Assembly: GCF_020733635.1 (NCBI RefSeq)
Contig: NZ_JAJFZL010000001.1
Coordinates: 682,001-746,000, forward strand
Direction: 5' to 3'
Source: Nocardia spumae
Lineage (GTDB): Bacteria; Actinomycetota; Actinomycetes; Mycobacteriales; Mycobacteriaceae
DNA: 64,000 bases
Made by a program: the position numbers and the translations under genes. The notes below the pieces were generated by a model. The model was given only the letters and a program-made list of their open reading frames with translations, was not told the origin of the DNA and searched no databases. Shown piece by piece: positions 1 to 64,000 of this stretch (position 1 is its first letter; each line of letters starts with the position of its first letter).

Positions 1-120
1 CGTCCACTCGCCGCGTTCATCGTTCACACGCAACGTGATCCCGGTGATGCCGGATGTGACGATGGCCTCGAGGGCCTGCTGCAGCTCGGGGCGATCCTGG
101 ATGGTCGGGGTGATGGACAT
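1..120 (-). CDS. Serine hydrolase (beta-lactamase family), N-terminal fragment
   Basis: Only the first 40 codons lie in the window; the gene continues past position 1. The start is the ATG at 120-118. The visible residues, with an ELQQALEAIV helix followed by GITGITLRVNDERGEW, look like the opening of actinobacterial serine hydrolases related to beta-lactamases and D-alanyl-D-alanine carboxypeptidases. These usually begin with a short helix and then a strand carrying an RGEW-type turn. The catalytic SxxK lies outside the window, so the assignment rests on the N-terminal pattern alone. The 170 bases upstream hold no gene but carry a palindrome at 180-194. Confidence 0.55.
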   Translation of the reverse strand, partial: MSITPTIQDRPELQQALEAIVTSGITGITLRVNDERGEWT

Positions 121-179
121 GGCGTGCGCTCCTCGAATCTCCGGTGTCGGCGTTCGTGCCGATGCGATGAGCGTGCACC

Positions 180-194
180 TTGACCCAAGGTCAA
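180..194. promoter_or_regulatory. Palindrome upstream of the serine hydrolase gene
   Basis: TTGACC-CAA-GGTCAA is a perfect 6-bp inverted repeat, 60 bp upstream of the serine hydrolase start. A second, weaker dyad (AGTGA-N6-TCACT) follows at 202-217. The TTGACC-type arms resemble those found in promoters controlled by MerR-family regulators, but no such regulator is visible in the window. An operator role is inferred. Confidence 0.35.
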
Positions 195-292
195 CCTCAA
201 TAGTGATCTGAGTCACTCGAGGGGGTCGGGTCGGCGGCCCGGTCGATCCGCCGGGGCTTCCAAGGCTGTCGCGTGTCGCTGTGTGAGGCCGC

Positions 293-445
293 TCACCACC
301 AGCTGATGGCGCCCACGACCGCGAGTAGCGCGCACACGCCCAGGATCGCCGACATCAGGCGCGAGTTCTTCCACATGGTGAAGGCGCCGCCGACCAGGAA
401 TCCGGCCAGGGCCAGCAGGAAGACGACGAGGATGGAATTGGACAC
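293..445 (-). CDS. Small two-helix membrane protein, 50 aa
   Basis: A GTG at 445-443 opens a 50-residue protein made almost entirely of two hydrophobic segments. The first is SILVVFLLALAGFLVGGAF; the second begins at SAILGVCALLAVV. They are joined by a short polar turn (TMWKNSR), and the protein ends in SWW. The frame stays open upstream, but that extension is arginine- and alanine-rich and does not look coding, so the GTG is preferred. Small hairpin membrane proteins of this form are common conserved hypotheticals in Nocardia and Mycobacterium. Function is unknown. It faces the AtuA operon divergently across about 240 bp. Confidence 0.55.
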   Translation of the reverse strand: MSNSILVVFLLALAGFLVGGAFTMWKNSRLMSAILGVCALLAVVGAISWW

Positions 446-581
446 CCTGTCATCTTGCCCGGCGGCCCGGCATCGGCACACACCGGCCGGTCTGGGCAGG
501 TGTGTGACATCCCCCAGTCGCTCCGCGGTGAACGCGGCCTCGGCGCGCTGATAGCTGTTCACCTGCCTATTCGCCAATTAA

Positions 582-597
582 CAAGCACGCAGGCTTG
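582..597. promoter_or_regulatory. Candidate TetR operator of the AtuA-echA7 operon
   Basis: CAAGC-ACGCAG-GCTTG is a 5-bp inverted repeat with a 6-bp spacer, 85 bp upstream of the first gene of the operon. It is the clearest dyad in the 446-682 intergenic stretch. The operon ends in a TetR gene (9251), which makes autoregulation through this site plausible. This is inferred; no second copy was found elsewhere in the window. Confidence 0.4.
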
Positions 598-682
598 ATT
601 TTTTCTGTACCCGATGTGACCCTGGAACGCGACGCAGCGCAGGCGCTGCGGCAGCCACGTCGCAGGAGGAGGCGCCGCGCAG

Positions 683-2398
683 ATGACCAGTCTGGGCTCC
701 GATCCGGAAGTCCTCCGGATCGGTAACTGTTCCGGGTTCTACGGCGACCGGTTGAGCGCGATGCGCGAGATGCTCGAAGGCGGGCAGCTCGACGTACTCA
801 CCGGGGACTATCTCGCCGAACTCACCATGTTGATTCTCGGCCGCGACCGGATGAAGGATCCGGCGCTCGGCTACGCGAAGACGTTCGTCCGCCAGCTGGC
901 GGACTGCCTCGGCCTGGCACTCGAGCGTGGTGTGCGCGTCGTCGTCAACGCCGGTGGGCTCAATCCGGCCGGGCTGGCACGGCGCGTCGGTGAGGTCGCC
1001 GACGAACTCGGGCTGGACGCGAAGATCGCCTACGTCCACGGGGACGACCTGCTGCCGCGCGCCCGGGAATTGGGGCTGGGCGCTCCGCTGACCGCCAATG
1101 CCTATCTGGGCGCCTGGGGTATCGCCGAGGCGCTGAACGCCGGCGCCGACATCGTCGTCACCGGCCGCGTCACCGACGCCGCGCTGGTCGTCGGCCCCGC
1201 CGCCGCTCACTTCGGCTGGGCCCGAGACGATTACGACGCGCTCGCCGGTGCGGTCGTGGCCGGGCACGTGATCGAATGCGGGACCCAGGCCACCGGCGGC
1301 AATTTCGCCTTCTTCACCGAATTCGAGGATCTGGGCCGCCCCGGATTTCCGATCGCCGAGGTGCGCCGTGACGGCAGCAGTGTCATCACCAAGCACGAGG
1401 GCACCGGCGGTGCGGTGACCGTCGACACCGTCGAAGCGCAGCTCATGTACGAGATCCAGGGTGCGCGCTACGCCGGGCCGGATGTCACCGCGCGGCTGGA
1501 CAGCATCCGGCTCGGTGCCGCCGGACCGGACCGGGTCCTGATCAGCGGGGTCACCGGGGAGGCGCCGCCGCCGCAATTCAAGGTCTCGCTGAACACCCTC
1601 GGCGGTTTCCGCAACGAGATGACCTTCGTGCTGACCGGACTCGATATCGAGGCCAAAGCGCAACTGGCACAGCGGCAGCTGGAGAGCTGGCTGCCCGTGC
1701 GACCGGCCGAACTGGACTGGTCGCTGTCGCGGCTGGACCGTCCCGACGCCGATACCGAGGAGCGGGCCAGCGCACTGCTGCGCTGTGTGGTCCGCGATCC
1801 CGACCCGAACAAGGTCGGTCGCGTATTCTCCGGTGTCGCGGTCGAATTGGCGCTGGCCAGCTACCCCGGCTTCACCTTGACCTCACCGCCCGGCAACGGC
1901 GCCCCCTACGGCGTGTTCACCGCGGGCTATGTCGACGCGGGCGAGGTCGCGCACACCGCGGTGCTGCCCGACGGGTCCGAGGTGGCGATCGCGCCCGCCG
2001 CCTCGACCCGCGCACTGGCCGAGGTAGCGGAACCGGAACTCCCGCAGCCGCTGCCGCGCACCGAGACCCGCCGCGTTCCACTCGGTGCCATCGCGCTGGC
2101 CCGCAGCGGTGACAAGGGCGGCAACGCGAATATCGGCGTGTGGGTGCGCACCGACGAGCAGTGGCGCTGGCTCGCGCACACCCTCACCGTCGACGAACTG
2201 CAGGCGCTGCTGCCCGAAACCGCGAAGCTCAGCGTCACCCGGCATGTGCTGCCCAATCTGCGCGCGGTGAACTTCGTCATCGAGGGCCTGCTCGGACTCG
2301 GTGTCGCCTATCAGGCCCGATTCGATCCACAAGCCAAGGGACTCGGCGAATGGCTGCGGTCTCGACACATCGACATACCAGTGGAGTTGCTACCGTGA
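683..2398 (+). CDS. AtuA-family (acyclic terpene utilization, DUF1446) protein
   Basis: The 571-aa protein starts at ATG 683 behind an AGGAGGAGG run. The opening LRIGNCSGFYGDRL and the VNAGGLNPAGLA motif near residue 90 are characteristic of the AtuA/DUF1446 family. The last 100 residues (LARSGDKGGNANIGVWV onward) form the separate AtuA C-terminal domain. AtuA proteins belong to operons that degrade acyclic terpenoid or branched acyl-CoAs; their biochemical step is not firmly established. H37Rv Rv0976c, recalled as a protein of similar length, holds the same place ahead of fadE13. Its stop overlaps the next start by 4 nt (GTGA), implying coupled translation. Confidence 0.85.
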   Translation: MTSLGSDPEVLRIGNCSGFYGDRLSAMREMLEGGQLDVLTGDYLAELTMLILGRDRMKDPALGYAKTFVRQLADCLGLALERGVRVVVNAGGLNPAGLARRVGEVADELGLDAKIAYVHGDDLLPRARELGLGAPLTANAYLGAWGIAEALNAGADIVVTGRVTDAALVVGPAAAHFGWARDDYDALAGAVVAGHVIECGTQATGGNFAFFTEFEDLGRPGFPIAEVRRDGSSVITKHEGTGGAVTVDTVEAQLMYEIQGARYAGPDVTARLDSIRLGAAGPDRVLISGVTGEAPPPQFKVSLNTLGGFRNEMTFVLTGLDIEAKAQLAQRQLESWLPVRPAELDWSLSRLDRPDADTEERASALLRCVVRDPDPNKVGRVFSGVAVELALASYPGFTLTSPPGNGAPYGVFTAGYVDAGEVAHTAVLPDGSEVAIAPAASTRALAEVAEPELPQPLPRTETRRVPLGAIALARSGDKGGNANIGVWVRTDEQWRWLAHTLTVDELQALLPETAKLSVTRHVLPNLRAVNFVIEGLLGLGVAYQARFDPQAKGLGEWLRSRHIDIPVELLP

Positions 2399-3549
2399 CG
2401 ACGAGTGTCTGGCAGACGCCCGAACGGCGTGAATTGCGTGCCACCGTACGAGGTTTCGCCGAGCGCGAGGTGCTGCCGTATCTGGACGACTGGGAGCGGG
2501 CGGGGGAGATCCCGCGCGAACTTCACAAGAAGGCCGGCGCCCTCGGACTACTCGGCATCCAGTTCCCGGAGGCGGTCGGCGGCGCCGGCGGTGACGGTAT
2601 CGATGCCGCCATCGTCGCCGAGGAGATGCACTACGCGGGCTGTTCCGGTGGTCTGTTCGCCTCGCTGTTCACCTGCGGAATCGCGGTGCCGCACATGGCG
2701 GCCAGCGGTAACGCGGAGCTCATCGAGAACTGGGTGAAACCCACGCTGGCCGGTGAGAAGATCGGCTCGCTGGCGATCACCGAACCGGGTGGCGGCTCCG
2801 ATGTCGGCCACCTCACCACCGCTGCGGTGCGCGACGGTGACGACTACGTGGTCAACGGCTCGAAGACGTTCATCACCTCCGGAGTGCGCGCCGATTACGT
2901 CGTGACCGCCGTGCGCACGGGCGGCCCGGGTGCGTCCGGGGTGTCGCTGCTGCTGGTCGAGAAGGACCGGCCCGGTTTCACGGTCAGCCGCAAGCTGGAG
3001 AAGATGGGCTGGCTGGCCTCCGATACCGCCGAACTGTCGTATGTGGATGTGCGGGTGCCGGTCTCGAATCTGGTGGGCGCGGAGAACTCCGGATTCGCGC
3101 AGATCGCCCAGGCTTTCGTCAGTGAGCGGGTGGGGTTGGCCGTGCAGGCCTACGGTCACGCGCAGCGCTGCCTGGATCTGACACTGGGCTGGTGCCGTGA
3201 TCGCGAGACCTTCGGCCGGCCGCTGATCAGCCGCCAGGCCGTGCAGAACACGCTGTCGGAGATGGCCCGCCGCATCGACGTCGCCCGGGTGTACACCCGG
3301 CATGTCGCCGAGCGGGCGGCCGACGGCGAGACCGATCTGATCGCCGAGGTCTGCTTCGCCAAGAACACCGCCGTCGAAACCGCCGAATGGGTTGCCCACC
3401 AGGCGGTTCAGCTGTTCGGCGGGCTGGGCTACATGCGGGAATCCGAGGTGGAGCGGCACTACCGCGACGTCCGCATTCTCGGCATCGGCGGCGGCACCAA
3501 CGAAATCCTGACCAGCCTCGCGGCCAAGCGATTGGGGTTCCAATCTTGA
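2395..3549 (+). CDS. fadE13: Acyl-CoA dehydrogenase (FadE13-like)
   Basis: This 384-aa flavin-dependent acyl-CoA dehydrogenase introduces the alpha,beta double bond into an acyl-CoA. The GTG start sits inside the stop of the AtuA-like gene. The ITEPGGGSDVGHL segment and the WLASDTAELSYVDVRVP segment are standard FAD/substrate-site sequences. The C-terminal FGGLGYM and GGGTNEI motifs match the short-chain family. Length and position match H37Rv fadE13 (about 385 aa). The overlaps with both neighbours indicate one transcript. The likely substrate is a branched or citronellyl-type acyl-CoA, inferred only from the operon. Confidence 0.85.
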   Translation: MTTSVWQTPERRELRATVRGFAEREVLPYLDDWERAGEIPRELHKKAGALGLLGIQFPEAVGGAGGDGIDAAIVAEEMHYAGCSGGLFASLFTCGIAVPHMAASGNAELIENWVKPTLAGEKIGSLAITEPGGGSDVGHLTTAAVRDGDDYVVNGSKTFITSGVRADYVVTAVRTGGPGASGVSLLLVEKDRPGFTVSRKLEKMGWLASDTAELSYVDVRVPVSNLVGAENSGFAQIAQAFVSERVGLAVQAYGHAQRCLDLTLGWCRDRETFGRPLISRQAVQNTLSEMARRIDVARVYTRHVAERAADGETDLIAEVCFAKNTAVETAEWVAHQAVQLFGGLGYMRESEVERHYRDVRILGIGGGTNEILTSLAAKRLGFQS

Positions 3550-5144
3550 GCACACTGCGCACATCCATCGACCCGAATTCGGCCGACTACCAGGCCGCGG
3601 CCGAGGCCATGACCGAGAAACTGGCCGAGGTCGAGGCGGAATACGCCAAGAACATCGCCGGTGGGGGGCCGGACAAGATGGCCCGGCATCGCAAGCGCGG
3701 CAAGATGACCGCGCGCGAACGCATCGAACTGCTCATCGACGAGGATTCGCCGTTCCTGGAGCTGGCGCCGCTGGCCGCGTGGGGCAGCGAATTCCATGTC
3801 GGCGGCAGTGTCATCGCGGGTATCGGCATCGTCGAGGGTGTCGAATGCATGATCGTGGCGCCCGATCCGACCGTGCGCGGTGGCACCTCGAATCCGTGGA
3901 CGCTGCGCAAGAACCTGCGCATGAACGATATCGCGCTGGAGAACCGGCTCCCGGTGATCGGGCTCGTCGAATCCGGCGGCGCCGATCTGCCCACACAGAA
4001 AGAGGTCTTCGTACCGGGCGGGCGGATGTTCCGCGATCTGACCCGCCTGTCGGCGGCCGGAATCCCCACCATCGCACTGGTATTCGGCAACTCCACCGCC
4101 GGTGGCGCCTACATTCCGGGCATGTCCGACTACACGGTCATGATCAAGGAGCGTTCCAAGGTGTTCCTCGGTGGACCGCCACTGGTGAAGATGGCGACCG
4201 GCGAGGAGTCCGACGACGAATCACTCGGTGGCGCCGAAATGCATGCGCGCACTTCGGGTCTGGCGGACTACCTGGCGGCCGACGAACAGGACGCCATCCG
4301 CATCGGCCGGTCCATCGTGCGCCGGCTGAACTGGACCAAGAAGGGGCCGGCGCCCAGGGCCGAGGTGATCGATCCGCTCTACGATCCCGAGGAACTGCTG
4401 GGCATCGTGCCCACCGATCTGAAGATCCCGTTCGATCCGCGCGAGGTCATCGCCCGGGTGGTGGACGGCTCCGATTTCGACGAGTTCAAACCGCTCTACG
4501 GTTCGAGCCTGGTCACGGGGTGGGCCGAACTGCACGGCTATCCGATCGGCATCCTCGCCAATGCCCGCGGGGTGCTGTTCTCCGAAGAGGCGCAGAAAGC
4601 GGCCCAGTTCATCCAGCTGGCCAACCAGTCCGACACCCCGCTGCTGTTCCTGCACAACACCACCGGCTACATGGTCGGCAAGGAGTACGAGCAGAAGGGC
4701 ATCATCAAGCACGGCGCGATGATGATCAACGCGGTGTCGAATTCGAAGGTGCCGCACATCTCGGTGCTGATGGGCGCCTCCTACGGCGCCGGCCACTACG
4801 GCATGTGCGGTCGTGCCTACGATCCGCGCTTCGTCTTCGCCTGGCCCAGTGCGAAATCCGCGGTCATGGGCGGGGCTCAGCTGGCCGGCGTGATCTCCAT
4901 CGTCGGCCGTGCCGCCGCCGAGTCGAGGGGGATGCCCTTCGACGAGGAGGCCGACAAGGGCATGCGCGCGATGATCGAAGCGCAGATCGAGGCCGAATCG
5001 CTGCCGATGTTCATGTCGGGCCGGCTCTACGACGACGGTGTCATCGACCCCCGCGATACCCGCACGGTATTGGGAATGGCGCTGTCCGCCATCCACAATT
5101 CCCCGATCGAAGGCGCCGAGGGCTTCGGCGTCTTCCGGATGTGA
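3546..5144 (+). CDS. accD2: Acyl-CoA carboxylase beta subunit (AccD2-like carboxyltransferase)
   Basis: This carboxyltransferase subunit moves CO2 from carboxybiotin to an acyl-CoA. The start is the TTG at 3546, whose last bases overlap the fadE13 stop (TTGA). Reading from there gives 532 aa, close to the 529 or so of H37Rv AccD2. An N-terminal RERIELLIDEDSPFLEL, a central FGNSTAGGAYIPGMSDY and a late GASYGAGHYGMCGRAYDPRF are typical of the methylcrotonyl-/geranyl-CoA carboxylase beta branch. It should pair with the biotin-carrying alpha subunit encoded 9 nt downstream. The exact substrate cannot be told from sequence. Confidence 0.88.
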   Translation: MSTLRTSIDPNSADYQAAAEAMTEKLAEVEAEYAKNIAGGGPDKMARHRKRGKMTARERIELLIDEDSPFLELAPLAAWGSEFHVGGSVIAGIGIVEGVECMIVAPDPTVRGGTSNPWTLRKNLRMNDIALENRLPVIGLVESGGADLPTQKEVFVPGGRMFRDLTRLSAAGIPTIALVFGNSTAGGAYIPGMSDYTVMIKERSKVFLGGPPLVKMATGEESDDESLGGAEMHARTSGLADYLAADEQDAIRIGRSIVRRLNWTKKGPAPRAEVIDPLYDPEELLGIVPTDLKIPFDPREVIARVVDGSDFDEFKPLYGSSLVTGWAELHGYPIGILANARGVLFSEEAQKAAQFIQLANQSDTPLLFLHNTTGYMVGKEYEQKGIIKHGAMMINAVSNSKVPHISVLMGASYGAGHYGMCGRAYDPRFVFAWPSAKSAVMGGAQLAGVISIVGRAAAESRGMPFDEEADKGMRAMIEAQIEAESLPMFMSGRLYDDGVIDPRDTRTVLGMALSAIHNSPIEGAEGFGVFRM

Positions 5145-5152
5145 GGTGCGAT

Positions 5153-7195
5153 ATGACTGCATCGCGAAATGAGTCCGTGCGGGATGACGCTCGGGTGCCG
5201 GGTGGGCGCATCACGAATGTTCTGGTCGCCAATCGCGGGGAGATCGCCCGGCGGGTGTTCGCGACCTGCCGGCGCATGGGGATCGCCACGACCGCGGTGT
5301 ATTCGGACGCGGACGCGCAGGCGCCGCATGTGGCCGAAGCCGATGCCGCGATCCGACTGCCCGGCAACAGTCCCGCCGAGACCTATCTGCGTGCCGAACT
5401 GATCATCGAGGCCGCACTCGCCGCCGGGGCGGATGCCGTCCATCCCGGGTACGGATTCCTCTCCGAGAACGCGGGATTCGCGAAGGCGGTGCAGGAGGCC
5501 GGGCTCGTCTGGATCGGCCCGCCGGTCGCGGCGATCGAGCAGATGGGCTCGAAGGTCGAGTCGAAGAAGATGATGGATGCCGCCGGCGTCCCGGTACTGA
5601 AGCAACTCGATCCGGCCGAGGTCACCGCGGATCTGCTGCCGGTGCTCATCAAGGCCTCCGCGGGTGGTGGCGGTCGCGGTATGCGGGTCGTGCGCGAACT
5701 TTCGCAACTGAACGACCAGATCGAGGCCGCCCGGCGCGAAGCCGAATCGGCATTCGGCGATCCGACGGTGTTCTGCGAACGCTATCTGGAAACCGGCCGC
5801 CATATCGAGGTCCAGGTCATGGCCGATACCCACGGCCGGGTCTGGGCGGTGGGCGAGCGCGAATGCTCGATTCAGCGGCGGCATCAGAAGGTGGTCGAGG
5901 AGGCACCCTCGCCACTGGTCGAGCGGATCTCGTCCATGCGGGAGCGTTTGTTCGAAGCGGCACGCCTGGCCTCGGAGGCCATCGGCTACGAGGGCGCCGG
6001 CACGGTCGAATTCCTGGCCGACGAGCAGGGCGACTTCTTCTTCCTGGAGATGAATACCCGTCTGCAGGTGGAACATCCGGTCACCGAGTGCACCACCGGA
6101 CTGGATCTGGTCCGGTTGCAACTGCAGGTGGCGCAGGGCTACCGGCTGCCGGAGGCGCCGCCGCCGATGCGCGGACATTCGATCGAGGTGCGTCTGTACG
6201 CCGAGGATCCGGCACAGGACTGGCAGCCGCAGAGCGGTTCGGTGCATCGCATCGAATTCGCGCCGGGCACTGCCGAATTCACGGTGCTGACCGAACCCGG
6301 ACTGCGGCTGGACTCCGGTGTCGTCGACGGTTCGGTGGTCGGAGTGTTCTACGACCCGATGCTCGCCAAGGTGATCTCCTACGCCGATACCCGCGAGGAG
6401 GCGGCGCATCTGCTGGCCACCGCGCTGCGGCGGGCTCGCATCCACGGTCTGGTCACCAACCGCGATCTGCTGGTCCGCGTGCTGCGACATCCGGCTTTCC
6501 TGGCCGGGGACACCGATACCGCCTTCTTCGCCACCCATGGACTGGAGAACCTGTCCGCACCGCTGGTTTCGGAGGCGGACGAGGCGTTGTCCATCATCGC
6601 CGCGGCGCTGGCCGACGCGGCGGCGAACCGGTCGCGGGCGCGAATCGGCGGCGGGTTGCCCAGTGGCTGGCGCAACCTGCCTTCGCAGGCCCAGAGCAAG
6701 TCCTACGAGAGCCGTACCTCGGGCGTCCACGAGGTGCGCTATCGGCTGAACCGCGCGGGCCTGAGCGTCGACGGGCACGAGGGTCTCGAATTGATCGAGG
6801 CCACACCGGATGTCGTGGTTCTTGCGGTGCCGGGCGAGCGCGGTGCGGTGCGGCGGCGATTCGAGATCGGCCGCTACGGCGATCTGGTGGCCGTGGATTC
6901 GCCGCTGGGACCGGTGTCGCTGCGCAAACTGCCGCGCTTCTCCGATCCCGCCGACCAGGTCGCCGAGGGCTCGCTGCTGGCGCCGATGCCCGGATCGGTG
7001 ATCCGGCTGGGCGCCGAGATCGGCAGCACCGTGGTGAAGGGACAGCCGATCCTGTGGCTCGAGGCGATGAAGATGGAGCACACCATCGCGGCCCCCACCG
7101 ACGGCGTGCTCGCCGAATTGAATGTGGCCGCCGGCCAGCAGGTCGAGGTCGGGGCCGTCCTCGCCGTCGTCCACGCCCCCGACCCGGCCGAATGA
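5153..7195 (+). CDS. accA2: Acyl-CoA carboxylase alpha subunit (biotin carboxylase plus BCCP, AccA2-like)
   Basis: This 680-aa protein carries a biotin carboxylase and a biotin carrier domain. A GAGGTG Shine-Dalgarno sits just before ATG 5153. The N-terminal NVLVANRGEIARRVF, the ATP-grasp glycine loop KASAGGGGRGM near residue 166 and EMNTRLQVEHP near residue 298 define the carboxylase. A C-terminal lipoyl/biotinyl domain has EAMKMEH near residues 637-643, where the lysine is biotinylated. It charges biotin using ATP and bicarbonate and partners with the upstream beta subunit. H37Rv AccA2 has about the same length and neighbours. Confidence 0.9.
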   Translation: MTASRNESVRDDARVPGGRITNVLVANRGEIARRVFATCRRMGIATTAVYSDADAQAPHVAEADAAIRLPGNSPAETYLRAELIIEAALAAGADAVHPGYGFLSENAGFAKAVQEAGLVWIGPPVAAIEQMGSKVESKKMMDAAGVPVLKQLDPAEVTADLLPVLIKASAGGGGRGMRVVRELSQLNDQIEAARREAESAFGDPTVFCERYLETGRHIEVQVMADTHGRVWAVGERECSIQRRHQKVVEEAPSPLVERISSMRERLFEAARLASEAIGYEGAGTVEFLADEQGDFFFLEMNTRLQVEHPVTECTTGLDLVRLQLQVAQGYRLPEAPPPMRGHSIEVRLYAEDPAQDWQPQSGSVHRIEFAPGTAEFTVLTEPGLRLDSGVVDGSVVGVFYDPMLAKVISYADTREEAAHLLATALRRARIHGLVTNRDLLVRVLRHPAFLAGDTDTAFFATHGLENLSAPLVSEADEALSIIAAALADAAANRSRARIGGGLPSGWRNLPSQAQSKSYESRTSGVHEVRYRLNRAGLSVDGHEGLELIEATPDVVVLAVPGERGAVRRRFEIGRYGDLVAVDSPLGPVSLRKLPRFSDPADQVAEGSLLAPMPGSVIRLGAEIGSTVVKGQPILWLEAMKMEHTIAAPTDGVLAELNVAAGQQVEVGAVLAVVHAPDPAE

Positions 7196-7229
7196 GCAGC
7201 GCAACAGCTTCCGACACCAGGAGTAGATC

Positions 7230-8390
7230 ATGAGTTTCATCGAGACCGACGAGCAGAAGGCACTGCGCGCCGCGGTGGCCGCGCTCGCCGCGAAGTACAA
7301 CTACCGCGACTACGTCGTGGCCAAGGCCCGTGCCAACGAACCGCTCGACGAATTGTGGAACGAGGCGGGCAAACTCGGCTTCCTCGGCGTGAATCTGCCG
7401 GAGGAGTACGGCGGCGGCGGTGCCGGCATCTACGAGCTGGCGCTGGTCATGGAGGAACTGTCGGCGCAGGGCGCGGGCCTGCTGCTGATGGTGGTCTCGC
7501 CCGCGATCTGCGGCACCATCATCACCAAGTACGGCACCGAGGAACAGAAGCAGTACTGGCTGACCCGGCTGGCCGACGGTTCGTCGAAGATGGTCTTCGG
7601 CATCACCGAGCCCGACGCCGGTTCCAACTCGCACAACATCACCACCACCGCGCGCCGGGACGGCGGCGACTGGATACTCAACGGCCGCAAGATCTTCATC
7701 TCCGGCGTCGATCAGGCCGAGGCGGTGCTGATCGTCTCGCGCACCGAGGATTCCAAGACCGGCAAGCTGAAGCCGGCCCTGTTCATCGTCCCCACCGACA
7801 CTCCCGGCTTCCAGAAGAACCGCCAGGAGATGGACATCATCGAGCCGGACAACCAGTTCACGCTGTTCCTCGACGATGTCCGGCTGCCCGCCACGGCACT
7901 GGTCGGTGAGGAGGACGCGGCGATCGCGCAGCTGTTCGCCGGGCTGAACCCCGAGCGGATCCTGGGTGCGGCGATGGCGACGGGGATGGGCCGCTATGCC
8001 ATCGACCGCGCGGTGGAGTACGCCCGGGAGCGGCAGGTGTGGAAGACCCCGATCGGTGCGCATCAGGGCATTTCGCATCCGCTGGCGCAGGTGAAGATCG
8101 AGGTCGAACTCGCCAAGCTGATGATGCAGAAGGCCGCGGTGCTCTACGACTCCGGCGACGACTTCGGTGCCGCGGAAGCGGCGAACATGGCGAAATACGC
8201 CGCGGCCGAGGCGAGTATCAAGGCGCTGGATCAGGCGATCCAGACCCACGGCGGATCCGGGCTCACCTCGGATGTGGGCCTCGCGGCCATGCTCGGCGCG
8301 GCCCGCATCGGCCGGGTGGCGCCGGTCAGCCGCGAAATGGTGCTCAACTTCGTCGCCCAGCATTCGCTGGGCCTGCCGAAGTCGTACTGA
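7230..8390 (+). CDS. fadE12: Acyl-CoA dehydrogenase (FadE12-like)
   Basis: This is the second acyl-CoA dehydrogenase of the operon, 386 aa, with an AGGAG site ahead of ATG 7230. It has the family's FGITEPDAGSNSHNI segment, a VAPVSREMVLNF stretch near the C-terminus and a QTHGGSGL motif. It is clearly diverged from the fadE13 product upstream, so the two probably act on successive intermediates of one pathway. H37Rv has fadE12 at the equivalent place beside accA2. FAD is the expected cofactor, with electrons passing to electron-transfer flavoprotein. Confidence 0.85.
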   Translation: MSFIETDEQKALRAAVAALAAKYNYRDYVVAKARANEPLDELWNEAGKLGFLGVNLPEEYGGGGAGIYELALVMEELSAQGAGLLLMVVSPAICGTIITKYGTEEQKQYWLTRLADGSSKMVFGITEPDAGSNSHNITTTARRDGGDWILNGRKIFISGVDQAEAVLIVSRTEDSKTGKLKPALFIVPTDTPGFQKNRQEMDIIEPDNQFTLFLDDVRLPATALVGEEDAAIAQLFAGLNPERILGAAMATGMGRYAIDRAVEYARERQVWKTPIGAHQGISHPLAQVKIEVELAKLMMQKAAVLYDSGDDFGAAEAANMAKYAAAEASIKALDQAIQTHGGSGLTSDVGLAAMLGAARIGRVAPVSREMVLNFVAQHSLGLPKSY

Positions 8391-8454
8391 TGCCCGCTCG
8401 GCCGGACCGGATACCGGTCCGGCCGCCTGTCCATCCGGTGTAAGGAGAACGCAA

Positions 8455-9243
8455 GTGAGTGAAACCAACGGTGCCGAAACGCCTTTCGTGCGCTACGAAC
8501 TGCGCGACGGAATGGCGGTGCTCACCCTGGATTCTCCGCACAACCGGAATGCGCTGTCCTCGACGCTGGTCCGGGAGTTGCTCGACGGGCTGCGCCGGGC
8601 CGGGGCCGATGACCGGGCGCGCGGTGTGATCCTCACCCATACCGGCAACACCTTCTGCGCCGGTGCGGATCTGAAGGAAGCGCTCGACGCCGATCCCGCC
8701 GCGGCCGCCGATATCCGCACCCGCTGGATGATCGAGGTATTGCGCGGCATCGTCGAACTGCCCAAACCTGTGATCGCGCAGATCGACGGCAATGTGCGGG
8801 CCGGCGGTATGGGGATCGTCGGCGCCTGCGACATCGTCGTCGCCGGGCCGGCGAGCAGCTTCGCGCTGACCGAGGCGCGACTGGGCCTGGCGCCGTTCAT
8901 GATCTCGCTCACCCTGCTCCCGCGGTTGACCTCGCGTGCGGCCGCCCGGTACTACCAGACCGGGGAGACCTTCGACCCTGCCGAAGCCGAGCGGATCGGA
9001 TTGATCACCGTCGCCGCCGCGGATCCGGCCGCCGAGGTCGCTCGGCTGTGCGGGGAACTGCGTAAGAGTTCCCCGCAGGGTCTGGCCGAGAGTAAGCGGC
9101 TGGTGAACGCCGGCCTGCTCGCCGAATTCGATCGCAGTGCCGATGAGCTGGCTCAACGCTCCGCGAGCTATTTCGGAACGCCCGAGGTCATCGAGGGTAT
9201 GACGGCCTTCTTCCAGCGCCGTCCGCCGAGCTGGGCAGAATGA
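8455..9243 (+). CDS. echA7: Enoyl-CoA hydratase/isomerase (EchA7-like)
   Basis: This 262-aa crotonase-fold enzyme starts at GTG 8455 behind AAGGAG. HNRNALSS, then FCAGADLKEA (oxyanion-hole segment) and GNVRAGGMGIVGACD are crotonase signatures. In terpene-utilization operons a crotonase hydrates the carboxylated product of the acyl-CoA carboxylase, and that role is inferred here. H37Rv echA7 ends the homologous cluster. Only 7 nt separate it from the TetR gene, so the regulator is probably cotranscribed. Confidence 0.85.
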   Translation: MSETNGAETPFVRYELRDGMAVLTLDSPHNRNALSSTLVRELLDGLRRAGADDRARGVILTHTGNTFCAGADLKEALDADPAAAADIRTRWMIEVLRGIVELPKPVIAQIDGNVRAGGMGIVGACDIVVAGPASSFALTEARLGLAPFMISLTLLPRLTSRAAARYYQTGETFDPAEAERIGLITVAAADPAAEVARLCGELRKSSPQGLAESKRLVNAGLLAEFDRSADELAQRSASYFGTPEVIEGMTAFFQRRPPSWAE

Positions 9244-9250
9244 GGCCATC

Positions 9251-9880
9251 ATGACCGCATCGCACGAACCGAAACAGGACCGCAGCCGGGCCACCCGGCA
9301 GCGGCTGCTCGAGGCCACCATCGACTGCCTGGCCGACATGGGCTGGGCGGCCGCCACCGTCGCGGTCGTCGCCGAACGTGCCGGGGTGTCACGCGGTGCG
9401 GCACAACATCATTTCCCGACCCGCGAGGACCTGATCACCGCGGCCCTCGAGTACATGTTCGACACCCGGATGGCGCAGTCGAAGGCCGAGGCGGCCGCGC
9501 TGACGTCGGCGCCCGACCATGTCGGTGCCCACGACCTCGCGCGCACCGAGGCGGTGGTGGCGCAGCTGGTCGAGTCGTACACGACCACCTTGTTCAAGGC
9601 CGCACTCCAGGTGTGGACCCATGCTGCCGCCGACCCGGTGCTGCGTGAACGAATCGTCCCGCTGGAAGCCCGCTTCGGCCGGGTCTCGCACCGACTGGCG
9701 GTCGAGGCGCTGGGTGTCGACGATTCCGATCCGGTGGCCCACCATCTGGTGCAGGCCACCCTCGACATGGCGCGTGGTCTGGGCCTGGCCGATGTGCTGA
9801 CCGACGACTCGGTGCGCCGCAAACAGATCGTGCAGCAGTGGGCGGCGACCCTGCACATGGCCTTGCACACCCCGCACTGA
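9251..9880 (+). CDS. TetR-family regulator of the acyl-CoA operon
   Basis: This 209-aa regulator has an N-terminal TetR helix-turn-helix at residues 15-60 (ATRQRLLEATIDCLADMGW, then VVAERAGVSRGAAQHHFPTR). The C-terminal ligand domain is divergent. It is the last gene of the seven-gene operon, immediately after echA7. TetR regulators in such operons usually repress their own transcript and are released by an acyl-CoA pathway intermediate. The dyad at 582-597 is the best candidate operator. The ligand is not predictable from sequence. Confidence 0.8.
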   Translation: MTASHEPKQDRSRATRQRLLEATIDCLADMGWAAATVAVVAERAGVSRGAAQHHFPTREDLITAALEYMFDTRMAQSKAEAAALTSAPDHVGAHDLARTEAVVAQLVESYTTTLFKAALQVWTHAAADPVLRERIVPLEARFGRVSHRLAVEALGVDDSDPVAHHLVQATLDMARGLGLADVLTDDSVRRKQIVQQWAATLHMALHTPH

Positions 9881-9968
9881 CCTGCGAGCCAGTCCTGGGA
9901 ACGTCTGCGCGCTGCGCTACCGTAATCGGGCAAATCTCACCCAGATCATCGACTCGAGGGGACCGATC

Positions 9969-10106
9969 ATGGATTCGGGTTCTGCGGCAGCGCTGGAAGG
10001 TATCCGGCAGGGGTATCTGAACGGCGATCCCGTTGCCACCGCACTGTTCATCCCGCTGTTCTTCATCGCGGGCATCTTCGGACTGATTCAGGGTCGGCCC
10101 TTCTGA
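9969..10106 (+). CDS. Small single-helix membrane protein, 45 aa
   Basis: ATG 9969 follows a GAGGGGA Shine-Dalgarno at good spacing and opens 45 codons. The first half is polar (MDSGSAAALEGIRQGYLNG). The second half is a single hydrophobic helix (ATALFIPLFFIAGIFGLI) ending in QGRPF. The good ribosome site, the natural TM helix and the typical codon use support a real short gene. It follows the TetR gene by 88 bp on the same strand. Function is unknown. Confidence 0.5.
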   Translation: MDSGSAAALEGIRQGYLNGDPVATALFIPLFFIAGIFGLIQGRPF

Positions 10107-10124
10107 CCCGAACCGCACGACCCC

Positions 10125-10172
10125 CGGTCACGGCGGACGATCCGCAGTGCGCGGTTCGCCTCGCCGTGACCG
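10125..10172. terminator. Possible terminator hairpin
   Basis: Eleven-base arms (CGGTCACGGCG and its exact complement) enclose a 26-nt loop, 18 bp after the small membrane protein gene. It lies between convergent genes, but the loop is long and no T-tract follows. The rest of 10107-10357 holds no convincing gene. Confidence 0.3.
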
Positions 10173-10357
10173 CGCCGCGCACCGCCCCACACGCGTCCTG
10201 GCCCGGTTGTTCCCGGATGCGCCGACCGGCTCCGCCCTGGCCCACGCTGCTGTGGGCGACCGGCCGTACGGAGTTGCCCGGTCCCCCGCGGCGCTCCGGC
10301 TGGCGCTGGGACGGCACACCGCGCTGAAAATGCCGGTCCGGCATCGAGTTCGGCGAG

Positions 10358-10990
10358 CTATTCGCTCGGCGATTCCGCCACCGGCGGCGGGACCAGGGTG
10401 CCGACGATGCGGCGCACCTTCGCGATGCCGGAGGTATCGCCCAGGCGCAGTGCGGTATTGGCCGCCATCAGGACAGCGTCGATCTGGAAGGTCGCCGATT
10501 CGATATCGGTCGCGGAGCACGCGTTCTGGGCGGCGGCGAGTTCGAGCTGACGGGTGAGGGCGCCCAGCCACGCTCGATGCCCGAGCACCAGCGCGTCGCG
10601 GACGGGACCCGGGTGACTGTCGAAGTCGGGCAGATTGGCACCCCAGAAACAGCCGCCCGCGAACAGTGGCCGCGCGGCGTAGTCGATCCAGTGCTCGACG
10701 AGGGCATGGAGCCGGGGCGCGCCCTCGGACGCCTCCCGCGACGGCGCGATCACCGCGTCGGCGAAAAGCTCGCCCGCGGTGTCTATTGTCGCCAGTTGCA
10801 GTCGTTCCTTGGTGCGGAAGAGCGTCTGGATTCCCGCCTTGCTGAGCTCGAGGTCCTCGGCGAGCCGTCCGAAACTGAGCCCGCCGAGGCCGTCGAGGGA
10901 GGCGATGTCGACGGCGTGACGGGTGATCAGGCGGCGCGAACGATTTCCGCGTTCACGGCCGCGGTGGGCGGCCTCCGCGCCGGTGGTCAC
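10358..10990 (-). CDS. TetR-family regulator, last gene of the SnoaL/DUF3237 operon
   Basis: The 210-aa reading begins at GTG 10990-10988, which overlaps the stop of the DUF3237 gene by 4 nt (GTGA). Helix-turn-helix sequence (LSFGRLAEDLELSKAGIQTLFRT) sits at residues 35-60. The C-terminal half resembles TetR_C regulators that have a GGCFWGANLPDFDSHPGPVR segment. The reading frame is open upstream but that stretch is arginine-rich and non-coding in style. As the last gene of a three-gene operon headed by a TetR-type palindrome, it probably autoregulates. Confidence 0.8.
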   Translation of the reverse strand: MTTGAEAAHRGRERGNRSRRLITRHAVDIASLDGLGGLSFGRLAEDLELSKAGIQTLFRTKERLQLATIDTAGELFADAVIAPSREASEGAPRLHALVEHWIDYAARPLFAGGCFWGANLPDFDSHPGPVRDALVLGHRAWLGALTRQLELAAAQNACSATDIESATFQIDAVLMAANTALRLGDTSGIAKVRRIVGTLVPPPVAESPSE

Positions 10991-11484
10991 AGGATCTGCT
11001 CGACGTGATAGGCCACGCCGCCCTCGACGAGGTATCCGGTGCCGACGGCGACCACATCGTTGAGCCATCGGTACCGCTCGGATCCGGTTTCGAACACCGG
11101 GTTGATGCGGAAGTAGTAGTCGGCCGGGTCGACGCGGAGTCGGCCGGCGGGCGTGGCCATATCGTCCCGGACCTGCGGCGGGATCGCCCAGCGACCGCCG
11201 TAGCTCATATGGATCAGGGCCTCGTCCTCGGTGCGCAGAGCCAGCCGGACGTCGAGCATCATGGTGCCGTCGGTACGGAACAGTGCCCAGTCGCCGCCCT
11301 GGGCCAGGACCTCGCCACCGAGCCGCGGACCGCGGAACGAACCGCCTGCCGCGCCGTAGAGTACGCGTCGGCCGACCGGGCCGTCGACGCCGAATTCCAC
11401 CCGCGGGCGCAGATCGACGACGATATCGAAAAGCGTTGTGGTGCGCAGTGGTTCGACGGTTCGAACGCGGGCGTCGAGGGTCAT
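10987..11484 (-). CDS. DUF3237-domain protein
   Basis: This 165-aa protein resembles DUF3237, a small single-domain family of unknown biochemical role. Visible signs are FDIVVDLRPRVEFG near the start, GPRLGGEVLAQGGDWALFRTDGTMMLDVRLALRTEDEALIHMSYGGR in pieces through the middle, and YFRINPVFETGSERYRWLN near the end. The ATG start overlaps the stop of the SnoaL-like gene (ATGA), and its stop overlaps the TetR start. DUF3237 and SnoaL-like proteins recur together beside TetR genes in catabolic loci, suggesting a shared small-molecule substrate. Confidence 0.75.
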   Translation of the reverse strand: MTLDARVRTVEPLRTTTLFDIVVDLRPRVEFGVDGPVGRRVLYGAAGGSFRGPRLGGEVLAQGGDWALFRTDGTMMLDVRLALRTEDEALIHMSYGGRWAIPPQVRDDMATPAGRLRVDPADYYFRINPVFETGSERYRWLNDVVAVGTGYLVEGGVAYHVEQIL

Positions 11485-11948
11485 CGACGGCCTCCCGGGA
11501 TGCTCGGTTCGCCGAACAGGGTGTGCCGCACCGCGTCGGTGGAGACGCCGGATTGCGCGCACAGATCCGACAGATCGAAGCAGAACCGCTCGCTCTCGAT
11601 CAGATCGTCGGCGAAGGTGAACGTGATGAAGATCGGCAGCTCGGCCCGCCGGCCGTTGGGCGACACCCCGAAACGAGTGCCGGTCATGGTCATTCGAGCC
11701 GTACCCCAGCAGGCGAGGGTCCGTCCGTCGTCGGCGTGGCCGGCCAGTTCGACGTGATAGTCGGGAAAGGATGCGAAGAATCGGGTCAGAGCGCGTTCGT
11801 TCTCCGCCGGACCGCGGGCGGTGGTCCCGAACGCCGGGGTCGTGAGCGTCATCCGCGGATGAAGCAGGGCCAGTGCGGCGGGGAGGTCCTGCCCGCTCTT
11901 CGCGATCGCGAGGGCCTGCGCGAGTTCGAACATGCGGTGGCCGTCCAT
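11481..11948 (-). CDS. SnoaL-like / NTF2-fold protein
   Basis: This 155-aa protein starts at ATG 11948-11946 behind AAGGA. The pattern of an N-terminal helix (MFELAQALAIAKSGQDLPAALALLHPRMTL in segments), PAENERALTRFFASFPDYHVEL and a beta-rich GTARMTMTGTRFG half is that of the SnoaL/NTF2 fold, used by ester cyclases and small hydratases. No catalytic residue can be assigned with confidence. It is the first gene of the operon, so the palindrome at 11997-12020 lies in its promoter. Confidence 0.7.
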   Translation of the reverse strand: MDGHRMFELAQALAIAKSGQDLPAALALLHPRMTLTTPAFGTTARGPAENERALTRFFASFPDYHVELAGHADDGRTLACWGTARMTMTGTRFGVSPNGRRAELPIFITFTFADDLIESERFCFDLSDLCAQSGVSTDAVRHTLFGEPSIPGGRR

Positions 11949-11996
11949 GGTGGTGTCCTTCGGTAGCCGTCGGGGCGTGATGCGGCCCGATATCAC

Positions 11997-12020
11997 AAAC
12001 ATACGTACGGCCGTATGTTT
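11997..12020. promoter_or_regulatory. TetR-type operator upstream of the SnoaL operon
   Basis: AAACATACG-TACGGC-CGTATGTTT has perfect 9-bp arms around a 6-bp centre, 49 bp upstream of the SnoaL-like start. Size and symmetry suit a TetR dimer. The only TetR gene transcribed from here is the last gene of the same operon, which suggests autorepression. Confidence 0.65.
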
Positions 12021-12132
12021 AGGCAAGAGGTTGAGCAAGGGGTTGATCGAGGCGATCCACTTGCGGATTTGGTGAGCCCGGGTTCGCCCGATATCCTGGC
12101 TGGACTCCGGATTCCTGGAGCGCGAAGTTCCT

Positions 12133-12205
12133 GGCCCCGTCGTCTAGCGGCCTAGGACGCCGCCCTCTCAAGGCGGTAGCGCGGGTTCAAATCCCGTCGG
12201 GGCTA
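12133..12205 (+). tRNA. tRNA-Glu (anticodon CTC)
   Basis: Folding by eye gives a 7-bp acceptor stem (12133-12139 with 12198-12204, a G-T wobble at the first pair), a D arm, and an anticodon stem CCGCC/GGCGG. Its 7-base loop CTCTCAA places anticodon CTC at 12167-12169. The T arm loop is TTCAAAT. The discriminator is A at 12205 and CCA is not encoded. CTC reads the glutamate codon GAG, the dominant Glu codon in this GC-rich genome. Confidence 0.93.
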
Positions 12206-12212
12206 CAAGATC

Positions 12213-12246
12213 ACGAATGCCCGCCCTGATCAGGGCGGGCATTCGT
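12213..12246. terminator. Perfect palindromic terminator after tRNA-Glu
   Basis: A 34-bp perfect palindrome (17-base arms, GCCCGCCCTGA core) lies 7 bp after the tRNA and is followed by ATTT. It stands between the tRNA and the convergent glycosyltransferase gene, which ends at 12266. It can serve as a bidirectional Rho-independent terminator. Confidence 0.8.
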
Positions 12247-12265
12247 ATTTCGCCGGGATCCGATC

Positions 12266-13969
12266 TCAATACGGCACCGTCAGGTCGTACACGGCCACTC
12301 CGTCGATGTCCTGACGCGGGAAATGCTGTGCCACCCACGAAGTGATCCGCGCCGCAGGCGACTCCGCGGGCCCCGAGCGCGAATCGTCGTTCCCACCGCC
12401 GATGAAGTAGTGGATATCGCCGTTCGCGACGTGGTCGCGGAACTGGTCCGGGGCCGGTGCGCGAGCACCGCCGTCGAATCCTCCGATCGCCAATATCGGC
12501 AGCTGAGTGGCCAGCTGATAGCTCGCCGCGCGATCGGAGCCGGCGGTCGCCGCGGCCCATCGGTAGGCGATACCGTCACGATCCAGCAGGGCGATCACAC
12601 TCTCACCCGGTGTGTTCGCCGACGCCACGGCACCGTCCGGGCGGTGCGGAAAGGCCAGGGTGTCGGCGGTGCAGGCGAGCGGGCCCGCCGACCCGATGAC
12701 ACCCGCGGCGATCGCGGCCGCCAGCGCGCATCGGCGCGACCGCGGAATCAGCAGCGCGATCGACGCCGCGATGCCGCCGGCCAGTACCGCCCAGCGCAAC
12801 CACGCGACAGCATCCGCGCTGCGGGACAACAGCATCCACGCGGTCACCGTCGTGGCGACCATGGCCGTGGCGGCCACCGGGCGAACCCAGCGACGCCCGG
12901 ATGCGCGCCACAGCATCGTCGCCCCGGCGCCGGTGAGCGCGGCGACCGGCGGTGCGAGCACGAGCGGGGAGTACTGGTGGACATTGTCCGGTGCGCAGCT
13001 GAACAGCGCCGCGGTGAGCAGCCAGCCACCCCACATGATCAGGGCGGCACGTCGGCCGTCGGTGCGAGAAGCGCTGCCGCGCAGCACGAGTCCGGCGATC
13101 AGCAGGATCAGCGCGGCGGGCAGCAGCCAGGCGATCGATGTGCCCCGGTCCGCGTCGAACCACCGGGTGACGCCGGTCGCCAGGAGCGAATTGTGCGGGG
13201 GACGGACGAAATTCGGTCGGGAGTCGACCGGCCACAGGTCGGTGAGCAGAATCCACGAGCCCGCGATCCCGGCCATGGCCCACGCGGCGGCGCACAGCTG
13301 CCCGATGCGCGCGAGCGCCCGGGGCGGGCCGGCGACGAGATAGGTGAGCGCCAGGGCGGGCGCCACGAGCAGCACTTGCCACTGCCCGGCCAGAAAGCCG
13401 AATCCGGTGAGGATTCCGCACCACAGCAGCCGGCGCGGGCGGCCGTCGGCCACCGCACGGGTCATCGCCCAGCAGGCCGCGACCATCAGCAGTACCAGCA
13501 GCGCGTCCGGATCGTTGAACCGGAACATCAGCGCCGCGACGGGTGTGAGGGCCAGTGCGGTACCGGCGAGCAGTCCCGCGACCGGGCCGAAGGGCCGTCG
13601 GACCGTTGCCCACAGCAGCGCGACCGCGCCGACACCCATCAGGGCCTGCGGGACGAGCAGCGTCCAACTGGACAGGCCGAACGCCCGTACCGTCAGATCC
13701 ATCGGCCAGAGCGCTGCCGGAGGACCGCCGACGGTGGTCCCGTTCGAGGCATCCGCGGAGCCGAACAAGAATGCTTTCCCCGACACCGAACCGGCCTGCG
13801 CCGCAGCCGAATACCCCGAATTCGCCCACCCGTTCGCGCCCAGGTCGCACAGGTAGGCGATGGTGGTGGTGAGTAGCAGAGCGGCCAGCGCCCGGCCTTC
13901 CCAGCGGCGCCGATCCGGGGCGGGCGCCGATCCGGCCGGCGACACCGGCCGGATCAGGGTGGTGGTCAC
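12266..13969 (-). CDS. ArnT/PMT-like (GT39-type) membrane glycosyltransferase
   Basis: This 567-aa polytopic membrane protein starts at GTG 13969-13967, overlapping the stop of the upstream glycosyltransferase by 4 nt. About a dozen hydrophobic segments are visible. The first periplasmic loop after TM1 (DLGANGWANSGYSAAAQAGS), followed by GPPAALWPMDLTVRAFG, is typical of undecaprenyl/decaprenyl-phosphate-sugar dependent transferases of the ArnT/PMT group. Such enzymes take sugar from a polyprenyl-phosphate carrier on the outer face of the membrane. The neighbour is a likely maker or flipper of that carrier. The sugar and the acceptor are unknown. Confidence 0.8.
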   Translation of the reverse strand: MTTTLIRPVSPAGSAPAPDRRRWEGRALAALLLTTTIAYLCDLGANGWANSGYSAAAQAGSVSGKAFLFGSADASNGTTVGGPPAALWPMDLTVRAFGLSSWTLLVPQALMGVGAVALLWATVRRPFGPVAGLLAGTALALTPVAALMFRFNDPDALLVLLMVAACWAMTRAVADGRPRRLLWCGILTGFGFLAGQWQVLLVAPALALTYLVAGPPRALARIGQLCAAAWAMAGIAGSWILLTDLWPVDSRPNFVRPPHNSLLATGVTRWFDADRGTSIAWLLPAALILLIAGLVLRGSASRTDGRRAALIMWGGWLLTAALFSCAPDNVHQYSPLVLAPPVAALTGAGATMLWRASGRRWVRPVAATAMVATTVTAWMLLSRSADAVAWLRWAVLAGGIAASIALLIPRSRRCALAAAIAAGVIGSAGPLACTADTLAFPHRPDGAVASANTPGESVIALLDRDGIAYRWAAATAGSDRAASYQLATQLPILAIGGFDGGARAPAPDQFRDHVANGDIHYFIGGGNDDSRSGPAESPAARITSWVAQHFPRQDIDGVAVYDLTVPY

Positions 13970-15231
13970 CGGGGGGCCGTCGGTGCCGCCGTGAGATCGG
14001 TGACAGGGGTGCCGGTGACCGCGTTGCGAAAAACCCAGCGCAGCCCGACGAAGCGGGTCAGCGTCGCCACCAGGTTCGCGACCACCAGGACGAACAGTTC
14101 GACGTGCACCGAGGCCTCCGGCGCCCAGCGATGGAGGGCGAACAGCGAGCCGCTGGTCAGCAGCCAGGCGAAGGTGAAGATCAGCAAACCCTGGAAGTGG
14201 TGCGAAACCGCGTTGCCCGAGCCGCGGACACCGAAGGTGAAGGCACGGTTGGCCGCGGTGTTCGCGATCGCGGTGAGGAGCAGCGCGGCGAAATTGGCGG
14301 GCTGCGCGCCGAGTACCGACTGCAGCAGCACGTACAGCAGCATGTAGGCCAGAGTGGACAGCACGCCGATGATGCCGAACCGCACCAGCTGGCCGACCAT
14401 GCCCAGCGGAACACCGTCCACGAGGGGTTCCCGGCCGATGGCCGCCCGCAGTTCGTTGATCGGCAGGGTGCCGGTGGCCAGCCCGCGACCGACCCGCCAC
14501 ACACCGAGCAGATCCTTACGCGCGGTGTCGATGATGTCGACGCGGCTGTCGGGGTCGTCGATCCAGTCGACGGGCACCTCGTGGATGCGCAGACCGGCGC
14601 GTTCGGCGATCACCAGCAGTTCGGTGTCGAAGAACCATTCGCCGTCCTCGACCAGTGGCAGTACCCGGCGCGCCACGTCGGTGCGCATGGCCTTGAATCC
14701 GCACTGGGCGTCGGAGAACCGGGCCTGCAGTGAGGCTCGCAGGATCAGGTTGTAGCAGCGGGAGATGATCTCCCGCTTCGGCCCGCGCACCACCCGGGAG
14801 GATTTGGCCAGCCGGGTGCCGATCGCGAGATCGGAATGCCCCGAGACCAGCGGCGCCACCAGCGGCAGCAGGGCGTTGAGATCCGTGGAGAGGTCGACGT
14901 CCATATACGCGACGACCTCCGCGTCGGAGGCCTCCCAGACCGCACGCAGCGCCCGGCCCCGGCCCTTGCGGTCGAGGTGGACGACCTCGACCTCGGGCAG
15001 TTCCTCGGCGAGCTCGTGCGCCACGGCGAGGGTGGAGTCGGTCGATGCGTTGTCGGCCACGGTGATTCGCGCCGAGAACGGGAGGCCGCTTCGCAGGAAC
15101 GCGTACAGGCGGCGCACACAGCCGGCGAGATCGCGTTCCTCGTTGTACACCGGAATGACGATCTCGAGCACCGGTGTGTCTGTCGAGTCGGGCGTGGTCG
15201 CCGCCTGGACTGCCGTCGCTGTGTCGGACAT
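13966..15231 (-). CDS. Polyprenyl-phosphate glycosyltransferase (GT2) fused to a GtrA domain
   Basis: Residues 20-260 form a GT2 domain (LEIVIPVYNEERDLAGCV, then ADNASTDSTL and the metal-binding YMDVDLSTD). It resembles dolichyl-phosphate mannose/glucose synthases. The last 130 residues carry four hydrophobic segments with the GtrA signature (QLVRFGIIGVLSTLAYMLLY; NFAALLLTAIANTAANRAFTFG). GtrA-type domains are linked to translocation of polyprenyl-phosphate sugars. The ATG at 15231 is preferred over a GTG six codons upstream because GGGAG lies close to it. The product likely supplies lipid-linked sugar to the downstream ArnT-like enzyme. Confidence 0.85.
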   Translation of the reverse strand: MSDTATAVQAATTPDSTDTPVLEIVIPVYNEERDLAGCVRRLYAFLRSGLPFSARITVADNASTDSTLAVAHELAEELPEVEVVHLDRKGRGRALRAVWEASDAEVVAYMDVDLSTDLNALLPLVAPLVSGHSDLAIGTRLAKSSRVVRGPKREIISRCYNLILRASLQARFSDAQCGFKAMRTDVARRVLPLVEDGEWFFDTELLVIAERAGLRIHEVPVDWIDDPDSRVDIIDTARKDLLGVWRVGRGLATGTLPINELRAAIGREPLVDGVPLGMVGQLVRFGIIGVLSTLAYMLLYVLLQSVLGAQPANFAALLLTAIANTAANRAFTFGVRGSGNAVSHHFQGLLIFTFAWLLTSGSLFALHRWAPEASVHVELFVLVVANLVATLTRFVGLRWVFRNAVTGTPVTDLTAAPTAPR

Positions 15232-15275
15232 GCTCCCAATTTCGGCCACCCAGCTTGGGCACCGATGTGCCCGAG

Positions 15276-15297
15276 CTGGGAGCTTCCTGGGAGCTTC
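15276..15297. repeat. Tandem 11-bp repeat
   Basis: CTGGGAGCTTC occurs twice without a gap. The second copy reaches into the stop codon of the gene ending at 15296. No function is evident. Confidence 0.6.
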
Positions 15298-15796
15298 AGG
15301 ACTCCGGTTCGCCGAACTCCAGCACCACCAGTGGCACCGGCCGCGGCGACGTGGATTGGAAATCGGCCAGCAGTGGATTGTTCGCCAGCACCCAGGCGGC
15401 GAATTCGTCGTATTCGGCTCCCTCGAGCACGCGGCCCCGGGCCCGCAGGGTACGGGTGCCCAATTCCACCTCGACCTGTGGATTCGCCTTGATGTTGTGG
15501 TACCAGGCCGGATACTTCCCCTCGACGAACGAGCTCAGATACGGGGTGTCGCCGCGATAGAGCACCCCCAGCGGGACGACGTGCTGTTTACCGCTGCGCG
15601 CCCCCGTCGTGGTGAGCAGCAGCAGGGTGGCGTCCTCGTAGGAACCGCCGACCTTGCCGCCGTTGGCCCGGAACTCCTCGATCACCGGACGGTTCCAGTC
15701 CTTGATATCCCCTTCGGAGAAGGCCTGATTCCACGGTGCGTCCGGATCGTCGTAGGAGGTGATATCGCGCCGAGTCGTCGCGTCGGATTCGCTCAT
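15296..15796 (-). CDS. Nitroreductase-family (DUF385/Ddn-like) deazaflavin-dependent protein
   Basis: This 166-aa protein starts at ATG 15796. The core LLLTTTGARSGKQHVVPLGVLYRGDTPYL (in two parts) and the KYPAWYHNIKANPQVEVELG motif are hallmarks of the split-barrel DUF385 family. It includes the F420-dependent nitroreductase Ddn of M. tuberculosis. These proteins bind F420 or related cofactors and reduce quinones, nitro compounds or fatty acids. The gene stands alone between the glycosyltransferases and the NERD gene. Confidence 0.8.
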   Translation of the reverse strand: MSESDATTRRDITSYDDPDAPWNQAFSEGDIKDWNRPVIEEFRANGGKVGGSYEDATLLLLTTTGARSGKQHVVPLGVLYRGDTPYLSSFVEGKYPAWYHNIKANPQVEVELGTRTLRARGRVLEGAEYDEFAAWVLANNPLLADFQSTSPRPVPLVVLEFGEPES

Positions 15797-15848
15797 GCGG
15801 GCAGTATGCCGACGGGGTCCGACAATGTCGCCGCTCGCGCGCCGGCGG

Positions 15849-17159
15849 TCAGCAGCCGGCCTGAAAGGGGTAGCAGGCCCTGGCATCCTGCGGGAACAAC
15901 CCCGAGTCCGGTTGGGGTGCGGGCACTTCGGCCGCGGCCGGGGCGGCGGGTGCGGGCGGTATCACCGGTGCCGGCGGCGGGGCGCCCGCGGTCGAGGTGG
16001 GGGTCGGACGGTTACCGGCGTCGCTGTGCGGCCGGGAACCATCGGCGGTGAAATACCAGACGAAACCGATGAGAACGGCCGCCAGGGCGCCGATCACCAC
16101 GACGGCCTCGACCCGGTGCCGAGGCGGCCGGCGGAACGGCTTGGGCGCCGGCTCGTCGTCGGACTCCGGTTCGGGGAATCGGCGCGTGGAGTCGGCCGGC
16201 GGCCGGGGCCCGGCGGCCGCGGGGTAGCGCGGCGGCAGTGGTTGCGGGATGTCGCGTGGCGGCGGACTCACCGAAACCGGTGGTTCGGTCAGTGGGCGGC
16301 CGAACGGCTCGGTGTCGGGTGGCGCCGCGGCCGCCGACCGGGCGGAGGCATGGGCGGTATCGGGCTTCGCCGGTGCGCAGACATCGCCGGCGGATGCGGC
16401 GCTGGGCTCGGGGGGAGCGGGGGCGTCGGCTTTCACGCCCACGAGAAGCTCGGGCGCCGGCTCGGTGACGGGGACGTCGGGCGCCGGCTCGGCGGACGTC
16501 GCCGGTGCTTCGGCCGGAAACCCCTCGCGCAGCAGGGCCGCGCGCAGGGTGGCCGCTTCCTCCGGATCGCAGGCCTGGTGGAATCCGATTTCCGCCAGCA
16601 CATCGATGACGAGCTCCGCGGTCCACGGGTCGGTCCGGGCTCGGAACGCCTTGCGGTTGAGCCATTTCCACAATTGCGAGGCGTCGGAGCCCAGCAGGAC
16701 GTCACGGCCCGCCGGCATCCGGCCCTTGTCCAGTGAGACGGTGGTACCGGGGTGCGGGGCGACGAGCACGAGGGCGTCGACGAACAGGTCGCGGCCGGGC
16801 TCGATCTCGGAGGCCAGATGCTGCAGGTCCGACCTCGCCTCGGCCACATGACGCAGTGGATTGATGTCGTTGCCGCGCAACCGGATCGGATCGCCGGCGC
16901 TGCCGGGCATCGACCACCGGCCGTCGACCGGGCACGACAGCGTGCCGCCGATCGGTTCGAGGATGTCCTCCACCTCGATGACCGCCGCCGCGAAGGGAGT
17001 GAGGACGACGATATCGGCCTCGGTGCCGCCGCGGCGGTGTCGATCGGGAATGCGGAGGCCGGAGAGGGCGATTCCGGGATTGGAACTGTAGTCCCGCAGA
17101 AATCCGAGCGCCTTCCGCTCGGTGCTGGGATCGGTGTTCTCGGCGTTGATGATCAGCAT
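15849..17159 (-). CDS. Membrane-anchored NERD-domain protein, catalytic lysine apparently replaced
   Basis: Residues 1-140 match the nuclease-related domain (NERD), with TEADIVVLTPFAAAVIEVED corresponding to the PD-(D/E)xK core. The position expected to be lysine after the IEV strand reads ED, so nuclease activity is doubtful. Residues 215-340 are a Pro/Ala/Glu-rich linker. A single TM helix (VVVIGALAAVLIGFVWYF) lies near residue 360. A second Pro-rich stretch ends in CYPFQAGC, leaving two cysteines close to the C-terminus. The expected topology is cytoplasmic NERD and an outside tail. The 124 bp between its start and thiD hold an AT-rich TATATA element but no gene. Confidence 0.7.
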   Translation of the reverse strand: MLIINAENTDPSTERKALGFLRDYSSNPGIALSGLRIPDRHRRGGTEADIVVLTPFAAAVIEVEDILEPIGGTLSCPVDGRWSMPGSAGDPIRLRGNDINPLRHVAEARSDLQHLASEIEPGRDLFVDALVLVAPHPGTTVSLDKGRMPAGRDVLLGSDASQLWKWLNRKAFRARTDPWTAELVIDVLAEIGFHQACDPEEAATLRAALLREGFPAEAPATSAEPAPDVPVTEPAPELLVGVKADAPAPPEPSAASAGDVCAPAKPDTAHASARSAAAAPPDTEPFGRPLTEPPVSVSPPPRDIPQPLPPRYPAAAGPRPPADSTRRFPEPESDDEPAPKPFRRPPRHRVEAVVVIGALAAVLIGFVWYFTADGSRPHSDAGNRPTPTSTAGAPPPAPVIPPAPAAPAAAEVPAPQPDSGLFPQDARACYPFQAGC

Positions 17160-17283
17160 GGTCGACTCCTCGTCCCGGCTTCGAGTTGTGGCCCGCGCTG
17201 TATATAGTACTGCGCCCCAACGGCTTTCACGACCATGCGGTAAGCCGGAAAGTTGCTGGGGCGGCGAGATGTGTGGTGCGGTG

Positions 17284-18129
17284 TCAGTTCCCGCGTAGCC
17301 GCCACAACGGGGAGACCGGCCCGTGCCCGGCGCCGAGATCGTAGGCCGCTTTCAGGCATCGAGTGGTCCACTCCTTGGCGAAGGCCACCGCCTCGGGCAC
17401 GCCGTAGCCGTGGGCCAGCGCGCAGGCGGCCGCGGCTGCCAGGGTGTCGCCGCCACCGTGGTCGTTGCCGGTGGTGATGCGCGGCGCGGTCAACTCGTGG
17501 AAGCGGTCGCCGTCGTAGAGCAGATCGGTGCTGAACTCGGAGGAGCGCAGATGTCCGCCCTTGACGATCGCCCACCGCGGGCCCAGGGCGATCAGTGCCT
17601 CGGCGGCCTTGCGTGCGGTGCGATCGTCGGTCACGACCACACCGGTGAGCAGCCGCACCTCGTCCAGGTTGGGCGTCACCAGGGTGGCGCGGGGGATGAG
17701 TACCGAGCGCAGCGCGTCCAGGGCCTCGGCGTGCAGTAGCGGATCCCCGTGCATCGAGGCCGCCACCGGGTCGACCACCAGCGGTACCGCGTCGTCGCGG
17801 CCGATCCCCACCTCGCCACAGACCTCGGCCACGGCTTCGATGATCGCGGTCGAGGCCAGCATGCCGGTCTTGGCCGCCGCGACCCCGATATCGCCGGTCA
17901 CCACCCGCACCTGGTCGGCGACGGTCCGGGGCGGAATCTCGTGAAAGCCGCTGACGCCGACCGAGTTCTGCACGGTCACCGCGGCGACGGCCACACAGGC
18001 GTGCACGCCCAGCAGTGCCATGGTCCGTGAATCGGCCTGGATTCCCGCTCCACCTCCGGAGTCCGTCCCGGCGATCGTCAGCACCCGGATCGGGGTGGCA
18101 CCCTCATCCGGCAACGGCAGCAGTTTCAC
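17284..18129 (-). CDS. thiD: Hydroxymethylpyrimidine/phosphomethylpyrimidine kinase ThiD
   Basis: This 281-aa kinase of thiamine biosynthesis phosphorylates HMP and HMP-P. The N-terminal VLTIAGTDSGGGAGIQADSR and the C-terminal glycine-rich TTGNDHGGGDTLAAAAACAL (anion hole and catalytic aspartate) are typical of the ribokinase-like ThiD family. Length is normal. It lies about 4.6 kb from thiC on the same strand, with two TetR-enzyme modules between them; in H37Rv the two genes are adjacent (Rv0422c, Rv0423c). No TPP riboswitch is seen in front of thiD. Confidence 0.92.
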   Translation of the reverse strand: MKLLPLPDEGATPIRVLTIAGTDSGGGAGIQADSRTMALLGVHACVAVAAVTVQNSVGVSGFHEIPPRTVADQVRVVTGDIGVAAAKTGMLASTAIIEAVAEVCGEVGIGRDDAVPLVVDPVAASMHGDPLLHAEALDALRSVLIPRATLVTPNLDEVRLLTGVVVTDDRTARKAAEALIALGPRWAIVKGGHLRSSEFSTDLLYDGDRFHELTAPRITTGNDHGGGDTLAAAAACALAHGYGVPEAVAFAKEWTTRCLKAAYDLGAGHGPVSPLWRLRGN

Positions 18130-18274
18130 GAGTCAGACCCTACGACGCGCCCGGCGCCGGTCACCGGGCGGTCACTGCCGCGCCGGTGGGCATCGCACTT
18201 TCGCCGAGGCGGGCGATCGAGCGCGTACGGTCGAGGCAACAGGATCACTCAGGTCCTGCGAACAAAGGACCCCC

Positions 18275-18412
18275 ATGTCCGACAAATCTCCGCGCAGCAC
18301 CATGTCCAAGAAGTCCGGCAAATCGCTGAAGGAGAAGCGAGCGGCGAAGAAGGCCAAGGGCGTCGCGCAATCGGATGTCGAGGTCACCTTCGAGGGGAAG
18401 AAGCGCCGGTAG
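18275..18412 (+). CDS. Small lysine-rich basic protein, 45 aa
   Basis: ATG 18275 lies behind AAAGGA and opens 45 codons, divergent from thiD. The product is very basic (KKSGKSLKEKRAAKKAKG) and ends VTFEGKKRR. Short proteins with this SLKEKRAAKK core are conserved in many actinobacteria and remain unassigned. The charge suggests nucleic-acid or ribosome contact, which is a guess. A strong palindromic terminator follows 6 bp after the stop, as expected for a real, separately transcribed gene. Confidence 0.75.
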   Translation: MSDKSPRSTMSKKSGKSLKEKRAAKKAKGVAQSDVEVTFEGKKRR

Positions 18413-18417
18413 CGCCC

Positions 18418-18449
18418 CGGCTGAGCAGTCCGGCCGGACTGCTCAGCCG
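18418..18449. terminator. Perfect 32-bp palindromic terminator
   Basis: A perfect palindrome with 16-base arms (CGGCTGAGCAGTCCGG and its complement) lies between the convergent lysine-rich protein gene (ends 18412) and epoxide hydrolase gene (ends 18458). It is suited to stop transcription from both sides. No T-tract is present, which is usual in this GC-rich background. Confidence 0.75.
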
Positions 18450-18457
18450 CGCGGGTC

Positions 18458-19591
18458 TCACGCCGGCCGGGAGAAGAACCGCCGGATGTCGCCGATCAAC
18501 ACCGTCGGCGCCTCGTGGGCGGCGTAATGACCGGCCGCGTCGTTGGGGCCTCCGGACACCGCCCGCGCGTCATAGGAGTTCCAGCTGACGATGTTCTTGT
18601 GGTCGCGTTCGGCGAAGCGCCGAATCGACTGGAAGTCCCCGGCGAACATGGCCAGTGCGGTCGGGGCGGTGGTCGGCTCGGAGGGGTGTTCGGTGGCGTG
18701 CGCGTTCTCGTAGTAGAAGCGGATCGAGGACCCCGCCGTCCCGGTGAGCCAGTACAGAGCGATATTCGCGATCACGAATTCCGGGTCCAGGCTCTCGCCG
18801 AACAGCTGCGCATTCCAGCCCAGCAGGCCCAGTGGCGAATCGGTGAGCGCGTAGGCCAGGGTCTGGGGCTGCTGACTGCACAGCAGGTTGAAGGCCATCT
18901 TGTTGTCGTGGAACCATTGCAGATGGGCGAGCGCCGCCTGATCGTCCTCGGACAGATCGTCGAATTCGCCCGCTGCTCCGGACGGGAACGAGAACAGTTG
19001 CGTCACATGGACGCCCACGATCCGGTCCCCGGCCAGCCGGCCGATCTCCGGCGAGACCATGGAACCGCCGTCGTTGCCGATCGCGCCGAAGCGCTCGTAA
19101 CCCAGCCGGTCCATCAACTCCACCCAGGCGCGCGCGGTGCGCTGGGTGCCCCAGCCGGTGCTGCGGGTCGGCCCGGAGAAGCCGAATCCCGGCAGTGACG
19201 GCAGGACCACGTGGAACGCCGGATCCTCGGGGGATTCCGGTTCGGTCAGCGCCTCGATCACATCCAGGTACTCCAGGACCGATCCGGGCCAGCCGTGGGT
19301 GAGGATCACCGGCACCGCATCGGCGCGCGAGGACCGCACATGAATGAAGTGGATCTCCTCGCCGTCGAGTTCGATGCGGAACTGGGGGTACGCGTTCAGA
19401 CGTGCCTCGGTGGCGCGCCAATCGAATTCGTTCAGCCAGTACTCGGCCAGGCGGCGCACCCGATCGCCCGGCACGCCGTAGGAGTCGCCGACGCCGGGGA
19501 GTTCGTTCGGCCACAACGCCCGGCGCAACCGGTCGGCCAGATCGTCCAGCCGGGCCTGGGGGATGTCGATGCGGAAGGGGTGGATGGTCAT
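18458..19591 (-). CDS. Epoxide hydrolase (EH N-terminal domain, alpha/beta hydrolase)
   Basis: This 377-aa protein has an epoxide hydrolase N-terminal lid (residues 1-110), then HGWPGS at 99-104, the oxyanion-hole loop. GNDGGSM follows, with Asp174 as the expected nucleophile. PSLPGFGFSGP is also typical of the family. The reaction would be epoxide opening to a diol. It is divergent from a TetR gene across an 88-bp region holding a long palindrome, which suggests substrate-inducible repression. Natural substrate unknown. Confidence 0.87.
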   Translation of the reverse strand: MTIHPFRIDIPQARLDDLADRLRRALWPNELPGVGDSYGVPGDRVRRLAEYWLNEFDWRATEARLNAYPQFRIELDGEEIHFIHVRSSRADAVPVILTHGWPGSVLEYLDVIEALTEPESPEDPAFHVVLPSLPGFGFSGPTRSTGWGTQRTARAWVELMDRLGYERFGAIGNDGGSMVSPEIGRLAGDRIVGVHVTQLFSFPSGAAGEFDDLSEDDQAALAHLQWFHDNKMAFNLLCSQQPQTLAYALTDSPLGLLGWNAQLFGESLDPEFVIANIALYWLTGTAGSSIRFYYENAHATEHPSEPTTAPTALAMFAGDFQSIRRFAERDHKNIVSWNSYDARAVSGGPNDAAGHYAAHEAPTVLIGDIRRFFSRPA

Positions 19592-19609
19592 CGTCGAACT
19601 CCTGACTGG

Positions 19610-19659
19610 AACGGAATGATTTGTTCTGTTTAGACCCTAACAGAACGGATCATTCCGTT
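19610..19659. promoter_or_regulatory. Long imperfect palindrome, operator of the epoxide hydrolase/TetR pair
   Basis: The arms AACGGAATGAT-N2-GTTCTGTT and AACAGAAC-N2-ATCATTCCGTT face each other around a short centre. Two nested dyads are visible: an outer CGGAATGAT pair and an inner GTTCTGTT pair. The element fills the space between the divergent starts, so one TetR dimer pair could control both genes. Confidence 0.65.
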
Positions 19660-19679
19660 TCAAGTGCTACTCTGTGTCT

Positions 19680-20327
19680 ATGTCGAACTCGCCCGATGCC
19701 CCAGCTCACAAGCCACTTCCCGGCCGTAAGGCGCAGGCCGCGCGCAACGACGGGATCATCCTCGACGCCGCCCGCGCTGTCTTCCTCGCCGACGCGACCG
19801 CGCCGATCGCGGCCGTCGCGGAGCGGGCGGGAGTCGGGATCAGTGCCCTGTACCGGCGCTATGCGAGTAAGGAAGTGCTGCTGCGCACCCTCTGCTATCA
19901 GGGGCTGTGCCGTTACAACGCGGAGGCCGAGGCGGCGCTGCGGACCGATGACGACGCACAGGTGCTGGTCGAATTCCTGCGCCGGGTGGTCGATGCCGAT
20001 GTGCACTCGCTGACGGTCCGCCTGGCCGGCACCTTCACCCCGGATGATTCCTTCGCCCCCGAGGTGCGGCGCTCGGGCGAACTGAACCATGAAATACTGC
20101 GCCGGGCACGCGCTTCCGGCACCGTGCGGGACGGTGTCACGATCGCGGATATCAGTTTGATCCTGGAAGCATGTGCCGCGATCACGCTGCCCGATCCCGA
20201 ACGCACCGCCCAGTTGCGCCGCCGCGTGCTCGCCCTGCTGCTCGACGGATTGCGGGCCTCCGGCGAACTCCCCGGCCCCCCACCGGAACCCGATGAGTTC
20301 ACCGCGCGCTGGCGGCCCCGCAAGTAG
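19680..20327 (+). CDS. TetR-family regulator divergent from epoxide hydrolase
   Basis: This 215-aa regulator starts at ATG 19680; a GTG two codons upstream is possible. The DNA-binding domain is clear (RNDGIILDAARAVFLAD, then VAERAGVGISALYRRYASK). The C-terminal half is a divergent ligand domain ending in a Pro-rich segment. Its start lies 21 bp past a long palindrome shared with the epoxide hydrolase promoter, so it likely represses both. It ends 4 bp before the convergent monooxygenase gene. Confidence 0.82.
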   Translation: MSNSPDAPAHKPLPGRKAQAARNDGIILDAARAVFLADATAPIAAVAERAGVGISALYRRYASKEVLLRTLCYQGLCRYNAEAEAALRTDDDAQVLVEFLRRVVDADVHSLTVRLAGTFTPDDSFAPEVRRSGELNHEILRRARASGTVRDGVTIADISLILEACAAITLPDPERTAQLRRRVLALLLDGLRASGELPGPPPEPDEFTARWRPRK

Positions 20328-20331
20328 CCGC

Positions 20332-21810
20332 TCAGCGGGCCGCGCCGACCCAGGTGGTGAGCGCTGTGGCCAGTCCCTGTGTGGTGGAATCCGCTGCCGC
20401 CCAGGCGATATAGCCGTCGGGCCGGATCAGCGCAGAGGTGGGCGCGGCAACGCTGCCCAGGCCGGGAACGGTCCAGGTATCGACCCGATCGTCGGCGGTC
20501 ACCAGGTCCACCCGGTCCTTCCAGCCGCGGATGTCGGGGGTTTCGGTCTCGGTGCGTGACAACAGGATCGGCCGTCCGGACCGGAGCAGTTCGTACAATC
20601 GGGTGGGCCCCGCGGCCGTGACGAGATCGGCATCGGGCACGCGCCGGCCGGTCAGTGGGTGATCGCCGGCGCAGTCGTATCGAATGTCGAGGGCGGTGAT
20701 CATGAGCCCGAGCCGGTGTCGTACCGCATCCATGCCGATCAACTCGGACATGGTGTCGCGCAACGCGTCCATGTGTACGCCGGGCCGTGAGAGCGCGGTC
20801 TGCGCCCGGGTGTTTCGCAGTACCCGCGCCGCGATCGGATGCCGCTCGGACTCGTAGGTGTCCAGCAGCGCCTCGGAGGCGTCGCCCCGCAACACCGCCG
20901 CGAGCTTCCAGCCGAGATTGGCCGCGTCCTGTAGTCCCAGGTTCTGTCCCTGCCCCCCGGCCGGATAGTGGATATGGGCGGCGTCGCCGGCGAGGAAGAC
21001 CCGGCCGACGCGATAGCGGTCGGCCTGACGGGCGGAATCACTGTAATGGGTGACCCAGCGTGGACTGTGCATCCCGAAATCGGTGCCCGCCAGTTCGGTG
21101 AACGCGGTGCGGAACTGCTCGTAGGTCAGCTCCGACCCGCGCGGAAGCACCCGGTCGTGGCACTGCGCCATCAGCCGGTACCACCCGGGCTCGAATTGGA
21201 TCACCGAGAAGTCGCCCACGCTGCCGCGGGTGCCGAAGAACGGTTCCGCGGGCGGTTCGGCGAGTTCGACGTCGGCGAGCATGCCGGTCACCGTGGCATC
21301 CGTGCCGTCGAAGCCGATGCCCGCGAGTTTGCGGACCGCGCTGCGCCCGCCATCGCAACCCGCCAGATAGCGGGCGCGGATCCGCCGGGGCCGGGCGCCG
21401 CCGACCTCGACCAGCACCCCCTCCTCGTCGGCCCGGAATCCGGTGACCGGGGAGTCCCATCGGACCGGGGCGCCGGAAGCCGTGGCGGCGGCGTCCAATT
21501 CGCGTTCGATGGTGGATTGCAGCACCGCGAGGGTGAAGGGGTAGCGGGTCTCGAAATCGGCGAAGTTCAGCGCAAGCCCGCCGAAATGGCCCGCCTGGAT
21601 GCGGCGGCCCCGGGCGAGCAGGTCGTCGAGCAGGCCGCGCTGGTCGAGCAGCTCCATGGAGCGGGCGTGGATGCCGCCGGCGCGGGATTCGCCGGTGCGG
21701 GCCGGAAGTGCGTCGAGCACCTCCACCTCGATCCCCGCCAGGCGCAGTTCGATCGCGAGCATCAGGCCGGTCGGCCCGCCACCTGCGATTACCACCTCGG
21801 TCGTCTGCAT
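20332..21810 (-). CDS. FAD-dependent aromatic monooxygenase (PHBH/Rox-like)
   Basis: This 492-aa class A flavoprotein hydroxylase has the FAD GxGxxG loop at residues 9-15 (AGGGPTG), the GCDGGRSAVRK (DG) motif near residue 158 and a GDAAHIHYPAGGQGQNLGLQDA segment (second FAD motif) near 273. The C-terminal thioredoxin-like region is short. Parts such as HARSMELLDQRGLLD and the FGMHSPRW segment resemble rifampicin monooxygenase Rox of Nocardia farcinica, as recalled. Resistance is therefore one possibility, but many relatives hydroxylate other phenolics. A TetR_C-type regulator is divergent, with TTAAC operators between them. Confidence 0.85.
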   Translation of the reverse strand: MQTTEVVIAGGGPTGLMLAIELRLAGIEVEVLDALPARTGESRAGGIHARSMELLDQRGLLDDLLARGRRIQAGHFGGLALNFADFETRYPFTLAVLQSTIERELDAAATASGAPVRWDSPVTGFRADEEGVLVEVGGARPRRIRARYLAGCDGGRSAVRKLAGIGFDGTDATVTGMLADVELAEPPAEPFFGTRGSVGDFSVIQFEPGWYRLMAQCHDRVLPRGSELTYEQFRTAFTELAGTDFGMHSPRWVTHYSDSARQADRYRVGRVFLAGDAAHIHYPAGGQGQNLGLQDAANLGWKLAAVLRGDASEALLDTYESERHPIAARVLRNTRAQTALSRPGVHMDALRDTMSELIGMDAVRHRLGLMITALDIRYDCAGDHPLTGRRVPDADLVTAAGPTRLYELLRSGRPILLSRTETETPDIRGWKDRVDLVTADDRVDTWTVPGLGSVAAPTSALIRPDGYIAWAAADSTTQGLATALTTWVGAAR

Positions 21811-21820
21811 GGCCCACTCC

Positions 21821-21871
21821 TTAACGTTGTTAAATCCTTTAACGCTGTTAAGGACAACAGAACATTGTTAA
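21821..21871. promoter_or_regulatory. Two TTAAC-N3-GTTAA operators plus a third partial copy
   Basis: Perfect dyads TTAACGTTGTTAA (21821-21833) and TTAACGCTGTTAA (21839-21851) start 18 bp apart. A degenerate copy, AACATTGTTAA, follows at 21861-21871. All lie in the 89 bp between the divergent monooxygenase and TetR starts. They are the likely binding sites of the TetR protein encoded at 21900. Confidence 0.7.
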
Positions 21872-21899
21872 GCTGTCAAGTGTTCCGCGAGGAGGTGCG

Positions 21900-22550
21900 A
21901 TGAAACTCGATGCCGTGGTCATCGGCGAGGCGGCGTTGGGGCTGCTCGACGAGGTAGGTCTCGACGGCCTGACCATGCGTAAGGTGGCCGGGGCGCTGAA
22001 TGTGCAGGCGCCCGCGCTGTATTGGCATGTGAAGAACAAGCGGGAACTGCTGGATGTGATGGCGCGCGCTGTCTTCGTCGAGGCCGTCTCCGGGGTGGAG
22101 GCGCCACGCCGTGGTGTCACCTGGCAGGACTGGATCGCCGAGCTGGCCGGGCGGCTCCGGGGCGCCATGCTGCGTCACCGCGACGGTGGGCGATTGCTGG
22201 CGGGAACCTATGTCAGCGATGAATCGATGTGGCGAACAATGGAATTGACGCTGCGCACAGTGGAGGACGCGGGTTTCGCGCCGGTCGACGCCGGTCGGGT
22301 CTTCCCGATCGTGCTGCACTACACCACGGGCTTCGTCATCGAGGAGCAAGCGCGCTCGGGCGCGGATTACGGGGACGACAATCCCTACGCGCACATCGAG
22401 CAGTCGGTCGACGCCGATCGCTTTCCACGCACGGCGCACCTGGTGACCAGCCTGTTCGCCGCGGAACCGAATGCCGAGTTCGACCACGGGCTGCGGGTCA
22501 TCCTCGCCGGGATCAGCGCGCTGGCGGCCGTCGACCGAGAGTGCCGATAG
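21900..22550 (+). CDS. TetR-family regulator with tetracycline-repressor-type C-domain
   Basis: This 216-aa protein has a TetR helix-turn-helix (GLDGLTMRKVAGALNVQAPALYWHVKNK in two parts) whose ALYWHVKNK form is typical of the true TetR branch. The C-terminal domain also follows that pattern (WQDWIAELAGRLRGAMLRHRDGGRLLAG; LHYTTGFVIEEQARS). It is divergent from the FAD monooxygenase with three palindromic boxes between. An inducer related to the monooxygenase substrate is likely. The 181 bp after its stop, up to thiC, hold no gene. Confidence 0.85.
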   Translation: MKLDAVVIGEAALGLLDEVGLDGLTMRKVAGALNVQAPALYWHVKNKRELLDVMARAVFVEAVSGVEAPRRGVTWQDWIAELAGRLRGAMLRHRDGGRLLAGTYVSDESMWRTMELTLRTVEDAGFAPVDAGRVFPIVLHYTTGFVIEEQARSGADYGDDNPYAHIEQSVDADRFPRTAHLVTSLFAAEPNAEFDHGLRVILAGISALAAVDRECR

Positions 22551-22731
22551 GAGAACCGCTCACGCGTGCGCGGTCTTGCCGCCGTCGATGACCAGGTGGG
22601 CATCGGGACTGCGGCACTGAGAGGCGCGGGCGGCGGCCCGCTGACCTATCTGCCGCGCCGACGCCCACCGTGGCGGCGGGGGCGCCGGCGCGAGCAGCGC
22701 AACAGCTTTCGCTGTCACGATCAGGGTCCGG

Positions 22732-24369
<1,638 letters not shown>

Positions 24370-24375
24370 TCATTC

Positions 24376-24477
24376 CTCCCTACGCCGGCATTACCCGGTC
24401 AGGTTCGTACGGTCGACGGCCCTGATCCGCCCGATCGGGCTAGCCGTCCTCTCAGCCCGCTGGTGCGAGCCCCCGTT
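24376..24477 (-). ncRNA. TPP riboswitch (THI element) of thiC
   Basis: On the minus strand the leader has the conserved CTGAGAGG (24448-24455), ACCTGA (24399-24404) and the TAATGCCGGCGTAGGGAGG tail. The closing stem starts near GGGGGCTC. The GGAGG ribosome site of thiC sits in the 3' end of the element, about 11 nt before the ATG, so ligand binding could hide it and block translation. Confidence 0.93.
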
Positions 24478-24727
24478 GGCACGATGTGTGGTACCGGCCC
24501 GAGGGTACCCCGCCCCCACGGGTGGCGTCACTCGGCCTCGAACTGCGGTCCGACCGGGAAATCGCTGGCAGCGGACCCGGCGGCGAAGGCGGGATCGTCC
24601 GGAAATATGGATCGTCGCACTATCCGGTCAACGGGCCGGCACACCTTCGGCATGTGATCGACGGACGATGAACAGTCTCTCCCGGCGCCCCTCGTTTCCG
24701 GGCAGGGCTTTCGTTCGATGTCCGGGC
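24478..24727. other. Intergenic region without visible gene
   Basis: About 250 bp between the thiC riboswitch and the end of fahA. It should contain the thiC promoter on the minus strand. No convincing short gene, repeat or hairpin was found. Confidence 0.5.
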
Positions 24728-25912
24728 TCAGCCGGCAGCCGGCAGAATGCGCCCGCTGACCTCTCCCAGGGCGATGGGTGTGCCGCCGACGCCCGGTGCG
24801 GTGGCGGTGATGGTGACGGTATCCCCGTCGAGCAGAAAGGTCCGCGCCGCACCGCCCACATCGATGGATTCGCTACCGTTACCGGACAATTCGATGAACG
24901 ATCCGCAGTGGTGCCGTCGCGGTCCCGAGATCGTGCCGGAGGCGAAGAGATCACCCGGGCGGGTGGCGGCGCCGTTGATCGTCAGATGGGCCAGCATCTG
25001 TGCCGCCGACCAGTACATGGCGCGATAGGGCGGTGCGCTGACCTCCACCCCGTTCCAGTGCACCCGCACATCGATATCGAATCCCCAATCCCGTTGTCCC
25101 CGTAGATAGGGCAGTGGCCGCGGCTGCTGAGCGCCGATCGGTATCCGCGCGGCCTCCAGGGCGGCCAGCGGCGTGATCCAGGCGGCCATCGAGGTGGCGA
25201 AGGATTTGCCGAGGAACGGTCCGAGCGGCTGCGCCTCCCACGCCTGGATATCGCGGGCCGACCAGTCGTCGACCAGCGCTACGCCGAAGACGTGATCGGC
25301 GAAGTCGTCCACCGCGATCGGCGTTCCGAGTTCGGATCCGGCGCCGATCACGAATCCGAGCTCGGCCTCGATATCGAGCCGCCGCGAGGGGGCGAATTCC
25401 GGTGCGCCGGAATCGGTGCGGAGTTGCCCGCGAGGCCGGGTCACCGGCGTTCCCGATACCACCACGCTGCCTGCCCGGCCGTGATAGCCCACCGGGAGAT
25501 GGCGCCAATTCGGCAGCAGCGGCGCACTGTTCGGTCGCAGGAACCGGCCGAGCCGGGTGGCGTGATCGATACTTGCGTAGAAATCCACGTAGTCACCGAT
25601 CGCGACCGGAAGTTTCGTCCGCACCGCATCGGCGGGATGAACCACCGCGGCGGGTAGCGGCGCCCGCACCAGTTCCCGCAGACGCTCGCGTACCGCGTGC
25701 CAGCGCTGCGGGCCCTGAACCAGGAAGGCGTTGAGGTCGGGCCGGTGGAACGTCGAATCATCGAGTAGTGCGGCGAGATCCAGTACCTGTGTCCCGATCC
25801 GCACGCCCGCCCGGAACTCCCCGCCGGGTGGCGCGAAGATCCCGTAGGGCAGATTGTCCGGCCCGAACGGCGCGTCGGCCGGGATCTCCAGCCGCACATC
25901 CGTGGTGCTCAC
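24728..25912 (-). CDS. fahA: Fumarylacetoacetase
   Basis: This 394-aa enzyme cleaves fumarylacetoacetate to fumarate and acetoacetate, the last step of tyrosine/homogentisate catabolism. GTG 25912 overlaps the hmgA stop (GTGA). The LPYGIF start, the DYVDFYASIDHAT metal-site segment, LPVGYHGRAGSVVVSG and LDIEAELGFVIG are FAH signatures, and VDDWSARDIQAWEAQPLGPF is near residue 230. The length is right for the family. No maleylacetoacetate isomerase gene lies beside it. Confidence 0.94.
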   Translation of the reverse strand: MSTTDVRLEIPADAPFGPDNLPYGIFAPPGGEFRAGVRIGTQVLDLAALLDDSTFHRPDLNAFLVQGPQRWHAVRERLRELVRAPLPAAVVHPADAVRTKLPVAIGDYVDFYASIDHATRLGRFLRPNSAPLLPNWRHLPVGYHGRAGSVVVSGTPVTRPRGQLRTDSGAPEFAPSRRLDIEAELGFVIGAGSELGTPIAVDDFADHVFGVALVDDWSARDIQAWEAQPLGPFLGKSFATSMAAWITPLAALEAARIPIGAQQPRPLPYLRGQRDWGFDIDVRVHWNGVEVSAPPYRAMYWSAAQMLAHLTINGAATRPGDLFASGTISGPRRHHCGSFIELSGNGSESIDVGGAARTFLLDGDTVTITATAPGVGGTPIALGEVSGRILPAAG

Positions 25913-27117
25913 GCCCGCTCCGTACTCGGCCCGCGCCCCGACCAGGTCCACGCGTACTCGGGGTCCTCGCAGGCCAGCGCGCCCTCGCCGAGTCCGAGCG
26001 GCCGAAAGGTATCGACCATCACGGCCAGTTCGTCGAAATACTCCGCCCCGATGCTGCGTTCGTAAGCGCCCGGCTGCGGCCCGTGCGCATAACCGCCGGG
26101 GTGTACCGACACCGAACCCTGTCCGATCCCCGAACCCCTTCGCGCTTCGTAATTTCCGCCGCAATAGAACAGGACCTCGTCGGAATCCACATTGGAGTGG
26201 TAATACGGCACCGGAATGGACAGCGGATGGTAATCGACCTTGCGGGGCACGAAATCGCACACCACGAAATTGGTGCCTTCGAAGGCCTGGTGAATCGGCG
26301 GTGGTTGATGGATCCGGCCGGTGATCGGTTCGAAATCGGCGATATTGAAGGTGAAGGGGTACAGGCAGCCATCCCACCCCACCACATCGAACGGGTGCGT
26401 CGCGTACACCATGCGGGTGCCCGCGATCTCGGGGCCCGGCCGATGTTTGACCAGCACCTCGACCTCGGTTCCGGACTCCAGCAGCGGTTCGGCCGGACCG
26501 TGCAGATCGCGCTCGCAGTACGGCGAATTCTCCAGGAACTGACCGAATTTCGACAGATATCGCCGTGGCGGTGTGATGTGCCCAGTGGCCTCGATGATGT
26601 AGCCGCGTAGCGGTTCCGGGCCGGACGGCCGCCACCGATGGGTCGTGGCGCGCGGTAGCAGGACCTGATCGCCGGTACGTACGGGGATCCGGCCGAAGAC
26701 GGTATCCACCACGCCCGAGCCCGCCTCCACGTAGACCAGCTCGTCGCCGATCGCGTTGCGGTACAACGGGGATTCCCGTAGCGCGGCCACATAGGAGATG
26801 CGCACGTCGTCGTTGCCGAGGATCAGCCTGCGGCCGGTCACGACATCGGTATCCGGGACCGTCGCGTCCGGAAACAGTTCGTGCAGGCGGAGATGGCGGT
26901 GGCGCAGTGGATGGTTGGGCACGGTCCCCGGATTCGGTGGCCGCCAGACGGAGGAATCGATGATCGCGGGCGGCAGACCGCGGTGGTACAGCAGCGCGGA
27001 ATCGCCGGAGAAGCCCTCCTCGCCCATCAGCTCCTCGTAGAAGAGCTGCCCCTGGTCGTCGCGATGCTGGGTGTGCCGCTTCGGCGGTAGGGATCCCAGT
27101 TGCCGATAGAACGCCAT
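25909..27117 (-). CDS. hmgA: Homogentisate 1,2-dioxygenase
   Basis: This 402-aa iron-dependent ring-cleaving enzyme turns homogentisate into maleylacetoacetate. Motifs include the N-terminal GSLPPKRHTQHR, the central EVLVKHRPG and YATHPFDVVGWDGCLYPFTFNI, and the active-site YYHSNVDSDEVLFYCGGNYEARRGSG region with HPGGYAHGPQPGAYE. It is translationally coupled to fahA downstream. A TetR gene lies 82 bp upstream on the same strand. Confidence 0.94.
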   Translation of the reverse strand: MAFYRQLGSLPPKRHTQHRDDQGQLFYEELMGEEGFSGDSALLYHRGLPPAIIDSSVWRPPNPGTVPNHPLRHRHLRLHELFPDATVPDTDVVTGRRLILGNDDVRISYVAALRESPLYRNAIGDELVYVEAGSGVVDTVFGRIPVRTGDQVLLPRATTHRWRPSGPEPLRGYIIEATGHITPPRRYLSKFGQFLENSPYCERDLHGPAEPLLESGTEVEVLVKHRPGPEIAGTRMVYATHPFDVVGWDGCLYPFTFNIADFEPITGRIHQPPPIHQAFEGTNFVVCDFVPRKVDYHPLSIPVPYYHSNVDSDEVLFYCGGNYEARRGSGIGQGSVSVHPGGYAHGPQPGAYERSIGAEYFDELAVMVDTFRPLGLGEGALACEDPEYAWTWSGRGPSTERA

Positions 27118-27199
27118 ACCGCTCTCCCGCCGGGTCGCTGGTCGAAAGGTCGCCGAGATCCATCCTAGCCAGCGGAGTTACCGGTGAGCGGGGGTGAGA

Positions 27200-27823
27200 T
27201 CAGGCCGATCGCAGGGCGCGGTAGACCGCCGCGCCGACGAAGGCGCCCAGGTCCTGGGGATTCCAGTCGCCGGAGGACATGAGGGTGCGCACCGCGCCCT
27301 CACCGGCCGACACCCACAATTCGACCAGCGCGGGCAGTTTGCGTTCGGCGTCCTCGGTACCCCATGCCTCGAGCGTCGGCCGCAGCCGCCGGGTGCACCG
27401 TTCGACGGCGAAGCGCCGGCCCCGGCCGAACGAGCTCGCCACCGCCGGATCCGGATTGCCGTACAGCAGTTTCCAGGTGTCGGGTCGTTTGGTCACCGTC
27501 TCCAGCAGCGCCCGGAAGCCGTCGACGAATACTTCCTCGTCGGCCTCGACGCGGCGCGGGGGCAGCGCGTCGACGATGCCGCCGAGTAGATAGCCCTCTT
27601 CCCGCTGGATGAGGGCATTGATCAGTTCGACCCGATCGGCGTAGCAGGCGTAGACCACCGGCCGGGTGACGTTGAGGCGATCGGCGATGGCGGCGATGGT
27701 CACCGCGGCGACGCCGTCGTCGACCGCGATCCGAAGCGCCGCATCCAGCACCTGGGGGCGTCGGCGTTCGGGGCCGAGATGTTGGGCCCGTTGTCGCGGC
27801 CGCACCGCGGATTCCGATGCCAT
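27200..27823 (-). CDS. TetR-family regulator upstream of hmgA
   Basis: This 207-aa regulator starts at ATG 27823; a TTG three codons upstream is possible. Helix-turn-helix sequence VTIAAIADRLNVTRPVVYACYADRVEL lies at residues 40-66. The C-terminal domain has a WVSAGEGAVRTLMSS stretch. It precedes hmgA-fahA on the same strand and is divergent from fadE5, so it could control either. No good palindrome is seen in the 82 bp before hmgA. Confidence 0.78.
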   Translation of the reverse strand: MASESAVRPRQRAQHLGPERRRPQVLDAALRIAVDDGVAAVTIAAIADRLNVTRPVVYACYADRVELINALIQREEGYLLGGIVDALPPRRVEADEEVFVDGFRALLETVTKRPDTWKLLYGNPDPAVASSFGRGRRFAVERCTRRLRPTLEAWGTEDAERKLPALVELWVSAGEGAVRTLMSSGDWNPQDLGAFVGAAVYRALRSA

Positions 27824-27879
27824 GCGGATCAAGATAGCAGTGGTAGCGGCAGGTCACGGTGCCGGATCGTGTCCCCGCG

Positions 27880-27916
27880 CCGGCGCGGCCGCGCGCGCCC
27901 GGCGCGGCCGCGCGCG
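27880..27916. repeat. 18-bp GC-only direct repeat
   Basis: CCGGCGCGGCCGCGCGCG occurs at 27880-27897 and again at 27899-27916, one base apart. It lies upstream of the TetR gene in the divergent region. It contains NotI-like palindromes and is probably low-complexity DNA. Confidence 0.6.
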
Positions 27917-28039
27917 TGTCTCGATTGCGAGCACATTCCGAGCAAATTCCCTCGAACTATCGGAGGATTGTGGAAAGTGAATCGCGAATGGAGTGGGCCA
28001 CCCGCTTAAGTTATCGACAATTCTACAGCTCCAGCCCGG

Positions 28040-28053
28040 TTACGGTTGCGTAA
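28040..28053. promoter_or_regulatory. Palindrome in the fadE5 promoter region
   Basis: TTACG-GTTG-CGTAA is a perfect 5-bp inverted repeat 61 bp upstream of the fadE5 start, in the region shared with the divergent TetR gene. It is a candidate binding site of a fatty-acid regulator. Confidence 0.4.
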
Positions 28054-28114
28054 GTGAACGCGGGTACGGCAACCTCCACCGACAACATCACACAATGGCG
28101 AGGAGGCCGGGAGC

Positions 28115-29941
28115 GTGTCGCATTACAAGGCGAACCTTCGGGATATCGAGTTCAACTTGTTCGAGGTGTTGGGGATCGGCGCGCTGCTGGAGTCGGGCGC
28201 GTACGGGGATCTGGATACCGAAACCGCGCGCGGAATGCTCACCGAGGTGCTCCGGCTGGCGGAGGGCCCGGTCGCGGAATCGTTCGTCGACGCCGATCGC
28301 AATCCGATCCAGTTCGATGCCGCCGCGCACGAGGTGATCGTGCCCGATCCGTTGCGCAAGACGGTCGCGGCGATCAACGAGGGCGGTTGGTCCGGTCTGG
28401 GCATGCCCGAGGAGATGGGCGGTGTCGCCGCCCCCTCGCCGTTGATCTGGGCTACCCAGGAAATGCTCGTCGCCGCGAACAATTCGGCCAGCTTCTTCAA
28501 TATGGGCCCGCTCATGCATCAGGTGCTGTACCGCGAGGGCACCGAGCAGCAGCAGCGCTGGGCCGAGCACGCGTGGGAAAACCGCTGGGGCGGAACGATG
28601 GTGCTCACCGAGCCCGATGCCGGTTCCGATGTGGGCATGGGCCGCACCAAGGCGGTACAGCAGCCCGACGGGACCTGGCACATCGAGGGTGTGAAGCGCT
28701 TCATCTCCGGCGGTGACGTCGGCGATACCGCCGACAACATCTTCCACCTGACCCTGGCCCGGCCCGAGGGCGCCGGCCCGGGTACCAAGGGACTGTCACT
28801 GTTCGTGGTGCCGAAGTACCTGTTCGACCCGGAGACACTGGAATTGGGCGAGCGCAACGGTGTGCTGGTCACCAACCTCGAGCACAAGATGGGCATCAAG
28901 TCCTCGCCCACCTGCGAGCTGACCTACGGTGGCGACAAACCCGCCGTCGGCTATCTGGTCGGCGATGTGCACAACGGCATCGCGCAGATGTTCAAGGTCA
29001 TCGAGAACGCGCGCATGATGGTCGGCGTGCTGTCGGCGGGCACCCTGTCCACCGGCTATCTGAATGCGCTGGAGTACGCCAAGACTCGCGTGCAGGGCGC
29101 CGACCTGACCCAGATGACCGACAAGACCGCGCCCCGGGTGACCATCACCCACCACCCCGACGTCCGCCGCAGCCTGGCGCTGCAGAAGGCGTATTCGGAG
29201 GGGCTGCGCGCGCTCTACCTCTACACCGCGTCCTACCAGAACGACGATGTGGCACAGGCGAATTTCGGTGCCGACCCCGATACCGCCGCCCGGGTCAACG
29301 ATCTGCTGCTGCCGATCGTCAAGGGCGTGGGTTCCGAACGGGCCTACGAGACCCTCACCGAGACGCTGCAGACCTTCGGCGGTTCCGGCTATCTGCAGGA
29401 CTACCCGATCGAGCAGTACATCCGCGATGTGAAGATCGACTCGCTGTACGAGGGCACCACGGCCATCCAGGCGCAGGACTTCTTCTTCCGCAAGATCATT
29501 CGCGACAAGGGCGTCGCCCTCGCGCACGTCGCGGGTCTGATCCAGGAGTTCGCCGACTCCGAGCCCGACACATTGAAGGCGGAGAAGACGCTGCTGGGCG
29601 CCGCGCTGGCCGATGTGCAGGCGATGGCCGCGACGCTGACCAACTACCTGATGGCCGCGCAGCAGACGCCCGAGGAGATCTACAAGGTCGGCCTCGGCTC
29701 GGTGCGGTTCCTGCACGCCGTGGGCGATCTCGTGATCGGCTGGCGGTTGCTGGCCCAGGCCCAGATCGCCCAGGCCGCGCTGGCCGGGCAGCCGTCGGAG
29801 AAGGACCGGCTGTTCTACTCCGGAAAGGTCGGTGTCGCATCGTGGTTCGCCAAGAATCAGCTGCCGTTGCTGAGCGGGGTGCGGGCCGTGGTCGAGAACC
29901 TCGACACCGACATCATGAAGCTGGACGAAGCGGCGTTCTGA
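28115..29941 (+). CDS. fadE5: Broad-specificity acyl-CoA dehydrogenase FadE5
   Basis: This 608-aa member of the long acyl-CoA dehydrogenase subfamily carries an extra C-terminal domain. The GTG start gives the characteristic opening [19 protein letters not shown], nearly that of M. tuberculosis FadE5. [20 protein letters not shown], the [13 protein letters not shown] segment, [20 protein letters not shown] and [16 protein letters not shown] (near residue 450, with the catalytic glutamate) are all present. It oxidises a wide range of acyl-CoAs in beta-oxidation. It is monocistronic, with its own promoter and a strong palindromic terminator behind it. Confidence 0.93.
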
Positions 29942-29961
29942 GACCCGCGAATCCGTAGTCC

Positions 29962-29999
29962 CGTCGGGGCCGCCCGGGAATTCCCGGGCGGCCCCGACG
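29962..29999. terminator. Perfect 38-bp palindromic terminator after fadE5
   Basis: Nineteen-base arms (CGTCGGGGCCGCCCGGGAA and its complement) form a perfect palindrome, 21 bp after the fadE5 stop. No T-tract follows, but the hairpin is very stable. Confidence 0.8.
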
Positions 30000-30053
30000 T
30001 ATTCGTCCCCACAGGGCCGCGTTCGACGCCGATATCGGGGTACAACTATCGAT

Positions 30054-30692
30054 ATGGTGTTCCCGGTGGCCTTCGGCTGGATGCAGGTCGTGCTGGCGGT
30101 CCTGTTCGTCGTCGCGATCGCGCTGTTGCTGACGGCCGTGCTGCGTGCCCGGAAAGCCGGGTGGCGCAGGCATATCGGCCGGGGCGCCGGCGGTCTGGTC
30201 GTCCTGTTGGTCGCGGTGGTTCTGCTGTGGGCGGTCACCCTGTTGCAGACCTATCTGGGGCTGACCGGAGAGGTCAAGGCGGCGCACATCGTCGCGAAAA
30301 GCGTTGCCGGCAGCTCACATACCCTCGATATCGAGCTCACCCTCTACGGCGACGGACAGCACGACGAGACCCGGCAGACCTATCGGATCGAGGGCGATCT
30401 CTGGGTGCTGCAGGCCGATATCGTCGAACTGGAGCCGTGGGTCAACGCCCTCGGATTCCATTCCGGCTACAAGGTGACCCGGCTCTACGGACAGCGGCTG
30501 GACGGTAACGCGGTGGGCCAGCACCAAACCATGCTGAACGGCGGGGACGGTGACTTCTTCACCGAAATGCGCGATCACAGCTGGTACACCGATCCGTTCA
30601 TCCGCTCGGCCTACGGCAATGCCGTGATCGCGATGCCCGGCAGTTACGACGTCTACATCTCGCACGACGCCATCAAGACCCGGCAGAGCTGA
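30054..30692 (+). CDS. Membrane protein with two N-terminal helices, unknown function
   Basis: This 212-aa protein has two hydrophobic helices at residues 8-30 and 45-66, separated by a basic loop (RARKAGWRRHIGR). The soluble domain of about 140 residues includes EGDLWVLQADIVELEPWVNALGFHSGYKVTRLYGQ. Similar proteins in other bacteria are often loosely named cation/multidrug efflux proteins without evidence. The order of TM segments places the large domain outside the cytoplasm, if the N-terminus is outside. It is convergent with xthA. Confidence 0.65.
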   Translation: MVFPVAFGWMQVVLAVLFVVAIALLLTAVLRARKAGWRRHIGRGAGGLVVLLVAVVLLWAVTLLQTYLGLTGEVKAAHIVAKSVAGSSHTLDIELTLYGDGQHDETRQTYRIEGDLWVLQADIVELEPWVNALGFHSGYKVTRLYGQRLDGNAVGQHQTMLNGGDGDFFTEMRDHSWYTDPFIRSAYGNAVIAMPGSYDVYISHDAIKTRQS

Positions 30693-30705
30693 TCGCCCGG
30701 TCCGA

Positions 30706-31521
30706 TCATTCGGACAGTTCGACGACCACGGGCGCGTGATCGCTGGCGCCCTTACCCTTTCGCTCCTCGCGATCGACCAGGGCGTCGACCGCCCGCGCGC
30801 TCAGTGCGGGGGAGGCGAGCACGAAATCGATCCGCATTCCCTCCTTGCGGGGAAAGCGCAACTGGGTGTAGTCCCAGTAGGTGTAGACGCCGGGGCCCGG
30901 CGCGAACGGCCGCATCACATCGGTGAATCCGGCCTCGACCACCGCGTCGAAGGCCGCGCGCTCGGCATCGGAGGTATGGGTCTTGTCGGCGAAGAACTCC
31001 GGTGACCAGACATCGTCGTCGGTCGGCGCGATATTCCAGTCACCGCACAGCGCGATCTGCGACGCCGGGTTCTCGCGCAGCCGGGACGCGCCGAAATCGC
31101 GCAGGGCCGCAAGCCATTCCAGTTTGTAGGTGAAATGTGGATCGGTGAGTGCGCGGCCGTTGGGCACGTAGAGGCTCCACACCCGGACCCCGCCGCAGGT
31201 GGCGCCGATCGCCCGGGCCTCGACCACGGGTGCGCTGAGCAGCGAGGTCTCGGCATCCTTGTCGAAGCCGGGCTGTCCGGGGAAAGCCACCTCGACGTCC
31301 TCGACACCCACCCGGGACGCGATAGCCACCCCGTTCCACTGGCTGAATCCGGTGTGCACGACCTCGTAGCCGGCCTCTTCGAAGCGCTCGGCCGGGAACT
31401 GGTCGTCACGACATTTGGTTTCCTGGATGGCCAGCACATCGATATCGGAGCGGTCCAGCCACGAGACGACCCGGTCCAGACGGGACCGGATCGAATTCAC
31501 ATTCCAGGTAGCCAAGCGCAT
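30706..31521 (-). CDS. xthA: Exodeoxyribonuclease III (XthA)
   Basis: This 271-aa AP endonuclease/3'-5' exonuclease acts in base-excision repair. RLATWNVNSIRSRLDRVV at the start and AIQETKC (catalytic Glu) mark the family. So do the CGDWNIAPTDDDVW segment and the C-terminal GKGASDHAPVVVEL (catalytic Asp-His). Gene order xthA - GNAT - def matches H37Rv Rv0427c to Rv0429c on the same strand. The gap to the GNAT gene is 86 nt. Confidence 0.94.
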   Translation of the reverse strand: MRLATWNVNSIRSRLDRVVSWLDRSDIDVLAIQETKCRDDQFPAERFEEAGYEVVHTGFSQWNGVAIASRVGVEDVEVAFPGQPGFDKDAETSLLSAPVVEARAIGATCGGVRVWSLYVPNGRALTDPHFTYKLEWLAALRDFGASRLRENPASQIALCGDWNIAPTDDDVWSPEFFADKTHTSDAERAAFDAVVEAGFTDVMRPFAPGPGVYTYWDYTQLRFPRKEGMRIDFVLASPALSARAVDALVDREERKGKGASDHAPVVVELSE

Positions 31522-31607
31522 GACACGAGATTAGTTGCCACCCCGTCGCGACGGCCGCGGAGGTGGGAACGGCAGCGACCCGGCGGTGTGGGGGAGCCCA
31601 CCCGGCC

Positions 31608-32597
31608 TCACTCCCCGCGATGGCGGCCCGCGTTCGGATCCGGTGCGGCGTAGCGGTAGTGGTGGTGTTCGACGAACCCCAGCTCCCGATACAGCGCCAG
31701 CGCACCGGTGTTGCCGGCCTCCACCTGCACATAGGTATGGGTGGCGCCGCGCTTGTGACCCCAGCGGATCAGTTCGGCGCAGACCAGGGTGCCCAGCCCG
31801 TGGCGGCGGTGCGGTGCGGCGACCGCGATACAGCTCAGCCCGATCCACCGGCGGCCGTCGGGCGCGGTGGTGAGTGCGCCGCGGCCGATCGCCAGCGGTG
31901 CGGGCAGGCCCAGCGCCGCGAAGCCGAGTTCGCCGTTGTACGCCGCGGTGAGCACGTCCACATCCGGCGGTGGCGCGGCCACGTCCACAGTGTCCTCGCC
32001 GCGCTGGTGGTGCAGTTCCAGCCAGGCCGGATGCGGGCGCTCGTCGATGCGGACCATCGAAGGTCCTTGTGGCAGGACGAAATTGGCGATATCCATGCCG
32101 AGCACCAGGGTCTCGCCCCAGACCAGCCAGCCCGGCGGGACCGGGGCGAGGCGATCCGGCAGCCGGAGTCGCAGCGGCAGCCCGCGTTCGGCGTACCACT
32201 GGCCGATCTGCTGCAGTGTGCGCATATCCAGGGCCGCGCCGCGACCGGAACCACCGAGCGGCACCGCGGTATTGGCCCGCAGCGTGTAATCGTGGCCGGC
32301 GCTGCACAGCCAGCCGTCGAACCAGGCGCGCTCGGTTCCGGGCCAGCCGTCGATGGCCGCGGCCTCGAGCGCCCGGATCTCACCGATCCGAATCGGCCGG
32401 GGACCCAGCGCTTTCAGTGCCACCATCCGATCGGTCTCGATGGTGACGACGGCACCCTCGCCGGTCCGGATCCGGACCGGCTCATGTGCCACCAGTTCCC
32501 CGATCACATCGGTGAACTGCTGTGCGTAACCGTCGGGCAGGCGATAGCGCGCCACCACCCGGCGGCCGAGCGGAATATCGGGAAGGTCAGTCGTCAT
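31608..32597 (-). CDS. GNAT N-acetyltransferase with N-terminal SH3-like domain
   Basis: The 329-aa protein has a beta-rich N-terminal domain of about 70 residues ([31 protein letters not shown]) and a C-terminal GNAT fold. The acetyl-CoA motif is [21 protein letters not shown] followed by [17 protein letters not shown]. It matches the layout of H37Rv Rv0428c, which lies in the same place between xthA and def. The target of acetylation is unknown. The start overlaps the end of def by 11 nt, so the two are cotranscribed. Confidence 0.85.
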
Positions 32598-33177
32598 GTC
32601 CGAACGGATCCGGTACCTCGCCTGGTACCCAGCTCAAACCCGGTGCGCCCCAGCCGTTGCGCTTGATGGCCTTCTTCGCGGCACGAGCGTTGCGGCCGAT
32701 CAGCACGTCGACGTAGAGGTAACCGTCGAGGTGGCCCACCTCGTGCTGCAGCATGCGGGCGAAGAAGCCCTTGCCCTCGATCGTGACCGGTTCACCCTTC
32801 TCGTCGGTGCCGGTCACCCGCGCCCAGTCCGCCCGGCCGGTGGGGAACTGCTCGCCGGGAACCGAGAGACAGCCCTCCTCGTCGTCATCGGGATCGGGCA
32901 TGGTCTCGGGGATCTCGGAGGTTTCCAGGACCGGGTTGATCACCGCGCCGCGCCTGCGCTGCACCGAACCGTCGGCCGCGACGTCCGGGCAGTCGTAGAC
33001 GAACAGTCGCAACGATTCCCCCACCTGGTTCGCGGCCAGCCCCACACCGTTGGCGGCGTCGAGGGTTTCGTACATGTCCGCCAGCAGCTGGGCGAGCTCG
33101 TCCGGCGACTGTGACACCTGCTGGGTCGGGCTGTGTAGAACCGGATCGCCGACGATGCGGATCGGGAGAATCGCCAT
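32587..33177 (-). CDS. def: Peptide deformylase
   Basis: This 196-aa enzyme removes the formyl group from new N-termini. All three motifs are present: GVGLAANQ at 44-51, EGCLS with Cys103, and HEVGH with His145, Glu146 and His149, giving the metal site. The ATG at 33177 is chosen because the standard [15 protein letters not shown] opening begins there. Length agrees with mycobacterial Def (197 aa). It leads the def - GNAT operon and is divergent from the DUF3263 gene. Confidence 0.96.
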
Positions 33178-33304
33178 GCTCGCACACTTTACGCGGCGCC
33201 GCGTGTACCGCCCGACACGCCGTACAACGCCTCGGTGAACGCCGATGTCGCGTGGTTGAATGAGCCACGACTGTCGTCCGGTGTTGATTCGGCGAGGGAG
33301 CGAT

Positions 33305-33670
33305 ATGGACAGCGCAGCGGCCCGGAATCTATCCGCAAGCGAGGACAGCTCCGCGAGCGAAGAGATCGCGGCAGCGGTCGAGGGATCCCTCATGGAGGGA
33401 GGCGAGGCGGTCACGGTAGACGGTCTCACCCGCCGTGAACTCGACATTCTCGATTTCGAACGCAAGTGGTGGAAGTACGCGGGCGCCAAGGAAGAGGCCA
33501 TCCGCGAACTGTTCGCGATGTCGGCCACCCGCTACTACCAGGTACTCAATACCGTCGTCGACAGGCCCGAGGCGCTGGCCGCCGATCCGATGCTGGTGAA
33601 GCGGCTGCGCCGGTTGCGGGCCAGCCGGCAGAAATCGCGCGCCGCGCGACGGCTGGGCTTCCAGGTCTGA
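33305..33670 (+). CDS. DUF3263 protein (Rv0430-like)
   Basis: The 121-aa protein starts at ATG 33305. Its conserved core ([20 protein letters not shown], then [21 protein letters not shown]) has helix-turn-helix character, and the C-terminus is basic ([19 protein letters not shown]). DUF3263 proteins are small actinobacterial proteins of unknown role, probably DNA-binding. Position between def and the LytR_C gene matches H37Rv Rv0430. The first 40 residues are a low-complexity acidic extension. Confidence 0.85.
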
Positions 33671-33709
33671 TGCGCGCATCCGCCCCCTCGTGCGACTAGG
33701 GTCGAGACC

Positions 33710-34273
33710 GTGAGCAACCCGAATCCGACCTCCGGTGGACCACCGCTGCGAGCACTCGCGATGGTGCTGATCGCGCTGGCCATCGTCTTCGCGGGCCTCG
33801 GCGCCATGGCGCTGTCGAATTCGAATTCCGAGTCCTCCGCCGCGGAGACATCGGCCGATTCCGAGGTGTCGACCGCACCGCCCACCACCACCCGCGCACC
33901 GGCCACCAGTGCCGCCGCCGCGGCCACCGAGTCGTCGGCCACCGCGCTCACCACCACGACGGCCACCGCGCCGACCAGCACCGCGGGCGCCGCGGACAAG
34001 AACATTCCGGTCCGGGTGTTGAACAACAGCACGGTCTCGGGTCTGGCCTCGCGGACCGGGAATCAGCTCACCGAGGCGGGGTTCGATGTCACCGAGACCG
34101 GTAACTACCCCGGCGGTGTGATCGCGAAAACCACCGTCTACTACGGGAATTCGCCGCACGAGCGGGAGACCGCCCAGGCGATCGCGAAGGAACTGGGCAT
34201 CTCGGCGGAACCGCGATTCCCCGGAATCGCCGACTCGCCGCCGGGCGTCATCGTCATCGTCACCGGTAACTAG
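33710..34273 (+). CDS. LytR C-terminal domain membrane protein (Rv0431-like)
   Basis: This 187-aa protein starts at GTG 33710. One TM helix (LAMVLIALAIVFAGLGAMAL) lies near residues 17-36. A Ser/Thr/Ala linker of about 60 residues follows. The C-terminal LytR_C fold (IPVRVLNNSTVSGLASRTGNQL; GFDVTETGNYPGG) is predicted outside the cytoplasm. The H37Rv homologue Rv0431 is recalled as influencing vesicle release, so an envelope role is possible. It sits 40 bp after the DUF3263 gene. Confidence 0.83.
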   Translation: MSNPNPTSGGPPLRALAMVLIALAIVFAGLGAMALSNSNSESSAAETSADSEVSTAPPTTTRAPATSAAAAATESSATALTTTTATAPTSTAGAADKNIPVRVLNNSTVSGLASRTGNQLTEAGFDVTETGNYPGGVIAKTTVYYGNSPHERETAQAIAKELGISAEPRFPGIADSPPGVIVIVTGN

Positions 34274-34354
34274 AACCCAACCGAGCCCCATCGGTTCGGT
34301 GCGTAGCGCCTCTGGCATCATCTTGTGCGGTAAGGAATCTGTTCAACCAGCATT

Positions 34355-34378
34355 ACTCGTAAACTCGGTACTCGTAAA
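34355..34378 (+). promoter_or_regulatory. Direct repeat before sodC
   Basis: ACTCGTAAA occurs at 34355-34363 and 34370-34378 (15-bp spacing). The second copy runs straight into the AAAGGAG ribosome site of sodC. This may be a regulator or leader element, or chance. Confidence 0.35.
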
Positions 34379-34389
34379 GGAGTTCTCCG

Positions 34390-35076
34390 ATGGCCCCCTC
34401 CGCAACTCGTCGCCCCTCCTGGCGGACTGTGACCCCGATGCTGGCGATCGCGGCTTTCGGCCTGGTCGCGTGCAGCAACAGCCAGGAGTCGAGCGACGTC
34501 AAGGGGACCACCCCGCCGGTATGGACGGGAAGCGCCGGTCCGGCGCAGAACTCCGGTACCGCCGAGCAGAACGCCCCCTCGGGCGACTCGGTTTCGGTGC
34601 AGTTGAAGGATCCCTCCGGTGCGCAGGTCGGTACCGCCACCATCGCCAAGTCCGGTGAGAAGGTGCAGATCACCGTCGACGCGCACGGCCTGCAGCCCGG
34701 ATTCCACGGCCTGCACGTGCACCAGTACGGCAAGTGTGAGCCGAACTCCACCGCCCCCTCCGGCGGCGCGCCCGGCAACTTCCTGTCCGCCGGCGGGCAT
34801 CTGCAGGTCGGCGATTCGAACAGCCATCCGGCCAGCGGTGATCTCACCTCGCTGGAGGTCGGTAAGGACGGCACCGCGAAGCTCGTCACCACCACCGATG
34901 CGGTCACCCTGGACGAGCTGAAGGGCAAGGCGCTGATGATTCACGCCGGCGCCGACAACTTCGGCAACATCCCGAACCGGTACCTGCAGGCCAACGGCGG
35001 CGCACCGGGGCCCGATGCCGAGACTCTCGCCACCGGCGACGCGGGCGGTCGGGTCGCCTGCGGCGTCATCGGCTAA
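34390..35076 (+). CDS. sodC: Cu,Zn superoxide dismutase lipoprotein
   Basis: This 228-aa secreted lipoprotein has a signal sequence ending in the lipobox LVAC, with Cys28 as lipidation site. The Cu,Zn-SOD domain follows: HGLHVHQYGKC carries copper ligands, then HLQVGDSNSHP and MIHAGADNFGN, and the final GGRVACGV supplies the disulfide cysteine. It detoxifies superoxide outside the membrane. AAAGGAG lies 5 bp before the ATG. The order LytR_C - sodC - ybdK matches H37Rv Rv0431 to Rv0433. Confidence 0.94.
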   Translation: MAPSATRRPSWRTVTPMLAIAAFGLVACSNSQESSDVKGTTPPVWTGSAGPAQNSGTAEQNAPSGDSVSVQLKDPSGAQVGTATIAKSGEKVQITVDAHGLQPGFHGLHVHQYGKCEPNSTAPSGGAPGNFLSAGGHLQVGDSNSHPASGDLTSLEVGKDGTAKLVTTTDAVTLDELKGKALMIHAGADNFGNIPNRYLQANGGAPGPDAETLATGDAGGRVACGVIG

Positions 35077-35089
35077 GAGCGGGTCCGTC

Positions 35090-36235
35090 ATGGGTGGGGC
35101 AGGCGCTCGCACAGTTCCGTGGAACGGCTCGCCTCGCCCGACCCTGGGCGTCGAATGGGAGATCGCGCTCGTCGACAAGCAGACGCGCAATCTGTCCAAC
35201 ACCGCGGCCGCGGTCTTCGACCAGGTCGGTGATCTGCGCGCGCCCAACGGTCCGCCGCACGTCACCAAGGAACTGCTGAAGAATACGGTCGAGCTGGTCA
35301 GCGGCGTGCACGATACGGTCGGCGAGGTCGTCGACGAATTGCACACCACGATGGACACCGTCCGCGCGGCCGCCGATCGGGTCGGGGTGGATCTGTTCTG
35401 CGCCGGCACCCATCCGTTCGCGCAGTGGTCGACTCAGCAGCTGACCCGCTCGGAACATTACGACGAACTGATCAGCCGGACCCAGTGGTGGGGGCGGCAG
35501 ATGCTGATCTGGGGCGTGCACGTCCACGTGGGCGTGTCGCACCCGGAGAAGGTCTTCCCGATTCTCAACACGCTGCTGCTGTCCTATCCGCATCTACTGG
35601 CACTGTCGGCATCGTCACCGATGTGGGCCGGGCTCGATACCGGTTACGCCAGTAACCGGGCGCTGATGTTCCAGCAGCTGCCGACCGCCGGATTGCCGTT
35701 CCAATTCGAGAATTGGTCGCAATTCGAATCTTTCGTCCACGACCAGATGAAAACCGGTGTGTTCGAACAACTCGGCGGGATGCACTGGGATATCCGCCCG
35801 GCACCGCGATGGGGAACCATCGAGGTTCGCGTCTGCGACGGAATTCCCAGCCGTTTCGAACTCTCCGCCATCGTGGCATTGATCCACTGCCTGATCGTCG
35901 ATCTGGATCGGCGGGTGGAGGCGGGGGAGACCATGCCCACCCTGCCGCCGTGGCATGTGCAGGAAAACAAGTGGCGCGCAGCGCGTTACGGGCTCGACGC
36001 GATCATCATCACCGATGCCGACAGCAATGAGCGGCTGGTCACCGACGATCTGGCGGACCTGCTGGACCGGCTGCAACCCACCGCGAAGCTGCTGCGCTGT
36101 GAGACCGAACTCGCGCGGGTACCCGACATCGTCGAGCGCGGCGCGTCCTATCAGCGCCAGCGGCGGGTGGCGGCAGCCGCACAGGGCGATCTGGTAGCGG
36201 TGGTGGACGCACTGGTCAAGGAGCTGAACAGCTGA
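35090..36235 (+). CDS. Carboxylate-amine ligase, YbdK/GCS2 family
   Basis: This 381-aa protein begins at ATG 35090, 13 bp after sodC. The GVEWEIALVD motif, the GVHVHVGV segment and MHWDIRPAPRWGTIEVRVCD are typical of the GCS2 glutamate-cysteine ligase-like family (YbdK). Related enzymes have weak glutamate-cysteine ligase activity; since mycothiol replaces glutathione here, the true substrate is uncertain. H37Rv Rv0433 is the positional counterpart. Confidence 0.88.
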   Translation: MGGAGARTVPWNGSPRPTLGVEWEIALVDKQTRNLSNTAAAVFDQVGDLRAPNGPPHVTKELLKNTVELVSGVHDTVGEVVDELHTTMDTVRAAADRVGVDLFCAGTHPFAQWSTQQLTRSEHYDELISRTQWWGRQMLIWGVHVHVGVSHPEKVFPILNTLLLSYPHLLALSASSPMWAGLDTGYASNRALMFQQLPTAGLPFQFENWSQFESFVHDQMKTGVFEQLGGMHWDIRPAPRWGTIEVRVCDGIPSRFELSAIVALIHCLIVDLDRRVEAGETMPTLPPWHVQENKWRAARYGLDAIIITDADSNERLVTDDLADLLDRLQPTAKLLRCETELARVPDIVERGASYQRQRRVAAAAQGDLVAVVDALVKELNS

Positions 36236-36246
36236 CGTCCGGGCCG

Positions 36247-37023
36247 CTAGTCGTGGCCGACGGGCAGCATCCGGGTGATCTGGTCGACGGCCAGGAAGTC
36301 CAGTAGCAGCCGGTTCACCACGCCGGGTTTCTCCAGTGGCAGGGCATGGGAGGTGCCGGGGACCACGGCCAGCTGGGCATCGGCGATGGTGCGCGCGATC
36401 AGGGCGCTGTGCTCGACCCGCACCCAGTCGCCGTCCCCCTGCATGATCAGCGTGGGCGCGGTGATGCGCGCGATATCGGTGAGCGGAATCTCGGGCTCTT
36501 CACGCCACAGCCGCATCATCTTGTCGTAGACGACCGGGAAATGGTCGCGGCCGTTCGGGGACAGTGGCGCGTGCAACCCCTCGAACATGGCGCGGGTGCC
36601 GGGGTCGTCGGCGAATCCGTCCAGCGCCGCCCGCGAGGACGGCCACTCCCCGTCCAGTGACAGGTACTGGCCGATGACGACCAGTTTGCGCACCAGCTCC
36701 GGCCGGGCGACGGCCACCAGGGCCGCGACCGCGCCTCCGTCGCTCCATCCGATGAGATGTGCCCCGGTCAGCGACAGCGCATCGAGCCAGGCCGCCGTAT
36801 CGGCCGCCATCGCCGCATAGGTGATCGGGCCCGGCACATCCGCGGTGCGGCCGTGGCCGCGTCGTTCGGGCACGTAGACCCGATAGTGCCGAGCCAGTTC
36901 GGGCACCTGCTGCGCCCACGATTCCGCGGTACCGAGCCCGCCGTGCAGCAGGACCACCGGCTCCCCCTCGCCGTGCACCTCGTAGTAGGTGCGTAGTCCG
37001 TCCGCCTCGATGTATTCACCCAT
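36247..37023 (-). CDS. Alpha/beta hydrolase
   Basis: The 258-aa protein has the oxyanion HGGLGT loop near residue 27, nucleophile elbow GWSDGG with Ser94, acid in MQGDGDW near 200 and histidine in GTSHALP near 228. It is a typical lid-poor esterase/lipase of the AB-hydrolase family. Substrate unknown. The gene lies 87 bp downstream of a TetR gene on the same strand and may be cotranscribed with it. Confidence 0.85.
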   Translation of the reverse strand: MGEYIEADGLRTYYEVHGEGEPVVLLHGGLGTAESWAQQVPELARHYRVYVPERRGHGRTADVPGPITYAAMAADTAAWLDALSLTGAHLIGWSDGGAVAALVAVARPELVRKLVVIGQYLSLDGEWPSSRAALDGFADDPGTRAMFEGLHAPLSPNGRDHFPVVYDKMMRLWREEPEIPLTDIARITAPTLIMQGDGDWVRVEHSALIARTIADAQLAVVPGTSHALPLEKPGVVNRLLLDFLAVDQITRMLPVGHD

Positions 37024-37110
37024 ACCTGCAGTCTGACCGGTGATCCCGGTTCGTGCCGAGCCCGGGGCCGCGATGGTGCGTCGGTCCGGTTCGGCCGCAA
37101 CGGGTTTCGG

Positions 37111-37692
37111 CTATCGCCGGCGCAGGCCGGTGACGACCAGGCCGACCAGGCGGCGGGCATCGTAGTGCTCATCGCTCTCGGCGCCGATGCACAGATTGCC
37201 CACCCCGCGCATCAGCTCGTACGCATCGATATCGGTGCTGATCTCACCCGCCTGCCGGGCCGCCTCCAGGAGTTCGGCGCAGACCGGCAGCAGACGGTCG
37301 ATGAAGTAGGCGTGCAGGCTGTGGAAGGCGGTGTCGTCGGACTGCAGGGCTCCGGCGAGGCCGTGCTTGGTGATGAGGAAATCGACGAACATGTCGATCC
37401 AGCGCGCCAGTGCCGTATGCGCGGAGTCACTGTCGGCGAGCAGCGCCGGGCCGGCCTCGGCGCACGCCTCGACCTGATGCCGGTAGACGGCGACGATCAG
37501 GTCCGCCCGGGTCGGGAAATGGCGGTAGATGGTGCCGACGCCGACCCCGGCTCGCTTGGCGATATCGCGCACCGGCACCTCGACCCCGGAGGCCACGAAG
37601 GCCGCCGCCGCCGCGTTCAGCAGGGTCTGCTCGTTGCGGCGGGCATCGGCCCGCTTCCTCGGGGCGGGCGTCGCTGATTCGACCTCGGACAC
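37111..37692 (-). CDS. TetR-family regulator divergent from aldo/keto reductase
   Basis: This 193-aa regulator has a helix-turn-helix at residues 20-65 (NEQTLLNAAAAAFVASG; VRDIAKRAGVGVGTIYRHFPTR). The C-terminal domain belongs to the TetR group with a C-terminal ligand pocket of about 110 residues. Two identical-type palindromes (CGGAAC-N3-GTTCCG) lie between it and the aldo/keto reductase. It likely represses itself, the reductase operon and possibly the hydrolase downstream. Confidence 0.82.
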   Translation of the reverse strand: MSEVESATPAPRKRADARRNEQTLLNAAAAAFVASGVEVPVRDIAKRAGVGVGTIYRHFPTRADLIVAVYRHQVEACAEAGPALLADSDSAHTALARWIDMFVDFLITKHGLAGALQSDDTAFHSLHAYFIDRLLPVCAELLEAARQAGEISTDIDAYELMRGVGNLCIGAESDEHYDARRLVGLVVTGLRRR

Positions 37693-37718
37693 CGCGGTGC
37701 CGACCTCCTGTTGCTAAA

Positions 37719-37761
37719 CGGAACAAGGTTCCGTATGTTGGGTTATCGGAACGTCGTTCCG
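37719..37761. promoter_or_regulatory. Twin CGGAAC-N3-GTTCCG operators
   Basis: CGGAACAAGGTTCCG at 37719-37733 and CGGAACGTCGTTCCG at 37747-37761 are perfect 6-bp dyads, 28 bp apart. They fill the divergent promoter region between the TetR gene and the aldo/keto reductase. These are strong candidates for TetR binding. Confidence 0.72.
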
Positions 37762-37817
37762 CTTTCAGCATGGCAGATCGTGCGTTCGAAGACCACTCAC
37801 ACCCGTGGAGGAATCCC

Positions 37818-38837
37818 ATGCAGTACCGCACATTGGGCCGGACCGGTGTACAGGTCAGCGCCCTGGCCCTGGGCGCGATGAACTTCGGCGCCATCGGGCA
37901 CACCACCCAGGACGACGCGACCGCCATCGTCGATGCCGCGCTCGAGGCCGGAATCAACGTCATCGATACCGCCGACCGCTACAGCCAGGGCGAATCGGAG
38001 GAGATGGTCGGCAAGGCCATCGCCGGCCGCCGCGACGACATCGTGCTGGCCACCAAGGCGAATTCGCCGATGGGTACCGAACGCAACCACCAGGGCAGCT
38101 CGCGGCGCTGGCTGGCGACCGCCTTGGACGACAGTCTGCGCCGGCTCGGAGTGGACCATGTCGACCTCTATCAGATCCACCGGTGGGATCCGCGCACCAG
38201 CGATGAGGAGACACTGTCGGCCCTCACCGATCTGCAACGCGCGGGCAAGATCCGCTACTTCGGGTCCTCGACCTTCCCCGCTTACCGCATCGTGCAAGCG
38301 CAATGGGCGGCACGGGCGAACCGGCTGAGCCGCTACGTCACCGAACAGCCCGGCTATTCGATCCTGCAGCGCGGCATCGAAACTCACGTACTGCCGGTGA
38401 CCGAGGAGTACGGGCTCGGTGTGCTCGCGTGGAGTCCGCTGGCCTCGGGCTGGTTGTCCGGCGCGGTCCGGCGTGACCGGGAGATCACCACCCATCGCGC
38501 AGCCGTCCTGCCCGAGCGGTTCGACCCCGATATTCCGTCGAACCGGGCGCGGATGGATGCCGTGGAGCGGCTGGCGACACTGGCCGACGAGTCCGGCCTC
38601 ACCATGATCCGGCTGGCCCTCGGATTCGTCACCGCGCATCGGGGCGTGACCAGCGCGATCATCGGGCCGCGCACGCTCGAACATCTACGCTCACAGCTGG
38701 CCGCCGCCGATACCGTGCTCGCGCCCGACATCCTCGACGCCATCGACGACATCGTCGCTCCCGGAGTCGATCTCGCTCCGCAGGAGAAGTTCGACACACC
38801 ACCGTCCCTGCTCGACCCGGCACTGCGCCGGCGTTGA
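37818..38837 (+). CDS. Aldo/keto reductase
   Basis: This 339-aa NADPH-dependent oxidoreductase begins at ATG 37818, behind GGAGG. The catalytic tetrad is intact: Asp50 and Tyr55 (DTADRYSQ), Lys80 (LATK) and His121 (LYQIHRW). The nicotinamide-binding segment near residue 205 (LAWSPLASGWLSG) is also present. It fits the AKR branch that includes YhdN and Tas-like enzymes. It is divergent from TetR and 19 bp ahead of an F420-type oxidoreductase gene. Confidence 0.88.
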   Translation: MQYRTLGRTGVQVSALALGAMNFGAIGHTTQDDATAIVDAALEAGINVIDTADRYSQGESEEMVGKAIAGRRDDIVLATKANSPMGTERNHQGSSRRWLATALDDSLRRLGVDHVDLYQIHRWDPRTSDEETLSALTDLQRAGKIRYFGSSTFPAYRIVQAQWAARANRLSRYVTEQPGYSILQRGIETHVLPVTEEYGLGVLAWSPLASGWLSGAVRRDREITTHRAAVLPERFDPDIPSNRARMDAVERLATLADESGLTMIRLALGFVTAHRGVTSAIIGPRTLEHLRSQLAAADTVLAPDILDAIDDIVAPGVDLAPQEKFDTPPSLLDPALRRR

Positions 38838-38856
38838 CCGAACGAAAGGATTCGTC

Positions 38857-39741
38857 ATGACGAGGACCCCTCGGCCGAGCTTCGGCATCATGACCGCTCC
38901 GATGCAGGTGGACTACCACGACATCCTCGAGGTGTGGCGGGACGCCGATGACGTCCCGGAGATCGAGCACGCGTGGTTGTTCGACCACCTCATGCCGATC
39001 GGTGGTGATCCCGACGGCCCGATTCTCGAAGGCTGGACGCTGCTTTCGGCGCTCGCGGCGCAGACCGAACGGCTGCGTCTCGGACTGCTCGTCACCAGTA
39101 ACCGATTCCGGCCGCCCGCCGTGCTGGCCAAGATCGCCACCACCGTCGACATCGTGTCGGGCGGACGCCTGGATTTCGGAATCGGCGCGGGTTCGCGACC
39201 CGGTCACCCGATGGCCGAACGGGAATACGCCGCACACGGCCTGCCCTTCCACGACCTCGAGCACGCGATCGGCACCCTCGCCGAAGGGCTCACCGTCATC
39301 CGGCGTCTGTGGACCGAGACCGAACCGTTCGACTTCCACGGCGACTACGTCGATCTCACCGGCGCGTACGGCAATCCGAAACCGGTGCGGCGACCGCATC
39401 CGCCGATCATGATCGGCGGCCGGTCGTCACGGGTGCTGCGCATCGCCGCCGAACACGCCGACCTGTGGAACATCCCCGGAGGCGGCGATATCGACGAGCT
39501 CGCCGGCCGCAGCGCGCTGCTCGACCGCTACTGCGCCGAGATCGGCCGCGACCCGGCCACCATCATCCGCTCGATTCACCTGCCGGTCTCCTACGACCAC
39601 CCCGAAACCACCCGTGCCGCGGTCGCCGCGGCCGTCGACGCCGGTTTCTCCCACCTCGTGCTGGGCCTGTCCGATCCCTATCCGCCCGGAGTCGCCCGCT
39701 GGGTCGCCGACGAGATCGTGTCCGGATCGGGCCGCTTGTAG
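38857..39741 (+). CDS. LLM-class F420-dependent oxidoreductase
   Basis: This 294-aa luciferase-like (LLM) protein starts at ATG 38857 behind AAAGGA. Signs include AWLFDHLMP, LRLGLLVTSNRFRPPAVLAKIATTVDIVSGGRLDFGIGAG (split across the window) and RPHPPIMIGGRSSRVLRIAAEHAD. Within Mycobacteriales such proteins commonly use coenzyme F420. It is probably cotranscribed with the aldo/keto reductase. Its last 64 nt overlap the 3' end of the convergent amidohydrolase gene. Confidence 0.83.
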   Translation: MTRTPRPSFGIMTAPMQVDYHDILEVWRDADDVPEIEHAWLFDHLMPIGGDPDGPILEGWTLLSALAAQTERLRLGLLVTSNRFRPPAVLAKIATTVDIVSGGRLDFGIGAGSRPGHPMAEREYAAHGLPFHDLEHAIGTLAEGLTVIRRLWTETEPFDFHGDYVDLTGAYGNPKPVRRPHPPIMIGGRSSRVLRIAAEHADLWNIPGGGDIDELAGRSALLDRYCAEIGRDPATIIRSIHLPVSYDHPETTRAAVAAAVDAGFSHLVLGLSDPYPPGVARWVADEIVSGSGRL

Positions 39742-40955
39742 ACCACCCCCTCCTTCATGACGAAATCGACTCGGCCCGTCAGGTTGATGTCGGTGAACGG
39801 ATCACCCGGCATGGCGATGATGTCGGCGATCCGGCCCTCGGCCAGCACACCCAGATCGTCGAGTTCCAGCAGTTCGGCGGCGACGCTGGTGGCGGATCTG
39901 AGCGCGCGGGCGGCGCTGATGCCGGTGGAGACCATGGTGGGGAATTCACGCCAGTTCTGATCGTGCGGGAACATACCGGCGTCGGTACCGAAGGCGATCG
40001 AGATATCGCTGCCGGCAACGAAATCGGCGCCGGCGAGCAGAGCCTCGCGGTGCCGCAGGAACTTTCGGCGCTTGTAGGCGGGTTTGTCGGCCCAGTAGGC
40101 GTCGTCGTCGGCGCGGCGGGCGTCGTCGAGGACGGTGAACTGGGTGGGAACCAGATAGACCCCGTGATCGATCATCAGTTGCAGGGTGTCGCGGCTCGCG
40201 AGATTGCCGTGCTCGATACTGCGCACCCCCGCGCGGACCGCCCGGCGCACGCCTTCGTCGCCGTAGCAGTGCGGGGTGACATGACGGCCCAGGTCGCGGG
40301 CGGTGGCGACGAGCGCATCCATCTCCTCCTGGCTGTAGGTGGGCCGGGTGGGGTCGTCGGAGGGACTCGAAAAGCCGCCCGTGGCACCGAATTTGATCCA
40401 ATCCGCACCCGCGCGGATCTCGGCGCGGACCCGGGTCCGGATCTCGTCGCAGCCGTCGGCGGCCGCCATTTCGAGATATCGATGCAGGCCCTGGTACTGA
40501 TCGCCGAGCATCCCGCTGAAATCTCCGTGCCCACCGCGTGCGGAGATCAGATGCGGGGCGACCAGCATCCGGGGCCCGTCGATCAATCCGGCGGCGATCG
40601 CGTCGCGCAGATCGAGGGTGTTGTATCCGGGATCGGCGGTCATCAGATCGCGGACCGTGGTGAATCCGTTCAGCAGCATCGTCCGCAGGACCGGAATACT
40701 CGCCAGGGCGGTGGCGGCCGCCGACCGCACGATCGCCGGAACCAGCGACGGGGTCACCGTGACGTGGGTGTGGCAGTCCATGAAACCCGGTGTCAGCGTA
40801 TGTCCGGTCAGATCGATGATCTCGGCATCCGGCGGTGCGGCGAGATGTTCGGCCACCCGCGTGATCCGGCCGTTGTCGACGAGTACGTCACGGCGGCCGA
40901 CGGGTGCGTCGGTCAGTCCGTCCCACAGTGTCGCGCCACTGAGCACCGTCGTCAT
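39678..40955 (-). CDS. Metal-dependent amidohydrolase
   Basis: This 425-aa enzyme has the N-terminal beta sandwich, then GFMDCHTHVTV (metal ligands) near residue 60. HCYGDEG and IEHGNLA follow, with FGTDAGMF (final Asp ligand) near residue 335. This is the prolidase/imidazolonepropionase-like amidohydrolase group. AGGAAAGG precedes the ATG. It overlaps a membrane protein gene at its start (ATGA), and the 3' end of the LLM gene by 64 nt. Substrate unknown. Confidence 0.83.
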   Translation of the reverse strand: MTTVLSGATLWDGLTDAPVGRRDVLVDNGRITRVAEHLAAPPDAEIIDLTGHTLTPGFMDCHTHVTVTPSLVPAIVRSAAATALASIPVLRTMLLNGFTTVRDLMTADPGYNTLDLRDAIAAGLIDGPRMLVAPHLISARGGHGDFSGMLGDQYQGLHRYLEMAAADGCDEIRTRVRAEIRAGADWIKFGATGGFSSPSDDPTRPTYSQEEMDALVATARDLGRHVTPHCYGDEGVRRAVRAGVRSIEHGNLASRDTLQLMIDHGVYLVPTQFTVLDDARRADDDAYWADKPAYKRRKFLRHREALLAGADFVAGSDISIAFGTDAGMFPHDQNWREFPTMVSTGISAARALRSATSVAAELLELDDLGVLAEGRIADIIAMPGDPFTDINLTGRVDFVMKEGVVYKRPDPDTISSATQRATPGG

Positions 40956-41359
40956 CGCCGGACCTTTCCTCGAAGGGACGCCGCGCCAACCGATGTCTCG
41001 ATGATAGGAGAACGCGAGCGGACGGAGGATCGCGCCGCGCCACCGCGGCGTTCCCACGAGGGCCGGCTCGCGCGCTGGTATTCGCGCCACGCCTTCTGGG
41101 TTTCGGTCAGCTTCGGACGCGGCGCCCGGTTGCGGAAGAAGTTCACCACCATCACCACCGGCACGATGAACGCCTGGAAGAAGATCAGATACGAGCCGCC
41201 GTCGAAGAGGAAGGCGAGGTAGGCCGCGTAACCCAGATAGACGGCGCCGAGGACCCCGTTGAGTGAGCGGGACGCGCTGCTCTGCCCGTTCCGTACCGAA
41301 GCGAGGGCGATCATGATGATCCCGCTGACCGCCAGCAGGGCGACATACCAAGTGAACAT
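40952..41359 (-). CDS. Small membrane protein coupled to the amidohydrolase
   Basis: The 135-aa product starts at ATG 41359 and has three hydrophobic stretches (FTWYVALLAVSGIIMIALA; NGVLGAVYLGYAAYLAFLF; LIFFQAFIVPVVMVVNFF) followed by a basic C-terminal tail. The stop overlaps the amidohydrolase start by 4 nt, so the two are expressed together. Function unknown. An ATG ten codons further upstream-in-frame gives a poor extension and was not used. Confidence 0.65.
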   Translation of the reverse strand: MFTWYVALLAVSGIIMIALASVRNGQSSASRSLNGVLGAVYLGYAAYLAFLFDGGSYLIFFQAFIVPVVMVVNFFRNRAPRPKLTETQKAWREYQRASRPSWERRGGAARSSVRSRSPIIETSVGAASLRGKVRR

Positions 41360-41489
41360 GGACCGACTGTGACAGCGGGCCATTGGCATTCGCTTACGGA
41401 AAGGTTGTGGGCCATGGCGCGGGTCACACTCGTCGCCGGTGGTTCCGCTGGGGTAGGGACGGCGTTCATCGCTTGTTTACGATGATCAG

Positions 41490-42845
41490 GTGCTGCTCGA
41501 TGATCCGCGTTCCGACCTCGGTGGTGACGCACCCCGGAGACGAACCTGGACCGTCTCGCCGCAACTGTCGGCGACGGCGCTGATCGCCGCTGTCGCGGCC
41601 ACACTCGTCGTGCTGCAGATCGTGGCCTCCCACAAGGGTTTCGAAGGTCCCCTGCACAGCCTGTGGCAGGACTTCGCCGGGACGCCGAAATCGGTATCGG
41701 TGCCGTGGGCCGGGCTGGCGCTGGCGCTGGTCGGGCTGTCGTGGCGGCGGCGGTTCCGCACCGTGGGCGTGGCCGTCGCCATCGACGCCGTCTGCGCGCT
41801 GATCCGGGTGCTGTCCGGTGGTCCGATGACCGTCGGCAACGGTGCGGTCATCGCCCTGACCGGCCTCGCGCTGGTGGCGTGGCTGGGCTGGGAAGGCGCG
41901 GACAAACGTCATGCGCTGCGGGCGGCCGCCCTCGGCGCGCTGCTGATCCTGGCCACCAAGGTCGGCGATGTCTGGCTGCATTTCACGGTGATGGCCGGTC
42001 CGAACGTGCGCGACCGCTATGTGGTGCTGGCCGACCACGCCTTCGGCGAACCCTCATGGGTGATGGGCCGGGTGATCGAAGCCCTCGGACCGGTCGTCTA
42101 CGGCGTACTGCACTGGGTCTATATCGAATTGCCGGTGGCGGCGATGGTGGTAGCGGCCTGGCAGCTGCGCAAGGTCGTCGCGACCGGAATATGGCCCGGC
42201 CACTACCTGGTGCGCACCTTCCTGGTCCTCGGTGTGGTCGGACCCGTGGTCTACCTGCTCTTCCCGGTGGTCGGGCCGATGTTCGCGTTCGGGCCGGACG
42301 GGCACGGCCTGCAGATCGGCGACTACTGGCCGCATATCGTGCCGCCGGTCGACTACCACCCGAAACCACTGCCGTTCGACAACGCCACCCCGCGCAACTG
42401 CATGCCGTCCATGCACACCGCGTGGGCGACCGCGGTTTTCCTGCATTCGCGCCGCGGCGCCGACGGCACGCCGGCGCCGCGCTGGCTGCGGTGGGGCGGC
42501 GCCTTCTGGTTGCTGGCGACGCTGTCGGCGACGCTCGGATTCGGCTATCACTACGGGGCCGATCTGCTCGCCGGTGCGGTGCTGGCGCTGACGATCGAAT
42601 CGGTGCTGCGCGCGCCGGAACGCGGCTGGAACCGCGCTCGTGTCGCCCTGGTCGGCGCCGGATGCGCCCTGCTGACCGGGCTGCTGCTGGCGTACCGGTA
42701 CCTGGCGGTGCAGATGGCCGACTATCCGCTGCCGGCCGGAATCATCGCGCTCGCGGCGTTCGCGGGCTTCGTCTGGGCCTTCCATCGCATGTGGTTCGCG
42801 CGCACACCGGTCACCGTGACCGCGCAACCGGTGGCCGCGCTCTGA
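41490..42845 (+). CDS. PAP2-superfamily membrane phosphatase/transferase
   Basis: This 451-aa multi-pass protein has PAP2 motifs in the second half: NCMPSMHTAWA near residue 305 and GFGYHYGADLLAG near residue 350, with the catalytic histidines. The N-terminal half contains six hydrophobic segments. PAP2 enzymes dephosphorylate lipid phosphates or transfer phospho-head groups; this arrangement resembles inositol-phosphoryl-transferase-type PAP2 proteins of mycolata. The start at GTG 41490 has a poor ribosome site, so the true start could lie elsewhere. It converges on the mrp operon. Confidence 0.75.
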   Translation: MLLDDPRSDLGGDAPRRRTWTVSPQLSATALIAAVAATLVVLQIVASHKGFEGPLHSLWQDFAGTPKSVSVPWAGLALALVGLSWRRRFRTVGVAVAIDAVCALIRVLSGGPMTVGNGAVIALTGLALVAWLGWEGADKRHALRAAALGALLILATKVGDVWLHFTVMAGPNVRDRYVVLADHAFGEPSWVMGRVIEALGPVVYGVLHWVYIELPVAAMVVAAWQLRKVVATGIWPGHYLVRTFLVLGVVGPVVYLLFPVVGPMFAFGPDGHGLQIGDYWPHIVPPVDYHPKPLPFDNATPRNCMPSMHTAWATAVFLHSRRGADGTPAPRWLRWGGAFWLLATLSATLGFGYHYGADLLAGAVLALTIESVLRAPERGWNRARVALVGAGCALLTGLLLAYRYLAVQMADYPLPAGIIALAAFAGFVWAFHRMWFARTPVTVTAQPVAAL

Positions 42846-42858
42846 CACGGCGCGGACC

Positions 42859-43212
42859 TCAGTCGTCGTCGATGCCCTCGTCACCCAGTTCGTTGACCAG
42901 CAGCAGGCCGTCGCGGTGACGCTGCTCCCGATAGGCGGTCCGGCCCACCAGGTGGGCGATGGCGGGTGCGGTGACCAGGGTGAACAGACCCGTCAGCACC
43001 AGCATCCACACGTTGGGATGGCCCCGCAACTGGATCGCGGCGCCGACGAGAATCAGGATGAGCCCGGTGACCTGCGGTTTGGTCGCCGCGTGCATACGGG
43101 TCAGGGTGTCGGGAAAGCGCATGATCGCGATGGCGGCGGTGGCCGCGAGGAAGGCGCCGACCAGGATCACCACATACGAGATCCAGTTCAGGACGGTATC
43201 GACGGCGTTCAT
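42859..43212 (-). CDS. mrpG: Mrp cation/proton antiporter subunit G
   Basis: This 117-aa MnhG/MrpG subunit has three hydrophobic segments and the family's RFPDTLTRMHAATKPQVTGLILILVGA pattern (in two parts). It is the last gene of the Mrp operon. The start overlaps the mrpF stop (ATGA). The acidic tail ends DELGDEGIDDD-like. All subunits are required for activity in known Mrp complexes. Confidence 0.93.
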   Translation of the reverse strand: MNAVDTVLNWISYVVILVGAFLAATAAIAIMRFPDTLTRMHAATKPQVTGLILILVGAAIQLRGHPNVWMLVLTGLFTLVTAPAIAHLVGRTAYREQRHRDGLLLVNELGDEGIDDD

Positions 43213-43469
43213 CGGTCGTCCCGAACCCGGAATCGGGTGACCGCCGCCGAACCGAGGAAACCGACCAGCGCGAGCGCCACGATGCCCGGAACCACCGCGG
43301 TGTCGTCACTGAACGCGGCCCACACCGCCAATCCGGCCGCCGCGATGCACACCAGCGAATCGATGCCGACCACCCGGTCCAGCGTGCCCGGCCCGGCCAG
43401 CACCCGATACGAGGTGAAGACGGCGGCCGCCCCGAGCAGCACCCCCGCCACGATCGCGACGACCGTCAT
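43209..43469 (-). CDS. mrpF: Mrp cation/proton antiporter subunit F
   Basis: This 86-aa subunit has three TM helices, with the GPGTLDRVVGIDSLVC motif between helix 1 and 2 typical of MrpF. ATG 43469 overlaps the stop of a 24-codon reading frame (ATGA). Its stop overlaps mrpG. Without the two mini-frames it would be 138 nt away from mrpE. Confidence 0.93.
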   Translation of the reverse strand: MTVVAIVAGVLLGAAAVFTSYRVLAGPGTLDRVVGIDSLVCIAAAGLAVWAAFSDDTAVVPGIVALALVGFLGSAAVTRFRVRDDR

Positions 43470-43540
43470 GATGCCTCCTGTCGCCGGCGGGACACCCGCG
43501 CCCGGTCGGCCTCGTCAGCGGCTGCGCGAGTATGGCTCAC
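43466..43540 (-). CDS. 24-codon mini-ORF 2 in the mrp operon
   Basis: GTG 43540-43538 opens 24 codons, stopping at TGA 43468-43466. The start overlaps the stop of mini-ORF 1 (GTGA) and the stop overlaps the mrpF start (ATGA). The first 18 residues (VSHTRAAADEADRARVSR) are identical to mini-ORF 1; residues 19-20 are RR instead of KP; both end QEAS. CAGGAGG near the 3' end provides a ribosome site for mrpF. The product is hydrophilic and basic. Expression is inferred from the overlap architecture, and its role may be only to pass ribosomes along the operon. Confidence 0.5.
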   Translation of the reverse strand: MSHTRAAADEADRARVSRRRQEAS

Positions 43541-43621
43541 GATGCCTCCTGTGGTTTGCGGGACACCCGCGCCCGGTCGGCCTCGTCAGCGGCTGCGCGA
43601 GTATGGCTCACGATGCCTCCT
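43470..43621. repeat. 71-bp tandem repeat between mrpE and mrpF
   Basis: A 64-bp block (43487-43550) recurs perfectly at 43558-43621, a shift of 71 bp. The first 11 bp of a further unit are visible at 43470-43480, and the bases between copies differ. Each unit holds one 24-codon mini-ORF with its own AGGAGG. A period of 71 (75 minus the 4-nt overlap) keeps each stop/start overlap in place. Confidence 0.9.
43537..43611 (-). CDS. 24-codon mini-ORF 1 in the mrp operon
   Basis: GTG 43611-43609 overlaps the mrpE stop (GTGA) and opens 24 codons. It ends at TGA 43539-43537, overlapping the start of mini-ORF 2. The tail RKPQEAS resembles the mrpE C-terminus RKPLPEEAS at both the protein and DNA level, which suggests the unit arose by duplicating the end of mrpE. 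AGGAGG lies just ahead of the next start. It differs from mini-ORF 2 at residues 19-20 only. Confidence 0.5.
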   Translation of the reverse strand: MSHTRAAADEADRARVSRKPQEAS

Positions 43622-44129
43622 CCGGTAGTGGTTTGCGTTCGAAGGCGCGGACCAGCAGCCCTTCCAGCCGCCGGGTGATGCGGTAGAACTCCTCGACCGA
43701 GGCGTCGCTGCCGACATCGAGGACGTGTACCCACGCCGTCCCGGTCGCGCGGTCCAGTTCGAGGACCATGGTGCCCGGAATCAGGTTGAGGACGTCGGCG
43801 CACAGCACCAACACCAGATCCGAGCCGATGGCCAGCCGGACCCGCAACACACCGGATACCGGAGCACCGGCCGGCCGCACCGCGAACCAGGCGATCTGGA
43901 AACTGGATTCGATGGCGTAGTACGCGGTCAGGAAGATCACCTGGAGCAGCGGCAGCAGATGCAGCCCACCGGTCACCGGCACCCGCGGCAGCGGCAGCAG
44001 CACCATGATCAGCACGCCGACGACGAGACCGCCGAGCATATTCGCCACGCTGGCATTACCCCACAGCGCGGTGTAGACCACCGCCAGCCAGATCAGCACG
44101 CCGACGCGGACCAAGCGTTCCCGGTTCAT
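43608..44129 (-). CDS. mrpE: Mrp cation/proton antiporter subunit E
   Basis: This 173-aa subunit has N-terminal hydrophobic helices (VGVLIWLAVVYTALWG; LGGLVVGVLIMVLLPLP) and the LNLIPGTMVLELDRATGTAWVHVLDV pattern common to MrpE. The start overlaps the mrpD stop (ATGA). The stop overlaps mini-ORF 1 (GTGA). Confidence 0.93.
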   Translation of the reverse strand: MNRERLVRVGVLIWLAVVYTALWGNASVANMLGGLVVGVLIMVLLPLPRVPVTGGLHLLPLLQVIFLTAYYAIESSFQIAWFAVRPAGAPVSGVLRVRLAIGSDLVLVLCADVLNLIPGTMVLELDRATGTAWVHVLDVGSDASVEEFYRITRRLEGLLVRAFERKPLPEEAS

Positions 44130-45724
44130 CGGCCACCTCCCGGCCCCAGCACGGTTTCCACATAGCGTTGCGGATTCCCCAGATCCTCGGCGGCGCGCTG
44201 CGCGATCCCGAGAATCGGCCCGGCGAATACGGTCAGTGCCAGGCCCACCGCGATCAAGGCGACGGTCGGCACCACCATCAGCCGGGGCATCCGGCCCGGA
44301 TCCTCGCGGTCGTCGAACCGCACATCGGTGGATTCATCGATCAGCGCCGAGGGAGTCGCGTGGGCCAGCGCGCCTTCCGGCGCTTGAATGCGCGGCCGCC
44401 AGAACGCCTTACTCCACACCCGCGCCATCACGTACAGGGTCAGCAGACTCGTCGTCACCGCACCGGCGATCAGCATCCAGGCCAGCACACTGCCATCGGC
44501 GGCGCCCGCCTGCAGCAGGCGCACCTTGCCGATGAAGCCGGACAGCGGCGGGATACCTCCGAGATTGAGTGCCGGAATCCCGAAGAGCAGGGCCAGTGCG
44601 GGACTGGCCGCCAGCAGCCCGCCCAACCGGCTCAGCGACGCCGATCCGGCCTGCCGTTCGATCAACCCCACCACCAGGAACAATGTCGTCTGCACCAGAA
44701 TGTGGTGCGCCACGTAGAACACCGTGCCGGTGGTGCCGGCGACGGAATTCAGCCCGACCCCGAACATCAGATAACCGATGTGGCTGACCAGGGTGAACGA
44801 CAGCAATCGCTTGATATCGCTCTGCGCGATCGCGCCCAGGATGCCGATCACCATGGTGAGCAGGCCGCAGACCAGCAGGATCCCGTCGAAAGTGCCGACC
44901 GGCAGCAACAGCGCGTGCACCCGGATGATCGCGTACACACCGACTTTCGTCAGCAAGCCGGCGAAGACCGCGGTGACCGGGGCGGGCGCGGTCGGATAGG
45001 AATCGGGCAGCCAGTTCGACAGCGGGAACACCGCCGCCTTGATGCCGAAGGCCACCAGCAACACCGCGCAGATCGCGCTGCGCACCCCCAGCGGTACCGA
45101 CGCCATGCGGACCGACATATCGGCGAGATTCAGGGTGCCGGTCGCCGCGTACGCCAGCGCGATCCCGGTGAGGAAGATCAGCGACGACACCATCGACACC
45201 ATCACGTACGAGACCCCGGCCCGTACCCGATCGGCACTGGCGCCCAACGTCAACAGGACGAACGAGGCGGCCAGCAGTACCTCGAATCCGACGAACAGAT
45301 TGAACAGATCTCCGGCGAGGAACGCGATCGAGACCCCCGCGCTCAGAATCAGATATGTCGGCTGGAAGATCGAGGTCGGCTGGCGTTCGGTACCGTCGCT
45401 GATACCCTGCCCGACCGCGTAGATCAACACCGCCAGCAGCACGATCGACGAGACGAGCAGCATCGCCGCCGACAAGCGGTCGACCACCAGGGTGATGCCG
45501 ATCGGCGAATCCCAGCCGCCGACCTGCACCACACCCATACCGTCGCGGTCGGCCAGATACAGCAGCACCCCGGAGATCGCCACGCCCGCGGTCAGCGCGG
45601 CCACCGAGATCGCCTGTTGTACCCGCGCCTTGCGGCCCACGATCAGGGTCGCGGCCGCGGTGAGCAGCGGAATCAGTACCGGTAGCGGGCACAGGGCGGG
45701 TAACAGGCCGGGGGACAGGCTCAT
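44126..45724 (-). CDS. mrpD: Mrp cation/proton antiporter subunit D
   Basis: This 532-aa subunit is homologous to the proton-pumping NuoN/NuoM type subunits, with about 14 TM segments. It has the KAAVFPLSNWLPDSYPTAPAPVTAVFAGLLTKVGVYAI region (read in parts), which holds the conserved Lys and the proline-rich loop of the proton channel. The ILLVCGLLTMVIGILGAIAQSDIKRLLSFTLVSHIGYLMFG region follows. Both ends overlap neighbours by 4 nt. Confidence 0.95.
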   Translation of the reverse strand: MSLSPGLLPALCPLPVLIPLLTAAATLIVGRKARVQQAISVAALTAGVAISGVLLYLADRDGMGVVQVGGWDSPIGITLVVDRLSAAMLLVSSIVLLAVLIYAVGQGISDGTERQPTSIFQPTYLILSAGVSIAFLAGDLFNLFVGFEVLLAASFVLLTLGASADRVRAGVSYVMVSMVSSLIFLTGIALAYAATGTLNLADMSVRMASVPLGVRSAICAVLLVAFGIKAAVFPLSNWLPDSYPTAPAPVTAVFAGLLTKVGVYAIIRVHALLLPVGTFDGILLVCGLLTMVIGILGAIAQSDIKRLLSFTLVSHIGYLMFGVGLNSVAGTTGTVFYVAHHILVQTTLFLVVGLIERQAGSASLSRLGGLLAASPALALLFGIPALNLGGIPPLSGFIGKVRLLQAGAADGSVLAWMLIAGAVTTSLLTLYVMARVWSKAFWRPRIQAPEGALAHATPSALIDESTDVRFDDREDPGRMPRLMVVPTVALIAVGLALTVFAGPILGIAQRAAEDLGNPQRYVETVLGPGGGR

Positions 45725-46104
45725 TGCTCGGGATCCTCGCCTTCCCGCTTCGCGGCGACCTTCACATCCTCGGGGTCGTCCTCGACCCGTTCGGTGGTGG
45801 TCAGGGCGAACGCTCGATAGGCGAGGGCGAGGACGAAGGCCGCCAGTCCCATCGTGATGACGATCGAAGTGAGGATCATCGCCTGGGCCAGCGGATCGGC
45901 CGGTTCGTGATGCCGCCGATCGGATTCACCGAGAATGGGCGGCCGTCCGTCCGGACCACCCAGGGTGAGGATCAGCAGGTTCACCGCGTTGCCGAACAGG
46001 ATCAAACCCAGCAGCATCTTCGACACCGCGCGTTCGAGCACCAGGTACACCCCGCAGGCGACCATGATCCCGATCAGGGCCAGCATGGTGATGTTCGCGC
46101 TCAT
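45721..46104 (-). CDS. mrpC: Mrp cation/proton antiporter subunit C
   Basis: This 127-aa NuoK-like subunit has three TM helices (ALIGIMVACGVYLVL; LGLILFGNAVNLLIL; AMILTSIVITMGLAAFVLALAY) and a DPLAQAMILTSIVI motif. ATG 46104 overlaps the mrpA stop (ATGA). The C-terminal tail is charged and unusually acidic/basic (EDDPEDVKVAAKREGEDPEQ). Confidence 0.94.
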   Translation of the reverse strand: MSANITMLALIGIMVACGVYLVLERAVSKMLLGLILFGNAVNLLILTLGGPDGRPPILGESDRRHHEPADPLAQAMILTSIVITMGLAAFVLALAYRAFALTTTERVEDDPEDVKVAAKREGEDPEQ

Positions 46105-48962
46105 CGCGTCCCTCCCTTCGACGACGGTGTCGTGCCGCCGCGCCGGGCCCGGTCGGCGATGAGTTCGGTGTCGAGCCGGGCACCCAGGCTGCGCAGCACA
46201 TCCAGGACCAGGCCCACCACGATCAGGTACACGCCGAGGTCGAACAGCATGGCGGTGACGAATTTGATGTGCCCCAGCACCGGCAGGGTGACCTCGATGA
46301 TCGCCGAGGACAGCGGCGGCGCGCCCAGCAGCAGTGAGCCGGTGGCGGTACCCGCCGACAGGACGAGCCCGGCGCCCAGCACATGTCCGGCGTCCACCGG
46401 CAGCGCCTCGGCCAGTTCGTAGCGCCCGCCGGCCAGATAGCGCAGGACCAGTGCCAATCCGGCCGTGAGTCCGCCCGCGAAACCGCCGCCGGGCGCATTG
46501 TGCCCGGCGAAGAAGAAGTAGGCCGACAACACCATGATGGTCGGGAACAGCATCCGGGTGGTCATCGCCATGACCATCGAGCGGTCGCGCGGCGCCACCA
46601 GCGGGCTGGCCCGCAACCAATAGGACCGGTCCGGATCGGGGTTGTAGTCGGGAGCGTCGGAGACCCGCGGCAGGGTGCCGAAGCGGCGGCTGCGGAACAT
46701 CAGCGAGGCGACGCCGGTAGCGGCCACGACCAGCACCGAGATCTCACCCAGGGTGTCCCAGGCGCGAATGTCCACCAGCAGTACGTTCACCGCGTTCTTA
46801 CCGCCGCCGAAACTGTAGGCCGCGCCGGGGATTCGATGCCAGATCGGCTCGGTGCTGCGGGCCGCGGTGGCGAATGCGGCCACGATCACCACCGCCACCC
46901 CGACCGCGGCCGCGAGGATCGCGCGGCGCACCTTCAGCGCCGCCGTGCGATCGGGTTCGATCTCCGCGGAGAATCTGCGCAGCACCAGGACGAAGATCAC
47001 CAGAGTCAGGGTCTCGACCAGGAACTGGGTCAGCGCCAGATCGGGAGCGCCGTGCAGGGCGAACAGCACACCGCAGCCGTAGCCGGTGACACCGACCAGC
47101 AGCACACTCGCGAGGCGGTTGCGCATCATCGTGGCGCCCAGCGCCATCGCGGCCATGATCGCGCCGATCACCACCTGCAGTCCGGAATCCCAGGCGCGCA
47201 CCGAGATCGGCGCCCGAGCGCCGGTGAACAACAGCACCGCGGGCAGCACCACGACGGTGACCAGGATCAGGCCCTGATTCAGCGGCAGTGAACCGCGCTG
47301 GGTCGCACCGGTCATCCGCAGCGACAACTGATCCATCGCGCGCAGGGTGGCGTCGTAGACCCGGTCGGCGTTGCCCAGTCGTGGATGCAACGATTCGCCG
47401 ATGCGGTCACGGATTTCGAACAGGACCAGACCGCAGGCGATGGCGATCAGCGTCAGGGTCAGCGGCGCGCCCCAGCCGTGCCACAGCGCCAGATGGGCGT
47501 TCAGGGTTCCGGGCAGGGTGCGGGCATAGGGCGCCAGCACCCGATCCATCCAGGGCGCGACCAGACCCGCGGCCAGTGAGGCCGCCGCCAGCACCGCGGG
47601 CGGTGCGACGAACAGCGCCGCCGGGCGGTGCCAGGGCGGTTCCGGTTCCGGCACGCCCTCGGTGGCGCGCTTGGTGCCGAACGCGCCCCACACCAGTCGC
47701 GCGCTGTAACCGACGGTCAGCATCGAGCCGACCACGATCCCGATATCGACCACGATGCGGACCGGCGTGCTCAGATTCTCCGCGCTCAGGACGGCCGAGA
47801 ACGCGCTCTCCTTACCGACGAATCCGAACAGCGGCGCGATCCCGGCCATACTCAGCGCCGCCAGCACCGTGATGGTGCACAGCACCGGTGCCCGGCGCCC
47901 GATTCCGGACAGACGCCGCAGATCCCGGGTCCCCGCACTGTGATCGATGATGCCGACCACCATGAACAGACAGCCCTTGAACAGGGCGTGCGCGACGAGC
48001 ATCGCCTCGCCGGCCAGCGCCGCCTCCGGAGTGCCGAGGCCCACCAGGACCAGCAGGAATCCCAGTTGACTCACGGTGCCGAAGGCGAGGACCAGCTTCA
48101 GGTCGTAGACCTGCAACGATCGAAGGCCGGCCAGCAGCATCGACAGCACGCCCAGGGTGAGCACGATCGGATGCCACGCCGGCGATTCGGCCAGCCCCGG
48201 TGCGAGCCGGGCCACAAGATAGATACCGGCCTTCACCATCGCCGCGGCATGCAGGTAGGCACTGACCGGAGTGGGCGCGATCATCGCGCCGGGCAGCCAG
48301 AAATGCAGTGGCACGATCGCGGATTTGCTCACGGCGCCGATCAGGATCAGCACCACGGCGATACCGGTCGACCAGTCGTGCGGATCGGCCCGGACCACTA
48401 CCTCCGAGAGCAGATAGCTACCGCAGCGCTGGCCCAGCAGCACCAGGCCGACCAGCATCGCGAGCCCGCCCGCGCCGGTGACCAGCAGCGCCTGCAGCGC
48501 CGCCCGCCGCCCGGTGCTCTGTTCGGCGTGATGACCGACCAGCAGGAACGACAGCACCGTGGTGATCTCCCAGAAGGTGAACATCACCAGCATGTTGTCG
48601 CTGACGACCAGGCCGAACATGGCGCCGGCGAAGGCCACCAGATATCCGGCGAAGATCCCCAGCCGTGGTCGATCGTCGTCGTCGAAATATCCGGCGCAGT
48701 AGGCCAATACCAGCGCCCCGACCCCGAGTATCAGCACCGACATGATCGAGGCCAGGCTGTCGAGGCGCAGGTCGAGATTCATGTGGATCTCGGGCGCCCA
48801 GGTGATGTGGACCTCGCTCCCGCTGTTCCAGTTGGCGATCACCCATACCAGGCCCGCCAGCGGTGCCAGTGCGATCGGGTAGAAGCCACGCCTGCCCAGT
48901 ACGCGCACGGCGGGTGGTGCGAGCAGGGCGGCCAGGGCATGGGCGAGCAGGATAGCGAGCAA
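46101..48962 (-). CDS. mrpA: Mrp cation/proton antiporter subunit A (MrpA-MrpB fusion)
   Basis: This 953-aa subunit, the first gene of the operon, combines a NuoL-like MrpA with a C-terminal MrpB domain. That domain covers roughly the last 150 residues (MVLSAYFFFAGHNAPGGGFAGGL; LLGAPPLSSAIIEVTLPVLGHIKFV). The central HFWLPGAMIAPTPVSAYLHAAAMVKAGIYL segments carry the proton-path residues. The start is a TTG at 48962 with GGAG seven bases before. It exchanges cytoplasmic Na+ (or K+/Li+) for protons. Confidence 0.93.
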   Translation of the reverse strand: MLAILLAHALAALLAPPAVRVLGRRGFYPIALAPLAGLVWVIANWNSGSEVHITWAPEIHMNLDLRLDSLASIMSVLILGVGALVLAYCAGYFDDDDRPRLGIFAGYLVAFAGAMFGLVVSDNMLVMFTFWEITTVLSFLLVGHHAEQSTGRRAALQALLVTGAGGLAMLVGLVLLGQRCGSYLLSEVVVRADPHDWSTGIAVVLILIGAVSKSAIVPLHFWLPGAMIAPTPVSAYLHAAAMVKAGIYLVARLAPGLAESPAWHPIVLTLGVLSMLLAGLRSLQVYDLKLVLAFGTVSQLGFLLVLVGLGTPEAALAGEAMLVAHALFKGCLFMVVGIIDHSAGTRDLRRLSGIGRRAPVLCTITVLAALSMAGIAPLFGFVGKESAFSAVLSAENLSTPVRIVVDIGIVVGSMLTVGYSARLVWGAFGTKRATEGVPEPEPPWHRPAALFVAPPAVLAAASLAAGLVAPWMDRVLAPYARTLPGTLNAHLALWHGWGAPLTLTLIAIACGLVLFEIRDRIGESLHPRLGNADRVYDATLRAMDQLSLRMTGATQRGSLPLNQGLILVTVVVLPAVLLFTGARAPISVRAWDSGLQVVIGAIMAAMALGATMMRNRLASVLLVGVTGYGCGVLFALHGAPDLALTQFLVETLTLVIFVLVLRRFSAEIEPDRTAALKVRRAILAAAVGVAVVIVAAFATAARSTEPIWHRIPGAAYSFGGGKNAVNVLLVDIRAWDTLGEISVLVVAATGVASLMFRSRRFGTLPRVSDAPDYNPDPDRSYWLRASPLVAPRDRSMVMAMTTRMLFPTIMVLSAYFFFAGHNAPGGGFAGGLTAGLALVLRYLAGGRYELAEALPVDAGHVLGAGLVLSAGTATGSLLLGAPPLSSAIIEVTLPVLGHIKFVTAMLFDLGVYLIVVGLVLDVLRSLGARLDTELIADRARRGGTTPSSKGGTR

Positions 48963-49131
48963 ACGTCACTCCGTCGGTCGGCGGCGGGGTGGAGGCGGCT
49001 CGATCCTACTGCTGACTGCGTGATTTCGTGGGCATGACCGGCGCGGGCGCGGGCCGCACTCCGACTTTCCAGAGGCGACGGCTATATGTCGGCTACCGGT
49101 GTGCGGTGCCGGTGCACGGCGGCCGGCAGCC

Positions 49132-50445
49132 TCACGACTCGTCGTCGGCGGCGGTCGCCGCGACGGGTTTGCGCCAATATCGCAGTGCTACCAGGCCGGC
49201 CGTGCAGCCCGCGGTGATCCCCAGCGCCGTCCAGTACGGGGTCTGCGAACTCAGCGCCGGCGTCGGGCCGAGGTACCAGTGCCCGGGATCGGTGACGAAC
49301 TGCTGCCGTCCCAGATGATCCCGTACTTCCGTCACCACCGAGGGGACGAAGATGATGGCGACCCCGAGGACCCGGGTCGGGTTGTATCGCGGTGCGGCAC
49401 TGCCGAAGCAGTAGCCGGCCGTCACCGCCAGCAGCGCGCTCAGGACCGCCGCCTGAATGCCGCCGTCGACGCGATGCCCCGCCGCCAGCGCGCAGTAGAG
49501 CGCCATCGCCGCCAGTACCCCCATCGCGAGCATCGGTGCCGGTCGGCGGAACCCCGCGACGATGCCCAGGGCGATCAATATCACCAGCGGCGCCACCGAC
49601 CATCCCGGCAGCCGCGCGGGAATCAGGGCGCTTCCCACCGCCGACAAGGCGACCGCCGACAGGATGAGCACGCCGTCACGCCGGGGCAGCAGGACCGCGG
49701 CGACGACCGCGGCGAGCACCGTCACCGCGGCCGCCACGGCGATGTGCCCGGTGCTGTCGGCATGACCGGCAAGCCACGACGCATCGAGCAGGCCCGCGAT
49801 CACGAACACCAGACCGGCCACGATCGGCGCCATCGGCAATTCGACCGAGCGTCGCTCCACGGTATCCAGTTCACGATTGACGATCGTGCCGACGATCACC
49901 AGCACGAGTGTGATCACGATCAGCCACAGCGGCGGCACCGCTGTCGTCGACCACCCGGGCGGGGTCGGAACACCGTCGAGCACTCGGCCCGCCGAGGTCG
50001 AGCCGAGCTGACCGAATACGACGGCCGACAGTGCGCCCAGCGTCCAGCCGAACACCTGTAACCAGCCGCGCAGCACCGCGACCGCGATACCGCCCAGCAG
50101 AATTCCGCCCGCCAGCGAATCCAGATAATTGAGCGTCGACGGTGCGATCGCGGGTTCGTCGAATTCGGCGAGCAGGTGCGCGAGGAACATCACCGTGATT
50201 CCGCACAGCGCGGCGCCCCAGGCGGTGAGGGCGGTGTTGACCGTGGTCGCGAAGACCGCCACGATCAGCGCGACGATCGCGCCCGCGGCGATCGCCCGTG
50301 GTTGGCTGGCGGCGAGCATATCCAGTTGCAGCACCGAGGTCTGCGAGGTCCAGTGGAAGCCGTTGGGCAGCATCAACGAGAGCCCGGCGACCAGGGTGGC
50401 CAGGGCCGCCGTGATCATCTCCAGAACCTCGCGGTGCGTGCGCAC
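49132..50445 (-). CDS. Polytopic membrane protein of unknown function
   Basis: The 437-aa protein has about ten hydrophobic segments and short loops. No family motif was recognised. It includes a repeated AIVALIVAVFATTVNTALTAWG / LILIALGIVAGFRRPAP pattern and a QTPYWTALGITAGCTAGLVALRYW end. It is on the same strand as the AAA ATPase gene upstream (48 bp apart), so they may share a transcript. The 169 bp between it and mrpA hold no gene. Confidence 0.6.
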   Translation of the reverse strand: MRTHREVLEMITAALATLVAGLSLMLPNGFHWTSQTSVLQLDMLAASQPRAIAAGAIVALIVAVFATTVNTALTAWGAALCGITVMFLAHLLAEFDEPAIAPSTLNYLDSLAGGILLGGIAVAVLRGWLQVFGWTLGALSAVVFGQLGSTSAGRVLDGVPTPPGWSTTAVPPLWLIVITLVLVIVGTIVNRELDTVERRSVELPMAPIVAGLVFVIAGLLDASWLAGHADSTGHIAVAAAVTVLAAVVAAVLLPRRDGVLILSAVALSAVGSALIPARLPGWSVAPLVILIALGIVAGFRRPAPMLAMGVLAAMALYCALAAGHRVDGGIQAAVLSALLAVTAGYCFGSAAPRYNPTRVLGVAIIFVPSVVTEVRDHLGRQQFVTDPGHWYLGPTPALSSQTPYWTALGITAGCTAGLVALRYWRKPVAATAADDES

Positions 50446-50493
50446 CTGCCGAAAATACCTGTGAAACGATCGTGATCGGGGCAGACCTGCCGA

Positions 50494-52710
50494 TCAGCCG
50501 GCGGCGCGCCGCTCGGCGTAGTGGCGCAGCGACTCGACCTGCCCGGCGTCCAGCGACGGTCGCACGGTCTCGCGTGCCGTGGCCAGGTCCGCGGCGCCGA
50601 TGGCGGCGGCGTCCACGTCGCGCCGCATCGCGGACATGGCGGCCTCGCGGAGCAGGGCCGCACAGTCCGCGGCGGAGTAACCGTCGAGTTCTGCGGCGGT
50701 GACCGCGAGATCGACATCGTCGCTCAGCGGTACGGAACGGCTTGCGGTGCGCAGAATTTCGGCCCGGCCGTCGGCGTCCGGCGGCGGGACGAACACCATT
50801 CGTTCCAGGCGACCCGGGCGCAGCAGGGCGGGATCGATCAACTCCGGTCGATTCGTGGCGCCGACCACCACCACATCCCGCAGCGGCTCCACGCCGTCGA
50901 GCTCGGTGAGCAGTGCCGCCACCACCCGATCGCCGACACCGGAATCGGAACTCTGCCCGCGCCTCGGGGCCAGCGCGTCGATTTCGTCGAGGAAGATCAG
51001 CGACGGCGCGGAATCGCGGGCCCGCTGGAACAATTCGCGCACCGCCCGTTCGGAGGAGCCGACCCACTTGTCCATCAACTCGGCGCCCTTGACCGCGTGC
51101 ACACTGAGCTGCCCGCTACCGGCCAGCGCCCGGACCAGGAAGGTCTTACCGCAGCCGGGCGGTCCGTAGAGCAGAACGCCGCGCGGTGGATCGATACCCA
51201 GGCGAGCGAAGGAATCCGGATGCCGCAGCGGCCACAGCACGGCCTCGGTGAGCGCCTGTTTGGTCTCCGTCATATCGCCGACATCGTCGAGGCTCAGCGT
51301 GCCGATCGCGAGTTCTTCGGCGCCCGAACGCGACAGCGGGCGGATCACCTCGAGCGCGCCGACCAGGTCCGGTTGCGTCAGTACCGGATCGGTGTGGTCG
51401 CGACTGGCGCGGGAGGCGGCCCGCAACGCCGCCTCCCGGCACAGCGCCGCCAGATCGGAGACCACGAAACCCGGTGTCCGGGATCCGATCTCCTCGAGTT
51501 GGAGATCTTCGGTCGGCACCTTGCGCAGTAGCTGCTGCAGGAGTTCGACGCGGATCGCGGCGGTCGGCAGGGTCAGCGCGACCTCGCGATCGCAGAGATC
51601 CGGTGCGCGCAAACGGCTGTCGACCGCGCCGGGATGTGAGGTGGTGGCCAGGAACGCCACTCCTGTAGTGGCGACCGCGGCGCGCAATTGATCGAGGACG
51701 AGGGTGGCGACCGGTTCCGGATCCGCCGGCAACAGCGCATCGATATCGGTGATCAACAGGACTCCGCCCGCGCCGGAGCAGACCTCCGAGACCGCGAGGC
51801 CGATCTCGCGCAGCCGGGTCCCGCTCTCGGCCGCGCCGACGGTCGGGCCGTCCAGTTCCACGATCCGCCGCGGCGTGGATACCGCGCGGGCCAGCGTGGC
51901 CTTGCCGACCCCGGCCGGGCCGGTGAGGAGAACACCCAGGTGCGGGGGTGCGCCGAGGGTGCGCAGCAATTCCGGTTCGTCCAGTGCCAGGCTCAGCCAT
52001 TCCGACAGCTTGCCCGCCGGTCCGCGCACCCCGGCCAGCTCGGCGACGGGAACCGCGGACGGACGTTCCCGCACGCGCATCCGGGTGCCGGGCTCATCGG
52101 ATTCCAGCGCGCCGCGCGGATCGTGCGAGGCGGTGGCGGTCGGTGCCGCGGCGCCCCACACCACGGCACTGTTGGGTTGCACACTGACCGGGCCGCCGGT
52201 GGGATCGGTCGAGGTGACGGTGAGCAGTTCGGAGGTCCACGCGATGGCGAAGGTGCGCGACAGCGCCTGTGTCGCCGCGGCGGAACTGGTGCCCGGGCCG
52301 AGATCGCGAGGCAGTAGCGAGACCGCGTCTCCGACGGTCACCACCTTGCCCAGCAGGGCCTGCCGCAGCGTGGACTCCGCGATCGCGCCCATCGCCGCCG
52401 TCGATCCGGTCACCGAGATGTGTCTGGCTCCGTACACCGTGACGGGGGCGACGACGACCGTGGCATCCTCGCGGATCCCCGCGTTGGACAGTGTCACGTC
52501 GTCGAGCAGTGCGATTCCGGCGGGGGTGTCGGCGGGCGCGCGACCTACCACCGCGGCGGTGCGGCGCGACCCGATCACGCTGATCCCGTCCCACTCCCGC
52601 AGCCCGAGCGCCGCCAGTGCCTCGGAATGCAGGCGGACCACCCCGCGTCGCGCATCGGCGGCAGAGCGGGTGAGACGGGCGGTCAACGACAATTCAGGCA
52701 CGCCTGCCAT
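50494..52710 (-). CDS. Cdc48/VAT-like AAA+ ATPase (Rv0435c-like)
   Basis: This 738-aa protein has a VAT-type N-terminal double-psi barrel domain (ELSLTARL; REWDGISVIGSRRTAAVVGRA) and two AAA domains. Walker A1 is GPAGVGKAT near residue 263, with Walker B1 VLLITDIDALL. Walker A2 is GPPGCGKTF near 513, with Walker B2 LIFLDEIDALAP. VGATNRPELIDPALLRPGRLE is the second-region/arginine-finger segment. It is a Cdc48-like unfoldase of Mycobacteriales. It sits ahead of pssA-psd reversed, as H37Rv Rv0435c does. Confidence 0.92.
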   Translation of the reverse strand: MAGVPELSLTARLTRSAADARRGVVRLHSEALAALGLREWDGISVIGSRRTAAVVGRAPADTPAGIALLDDVTLSNAGIREDATVVVAPVTVYGARHISVTGSTAAMGAIAESTLRQALLGKVVTVGDAVSLLPRDLGPGTSSAAATQALSRTFAIAWTSELLTVTSTDPTGGPVSVQPNSAVVWGAAAPTATASHDPRGALESDEPGTRMRVRERPSAVPVAELAGVRGPAGKLSEWLSLALDEPELLRTLGAPPHLGVLLTGPAGVGKATLARAVSTPRRIVELDGPTVGAAESGTRLREIGLAVSEVCSGAGGVLLITDIDALLPADPEPVATLVLDQLRAAVATTGVAFLATTSHPGAVDSRLRAPDLCDREVALTLPTAAIRVELLQQLLRKVPTEDLQLEEIGSRTPGFVVSDLAALCREAALRAASRASRDHTDPVLTQPDLVGALEVIRPLSRSGAEELAIGTLSLDDVGDMTETKQALTEAVLWPLRHPDSFARLGIDPPRGVLLYGPPGCGKTFLVRALAGSGQLSVHAVKGAELMDKWVGSSERAVRELFQRARDSAPSLIFLDEIDALAPRRGQSSDSGVGDRVVAALLTELDGVEPLRDVVVVGATNRPELIDPALLRPGRLERMVFVPPPDADGRAEILRTASRSVPLSDDVDLAVTAAELDGYSAADCAALLREAAMSAMRRDVDAAAIGAADLATARETVRPSLDAGQVESLRHYAERRAAG

Positions 52711-52758
52711 TGTGCCCGCGCCGTGCGGGGGCGGCGGTGCCGGAGGACGTTCGCCGGT

Positions 52759-53655
52759 TCAGCGTCCGCCGGGCCGCCGCAGTCGCAATCGCGATTCGCC
52801 GATGGCGGGTCGGCGCAGTCGCAACCGGGATTCGCCGATCGTGGGCAGCCGCCGGTCCGCACGCCGCTGCGCGCGGCGCTCGGACGGTTTGGCGTGCCAG
52901 GTCTCCGGCCGCGCCGCCACCCAGCGCTGCGAGCGCCACGCGAACGGGATGTGCACCAGGTACAGCCCGATCAGCACCATCAGCAGGATCAGCGGATAGG
53001 TGATCAGCGCGGCCGCGGCCAGGGCGACCAGCACCAGCAGCAGGGCCGCGGCCTGCGGCGCCACCGATACCGATTTCATCGCCAGCGTCGGGATGGTGCT
53101 GACCGCGAGTAGCGCGGCGAAGACCGTCCAGGCGGCGACGACCGGGAAGTTGTCCCACCAGCCGGCGTGGAACTGGCTGTGCAGTGCGATCGGCAGCAGC
53201 GCGATCAGCGCGGCCGCGGGTGCGGGCACCCCGGTGAAATACTCACGCTCCCAATCGGGCCGGGTGTCGTCGTCCATGATCGTGTTGAATCGGGCCAGCC
53301 GCAGCACGATGCTGACCGCGTAGATCAGGGCGATGATCCAGCCCGCGCTGTCCTGCCGGAGCAGGGTCACGTACAGCACCAATGCCGGTGCGACACCGAA
53401 GGATATGGCGTCGGCCAGCGAATCCAGTTCGGCGCCGATCTTGGTGGTCGCCGACAGCATCCGGGCCAGCCGCCCGTCGAGGGTGTCGAGGACGGCGGCC
53501 GCGCCGATCATCGCCAGCGCGATGTCGAGGGAGCCGTCGAGTGCGAACTTCACCGCCGACAATCCCGCGCACAGCGCCAGAATGGTCACGATGCTGGGCA
53601 ACAGGCGGATCGTGCGGCGGCGGCGACCGGGTTCGGTCACGGTGTTCTCGATCAT
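52759..53655 (-). CDS. pssA: CDP-diacylglycerol-serine O-phosphatidyltransferase
   Basis: This 298-aa enzyme makes phosphatidylserine. The CDP-alcohol phosphotransferase motif is complete: Asp57, Asp60-Gly61, Ala64-Arg65, Gly74, Asp78 and Asp82. Multiple TM helices follow. The C-terminal 40 residues are basic, with an 11-residue unit ([11 protein letters not shown]) present twice in tandem. ATG 53655 overlaps the psd stop (ATGA), so pssA and psd form a coupled unit. Confidence 0.94.
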
Positions 53656-54368
53656 GGCAGCAGTTCGGCCAGTACCGTCTCCGCCCCGATCGTGCGCTGG
53701 CCGGGCTCGACCAGCAGCCGGGTTCCGGCGGGGAAGTAGGTGTCGACCCGGGACCCGAAGCGGATCAGTCCGTAGGTCTCACCGATGCCGAGTCTGTCGC
53801 CGACCTTGGCGTCGCAGACGATGCGGCGGGCCAGCAGGCCGGCGATCTGCACGACCGTGACCAGCTGTCCCGAGGCGGTCTCGAGGACCATGCTGTTGCG
53901 TTCGTTGACCGAGCTGGCTTCCGGCAGATCCGCCGAGCGGAACTGTCCACGCTGGTAGGCGACGTTGCGGACGGTGCCGGAGACGGGGGTGCGCTGGACG
54001 TGCACGTCCAGGACCGACAGGAAGATGCTCACCCGCGGCAGCGGGGTGTCGCCGAGATTCAGCTCCGCCGGCGGTACCGCGGTGTCGACGAGGGCGATCT
54101 CACCGTCGGCCGGGGCGACCACGATGTTCGCGCGGTTCGGTGGAACCCGGTGGGGGTGGCGGAAGAAGGCCGCCGAGGCGGCCGCCGCGGCCAGTCCGGT
54201 GCGGCGCAGCCAGCGTCGTCGTCCGCCTACGACCGCTACCGCCAGCGGCGCGGCCACGAAGGGCAGGCCGGCGGGATGCAACGGTGGAATCGCTGCGCGG
54301 ACCAGGTCGGCGACATGACCGAGCCCGGTACGTTCGGGCGTACCGGGCGGGGTGGGACGGCGGGCCAC
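53652..54368 (-). CDS. psd: Phosphatidylserine decarboxylase
   Basis: This 238-aa pyruvoyl enzyme converts phosphatidylserine to phosphatidylethanolamine. The autocleavage site is FGSR near residues 205-207, with Ser206 as the pyruvoyl precursor. The GTG at 54368 is chosen because AGAGGAG lies five bases before it and gives the usual length (H37Rv Psd is about 231 aa); an upstream GTG at 54428 would add 20 residues. The N-terminal hydrophobic region anchors it to the membrane. Confidence 0.93.
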
Positions 54369-54494
54369 TGACTCCTCTTTCGTGCTCGGATCATGGGCGG
54401 TCGGGAGAGCTCGGACGACCGCGCTCACACCTTACGGGACACGGCATCACCGTGGCGTGGTCCCGACCGCCCGCTCCCGCCGCCGCGCGTGGGC

Positions 54495-54767
54495 TCAGCC
54501 GACCTTTTTGCGTCCGGTGGCCAGCCGGACCAGCCACAACAGGATGACCGCGCCGCCCAGGCAGGTCAGGAAGCTGAAGAAGAAGCCGCCGCTGTGTACG
54601 TCGACGCCGAACAGTCGCAAGATGAAGCCGCCGATCAGGCCGCCCACGACGCCGACGACGATATTGAGCAGAATTCCCTGCTGGGCGTCGGTGCCCATGA
54701 ATTTGCTGGCGATCCAGCCCGCGAGCCCGCCGATGATGATCCAGCCGATGATTCCGAGACCGAGCAT
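54495..54767 (-). CDS. GlsB/YeaQ/YmgE-family stress membrane protein
   Basis: The 90-aa protein starts at ATG 54767 behind GGAGG; an earlier in-frame ATG at 54785 is less well placed. Three glycine-rich helices (LGLGIIGWIIIGGLAGWIAS; NIVVGVVGGLIGGFILRLFG; SFLTCLGGAVILLWLVRLA) and the basic end match the transglycosylase-associated GlsB/YeaQ family. These proteins are induced by envelope or osmotic stress in other bacteria. The role here is inferred by family. Confidence 0.88.
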   Translation of the reverse strand: MLGLGIIGWIIIGGLAGWIASKFMGTDAQQGILLNIVVGVVGGLIGGFILRLFGVDVHSGGFFFSFLTCLGGAVILLWLVRLATGRKKVG

Positions 54768-55069
54768 GGTGTCCTCCAAGGACATTCGTCGTAGGGGCCG
54801 GTCACCGCAGTTCGGTTTGGTACCCCGACCAGTCCGTGAGCCGGTCGTACACCTATCGATTGTGACAATACCCACCCTCCGGGTTAATATTCCGACTAAT
54901 ATGAGGGGGCCTCATGTCTACGCACTCGTAGGGGTATCGGCCATCGGTCGGTGAACCAGCGAGCGTGTCGGTGCGTGGGGGATGAAGAACGTTCGAATCG
55001 CAGGTGGCGTCGAACCGGACCCGGTCCGGTTCAATCCGGCCCCGCCGGCAGGTACAGAGGAGATGCGCG
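54768..55069. other. Divergent region before the FabH-like gene
   Basis: A 302-bp region that must hold promoters for both neighbours. It contains an AT-rich stretch with TAATATT and TAATAT around 54883-54902, unusually AT-rich for this window. A 6-bp inverted repeat ATGAGG-GGG-CCTCAT lies at 54901-54915. A GAGGAG ribosome site for the FabH-like gene lies near 55057. No short gene is seen. Confidence 0.5.
54901..54915. promoter_or_regulatory. Inverted repeat overlapping a possible -10 element
   Basis: ATGAGG-GGG-CCTCAT is a perfect 6-bp dyad directly after a TAATAT element (54897-54902). It lies 155 bp ahead of the FabH-like gene. An operator role is a guess. Confidence 0.35.
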
Positions 55070-56098
55070 ATGGCTGCTCGACTCGCCCAGATCACCGGGG
55101 TGGAGCACACGGCGATGCTCGGGCTCGGCGTGTACCGCCCCGCTCGGGTCGTGACCAACGAGGAGGTCGCGGGACCCATCGATTCCAGTGACGAATGGAT
55201 TCGCACCCGTTCGGGGATCCGCACTCGGCGGTTCGCCTCGGAGTCGGAGACCATCGTCGCCATGAGCGCCGCGGCGGCACGTGATGCGATGGCCGCGGCG
55301 GGGATCACTCCCGCCCAGGTCGATTGCGTCATCGTCGCGACCTCGACCTGGCTGCTGCTGACGCCGGCCGCCGCGCCGCAGATCGCCACGGAGCTGGGCA
55401 TGAACAACCCGGCGGCCTTCGACATCTCCGCCGGGTGCGCGGGCTTCTGTCACGCGCTGGGGGTGGCGTCGGACCTGGTCAGGGGCGGCACCGCCGGTCA
55501 TGTGCTGGTGGTCGGCGTCGAACGGCTCACCGACGCGATCGACCCGACCGATCGCGGCACCGCATTCCTGTTCGCCGACGGCGCGGGCGCGGTGATCGTG
55601 GGGCCGTCCGACGAACCGGGGATCGGCCCGACAGTCTGGGGTTCCGACGGCGAACAGCACCACGCCATCCGTCAGGACAAAGACTGGATGGAGTACTTCC
55701 ACGAGATCGAGGAGCAGGGCACCGACGCGGTCCGCCCGTATCTGGCGATGGAAGGCACCGCGGTCTTCCGCTGGGCCGCCCACTCGCTGAAGAAGGTCTG
55801 CCTGGACGCCATCGAGCGCGCGGGGCTGACCCCGGGCGATATCGATGCGATGGTCCCGCACCAGGCCAACGGCCGCATCATCGAGATCATGGCCCGCGAG
55901 CTGAAGCTTTCGGCCAATTGCGCGCTGGCCAACGACATCGAGGAGACCGGCAACACCTCGGCCGCCTCGGTGCCGCTGGCCATGGAAGCCATTCTGCGGT
56001 CGGGAGAGAGCAAGCCGGGTGCGGCGGCGCTGCTGGTCGCCTTCGGCGCGGGACTGTCCTATGCCGCGCAGGTGGCGAAACTGCCCAACTGGCAGTAG
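55070..56098 (+). CDS. 3-oxoacyl-ACP synthase III (FabH-like)
   Basis: This 342-aa thiolase-fold condensing enzyme starts at ATG 55070 behind GAGGAG. The triad is visible: Cys123 in DISAGCAGF, His264 in PHQANGRI and Asn295 in TGNTSAAS. The DSSDEWIRTRSGIRTRR opening is FabH-like. FabH starts fatty-acid or polyketide chains from acyl-CoA and malonyl-ACP. It stands alone, away from other fatty-acid synthesis genes, so it could be the main FabH or a specialised paralogue. Confidence 0.87.
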   Translation: MAARLAQITGVEHTAMLGLGVYRPARVVTNEEVAGPIDSSDEWIRTRSGIRTRRFASESETIVAMSAAAARDAMAAAGITPAQVDCVIVATSTWLLLTPAAAPQIATELGMNNPAAFDISAGCAGFCHALGVASDLVRGGTAGHVLVVGVERLTDAIDPTDRGTAFLFADGAGAVIVGPSDEPGIGPTVWGSDGEQHHAIRQDKDWMEYFHEIEEQGTDAVRPYLAMEGTAVFRWAAHSLKKVCLDAIERAGLTPGDIDAMVPHQANGRIIEIMARELKLSANCALANDIEETGNTSAASVPLAMEAILRSGESKPGAAALLVAFGAGLSYAAQVAKLPNWQ

Positions 56099-56111
56099 CC
56101 CGCCGACGCCA

Positions 56112-56141
56112 CGGCCCGGCCGGTGCCCACCGGCCGGGCCG
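56112..56141. terminator. Hairpin terminator between convergent genes
   Basis: Perfect 14-base arms (CGGCCCGGCCGGTG and its complement) around a CC loop. It lies between the FabH-like gene (ends 56098) and the SIMPL lipoprotein gene (ends 56160). It can act on both strands. Confidence 0.75.
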
Positions 56142-56159
56142 CGTGCTGTCGGGCCGGGA

Positions 56160-56849
56160 TCAGCCCATGTTCCAGGTGACCGTCACCGTGAAGGTCACCG
56201 TCTGCTGACCCGGCTCGAGCGGGACGTCCGGCATGGCGAACTGGGCCTTGGCCTGCGGTGACGGGGATTCGCCGCTGCGGGTTTCGTTGATGGTCTTCAC
56301 ATCCTTCAATGTCAGCCCCGACAACACCGCGTACTGATTCGCGCGCGCCTTGGCGTCGGCGAAGGCGCCGGCCCGGGCATCGGCGAGCAGTTTGGAATTG
56401 TCGTCGAGGGCGAAGGAGACGCCGCGGATGCGGGTGTCGTTACCGCCGGCCTGCACCGCCGCCGACAGGATGGCGGAGGCCTTGGGCAGATCGCGGACCA
56501 CCACGTGCACGGTGTTGGTCGCGGTGTAGCCGGTCACGGCACGATCGGGTCCGTACTGCGGCTGGACCGAGACATCGGTGGTCTGGATGTCCTCGCGCTT
56601 GGCGCCGGCGTTCACCATGGCGTCATCGACGGCCTTCGCCTTACCGTTGGCGTTCTCGATGGCGGTGGAGACGTCGGGTGCGGTCACCTCGACGCCGATA
56701 TCGGCGTTCAGGGTGTCCGGTGCCCCGCGTACCTGACCGGTACCGACCACCGTCACCTCCCGCGAGGTGCCCGAATCCGAACTGCCGCAACTACTCAGCA
56801 GCAGGGTCGCACCCGCGATCACCGCCATGACGCACGTGATTCGTCGCAT
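56160..56849 (-). CDS. SIMPL-domain (DUF541) lipoprotein
   Basis: This 229-aa protein starts at ATG 56849; a TTG three codons earlier is less likely. A signal sequence ends in LLLSSC, a lipobox with Cys lipidated. The rest is a SIMPL/DUF541 domain (VTVVGTGQVRGAPDTLNADIGVEVTAPD; VQPQYGPDRAVTGYTATNTVHVVVRDL; DDNSKLLADARAGAFADAKARA), found in periplasmic or surface proteins of uncertain function. Confidence 0.87.
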   Translation of the reverse strand: MRRITCVMAVIAGATLLLSSCGSSDSGTSREVTVVGTGQVRGAPDTLNADIGVEVTAPDVSTAIENANGKAKAVDDAMVNAGAKREDIQTTDVSVQPQYGPDRAVTGYTATNTVHVVVRDLPKASAILSAAVQAGGNDTRIRGVSFALDDNSKLLADARAGAFADAKARANQYAVLSGLTLKDVKTINETRSGESPSPQAKAQFAMPDVPLEPGQQTVTFTVTVTWNMG

Positions 56850-56905
56850 AGCGCGCAAACTACGCGGTCGGCGGCGATCTGTCCCCGGGCTCGCCGAATC
56901 GGCCG

Positions 56906-57355
56906 TCAGCGCTCGACGGCCGCCTTGATCCTGCCGAGGGTTTCGTTCATGCCCGACACCAGATCGGACTCGAACCGCTGCTCACCGCCGAGGAATCCGT
57001 CGATCAGCACCCGAACCGGCTTGCGCACCCCGTTCGGGACGTCGCGGCGCTCGGTGAGCCGGGTGCCGGCCTCGGTGGCCTCGAGGGTGTAGCTCCACAC
57101 CGTGCCGTTCTCGTTCATCCGGAACGCGAAGGCCTGATTCGGCTCGAATCGGACGATGCGGGAGGTGGTCGGATAGATCTTGCGGCCGACCTTGTTGAGG
57201 TTGACCGTCCAGGTCCCGGCGCGGGCGGCACCCAGCGGGACCATGCGCAGGGTGGTCGGACTGAACTCCGGCATCCGCGACAGATCGGAGACGACGGTCC
57301 ACACCCGTTCCGGCGTGGCCGCGATGTCGATGGTGGCTTCCAGGGTGTTCGGCAA
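56906..57355 (-). CDS. SRPBCC-family polyketide cyclase/dehydrase-like protein
   Basis: The 149-aa protein has the START-like fold pattern (NTLEATIDIAATPERVWTVVSDL; GTWTVNLNKVGRK; VWSYTLEATEAGTRLTERRDV). The TTG at 57355 is chosen since a GGAGG ribosome site lies five bases before it and the fold begins there. The open frame extends 43 codons further upstream, but that part is not START-like. Ligand unknown. A perfect 20-bp palindrome lies 133 bp upstream. Confidence 0.75.
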   Translation of the reverse strand: MPNTLEATIDIAATPERVWTVVSDLSRMPEFSPTTLRMVPLGAARAGTWTVNLNKVGRKIYPTTSRIVRFEPNQAFAFRMNENGTVWSYTLEATEAGTRLTERRDVPNGVRKPVRVLIDGFLGGEQRFESDLVSGMNETLGRIKAAVER

Positions 57356-57487
57356 CGCTGCCTCCGAGATTGTCCGGCGAAAATTTTCGGTACGCGAGAT
57401 TATGACGACCGGTACCGCCGATCCTAGTAGTGGCCGCTCGACATCCATGCGTGTGAGCGACGCCACTTTATTGCCGAAGATCAACTA

Positions 57488-57507
57488 GATCACATTCTGA
57501 TGTGATC
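57488..57507. promoter_or_regulatory. 20-bp palindrome in the SRPBCC upstream region
   Basis: GATCACAT-TCTG-ATGTGATC has perfect 8-base arms. It is in the 259-bp region between the SRPBCC gene and the next rightward gene, so it may control either. The TCACAT/ATGTGA arms resemble operators of GntR-type or CRP-type regulators, without proof. Confidence 0.55.
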
Positions 57508-57614
57508 GGTTTCGCTGACCGTAATACCGGACGCACAATGGCGGATAGATATACGGCAGGCAACGAAGCAACCGACTGGAGCTCAGGCTTTTACGTCCCG
57601 TGAGGTGATCGGCC

Positions 57615-57812
57615 GTGAATATTCGAACCATCCTTCACCGTCGACAGGCGGAATCGGTTCCGTTACTTCCCGATTCGGAATCCGGACCGCTGTCGGCAGC
57701 CTTCCGGCAGCACGGCAGGCGATCCCGGCGCGACCGGGCGGAACGAGAGGAAAGACTCGAACGGCTGCTGACTCCCAGCGAACTCGACCTCGTCCAGCAC
57801 CGGCAGGTGTGA
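57615..57812 (+). CDS. Small hydrophilic protein, 65 aa, unknown
   Basis: GTG 57615 has AGGTGAT at eight bases upstream. The product is rich in Arg and Glu (RRSRRDRAEREERLERLL), suggesting a short coiled segment, and ends SELDLVQHRQV. It precedes the response regulator-flavoprotein gene by 63 bp on the same strand and could be part of its transcript. No family recognised. It could be non-coding. Confidence 0.4.
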   Translation: MNIRTILHRRQAESVPLLPDSESGPLSAAFRQHGRRSRRDRAEREERLERLLTPSELDLVQHRQV

Positions 57813-57875
57813 TGCCGTGGTGCCCGTAGCGAACATCCTCGGCAACTTGCCGGTCGGACGCTCATACTTTCCGAT

Positions 57876-59549
57876 GTGACTTCACCAGCTGCCGTCAAAC
57901 CGGTAATCCTCAGCGTCGACGACGACCCCGGTGTCTCCCGGGCCGTGGTCCGCGACCTGCGGCGGCGATACGGTGCGGACTACCGCGTCATGCGCGCGGA
58001 TTCCGGCGCCTCGGCACTGGACGTGCTGCGTGAACTGAAATTGCGCGGTCAGCCGGTCGCGGTGCTGATCGCCGATTATCGGATGCCGGGAATGGACGGC
58101 ATCCAATTCCTGGAGAACGCGATCGACCTGCACCCCTACGCCCGGCGGGTGCTGCTGACGGCCTATGCCGACACCAATGCCGCCATCGATGCGATCAATG
58201 TCGTCGATCTCGACCACTATCTGCTCAAGCCGTGGGATCCGCCGGAGGAGAAGTTGTATCCGGTGGTCGACGCGCTGCTCGAATCCTGGCGCGGTGACGA
58301 CCGGCGCCCGGTGCACGAAACGAAGGTGATCGGGCACCGCTGGTCGGCGCGCAGTTCCGAAGTGCGCGAATTCCTGGCCCGCAATCAGCTGCCCTATCGC
58401 TGGTATCTGGCCGACGATCCGGAAGGCGCGCGCTTGCTCGAGGCCGCGGGCGCCGATGCCGAGCAGTGCCCGGTGGTGATCGATCCGACCGGCAACGTGC
58501 TGTTGTCGCCGTCGGACAGTGAGCTGGCCGGATGTGTGGGCCTCAGTACCGATCCCAGCGGCGAGTTCTACGACCTGATCGTGATCGGCGGTGGTCCGGC
58601 CGGACTCGGCGCGGCCGTGTACGGCGCCTCGGAGGGATTGCGCACCGTCCTGGTGGAGCGCACCGCCACCGGCGGCCAGGCCGGGCAGAGCTCGCGCATC
58701 GAGAACTACCTCGGCTTCCCGGACGGTCTGTCCGGCGCGCAGCTGGCCGATCGGGCCCGGCGTCAGGCCGTCAAATTCGGGGCCGAACTCATCACCGCGC
58801 GCGAGGTGGTCGGCCTGGAGGTGTGCGGTTCGGCACGGCGGGTGCTGTTCGCCGACGGTTCGTGCGTCAGCGCGCACGCAGTCCTGATCGCCACCGGCGT
58901 CAATTACCGCCACCACCCCGCGCCGGGGGTGGACGACTTCACCGGCCGCGGGGTCTACTACGGCTCCGCGATGACCGAGGCCGCCGACTGCGCCGATCGC
59001 GACGTCTACATCGTCGGTGGTGCGAATTCGGCCGGCCAGGCCGCGGTGTTCCTGTCCCGGCAGGCCGGTTCGGTGCACATCCTGGTGCGCGGCAGTTCAC
59101 TGGAACAGTCGATGTCGCACTATCTGATCCAGCAGATCGAGGCTGTGCCGAATATCAAGGTGCACACCAACACCGAGGTGGTGTCCGCCGACGGCAGCGA
59201 TCATCTGGAACGAATCGTGCTGCGCAACAACGCGACCGGCGCCGAGGAGAAGGTCGACGCGGAACGCCTGTTCCTGTTCATCGGCGCGGCGCCCGAAACG
59301 GATTGGCTGGACGGACTTCTCATCCGCGACACCGCCGGTTACCTGCTCACCGGGCCGGACCTCGTGATCGACGGCGCGCAACCGCCGGGCTGGGAATTGC
59401 CCCGGCCCCCACATCATCTCGAAACCAGCATCCCCGGCGTGTTCGTCGCCGGCGACGTGCGCTCGGAATCGGCGAAGCGGGTCGCCTCCGCGGTCGGCGA
59501 GGGCGCGATGGCGGTCATGCTGGTCCACCGGTATATCGCCAAACAGTAG
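57876..59549 (+). CDS. Response regulator fused to a thioredoxin-reductase-like flavoprotein
   Basis: Residues 1-125 are a receiver domain with acidic pocket Asp15-Asp16, phosphoacceptor Asp67 (LIADYRMPG), the LLTAYAD threonine and LLKPWD lysine. Residues 140-215 form a linker with a thioredoxin-like pattern. From residue 228 a FAD/NAD oxidoreductase follows: FAD loop IGGGPAG near 235, NAD(P) loop VGGANSAG near 378 and the late GVFVAGDVRSESAKRVASAVGEGAMAV. The CxxC expected between the two binding domains is absent (GSAMTEA occupies it). The start is GTG 57876. A histidine kinase is encoded 12 nt downstream. Confidence 0.88.
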   Translation: MTSPAAVKPVILSVDDDPGVSRAVVRDLRRRYGADYRVMRADSGASALDVLRELKLRGQPVAVLIADYRMPGMDGIQFLENAIDLHPYARRVLLTAYADTNAAIDAINVVDLDHYLLKPWDPPEEKLYPVVDALLESWRGDDRRPVHETKVIGHRWSARSSEVREFLARNQLPYRWYLADDPEGARLLEAAGADAEQCPVVIDPTGNVLLSPSDSELAGCVGLSTDPSGEFYDLIVIGGGPAGLGAAVYGASEGLRTVLVERTATGGQAGQSSRIENYLGFPDGLSGAQLADRARRQAVKFGAELITAREVVGLEVCGSARRVLFADGSCVSAHAVLIATGVNYRHHPAPGVDDFTGRGVYYGSAMTEAADCADRDVYIVGGANSAGQAAVFLSRQAGSVHILVRGSSLEQSMSHYLIQQIEAVPNIKVHTNTEVVSADGSDHLERIVLRNNATGAEEKVDAERLFLFIGAAPETDWLDGLLIRDTAGYLLTGPDLVIDGAQPPGWELPRPPHHLETSIPGVFVAGDVRSESAKRVASAVGEGAMAVMLVHRYIAKQ

Positions 59550-59561
59550 GAGGTGGGCACT

Positions 59562-61040
59562 GTGACCGACAAAGTGACGGGCACCCGGACGGTCTGTGAC
59601 CCGCAGGAACTGCGCACGCTGTTCCTGTTCGAGAAACTCGACGACGAACAGCTCGCCTGGCTGTGCCGCGAAGGTCGGGTCGAGTACTTCGAACCCGGTC
59701 CGGTCTATCGCGAGGGCGACCCGGCGACCTGCTTCTACGTGCTCATGGACGGCGAAGTCGTGCTGTCCAAGATGTCCGCGGGTGAGGACCTCGAGCTGGT
59801 GCGCACCGATCATCGCGGGTCGTACGCGGGCGCGTGGACGGCCTATATGGGAGAGCGGGCCGACCAGAACTACACCGGCTCGCTGACCGTGACCAGGCCG
59901 TCGAAATTCTTCGTCCTCGAGGCGGCCACCTTCGCGCACATGATGCAGGAGTGGTTCCCGATGGCACTGCACCTGCTCGAAGGCGTGTTCTTCGGCAACC
60001 GCAACACCAACGAGATCATCGGCCGGCGCGAACGGCTGCTGGCGCTGGGCTCGTTGTCGGCCGGGCTGACCCACGAACTGAACAATCCCGCGGCCGCGGC
60101 CGTGCGCGCCACCTCGTCGCTGCGCGAGCGAGTGGCCGGAATGCGGCACAAGCTCAAGATGATGGCGCACGGCAAATTCGATTCCGCCACACTCGAATCG
60201 CTGGTGCAGTTGCAGGAGGAGGCCGCCACCCAGGTCGCCAAGGCGCCGACGCTGACGCCGATGGAGGCCGCCGATCGCGAGGACGAACTCGGTGATTGGC
60301 TGGCCGACCACGGCATCGCCGGTGGCTGGGATCTGGCGCCGAATTTCGTCCAGGCCGGATTCGACATCGATTGGATGGAGCGGATCTCGGGCACCCTGGG
60401 CGACTGTGACGGTGGGGTTTTCGAGGGTGCGATCCGCTGGCTGAACTACACGGTCGAAACCGAGCTGCTGATGAACGAGATCACCGATTCGACCGGGCGG
60501 ATCTCCGCACTCGTCCATGCGGCCAAACAGTATTCGCAGATGGATCGGGCGCCGTTCCAGGTGGTCGACATCCACGAACTGCTCGACAGCACCCTGGTGA
60601 TGCTGGCGCGCAAGATCGGTGACGGCATCACCGTGGTCAAGGAATACGATCACGCGCTACCCGAGGTGCCCTGTTACGCAGCGGAATTGAATCAGGTGTG
60701 GACCAACCTGATCGACAACGCCGTGGCCGCGATGAACGGGGCGGGCACCCTGACGGTGCGCACCTATCGGGAGAACGACTGTGCCGCAGTGGAGATCGGC
60801 GATACCGGCCCCGGTGTGCCGGAGGCGCTACGGGATCGGATCTTCGAACCGTTCTTCACCACCAAACCCGTCGGTGAGGGCACCGGTCTCGGCCTCGATA
60901 TCTCGTTCCGGATCGTGGTGAACAAACACGGTGGCGATATCCGGGTGGAGTCCGTTCCCGGCGACACCCGGTTCATCGTCCGGCTGCCACTGGAGGCGGC
61001 GAGCGTTGCCGGGGCGGCGGCCGAGACAACCGAACAGTAA
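59562..61040 (+). CDS. Soluble histidine kinase with N-terminal cNMP-binding-like domain
   Basis: This 492-aa protein starts at GTG 59562, placed by the AGGAGG at 59548-59553; an earlier GTG overlaps that ribosome site. Residues 20-140 fold like a cyclic-nucleotide-binding domain but lack the usual FGE...RxA phosphate-binding cassette. The phosphoacceptor His171 is in GLTHELNNP. The ATPase domain has NLIDNAVAAM, DTGPGVP, FEPFFTTKP and GTGLGL. No TM helix is seen, so it is cytosolic. It is presumably the partner of the fused regulator upstream. Confidence 0.9.
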   Translation: MTDKVTGTRTVCDPQELRTLFLFEKLDDEQLAWLCREGRVEYFEPGPVYREGDPATCFYVLMDGEVVLSKMSAGEDLELVRTDHRGSYAGAWTAYMGERADQNYTGSLTVTRPSKFFVLEAATFAHMMQEWFPMALHLLEGVFFGNRNTNEIIGRRERLLALGSLSAGLTHELNNPAAAAVRATSSLRERVAGMRHKLKMMAHGKFDSATLESLVQLQEEAATQVAKAPTLTPMEAADREDELGDWLADHGIAGGWDLAPNFVQAGFDIDWMERISGTLGDCDGGVFEGAIRWLNYTVETELLMNEITDSTGRISALVHAAKQYSQMDRAPFQVVDIHELLDSTLVMLARKIGDGITVVKEYDHALPEVPCYAAELNQVWTNLIDNAVAAMNGAGTLTVRTYRENDCAAVEIGDTGPGVPEALRDRIFEPFFTTKPVGEGTGLGLDISFRIVVNKHGGDIRVESVPGDTRFIVRLPLEAASVAGAAAETTEQ

Positions 61041-61184
61041 GCGCCGCAATCCGATCCGGTACCGCCCGAGGTCCGGGTTTTCAATCGTGGAAACGGCCGG
61101 TACGCTGCGAGCCGCGCCGGAGGTCGTTCGGCGCTCGCGCCGGAGGAGCTCCGGCCACGCCGGACCACTCGGGGGTTACCCACG

Positions 61185-61610
61185 ATGAAACGACTGACCG
61201 TGACGGCTGTCGCGCTGGCAGCGCTGGCCGTCGGCCTGACCGCCTGTGGCAGCGACGACCATTCGTCCGCCGATGCCAACGGCCTGCGCAGAAACGGTTC
61301 GGCCGTCGCCACCTCGGCTCCCGCGAACGTCCCGCCCACGTCGGCCGCGTCGCCGTCGACGCCCGCCGCGGAGCCGAGTGCCACGGAACATCAGAACAGT
61401 GCGACGGCCTCACAGACCACCTGCGGCGAATTTCGCAAACTCGATGTCGAGGGTGAGAAGTCGCTGATGGAGCGCATTCTCGCGGAGAATCCGGGTTCCA
61501 AGTTCGAGGGCAGCCCGAATGTGGCGCTGGGCACCGCGAAGCTGGTGTGCCTGGCCAAGAGTGAGGCCGACAAACCCGTACCGGTCGCGATCGGAATCGC
61601 CGAGGAGTGA
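61185..61610 (+). CDS. Small lipoprotein A
   Basis: The 141-aa protein has a signal sequence ending in lipobox LTAC (Cys21). A Ser/Ala/Pro-rich spacer follows, containing GLRRNGS. The last 60 residues form a small domain with cysteines at TTCGEF and KLVCLA. It lies 117 bp before a second, shorter lipoprotein sharing the GLRRN segment. No family recognised. Confidence 0.75.
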   Translation: MKRLTVTAVALAALAVGLTACGSDDHSSADANGLRRNGSAVATSAPANVPPTSAASPSTPAAEPSATEHQNSATASQTTCGEFRKLDVEGEKSLMERILAENPGSKFEGSPNVALGTAKLVCLAKSEADKPVPVAIGIAEE

Positions 61611-61727
61611 TCTCCGCCAGGTCCGCTGTACTGGGCTTTTAGGTGGTCATACGGGATCGATAAGCGTTGTGTCGCACCGTATCGGTGTGCGCCGCGGCAG
61701 GAGCGGCGCTCGATCCGGGGAGATCTC

Positions 61728-62009
61728 GTGAAGAAGTGCGCCGTTGCCGGACTGTCGGCGGTCGTTGTCGTTCTCGGGCTGACCGCCTGTGGCCACACCG
61801 ACCAGGGCGAGAAGACCTGCTGCAGCCCGCCGAGCGCACCCGCGGGCAGCGTCGCGACGCCGACGGCCGCGCCCGACGACGGCTCGGGCCTGCGCCGGAA
61901 CAATTCGCCGAGCCCGACTCCGCCGCCGACCTCCGCCCGGCTGCTGCCGCACATCACACTGCCGCACATCACCTGGCCGAAAGAGTCTCCGGGGGCTGCC
62001 GATCGGTAG
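61728..62009 (+). CDS. Small lipoprotein B
   Basis: The 93-aa protein starts at GTG 61728. The signal sequence ends in LTAC, like lipoprotein A, and the mature part is Pro/Ser/Thr-rich with GLRRNNS and a LPHITLPHITWP pair. It lacks the C-terminal domain of lipoprotein A, so it may be a shortened paralogue. Function unknown. Confidence 0.65.
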   Translation: MKKCAVAGLSAVVVVLGLTACGHTDQGEKTCCSPPSAPAGSVATPTAAPDDGSGLRRNNSPSPTPPPTSARLLPHITLPHITWPKESPGAADR

Positions 62010-62025
62010 CGTCGACCCCCGGTCG

Positions 62026-62071
62026 TCAACAATGGGTTGACGCTCCCCGGGTGGTCAACCTAAAGTTGACG
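62026..62071. promoter_or_regulatory. Twin GTCAAC-N5-GTTGAC operators of clpC2
   Basis: Perfect dyads GTCAAC-AATGG-GTTGAC (62026-62042) and GTCAAC-CTAAA-GTTGAC (62055-62071) start 29 bp apart. The second ends one base before the clpC2 ATG. The clpC2 product has its own helix-turn-helix segment, so self-binding is likely. Confidence 0.75.
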
Positions 62072-62072
62072 C

Positions 62073-62867
62073 ATGACCGAACGCATCCGCCTCGACGATC
62101 TGATCGACGGCATCAAGCGCGCACGACCCGACGATGTACTCGAACAGCTCACCGAAGCCGTGGTGGTCGCCGGGCATATGAGTGAGGTGGCCGACCATCT
62201 GATCGGCCACTTCGTCGACCAGGCCCGCCGCTCGGGCGCCTCCTGGACCGATATCGGCCAGAGCATGGGCGTCACCAAACAGGCGGCGCAGAAACGATTC
62301 GTCCCCAAGCCGGGCGATCCGGCGATGGATCCCAATGCCGGATTCGCGCGCTTCACCCCTCGGGCGCGCAATGTGGTGATGGCGTCGATGGAGGAGGCGC
62401 GGCAGGCCGGCAATGCCGAGATCCAGCCGGAACACCTGGTGCTCGGCCTGCTGAGCGAACCGCAGGGGCTCGCCGCTCACGCGATCATCGCCGAGGGGGT
62501 GACCCTGGACGCGGTGCGCCGGGTCGCGGCCGCGGCGCTGCCGCCCGCTGGGGACGAGGTGCCCGCGCTGATCCCGTACACCGCGGCCGCCCGCAAGACG
62601 CTGGAACTGACCTTCCGTGAGGCGCTGCGGCTCGGGCACAACTACATCGGCACCGAACACCTGCTGCTGGCGTTGCTCGAACAGGAGGACGGCGCCGGCG
62701 TCCTGGCCGGACTCGGCCTGCGCAAGGACGGTATCGAGCGGGATATCGCGGGGCAGCTCGCACAGGTCATGCCGCCGAATCCGGTCGATCCGCCGGCCTC
62801 GCCGCAGCCTCCGCAACCTCCCGTTCCGCCACAGCCGCCGGTGCCGCCCGCCCCGCCGGCGCGCTGA
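62073..62867 (+). CDS. clpC2: Clp N-domain protein ClpC2
   Basis: This 264-aa protein lacks any ATPase module. An N-terminal helical region carries a helix-turn-helix (SWTDIGQSMGVTKQAAQK, residues 57-74). Two Clp N-repeats follow (RFTPRARNVVMASMEEARQAG ... HLVLGLL, then YTAAARKTLELTFREALRLGH ... HLLLALL), and a Pro-rich tail ends it. The layout closely matches M. tuberculosis ClpC2, reported to bind cyclomarin-type ligands and regulate its own promoter. It would sense or buffer ClpC1-targeting molecules. Confidence 0.88.
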   Translation: MTERIRLDDLIDGIKRARPDDVLEQLTEAVVVAGHMSEVADHLIGHFVDQARRSGASWTDIGQSMGVTKQAAQKRFVPKPGDPAMDPNAGFARFTPRARNVVMASMEEARQAGNAEIQPEHLVLGLLSEPQGLAAHAIIAEGVTLDAVRRVAAAALPPAGDEVPALIPYTAAARKTLELTFREALRLGHNYIGTEHLLLALLEQEDGAGVLAGLGLRKDGIERDIAGQLAQVMPPNPVDPPASPQPPQPPVPPQPPVPPAPPAR

Positions 62868-63036
62868 TTCCGGCCGCCACGCCGATGAGCCGGCTGTGCC
62901 GCGGGTGCGGCCGACCGGTGGGATCGCCGGGTCGCGCCCGTGATCGCAGGCAGAACCGGCGGGCGGATCGCGGGCCGATACGGCTGAGCAGTTGTGGGGC
63001 TGATGAGGTGATCGGTGGTCCGGATACGATATTGCT

Positions 63037-63330
63037 ATGGCGGACGGATCGAATTCCGACCTGATCGCGGGGGAACTACGCGCAGATCTCCTGCGCGCGC
63101 TGTCCTATGTCGAAACCGAGGACGGTCCGGACGGGAGCTACATCGTCAACGGCGATCTGCCGCCCGAGGTGGCGCCACCGTTCATTCGGGCGATCATGCG
63201 GATCGAGGCGGAACTCCTGCTCCACGACGCCGAGCAGGTGACCGTCGAACGCGGGGAACCACGCAGTCCCGAAGAGCGCCGCACCGATGCCTTCGTGGCG
63301 CTGGCGTTGCGGGTCACCGACGATACGTAA
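63037..63330 (+). CDS. Conserved small protein, 97 aa, unknown
   Basis: ATG 63037 opens a 97-aa acidic protein: LIAGELRADLLRALSYVETEDGPDG, then PPEVAPPFIRAIMRIEAELLLHDAEQVTVERG and RRTDAFVALALRV. It looks like a compact helical protein with a typical codon pattern. No family recognised. It lies 277 bp upstream of groEL2 on the same strand, and CIRCE boxes separate them. Confidence 0.65.
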   Translation: MADGSNSDLIAGELRADLLRALSYVETEDGPDGSYIVNGDLPPEVAPPFIRAIMRIEAELLLHDAEQVTVERGEPRSPEERRTDAFVALALRVTDDT

Positions 63331-63408
63331 CCGCCCGGCCCGGCCCGGAATCGGCGCGCCTCGCCGGATATCGCCGATCGCGAACGGCCCACCCATCTTG
63401 TCCGTAAC

Positions 63409-63435
63409 CTTGCACTCGGTACTGGCGAGTGCTAA
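63409..63435. promoter_or_regulatory. CIRCE element 1 (HrcA site)
   Basis: CTTGCACTC-N9-GAGTGCTAA, matching the CIRCE consensus arms (TTAGCACTC/GAGTGCTAA) with N9 spacing. The HrcA repressor binds such sites upstream of chaperonin genes. Confidence 0.9.
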
Positions 63436-63442
63436 AAAGGGT

Positions 63443-63469
63443 CTGGCACTCTCGACCAGTGAGTGCTAG
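63443..63469. promoter_or_regulatory. CIRCE element 2 (HrcA site)
   Basis: CTGGCACTC-N9-GAGTGCTAG, a second CIRCE copy 7 bp after the first, about 140 bp before groEL2. Confidence 0.88.
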
Positions 63470-63541
63470 GTCGGGCAGGTGAGACCGGGTTCCCAGACAC
63501 CCTCGGTCGTCCGTCGCGGGCACCGAACCTGGCCAGCGTAA

Positions 63542-64000
<459 letters not shown>

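Follow-up and report, generated by a model that had tools for sequence, protein, structure and literature searches.

Local architecture of the mrpE–mrpF junction

The window analysed here, a 64,000-nt stretch of the Nocardia spumae genome, carries on its minus strand an mrp operon in the order A-C-D-E-unit 1-unit 2-F-G, in which Pfam models for MnhE, MrpF, MrpG and an MrpD-type antiporter subunit were all matched. The junction between mrpE and mrpF comprises the following features, where SD stands for the Shine–Dalgarno sequence and R1 for the covariance model described below:

43608..44129, minus strand: mrpE, Na+/H+ antiporter subunit E, 173 aa, upstream gene (PF01899, E 9.1e-31)
43209..43469, minus strand: mrpF, 86 aa, ATG at 43469, downstream gene (PF04066, E 6e-12)
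43537..43611, minus strand: mini-ORF 1 of unit 1, GTG start, 24 codons (sequence; R1 match of 91.1 bits)
43466..43540, minus strand: mini-ORF 2 of unit 2, GTG start, 24 codons (sequence; R1 match of 86.0 bits)
43608..43621, minus strand: junction copy 1, AGGAGGCATCGTGA, with SD, spacer, mini-ORF 1 start and mrpE stop (sequence)
43537..43550, minus strand: junction copy 2, AGGAGGCATCGTGA (sequence)
43466..43479, minus strand: junction copy 3, AGGAGGCATCATGA, with the mrpF SD and start and the mini-ORF 2 stop (sequence)
43606..43617, minus strand: predicted 5' arm of hairpin 1 in unit 1, GGCATCGTGAGC, containing the GTG start (family consensus fold)
43579..43590, minus strand: predicted 3' arm of hairpin 1 in unit 1, GCTGACGAGGCC (family consensus fold)
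43558..43578, minus strand: conserved core and predicted hairpin 2 of unit 1, GACCGGGCGCGGGTGTCCCGC (alignment, consensus fold and codon test)
43535..43546, minus strand: predicted 5' arm of hairpin 1 in unit 2 (as unit 1, offset 71)
43508..43519, minus strand: predicted 3' arm of hairpin 1 in unit 2 (as unit 1, offset 71)
43487..43507, minus strand: conserved core and predicted hairpin 2 of unit 2 (as unit 1, offset 71)

The two tandem 24-codon mini-ORFs that the original prediction had placed between mrpE and mrpF are indeed present, as 71-nt copies that are alike at 67 of 71 positions, and the details given for them are confirmed: each mini-ORF starts on the preceding stop (GTGA in both cases), the final stop lies on the mrpF start (ATGA), AGGAGG is found upstream of each start, the gap from the mrpE stop to the mrpF start measures 138 nt, and the remaining junctions of the operon (A/C, C/D, D/E and F/G) are 4-nt overlaps. 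The array has a TRF score of 277, the highest of the 24 rows obtained for the window.

A dispersed repeat family in Nocardia and Pseudonocardiaceae

The mrpE–mrpF unit is a member of a dispersed repeat family that extends beyond mrp. The covariance model R1, built from 24 units of the same genome (alignment A1), has 47 matches in this genome at E ≤ 0.1, 46 of them below 1e-3, which were grouped by hand into 34 places; several of these places hold tandem units, and the units are mostly 71–77 nt long. A sequence search of the genome with the array itself returned 25 matches, and within the window the two units of the array are the sole R1 matches.

Among 59 genomes of the genus, our own included, 42 have R1 matches (E ≤ 1e-4), with 16–45 matches in seven of them (G000, which is our own, G002, G010, G035, G061, G071 and G080) and 0–6 in the other 52. 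At the level of the order, at least 29 of 298 genomes match, namely five of the same genus, 23 of a family (f14) that we take to be Pseudonocardiaceae from the names in the named-genome scan, and one of another family (f16); at the level of the class, at least 5 of 394 genomes match at 1e-5. These two counts are lower bounds, as stricter filters were used and few candidates were scored per genome: our own genome yields 16 matches in the search of the order and 11 in that of the class, compared with 47 when searched by itself. No match was found in the 148 genomes of a sister genus (g23), an absence that shows nothing by itself.

A scan of named genomes with the exact 21-base core retrieved at least 80 loci among 120 stretches. 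The matches listed include, within Nocardia, N. nova, N. veterana, N. africana, N. elegans, N. vermiculata, N. cerradoensis and others and, outside this genus, Skermania, Amycolatopsis (Pseudonocardiaceae), Saccharopolyspora, Prauserella and others, together with Antribacter and Myceligenerans (Promicromonosporaceae), which also carry the exact core. R1 has 92 matches over the 80 listed loci; the conservation of the core was not judged on them, because they had been chosen by this very core.

The genes hosting the units are unrelated. Five of the six downstream proteins that were scanned have a Pfam match, to an extradiol dioxygenase, an ABC exporter, a response regulator, CrcB and an ABC permease, and one has none. 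The literature matches listed, drawn largely from openly accessible papers, contain no account of such a repeat family in Nocardia or Pseudonocardiaceae, and Rfam has no family for the array, the best score (RF03058, 17.5 bits against a cut-off of 36.2) falling on the opposite strand and outside the array.

Position at stop/start overlaps and conservation of phase

The collection of 148 arrays was reduced to 145 after removing duplicates and to 141 located away from contig edges, and the hairpin start could be resolved in 106 of them. Array counts are to be read as non-independent events, since the units share ancestry. In 112 of the 141 arrays, a same-strand frame 60 or more codons long has its stop within the 26-nt window over the 5' arm, compared with 240 of 2253 random same-strand positions. 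Considering the 106 arrays with a resolved start, the upstream stop overlaps the mini-ORF start as NTGA in 70 and as TGATG in 8, lies at other offsets in 11, and is absent, for frames of 60 codons or more, in 17. At the other end, the chain of mini-ORFs reaches a long downstream frame by a -4 overlap in 60 arrays and by a -1 overlap in 8; the remaining chains fuse in-frame with the downstream frame (14), end in a gap (13), find no start (6), are broken (3) or run into a contig end (2). When the same end test was applied to the two other frames, with walks barred from hopping between units, it succeeded in 1 and 11 of the 106 arrays, against 68 for the mini-ORF frame. Frame +1 meets an early stop in 95 of the 106 arrays, but frame +2, too, is open over a long stretch in 59, so that openness of the frame is by itself weak evidence.

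The length of the units points in the same direction. Of 52 single-unit arrays, measured from start to start with the downstream start picked regardless of frame, 43 have a length of 2 mod 3 (binomial p 3e-13, a value that overstates independence because the units share ancestry), the in-phase lengths being 68, 71, 74, 77, 80, 83 and 86, while nine arrays are out of phase (six at 0 mod 3 and three at 1 mod 3). This count left out 48 multi-unit arrays, 26 without a hairpin start, 17 without a downstream SD-preceded start and 5 that were duplicates or lay at an edge; it supersedes a looser one (57 of 99 at 2 mod 3), in which multi-unit arrays and distant starts were mixed. Phase 2 is what is required to split one -4 or -1 overlap into two alike.

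Several arrays depart from the common arrangement. At four loci (L155, L187, L192 and L203), the units lie at ATGG or GTGG starts rather than NTGA, with arms that look, by eye, adapted to the junction. At L047 and L053, a fragment of the unit (GTGAGCGACAATCGCG) forms the beginning of the downstream gene, whose protein may thus owe its N-terminus to the repeat. Finally, the arrays at L073, L083 and L086 close with a partial unit that has a recurrent break near GACCGG and an altered final frame.

A covarying hairpin over the mini-ORF start

RNAalifold, run without any supplied structure, predicts a 12-bp pairing (hairpin 1) between an inner arm and the stretch that reaches from the last SD bases through the spacer and the start codon to codon 2, followed by a second hairpin, GCGGG-TGT-CCCGC (hairpin 2). 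In the hairpin alignment, 91.7% of cells are paired and nine pairs show double changes, which occupy 37 cells compared with 12.8 in shuffled alignments; the covariation score was reached by none of 500 shuffles and the number of pair types by 4 of 500. When the structure is slid along the alignment, the paired share drops to 34–48%.

The two arms of a unit also fit each other better than those of other units. In a set of 196 distinct units, an average of 9.92 of 12 positions pair between the inner arm and the 5' side of the same unit, compared with 7.92 for swapped 5' sides, own pairing exceeding the mean swapped value in 171 units, and in the named set, which was chosen by the core alone, own pairing exceeded swapped pairing in 91 of 111. 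Of the 160 well-paired units, 147 have a start codon in the 5' arm at offset 6 or 7. By eye, both arms have changed jointly at apparently the same insertions (L173 compared with L118, and L069 compared with L177, L199 and L218).

Hairpin 1 pairs at 10 of 12 positions in the two units of the window, with two mispairs, and their minimum-energy folds (z -1.34 and 0.07) do not contain it. It is contained in the folds of two of the three relatives that were also folded (L010, z -2.22, and L212, z -3.64), and not in that of L182.

The reading frame, and not the peptide, seems to be kept

Over 54 in-frame units, the ratio of nonsynonymous to synonymous changes (N/S) is 3.04, compared with a random expectation of 3.00 (1.01 of random), and the mean minor frequency in the core is 0.024, 0.037 and 0.005 at codon positions 1, 2 and 3, respectively, so that the third position varies least. 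The peptide sequence differs from locus to locus, and a search of Pfam with the mini-ORF peptide gave no match. Judging from the phase of the lengths and from these substitution patterns, the frame seems to be kept but the peptide does not.

Unit-bearing, unit-free and scar alleles at the same junctions

Empty, one-unit, multi-unit and deletion-scar alleles were found at corresponding junctions in relatives. For mrpE–mrpF, 26 of the 29 loci compared within the genus, our own included, have no unit, one (G035) has a single unit and two (our own and G010) have two; the unit is thus absent at 26 of the 28 other loci, which does not support a role specific to Mrp. The N. veterana locus (L166) also has two units at this junction. 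At a second junction, between genes that we take to be hsaD and hsaC, 4 of 30 loci carry the unit (G000, G002, G035 and G064) and 26 lack it.

A junction between two ABC genes was compared in 13 genomes. It has no unit in G022, G012, G005 and G006, the G006 counterpart being 66% identical and perhaps not a true counterpart, one unit in our own genome and in G028, two in G080, G061, G071 and G021, and at least three in G010. In our own genome, the unit is flanked on both sides by an 18-nt duplication, AGGAGGCGGCGCGATGAG; the core count is 2 there, yet the junction holds one unit, the second hit being probably a fortuitous resemblance within the upstream gene. The two remaining genomes, G002 and G035, have scars in which the start-to-start distance is 29 nt instead of 74 with the phase kept, and a 10-codon frame still spans from overlap to overlap.

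The 'GGAGG-spacer-NTGA' junction is often present in duplicate, on both sides of the unit. Using the 47 single-unit arrays that have both junctions, the 8 nt of spacer and start are identical between the two sides at 5.96 positions for own pairs, compared with 4.44 for swapped loci, an observed mean that was reached in none of 2000 permutations, and both sides are fully identical in 13 of 47 arrays, against 0.8%. Such duplication is not seen everywhere: the sides of the unit share only the SD at hsaD–hsaC in G064, and little beyond the SD, with no long duplication, at mrpE–mrpF in G035. The unit-free junction would represent the older state, although unit-free junctions could instead be exact losses.

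Comparison with MIRUs and other small repeats

The family appears to work like the mycobacterial interspersed repetitive units (MIRUs), and membership is not claimed, the comparison being made by description and not by sequence. MIRUs are described as short, apparently mobile repeats that insert at start codons, the ORF inside a MIRU being coupled at a distance of -4, so that the effect on the gene is likely limited; this distance is by far the commonest among closely spaced ORFs (PMC12548453). Tandem units of 77 and 53 bp are reported in M. tuberculosis (PMC2453075).

The Nocardia family resembles them in several respects. MIRUs being dispersed intergenic repeats of 40–100 bp, it too is dispersed and intergenic, with single or tandem units mostly in that size range; its small ORF overlaps the neighbouring stop (NTGA in 70/106) and start (-4 in 60/106 and -1 in 8/106); its orientation is that of the flanking operon genes (112/141 arrays); and its mobility is apparent from the unit-bearing and unit-free alleles at ABC–ABC, hsaD–hsaC and mrpE–mrpF. 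It differs in a unit length of mostly 71–77 nt, in a conserved core of its own and in a covarying 12-bp hairpin over the start codon. MIRUs were reportedly described by Supply and colleagues in 1997 as lacking dyad symmetry, a description with which this hairpin conflicts, and we therefore do not file the family as MIRU. A MIRU flank primer had no exact match among the matches listed for 401 genomes.

At another locus of our own genome (L088, contig C1 near 2367568–2367721), two tandem units lie between a frame that looks, by eye, like a sensor kinase and a response regulator, an arrangement parallel to that of the MIRU array in senX3-regX3.

The NTGA overlap and the presumed hand-over of ribosomes are shared with -4 coupled gene pairs (PMC12548453). 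What sets the present case apart from ordinary -4 coupled genes is that the short ORF comes with a repeat family and is found again at dozens of loci. REP/RAYT elements, IS200/IS605-derived hairpin repeats and MITEs are likewise small, non-autonomous, hairpin-bearing and dispersed. In contrast to these, the Nocardia family sits at stop/start overlaps and keeps the reading frame, and no Y1 transposase was found in our own genome.

A repeat that may relay ribosomes, and its alternatives

We consider it likely that the family is an element of small size, mobile now or in the past, which acts in a MIRU-like manner and is tolerable in operons by relaying ribosomes. The mrpE–mrpF array would then consist of two tandem copies of a 71-bp element that targets the ribosome-binding site (RBS)/start junctions of co-directional genes and brings, or duplicates from its target, a 'GGAGG-spacer-NTGA' junction on its 5' side, so that the upstream gene would stop at the new overlap and the mini-ORF would start there. 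As the element length is 2 mod 3, the mini-ORF extends, as the sequence shows, into the native downstream overlap and has its stop there. A ribosome ending the upstream gene would thus re-initiate twice, first on the mini-ORF, which would take it across the element, and then on the downstream gene, and, with the start located inside the 5' arm of the hairpin, use of the mini-ORF may depend on the arriving ribosome, which would melt the hairpin. The selected product would be the open frame with its overlap, and not the peptide; tandem copies would arise by later duplication, and the element would presumably be moved by some enzyme. The translational relay originally suggested for this junction fits the family-wide evidence, but a role specific to Mrp is not supported, as the unit is found in many unrelated operons.

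A further idea, which we regard as improbable, is that the element is guided by base pairing, its inner arm being complementary to the RBS and start codon, where it would insert and duplicate the junction. The element would then be flanked by functional stop/start overlaps at either end and crossed by a reading frame, and what is now the hairpin would consist of the guide and the duplicated copy of its target, paired with each other. If the arms do act as a guide, harmless insertion sites would be selected by a mechanism uncommon among mobile elements.

The strongest competitor of the relaying repeat, to which we give somewhat less than an even chance, is that the units are purely selfish DNA. 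The frame would then be seen open because coupling-breaking insertions have disappeared, and the role of the hairpin would lie in movement (in being recognised by a transposase, for instance) and not in translation. The presence/absence polymorphism, the tandem copies and the lineage-specific expansion (16–45 compared with 0–6 matches) are all consistent with this, as are hairpin arms that match the local junction. However, the joint changes of both arms at apparently the same insertions suggest that pairing is maintained after insertion. In addition, our own genome has no match to the Y1 (HUH) transposase (PF01797), for which 5 of 14 control genomes were positive, and this enzyme was rejected as the mover.

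It seems rather doubtful that the units are regulatory elements whose hairpins, internal promoter or copy number tune downstream expression. The covarying hairpin over the start codon would suit such a role, and mycobacterial repeats offer precedents: transcription of Mtb-fpg1 fell as repeat length decreased (PMC2734929), and regX3 can be expressed from the senX3-regX3 spacer, which bears MIRUs (PMC4213456). Nevertheless, hairpin 2 is not followed by a U tract, unlike an intrinsic terminator, no Rfam family covers the array, and the fold energies of the copies in the window are ordinary.

Very unlikely, in turn, is a family of translated small proteins, such as the small Mrp accessory peptide that had been offered as the other explanation of the mini-ORFs. 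The frames are mostly open, with 3 of 106 arrays broken, but N/S equals the random expectation, the core is also kept at third codon positions, and the peptide is variable between loci, lacks a Pfam match and occurs in unrelated host operons; the codon test, which shows no protein selection, lends the accessory peptide no support. Lastly, a purely local event, in which the 3' end of mrpE was duplicated with no mobile family involved, can practically be dismissed, since members of the family lie at 33 further places in the genome and the likeness of the mini-ORF tail to the MrpE C-terminus (QEAS and EEAS), correctly noticed in the original prediction, arises because the RBS/stop/start junction is common to both and not because mrpE coding sequence was duplicated.

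With the relaying repeat as the preferred reading, a repeat would have distributed, among operons of Nocardia and Pseudonocardiaceae, reading frames that are apparently kept for continuity and not for their message. The occurrence of zero, one, two or more units at one junction in close relatives provides natural replicates for the study of translational coupling. For annotation, such frames should not be called small proteins, nor should the operons with these repeats be called broken.

Elsewhere in the window, a 36-bp tandem repeat (52770–52852) encodes, on the minus strand, the repeated C-terminal tail of a protein of 298 aa, perhaps a phosphatidyltransferase.
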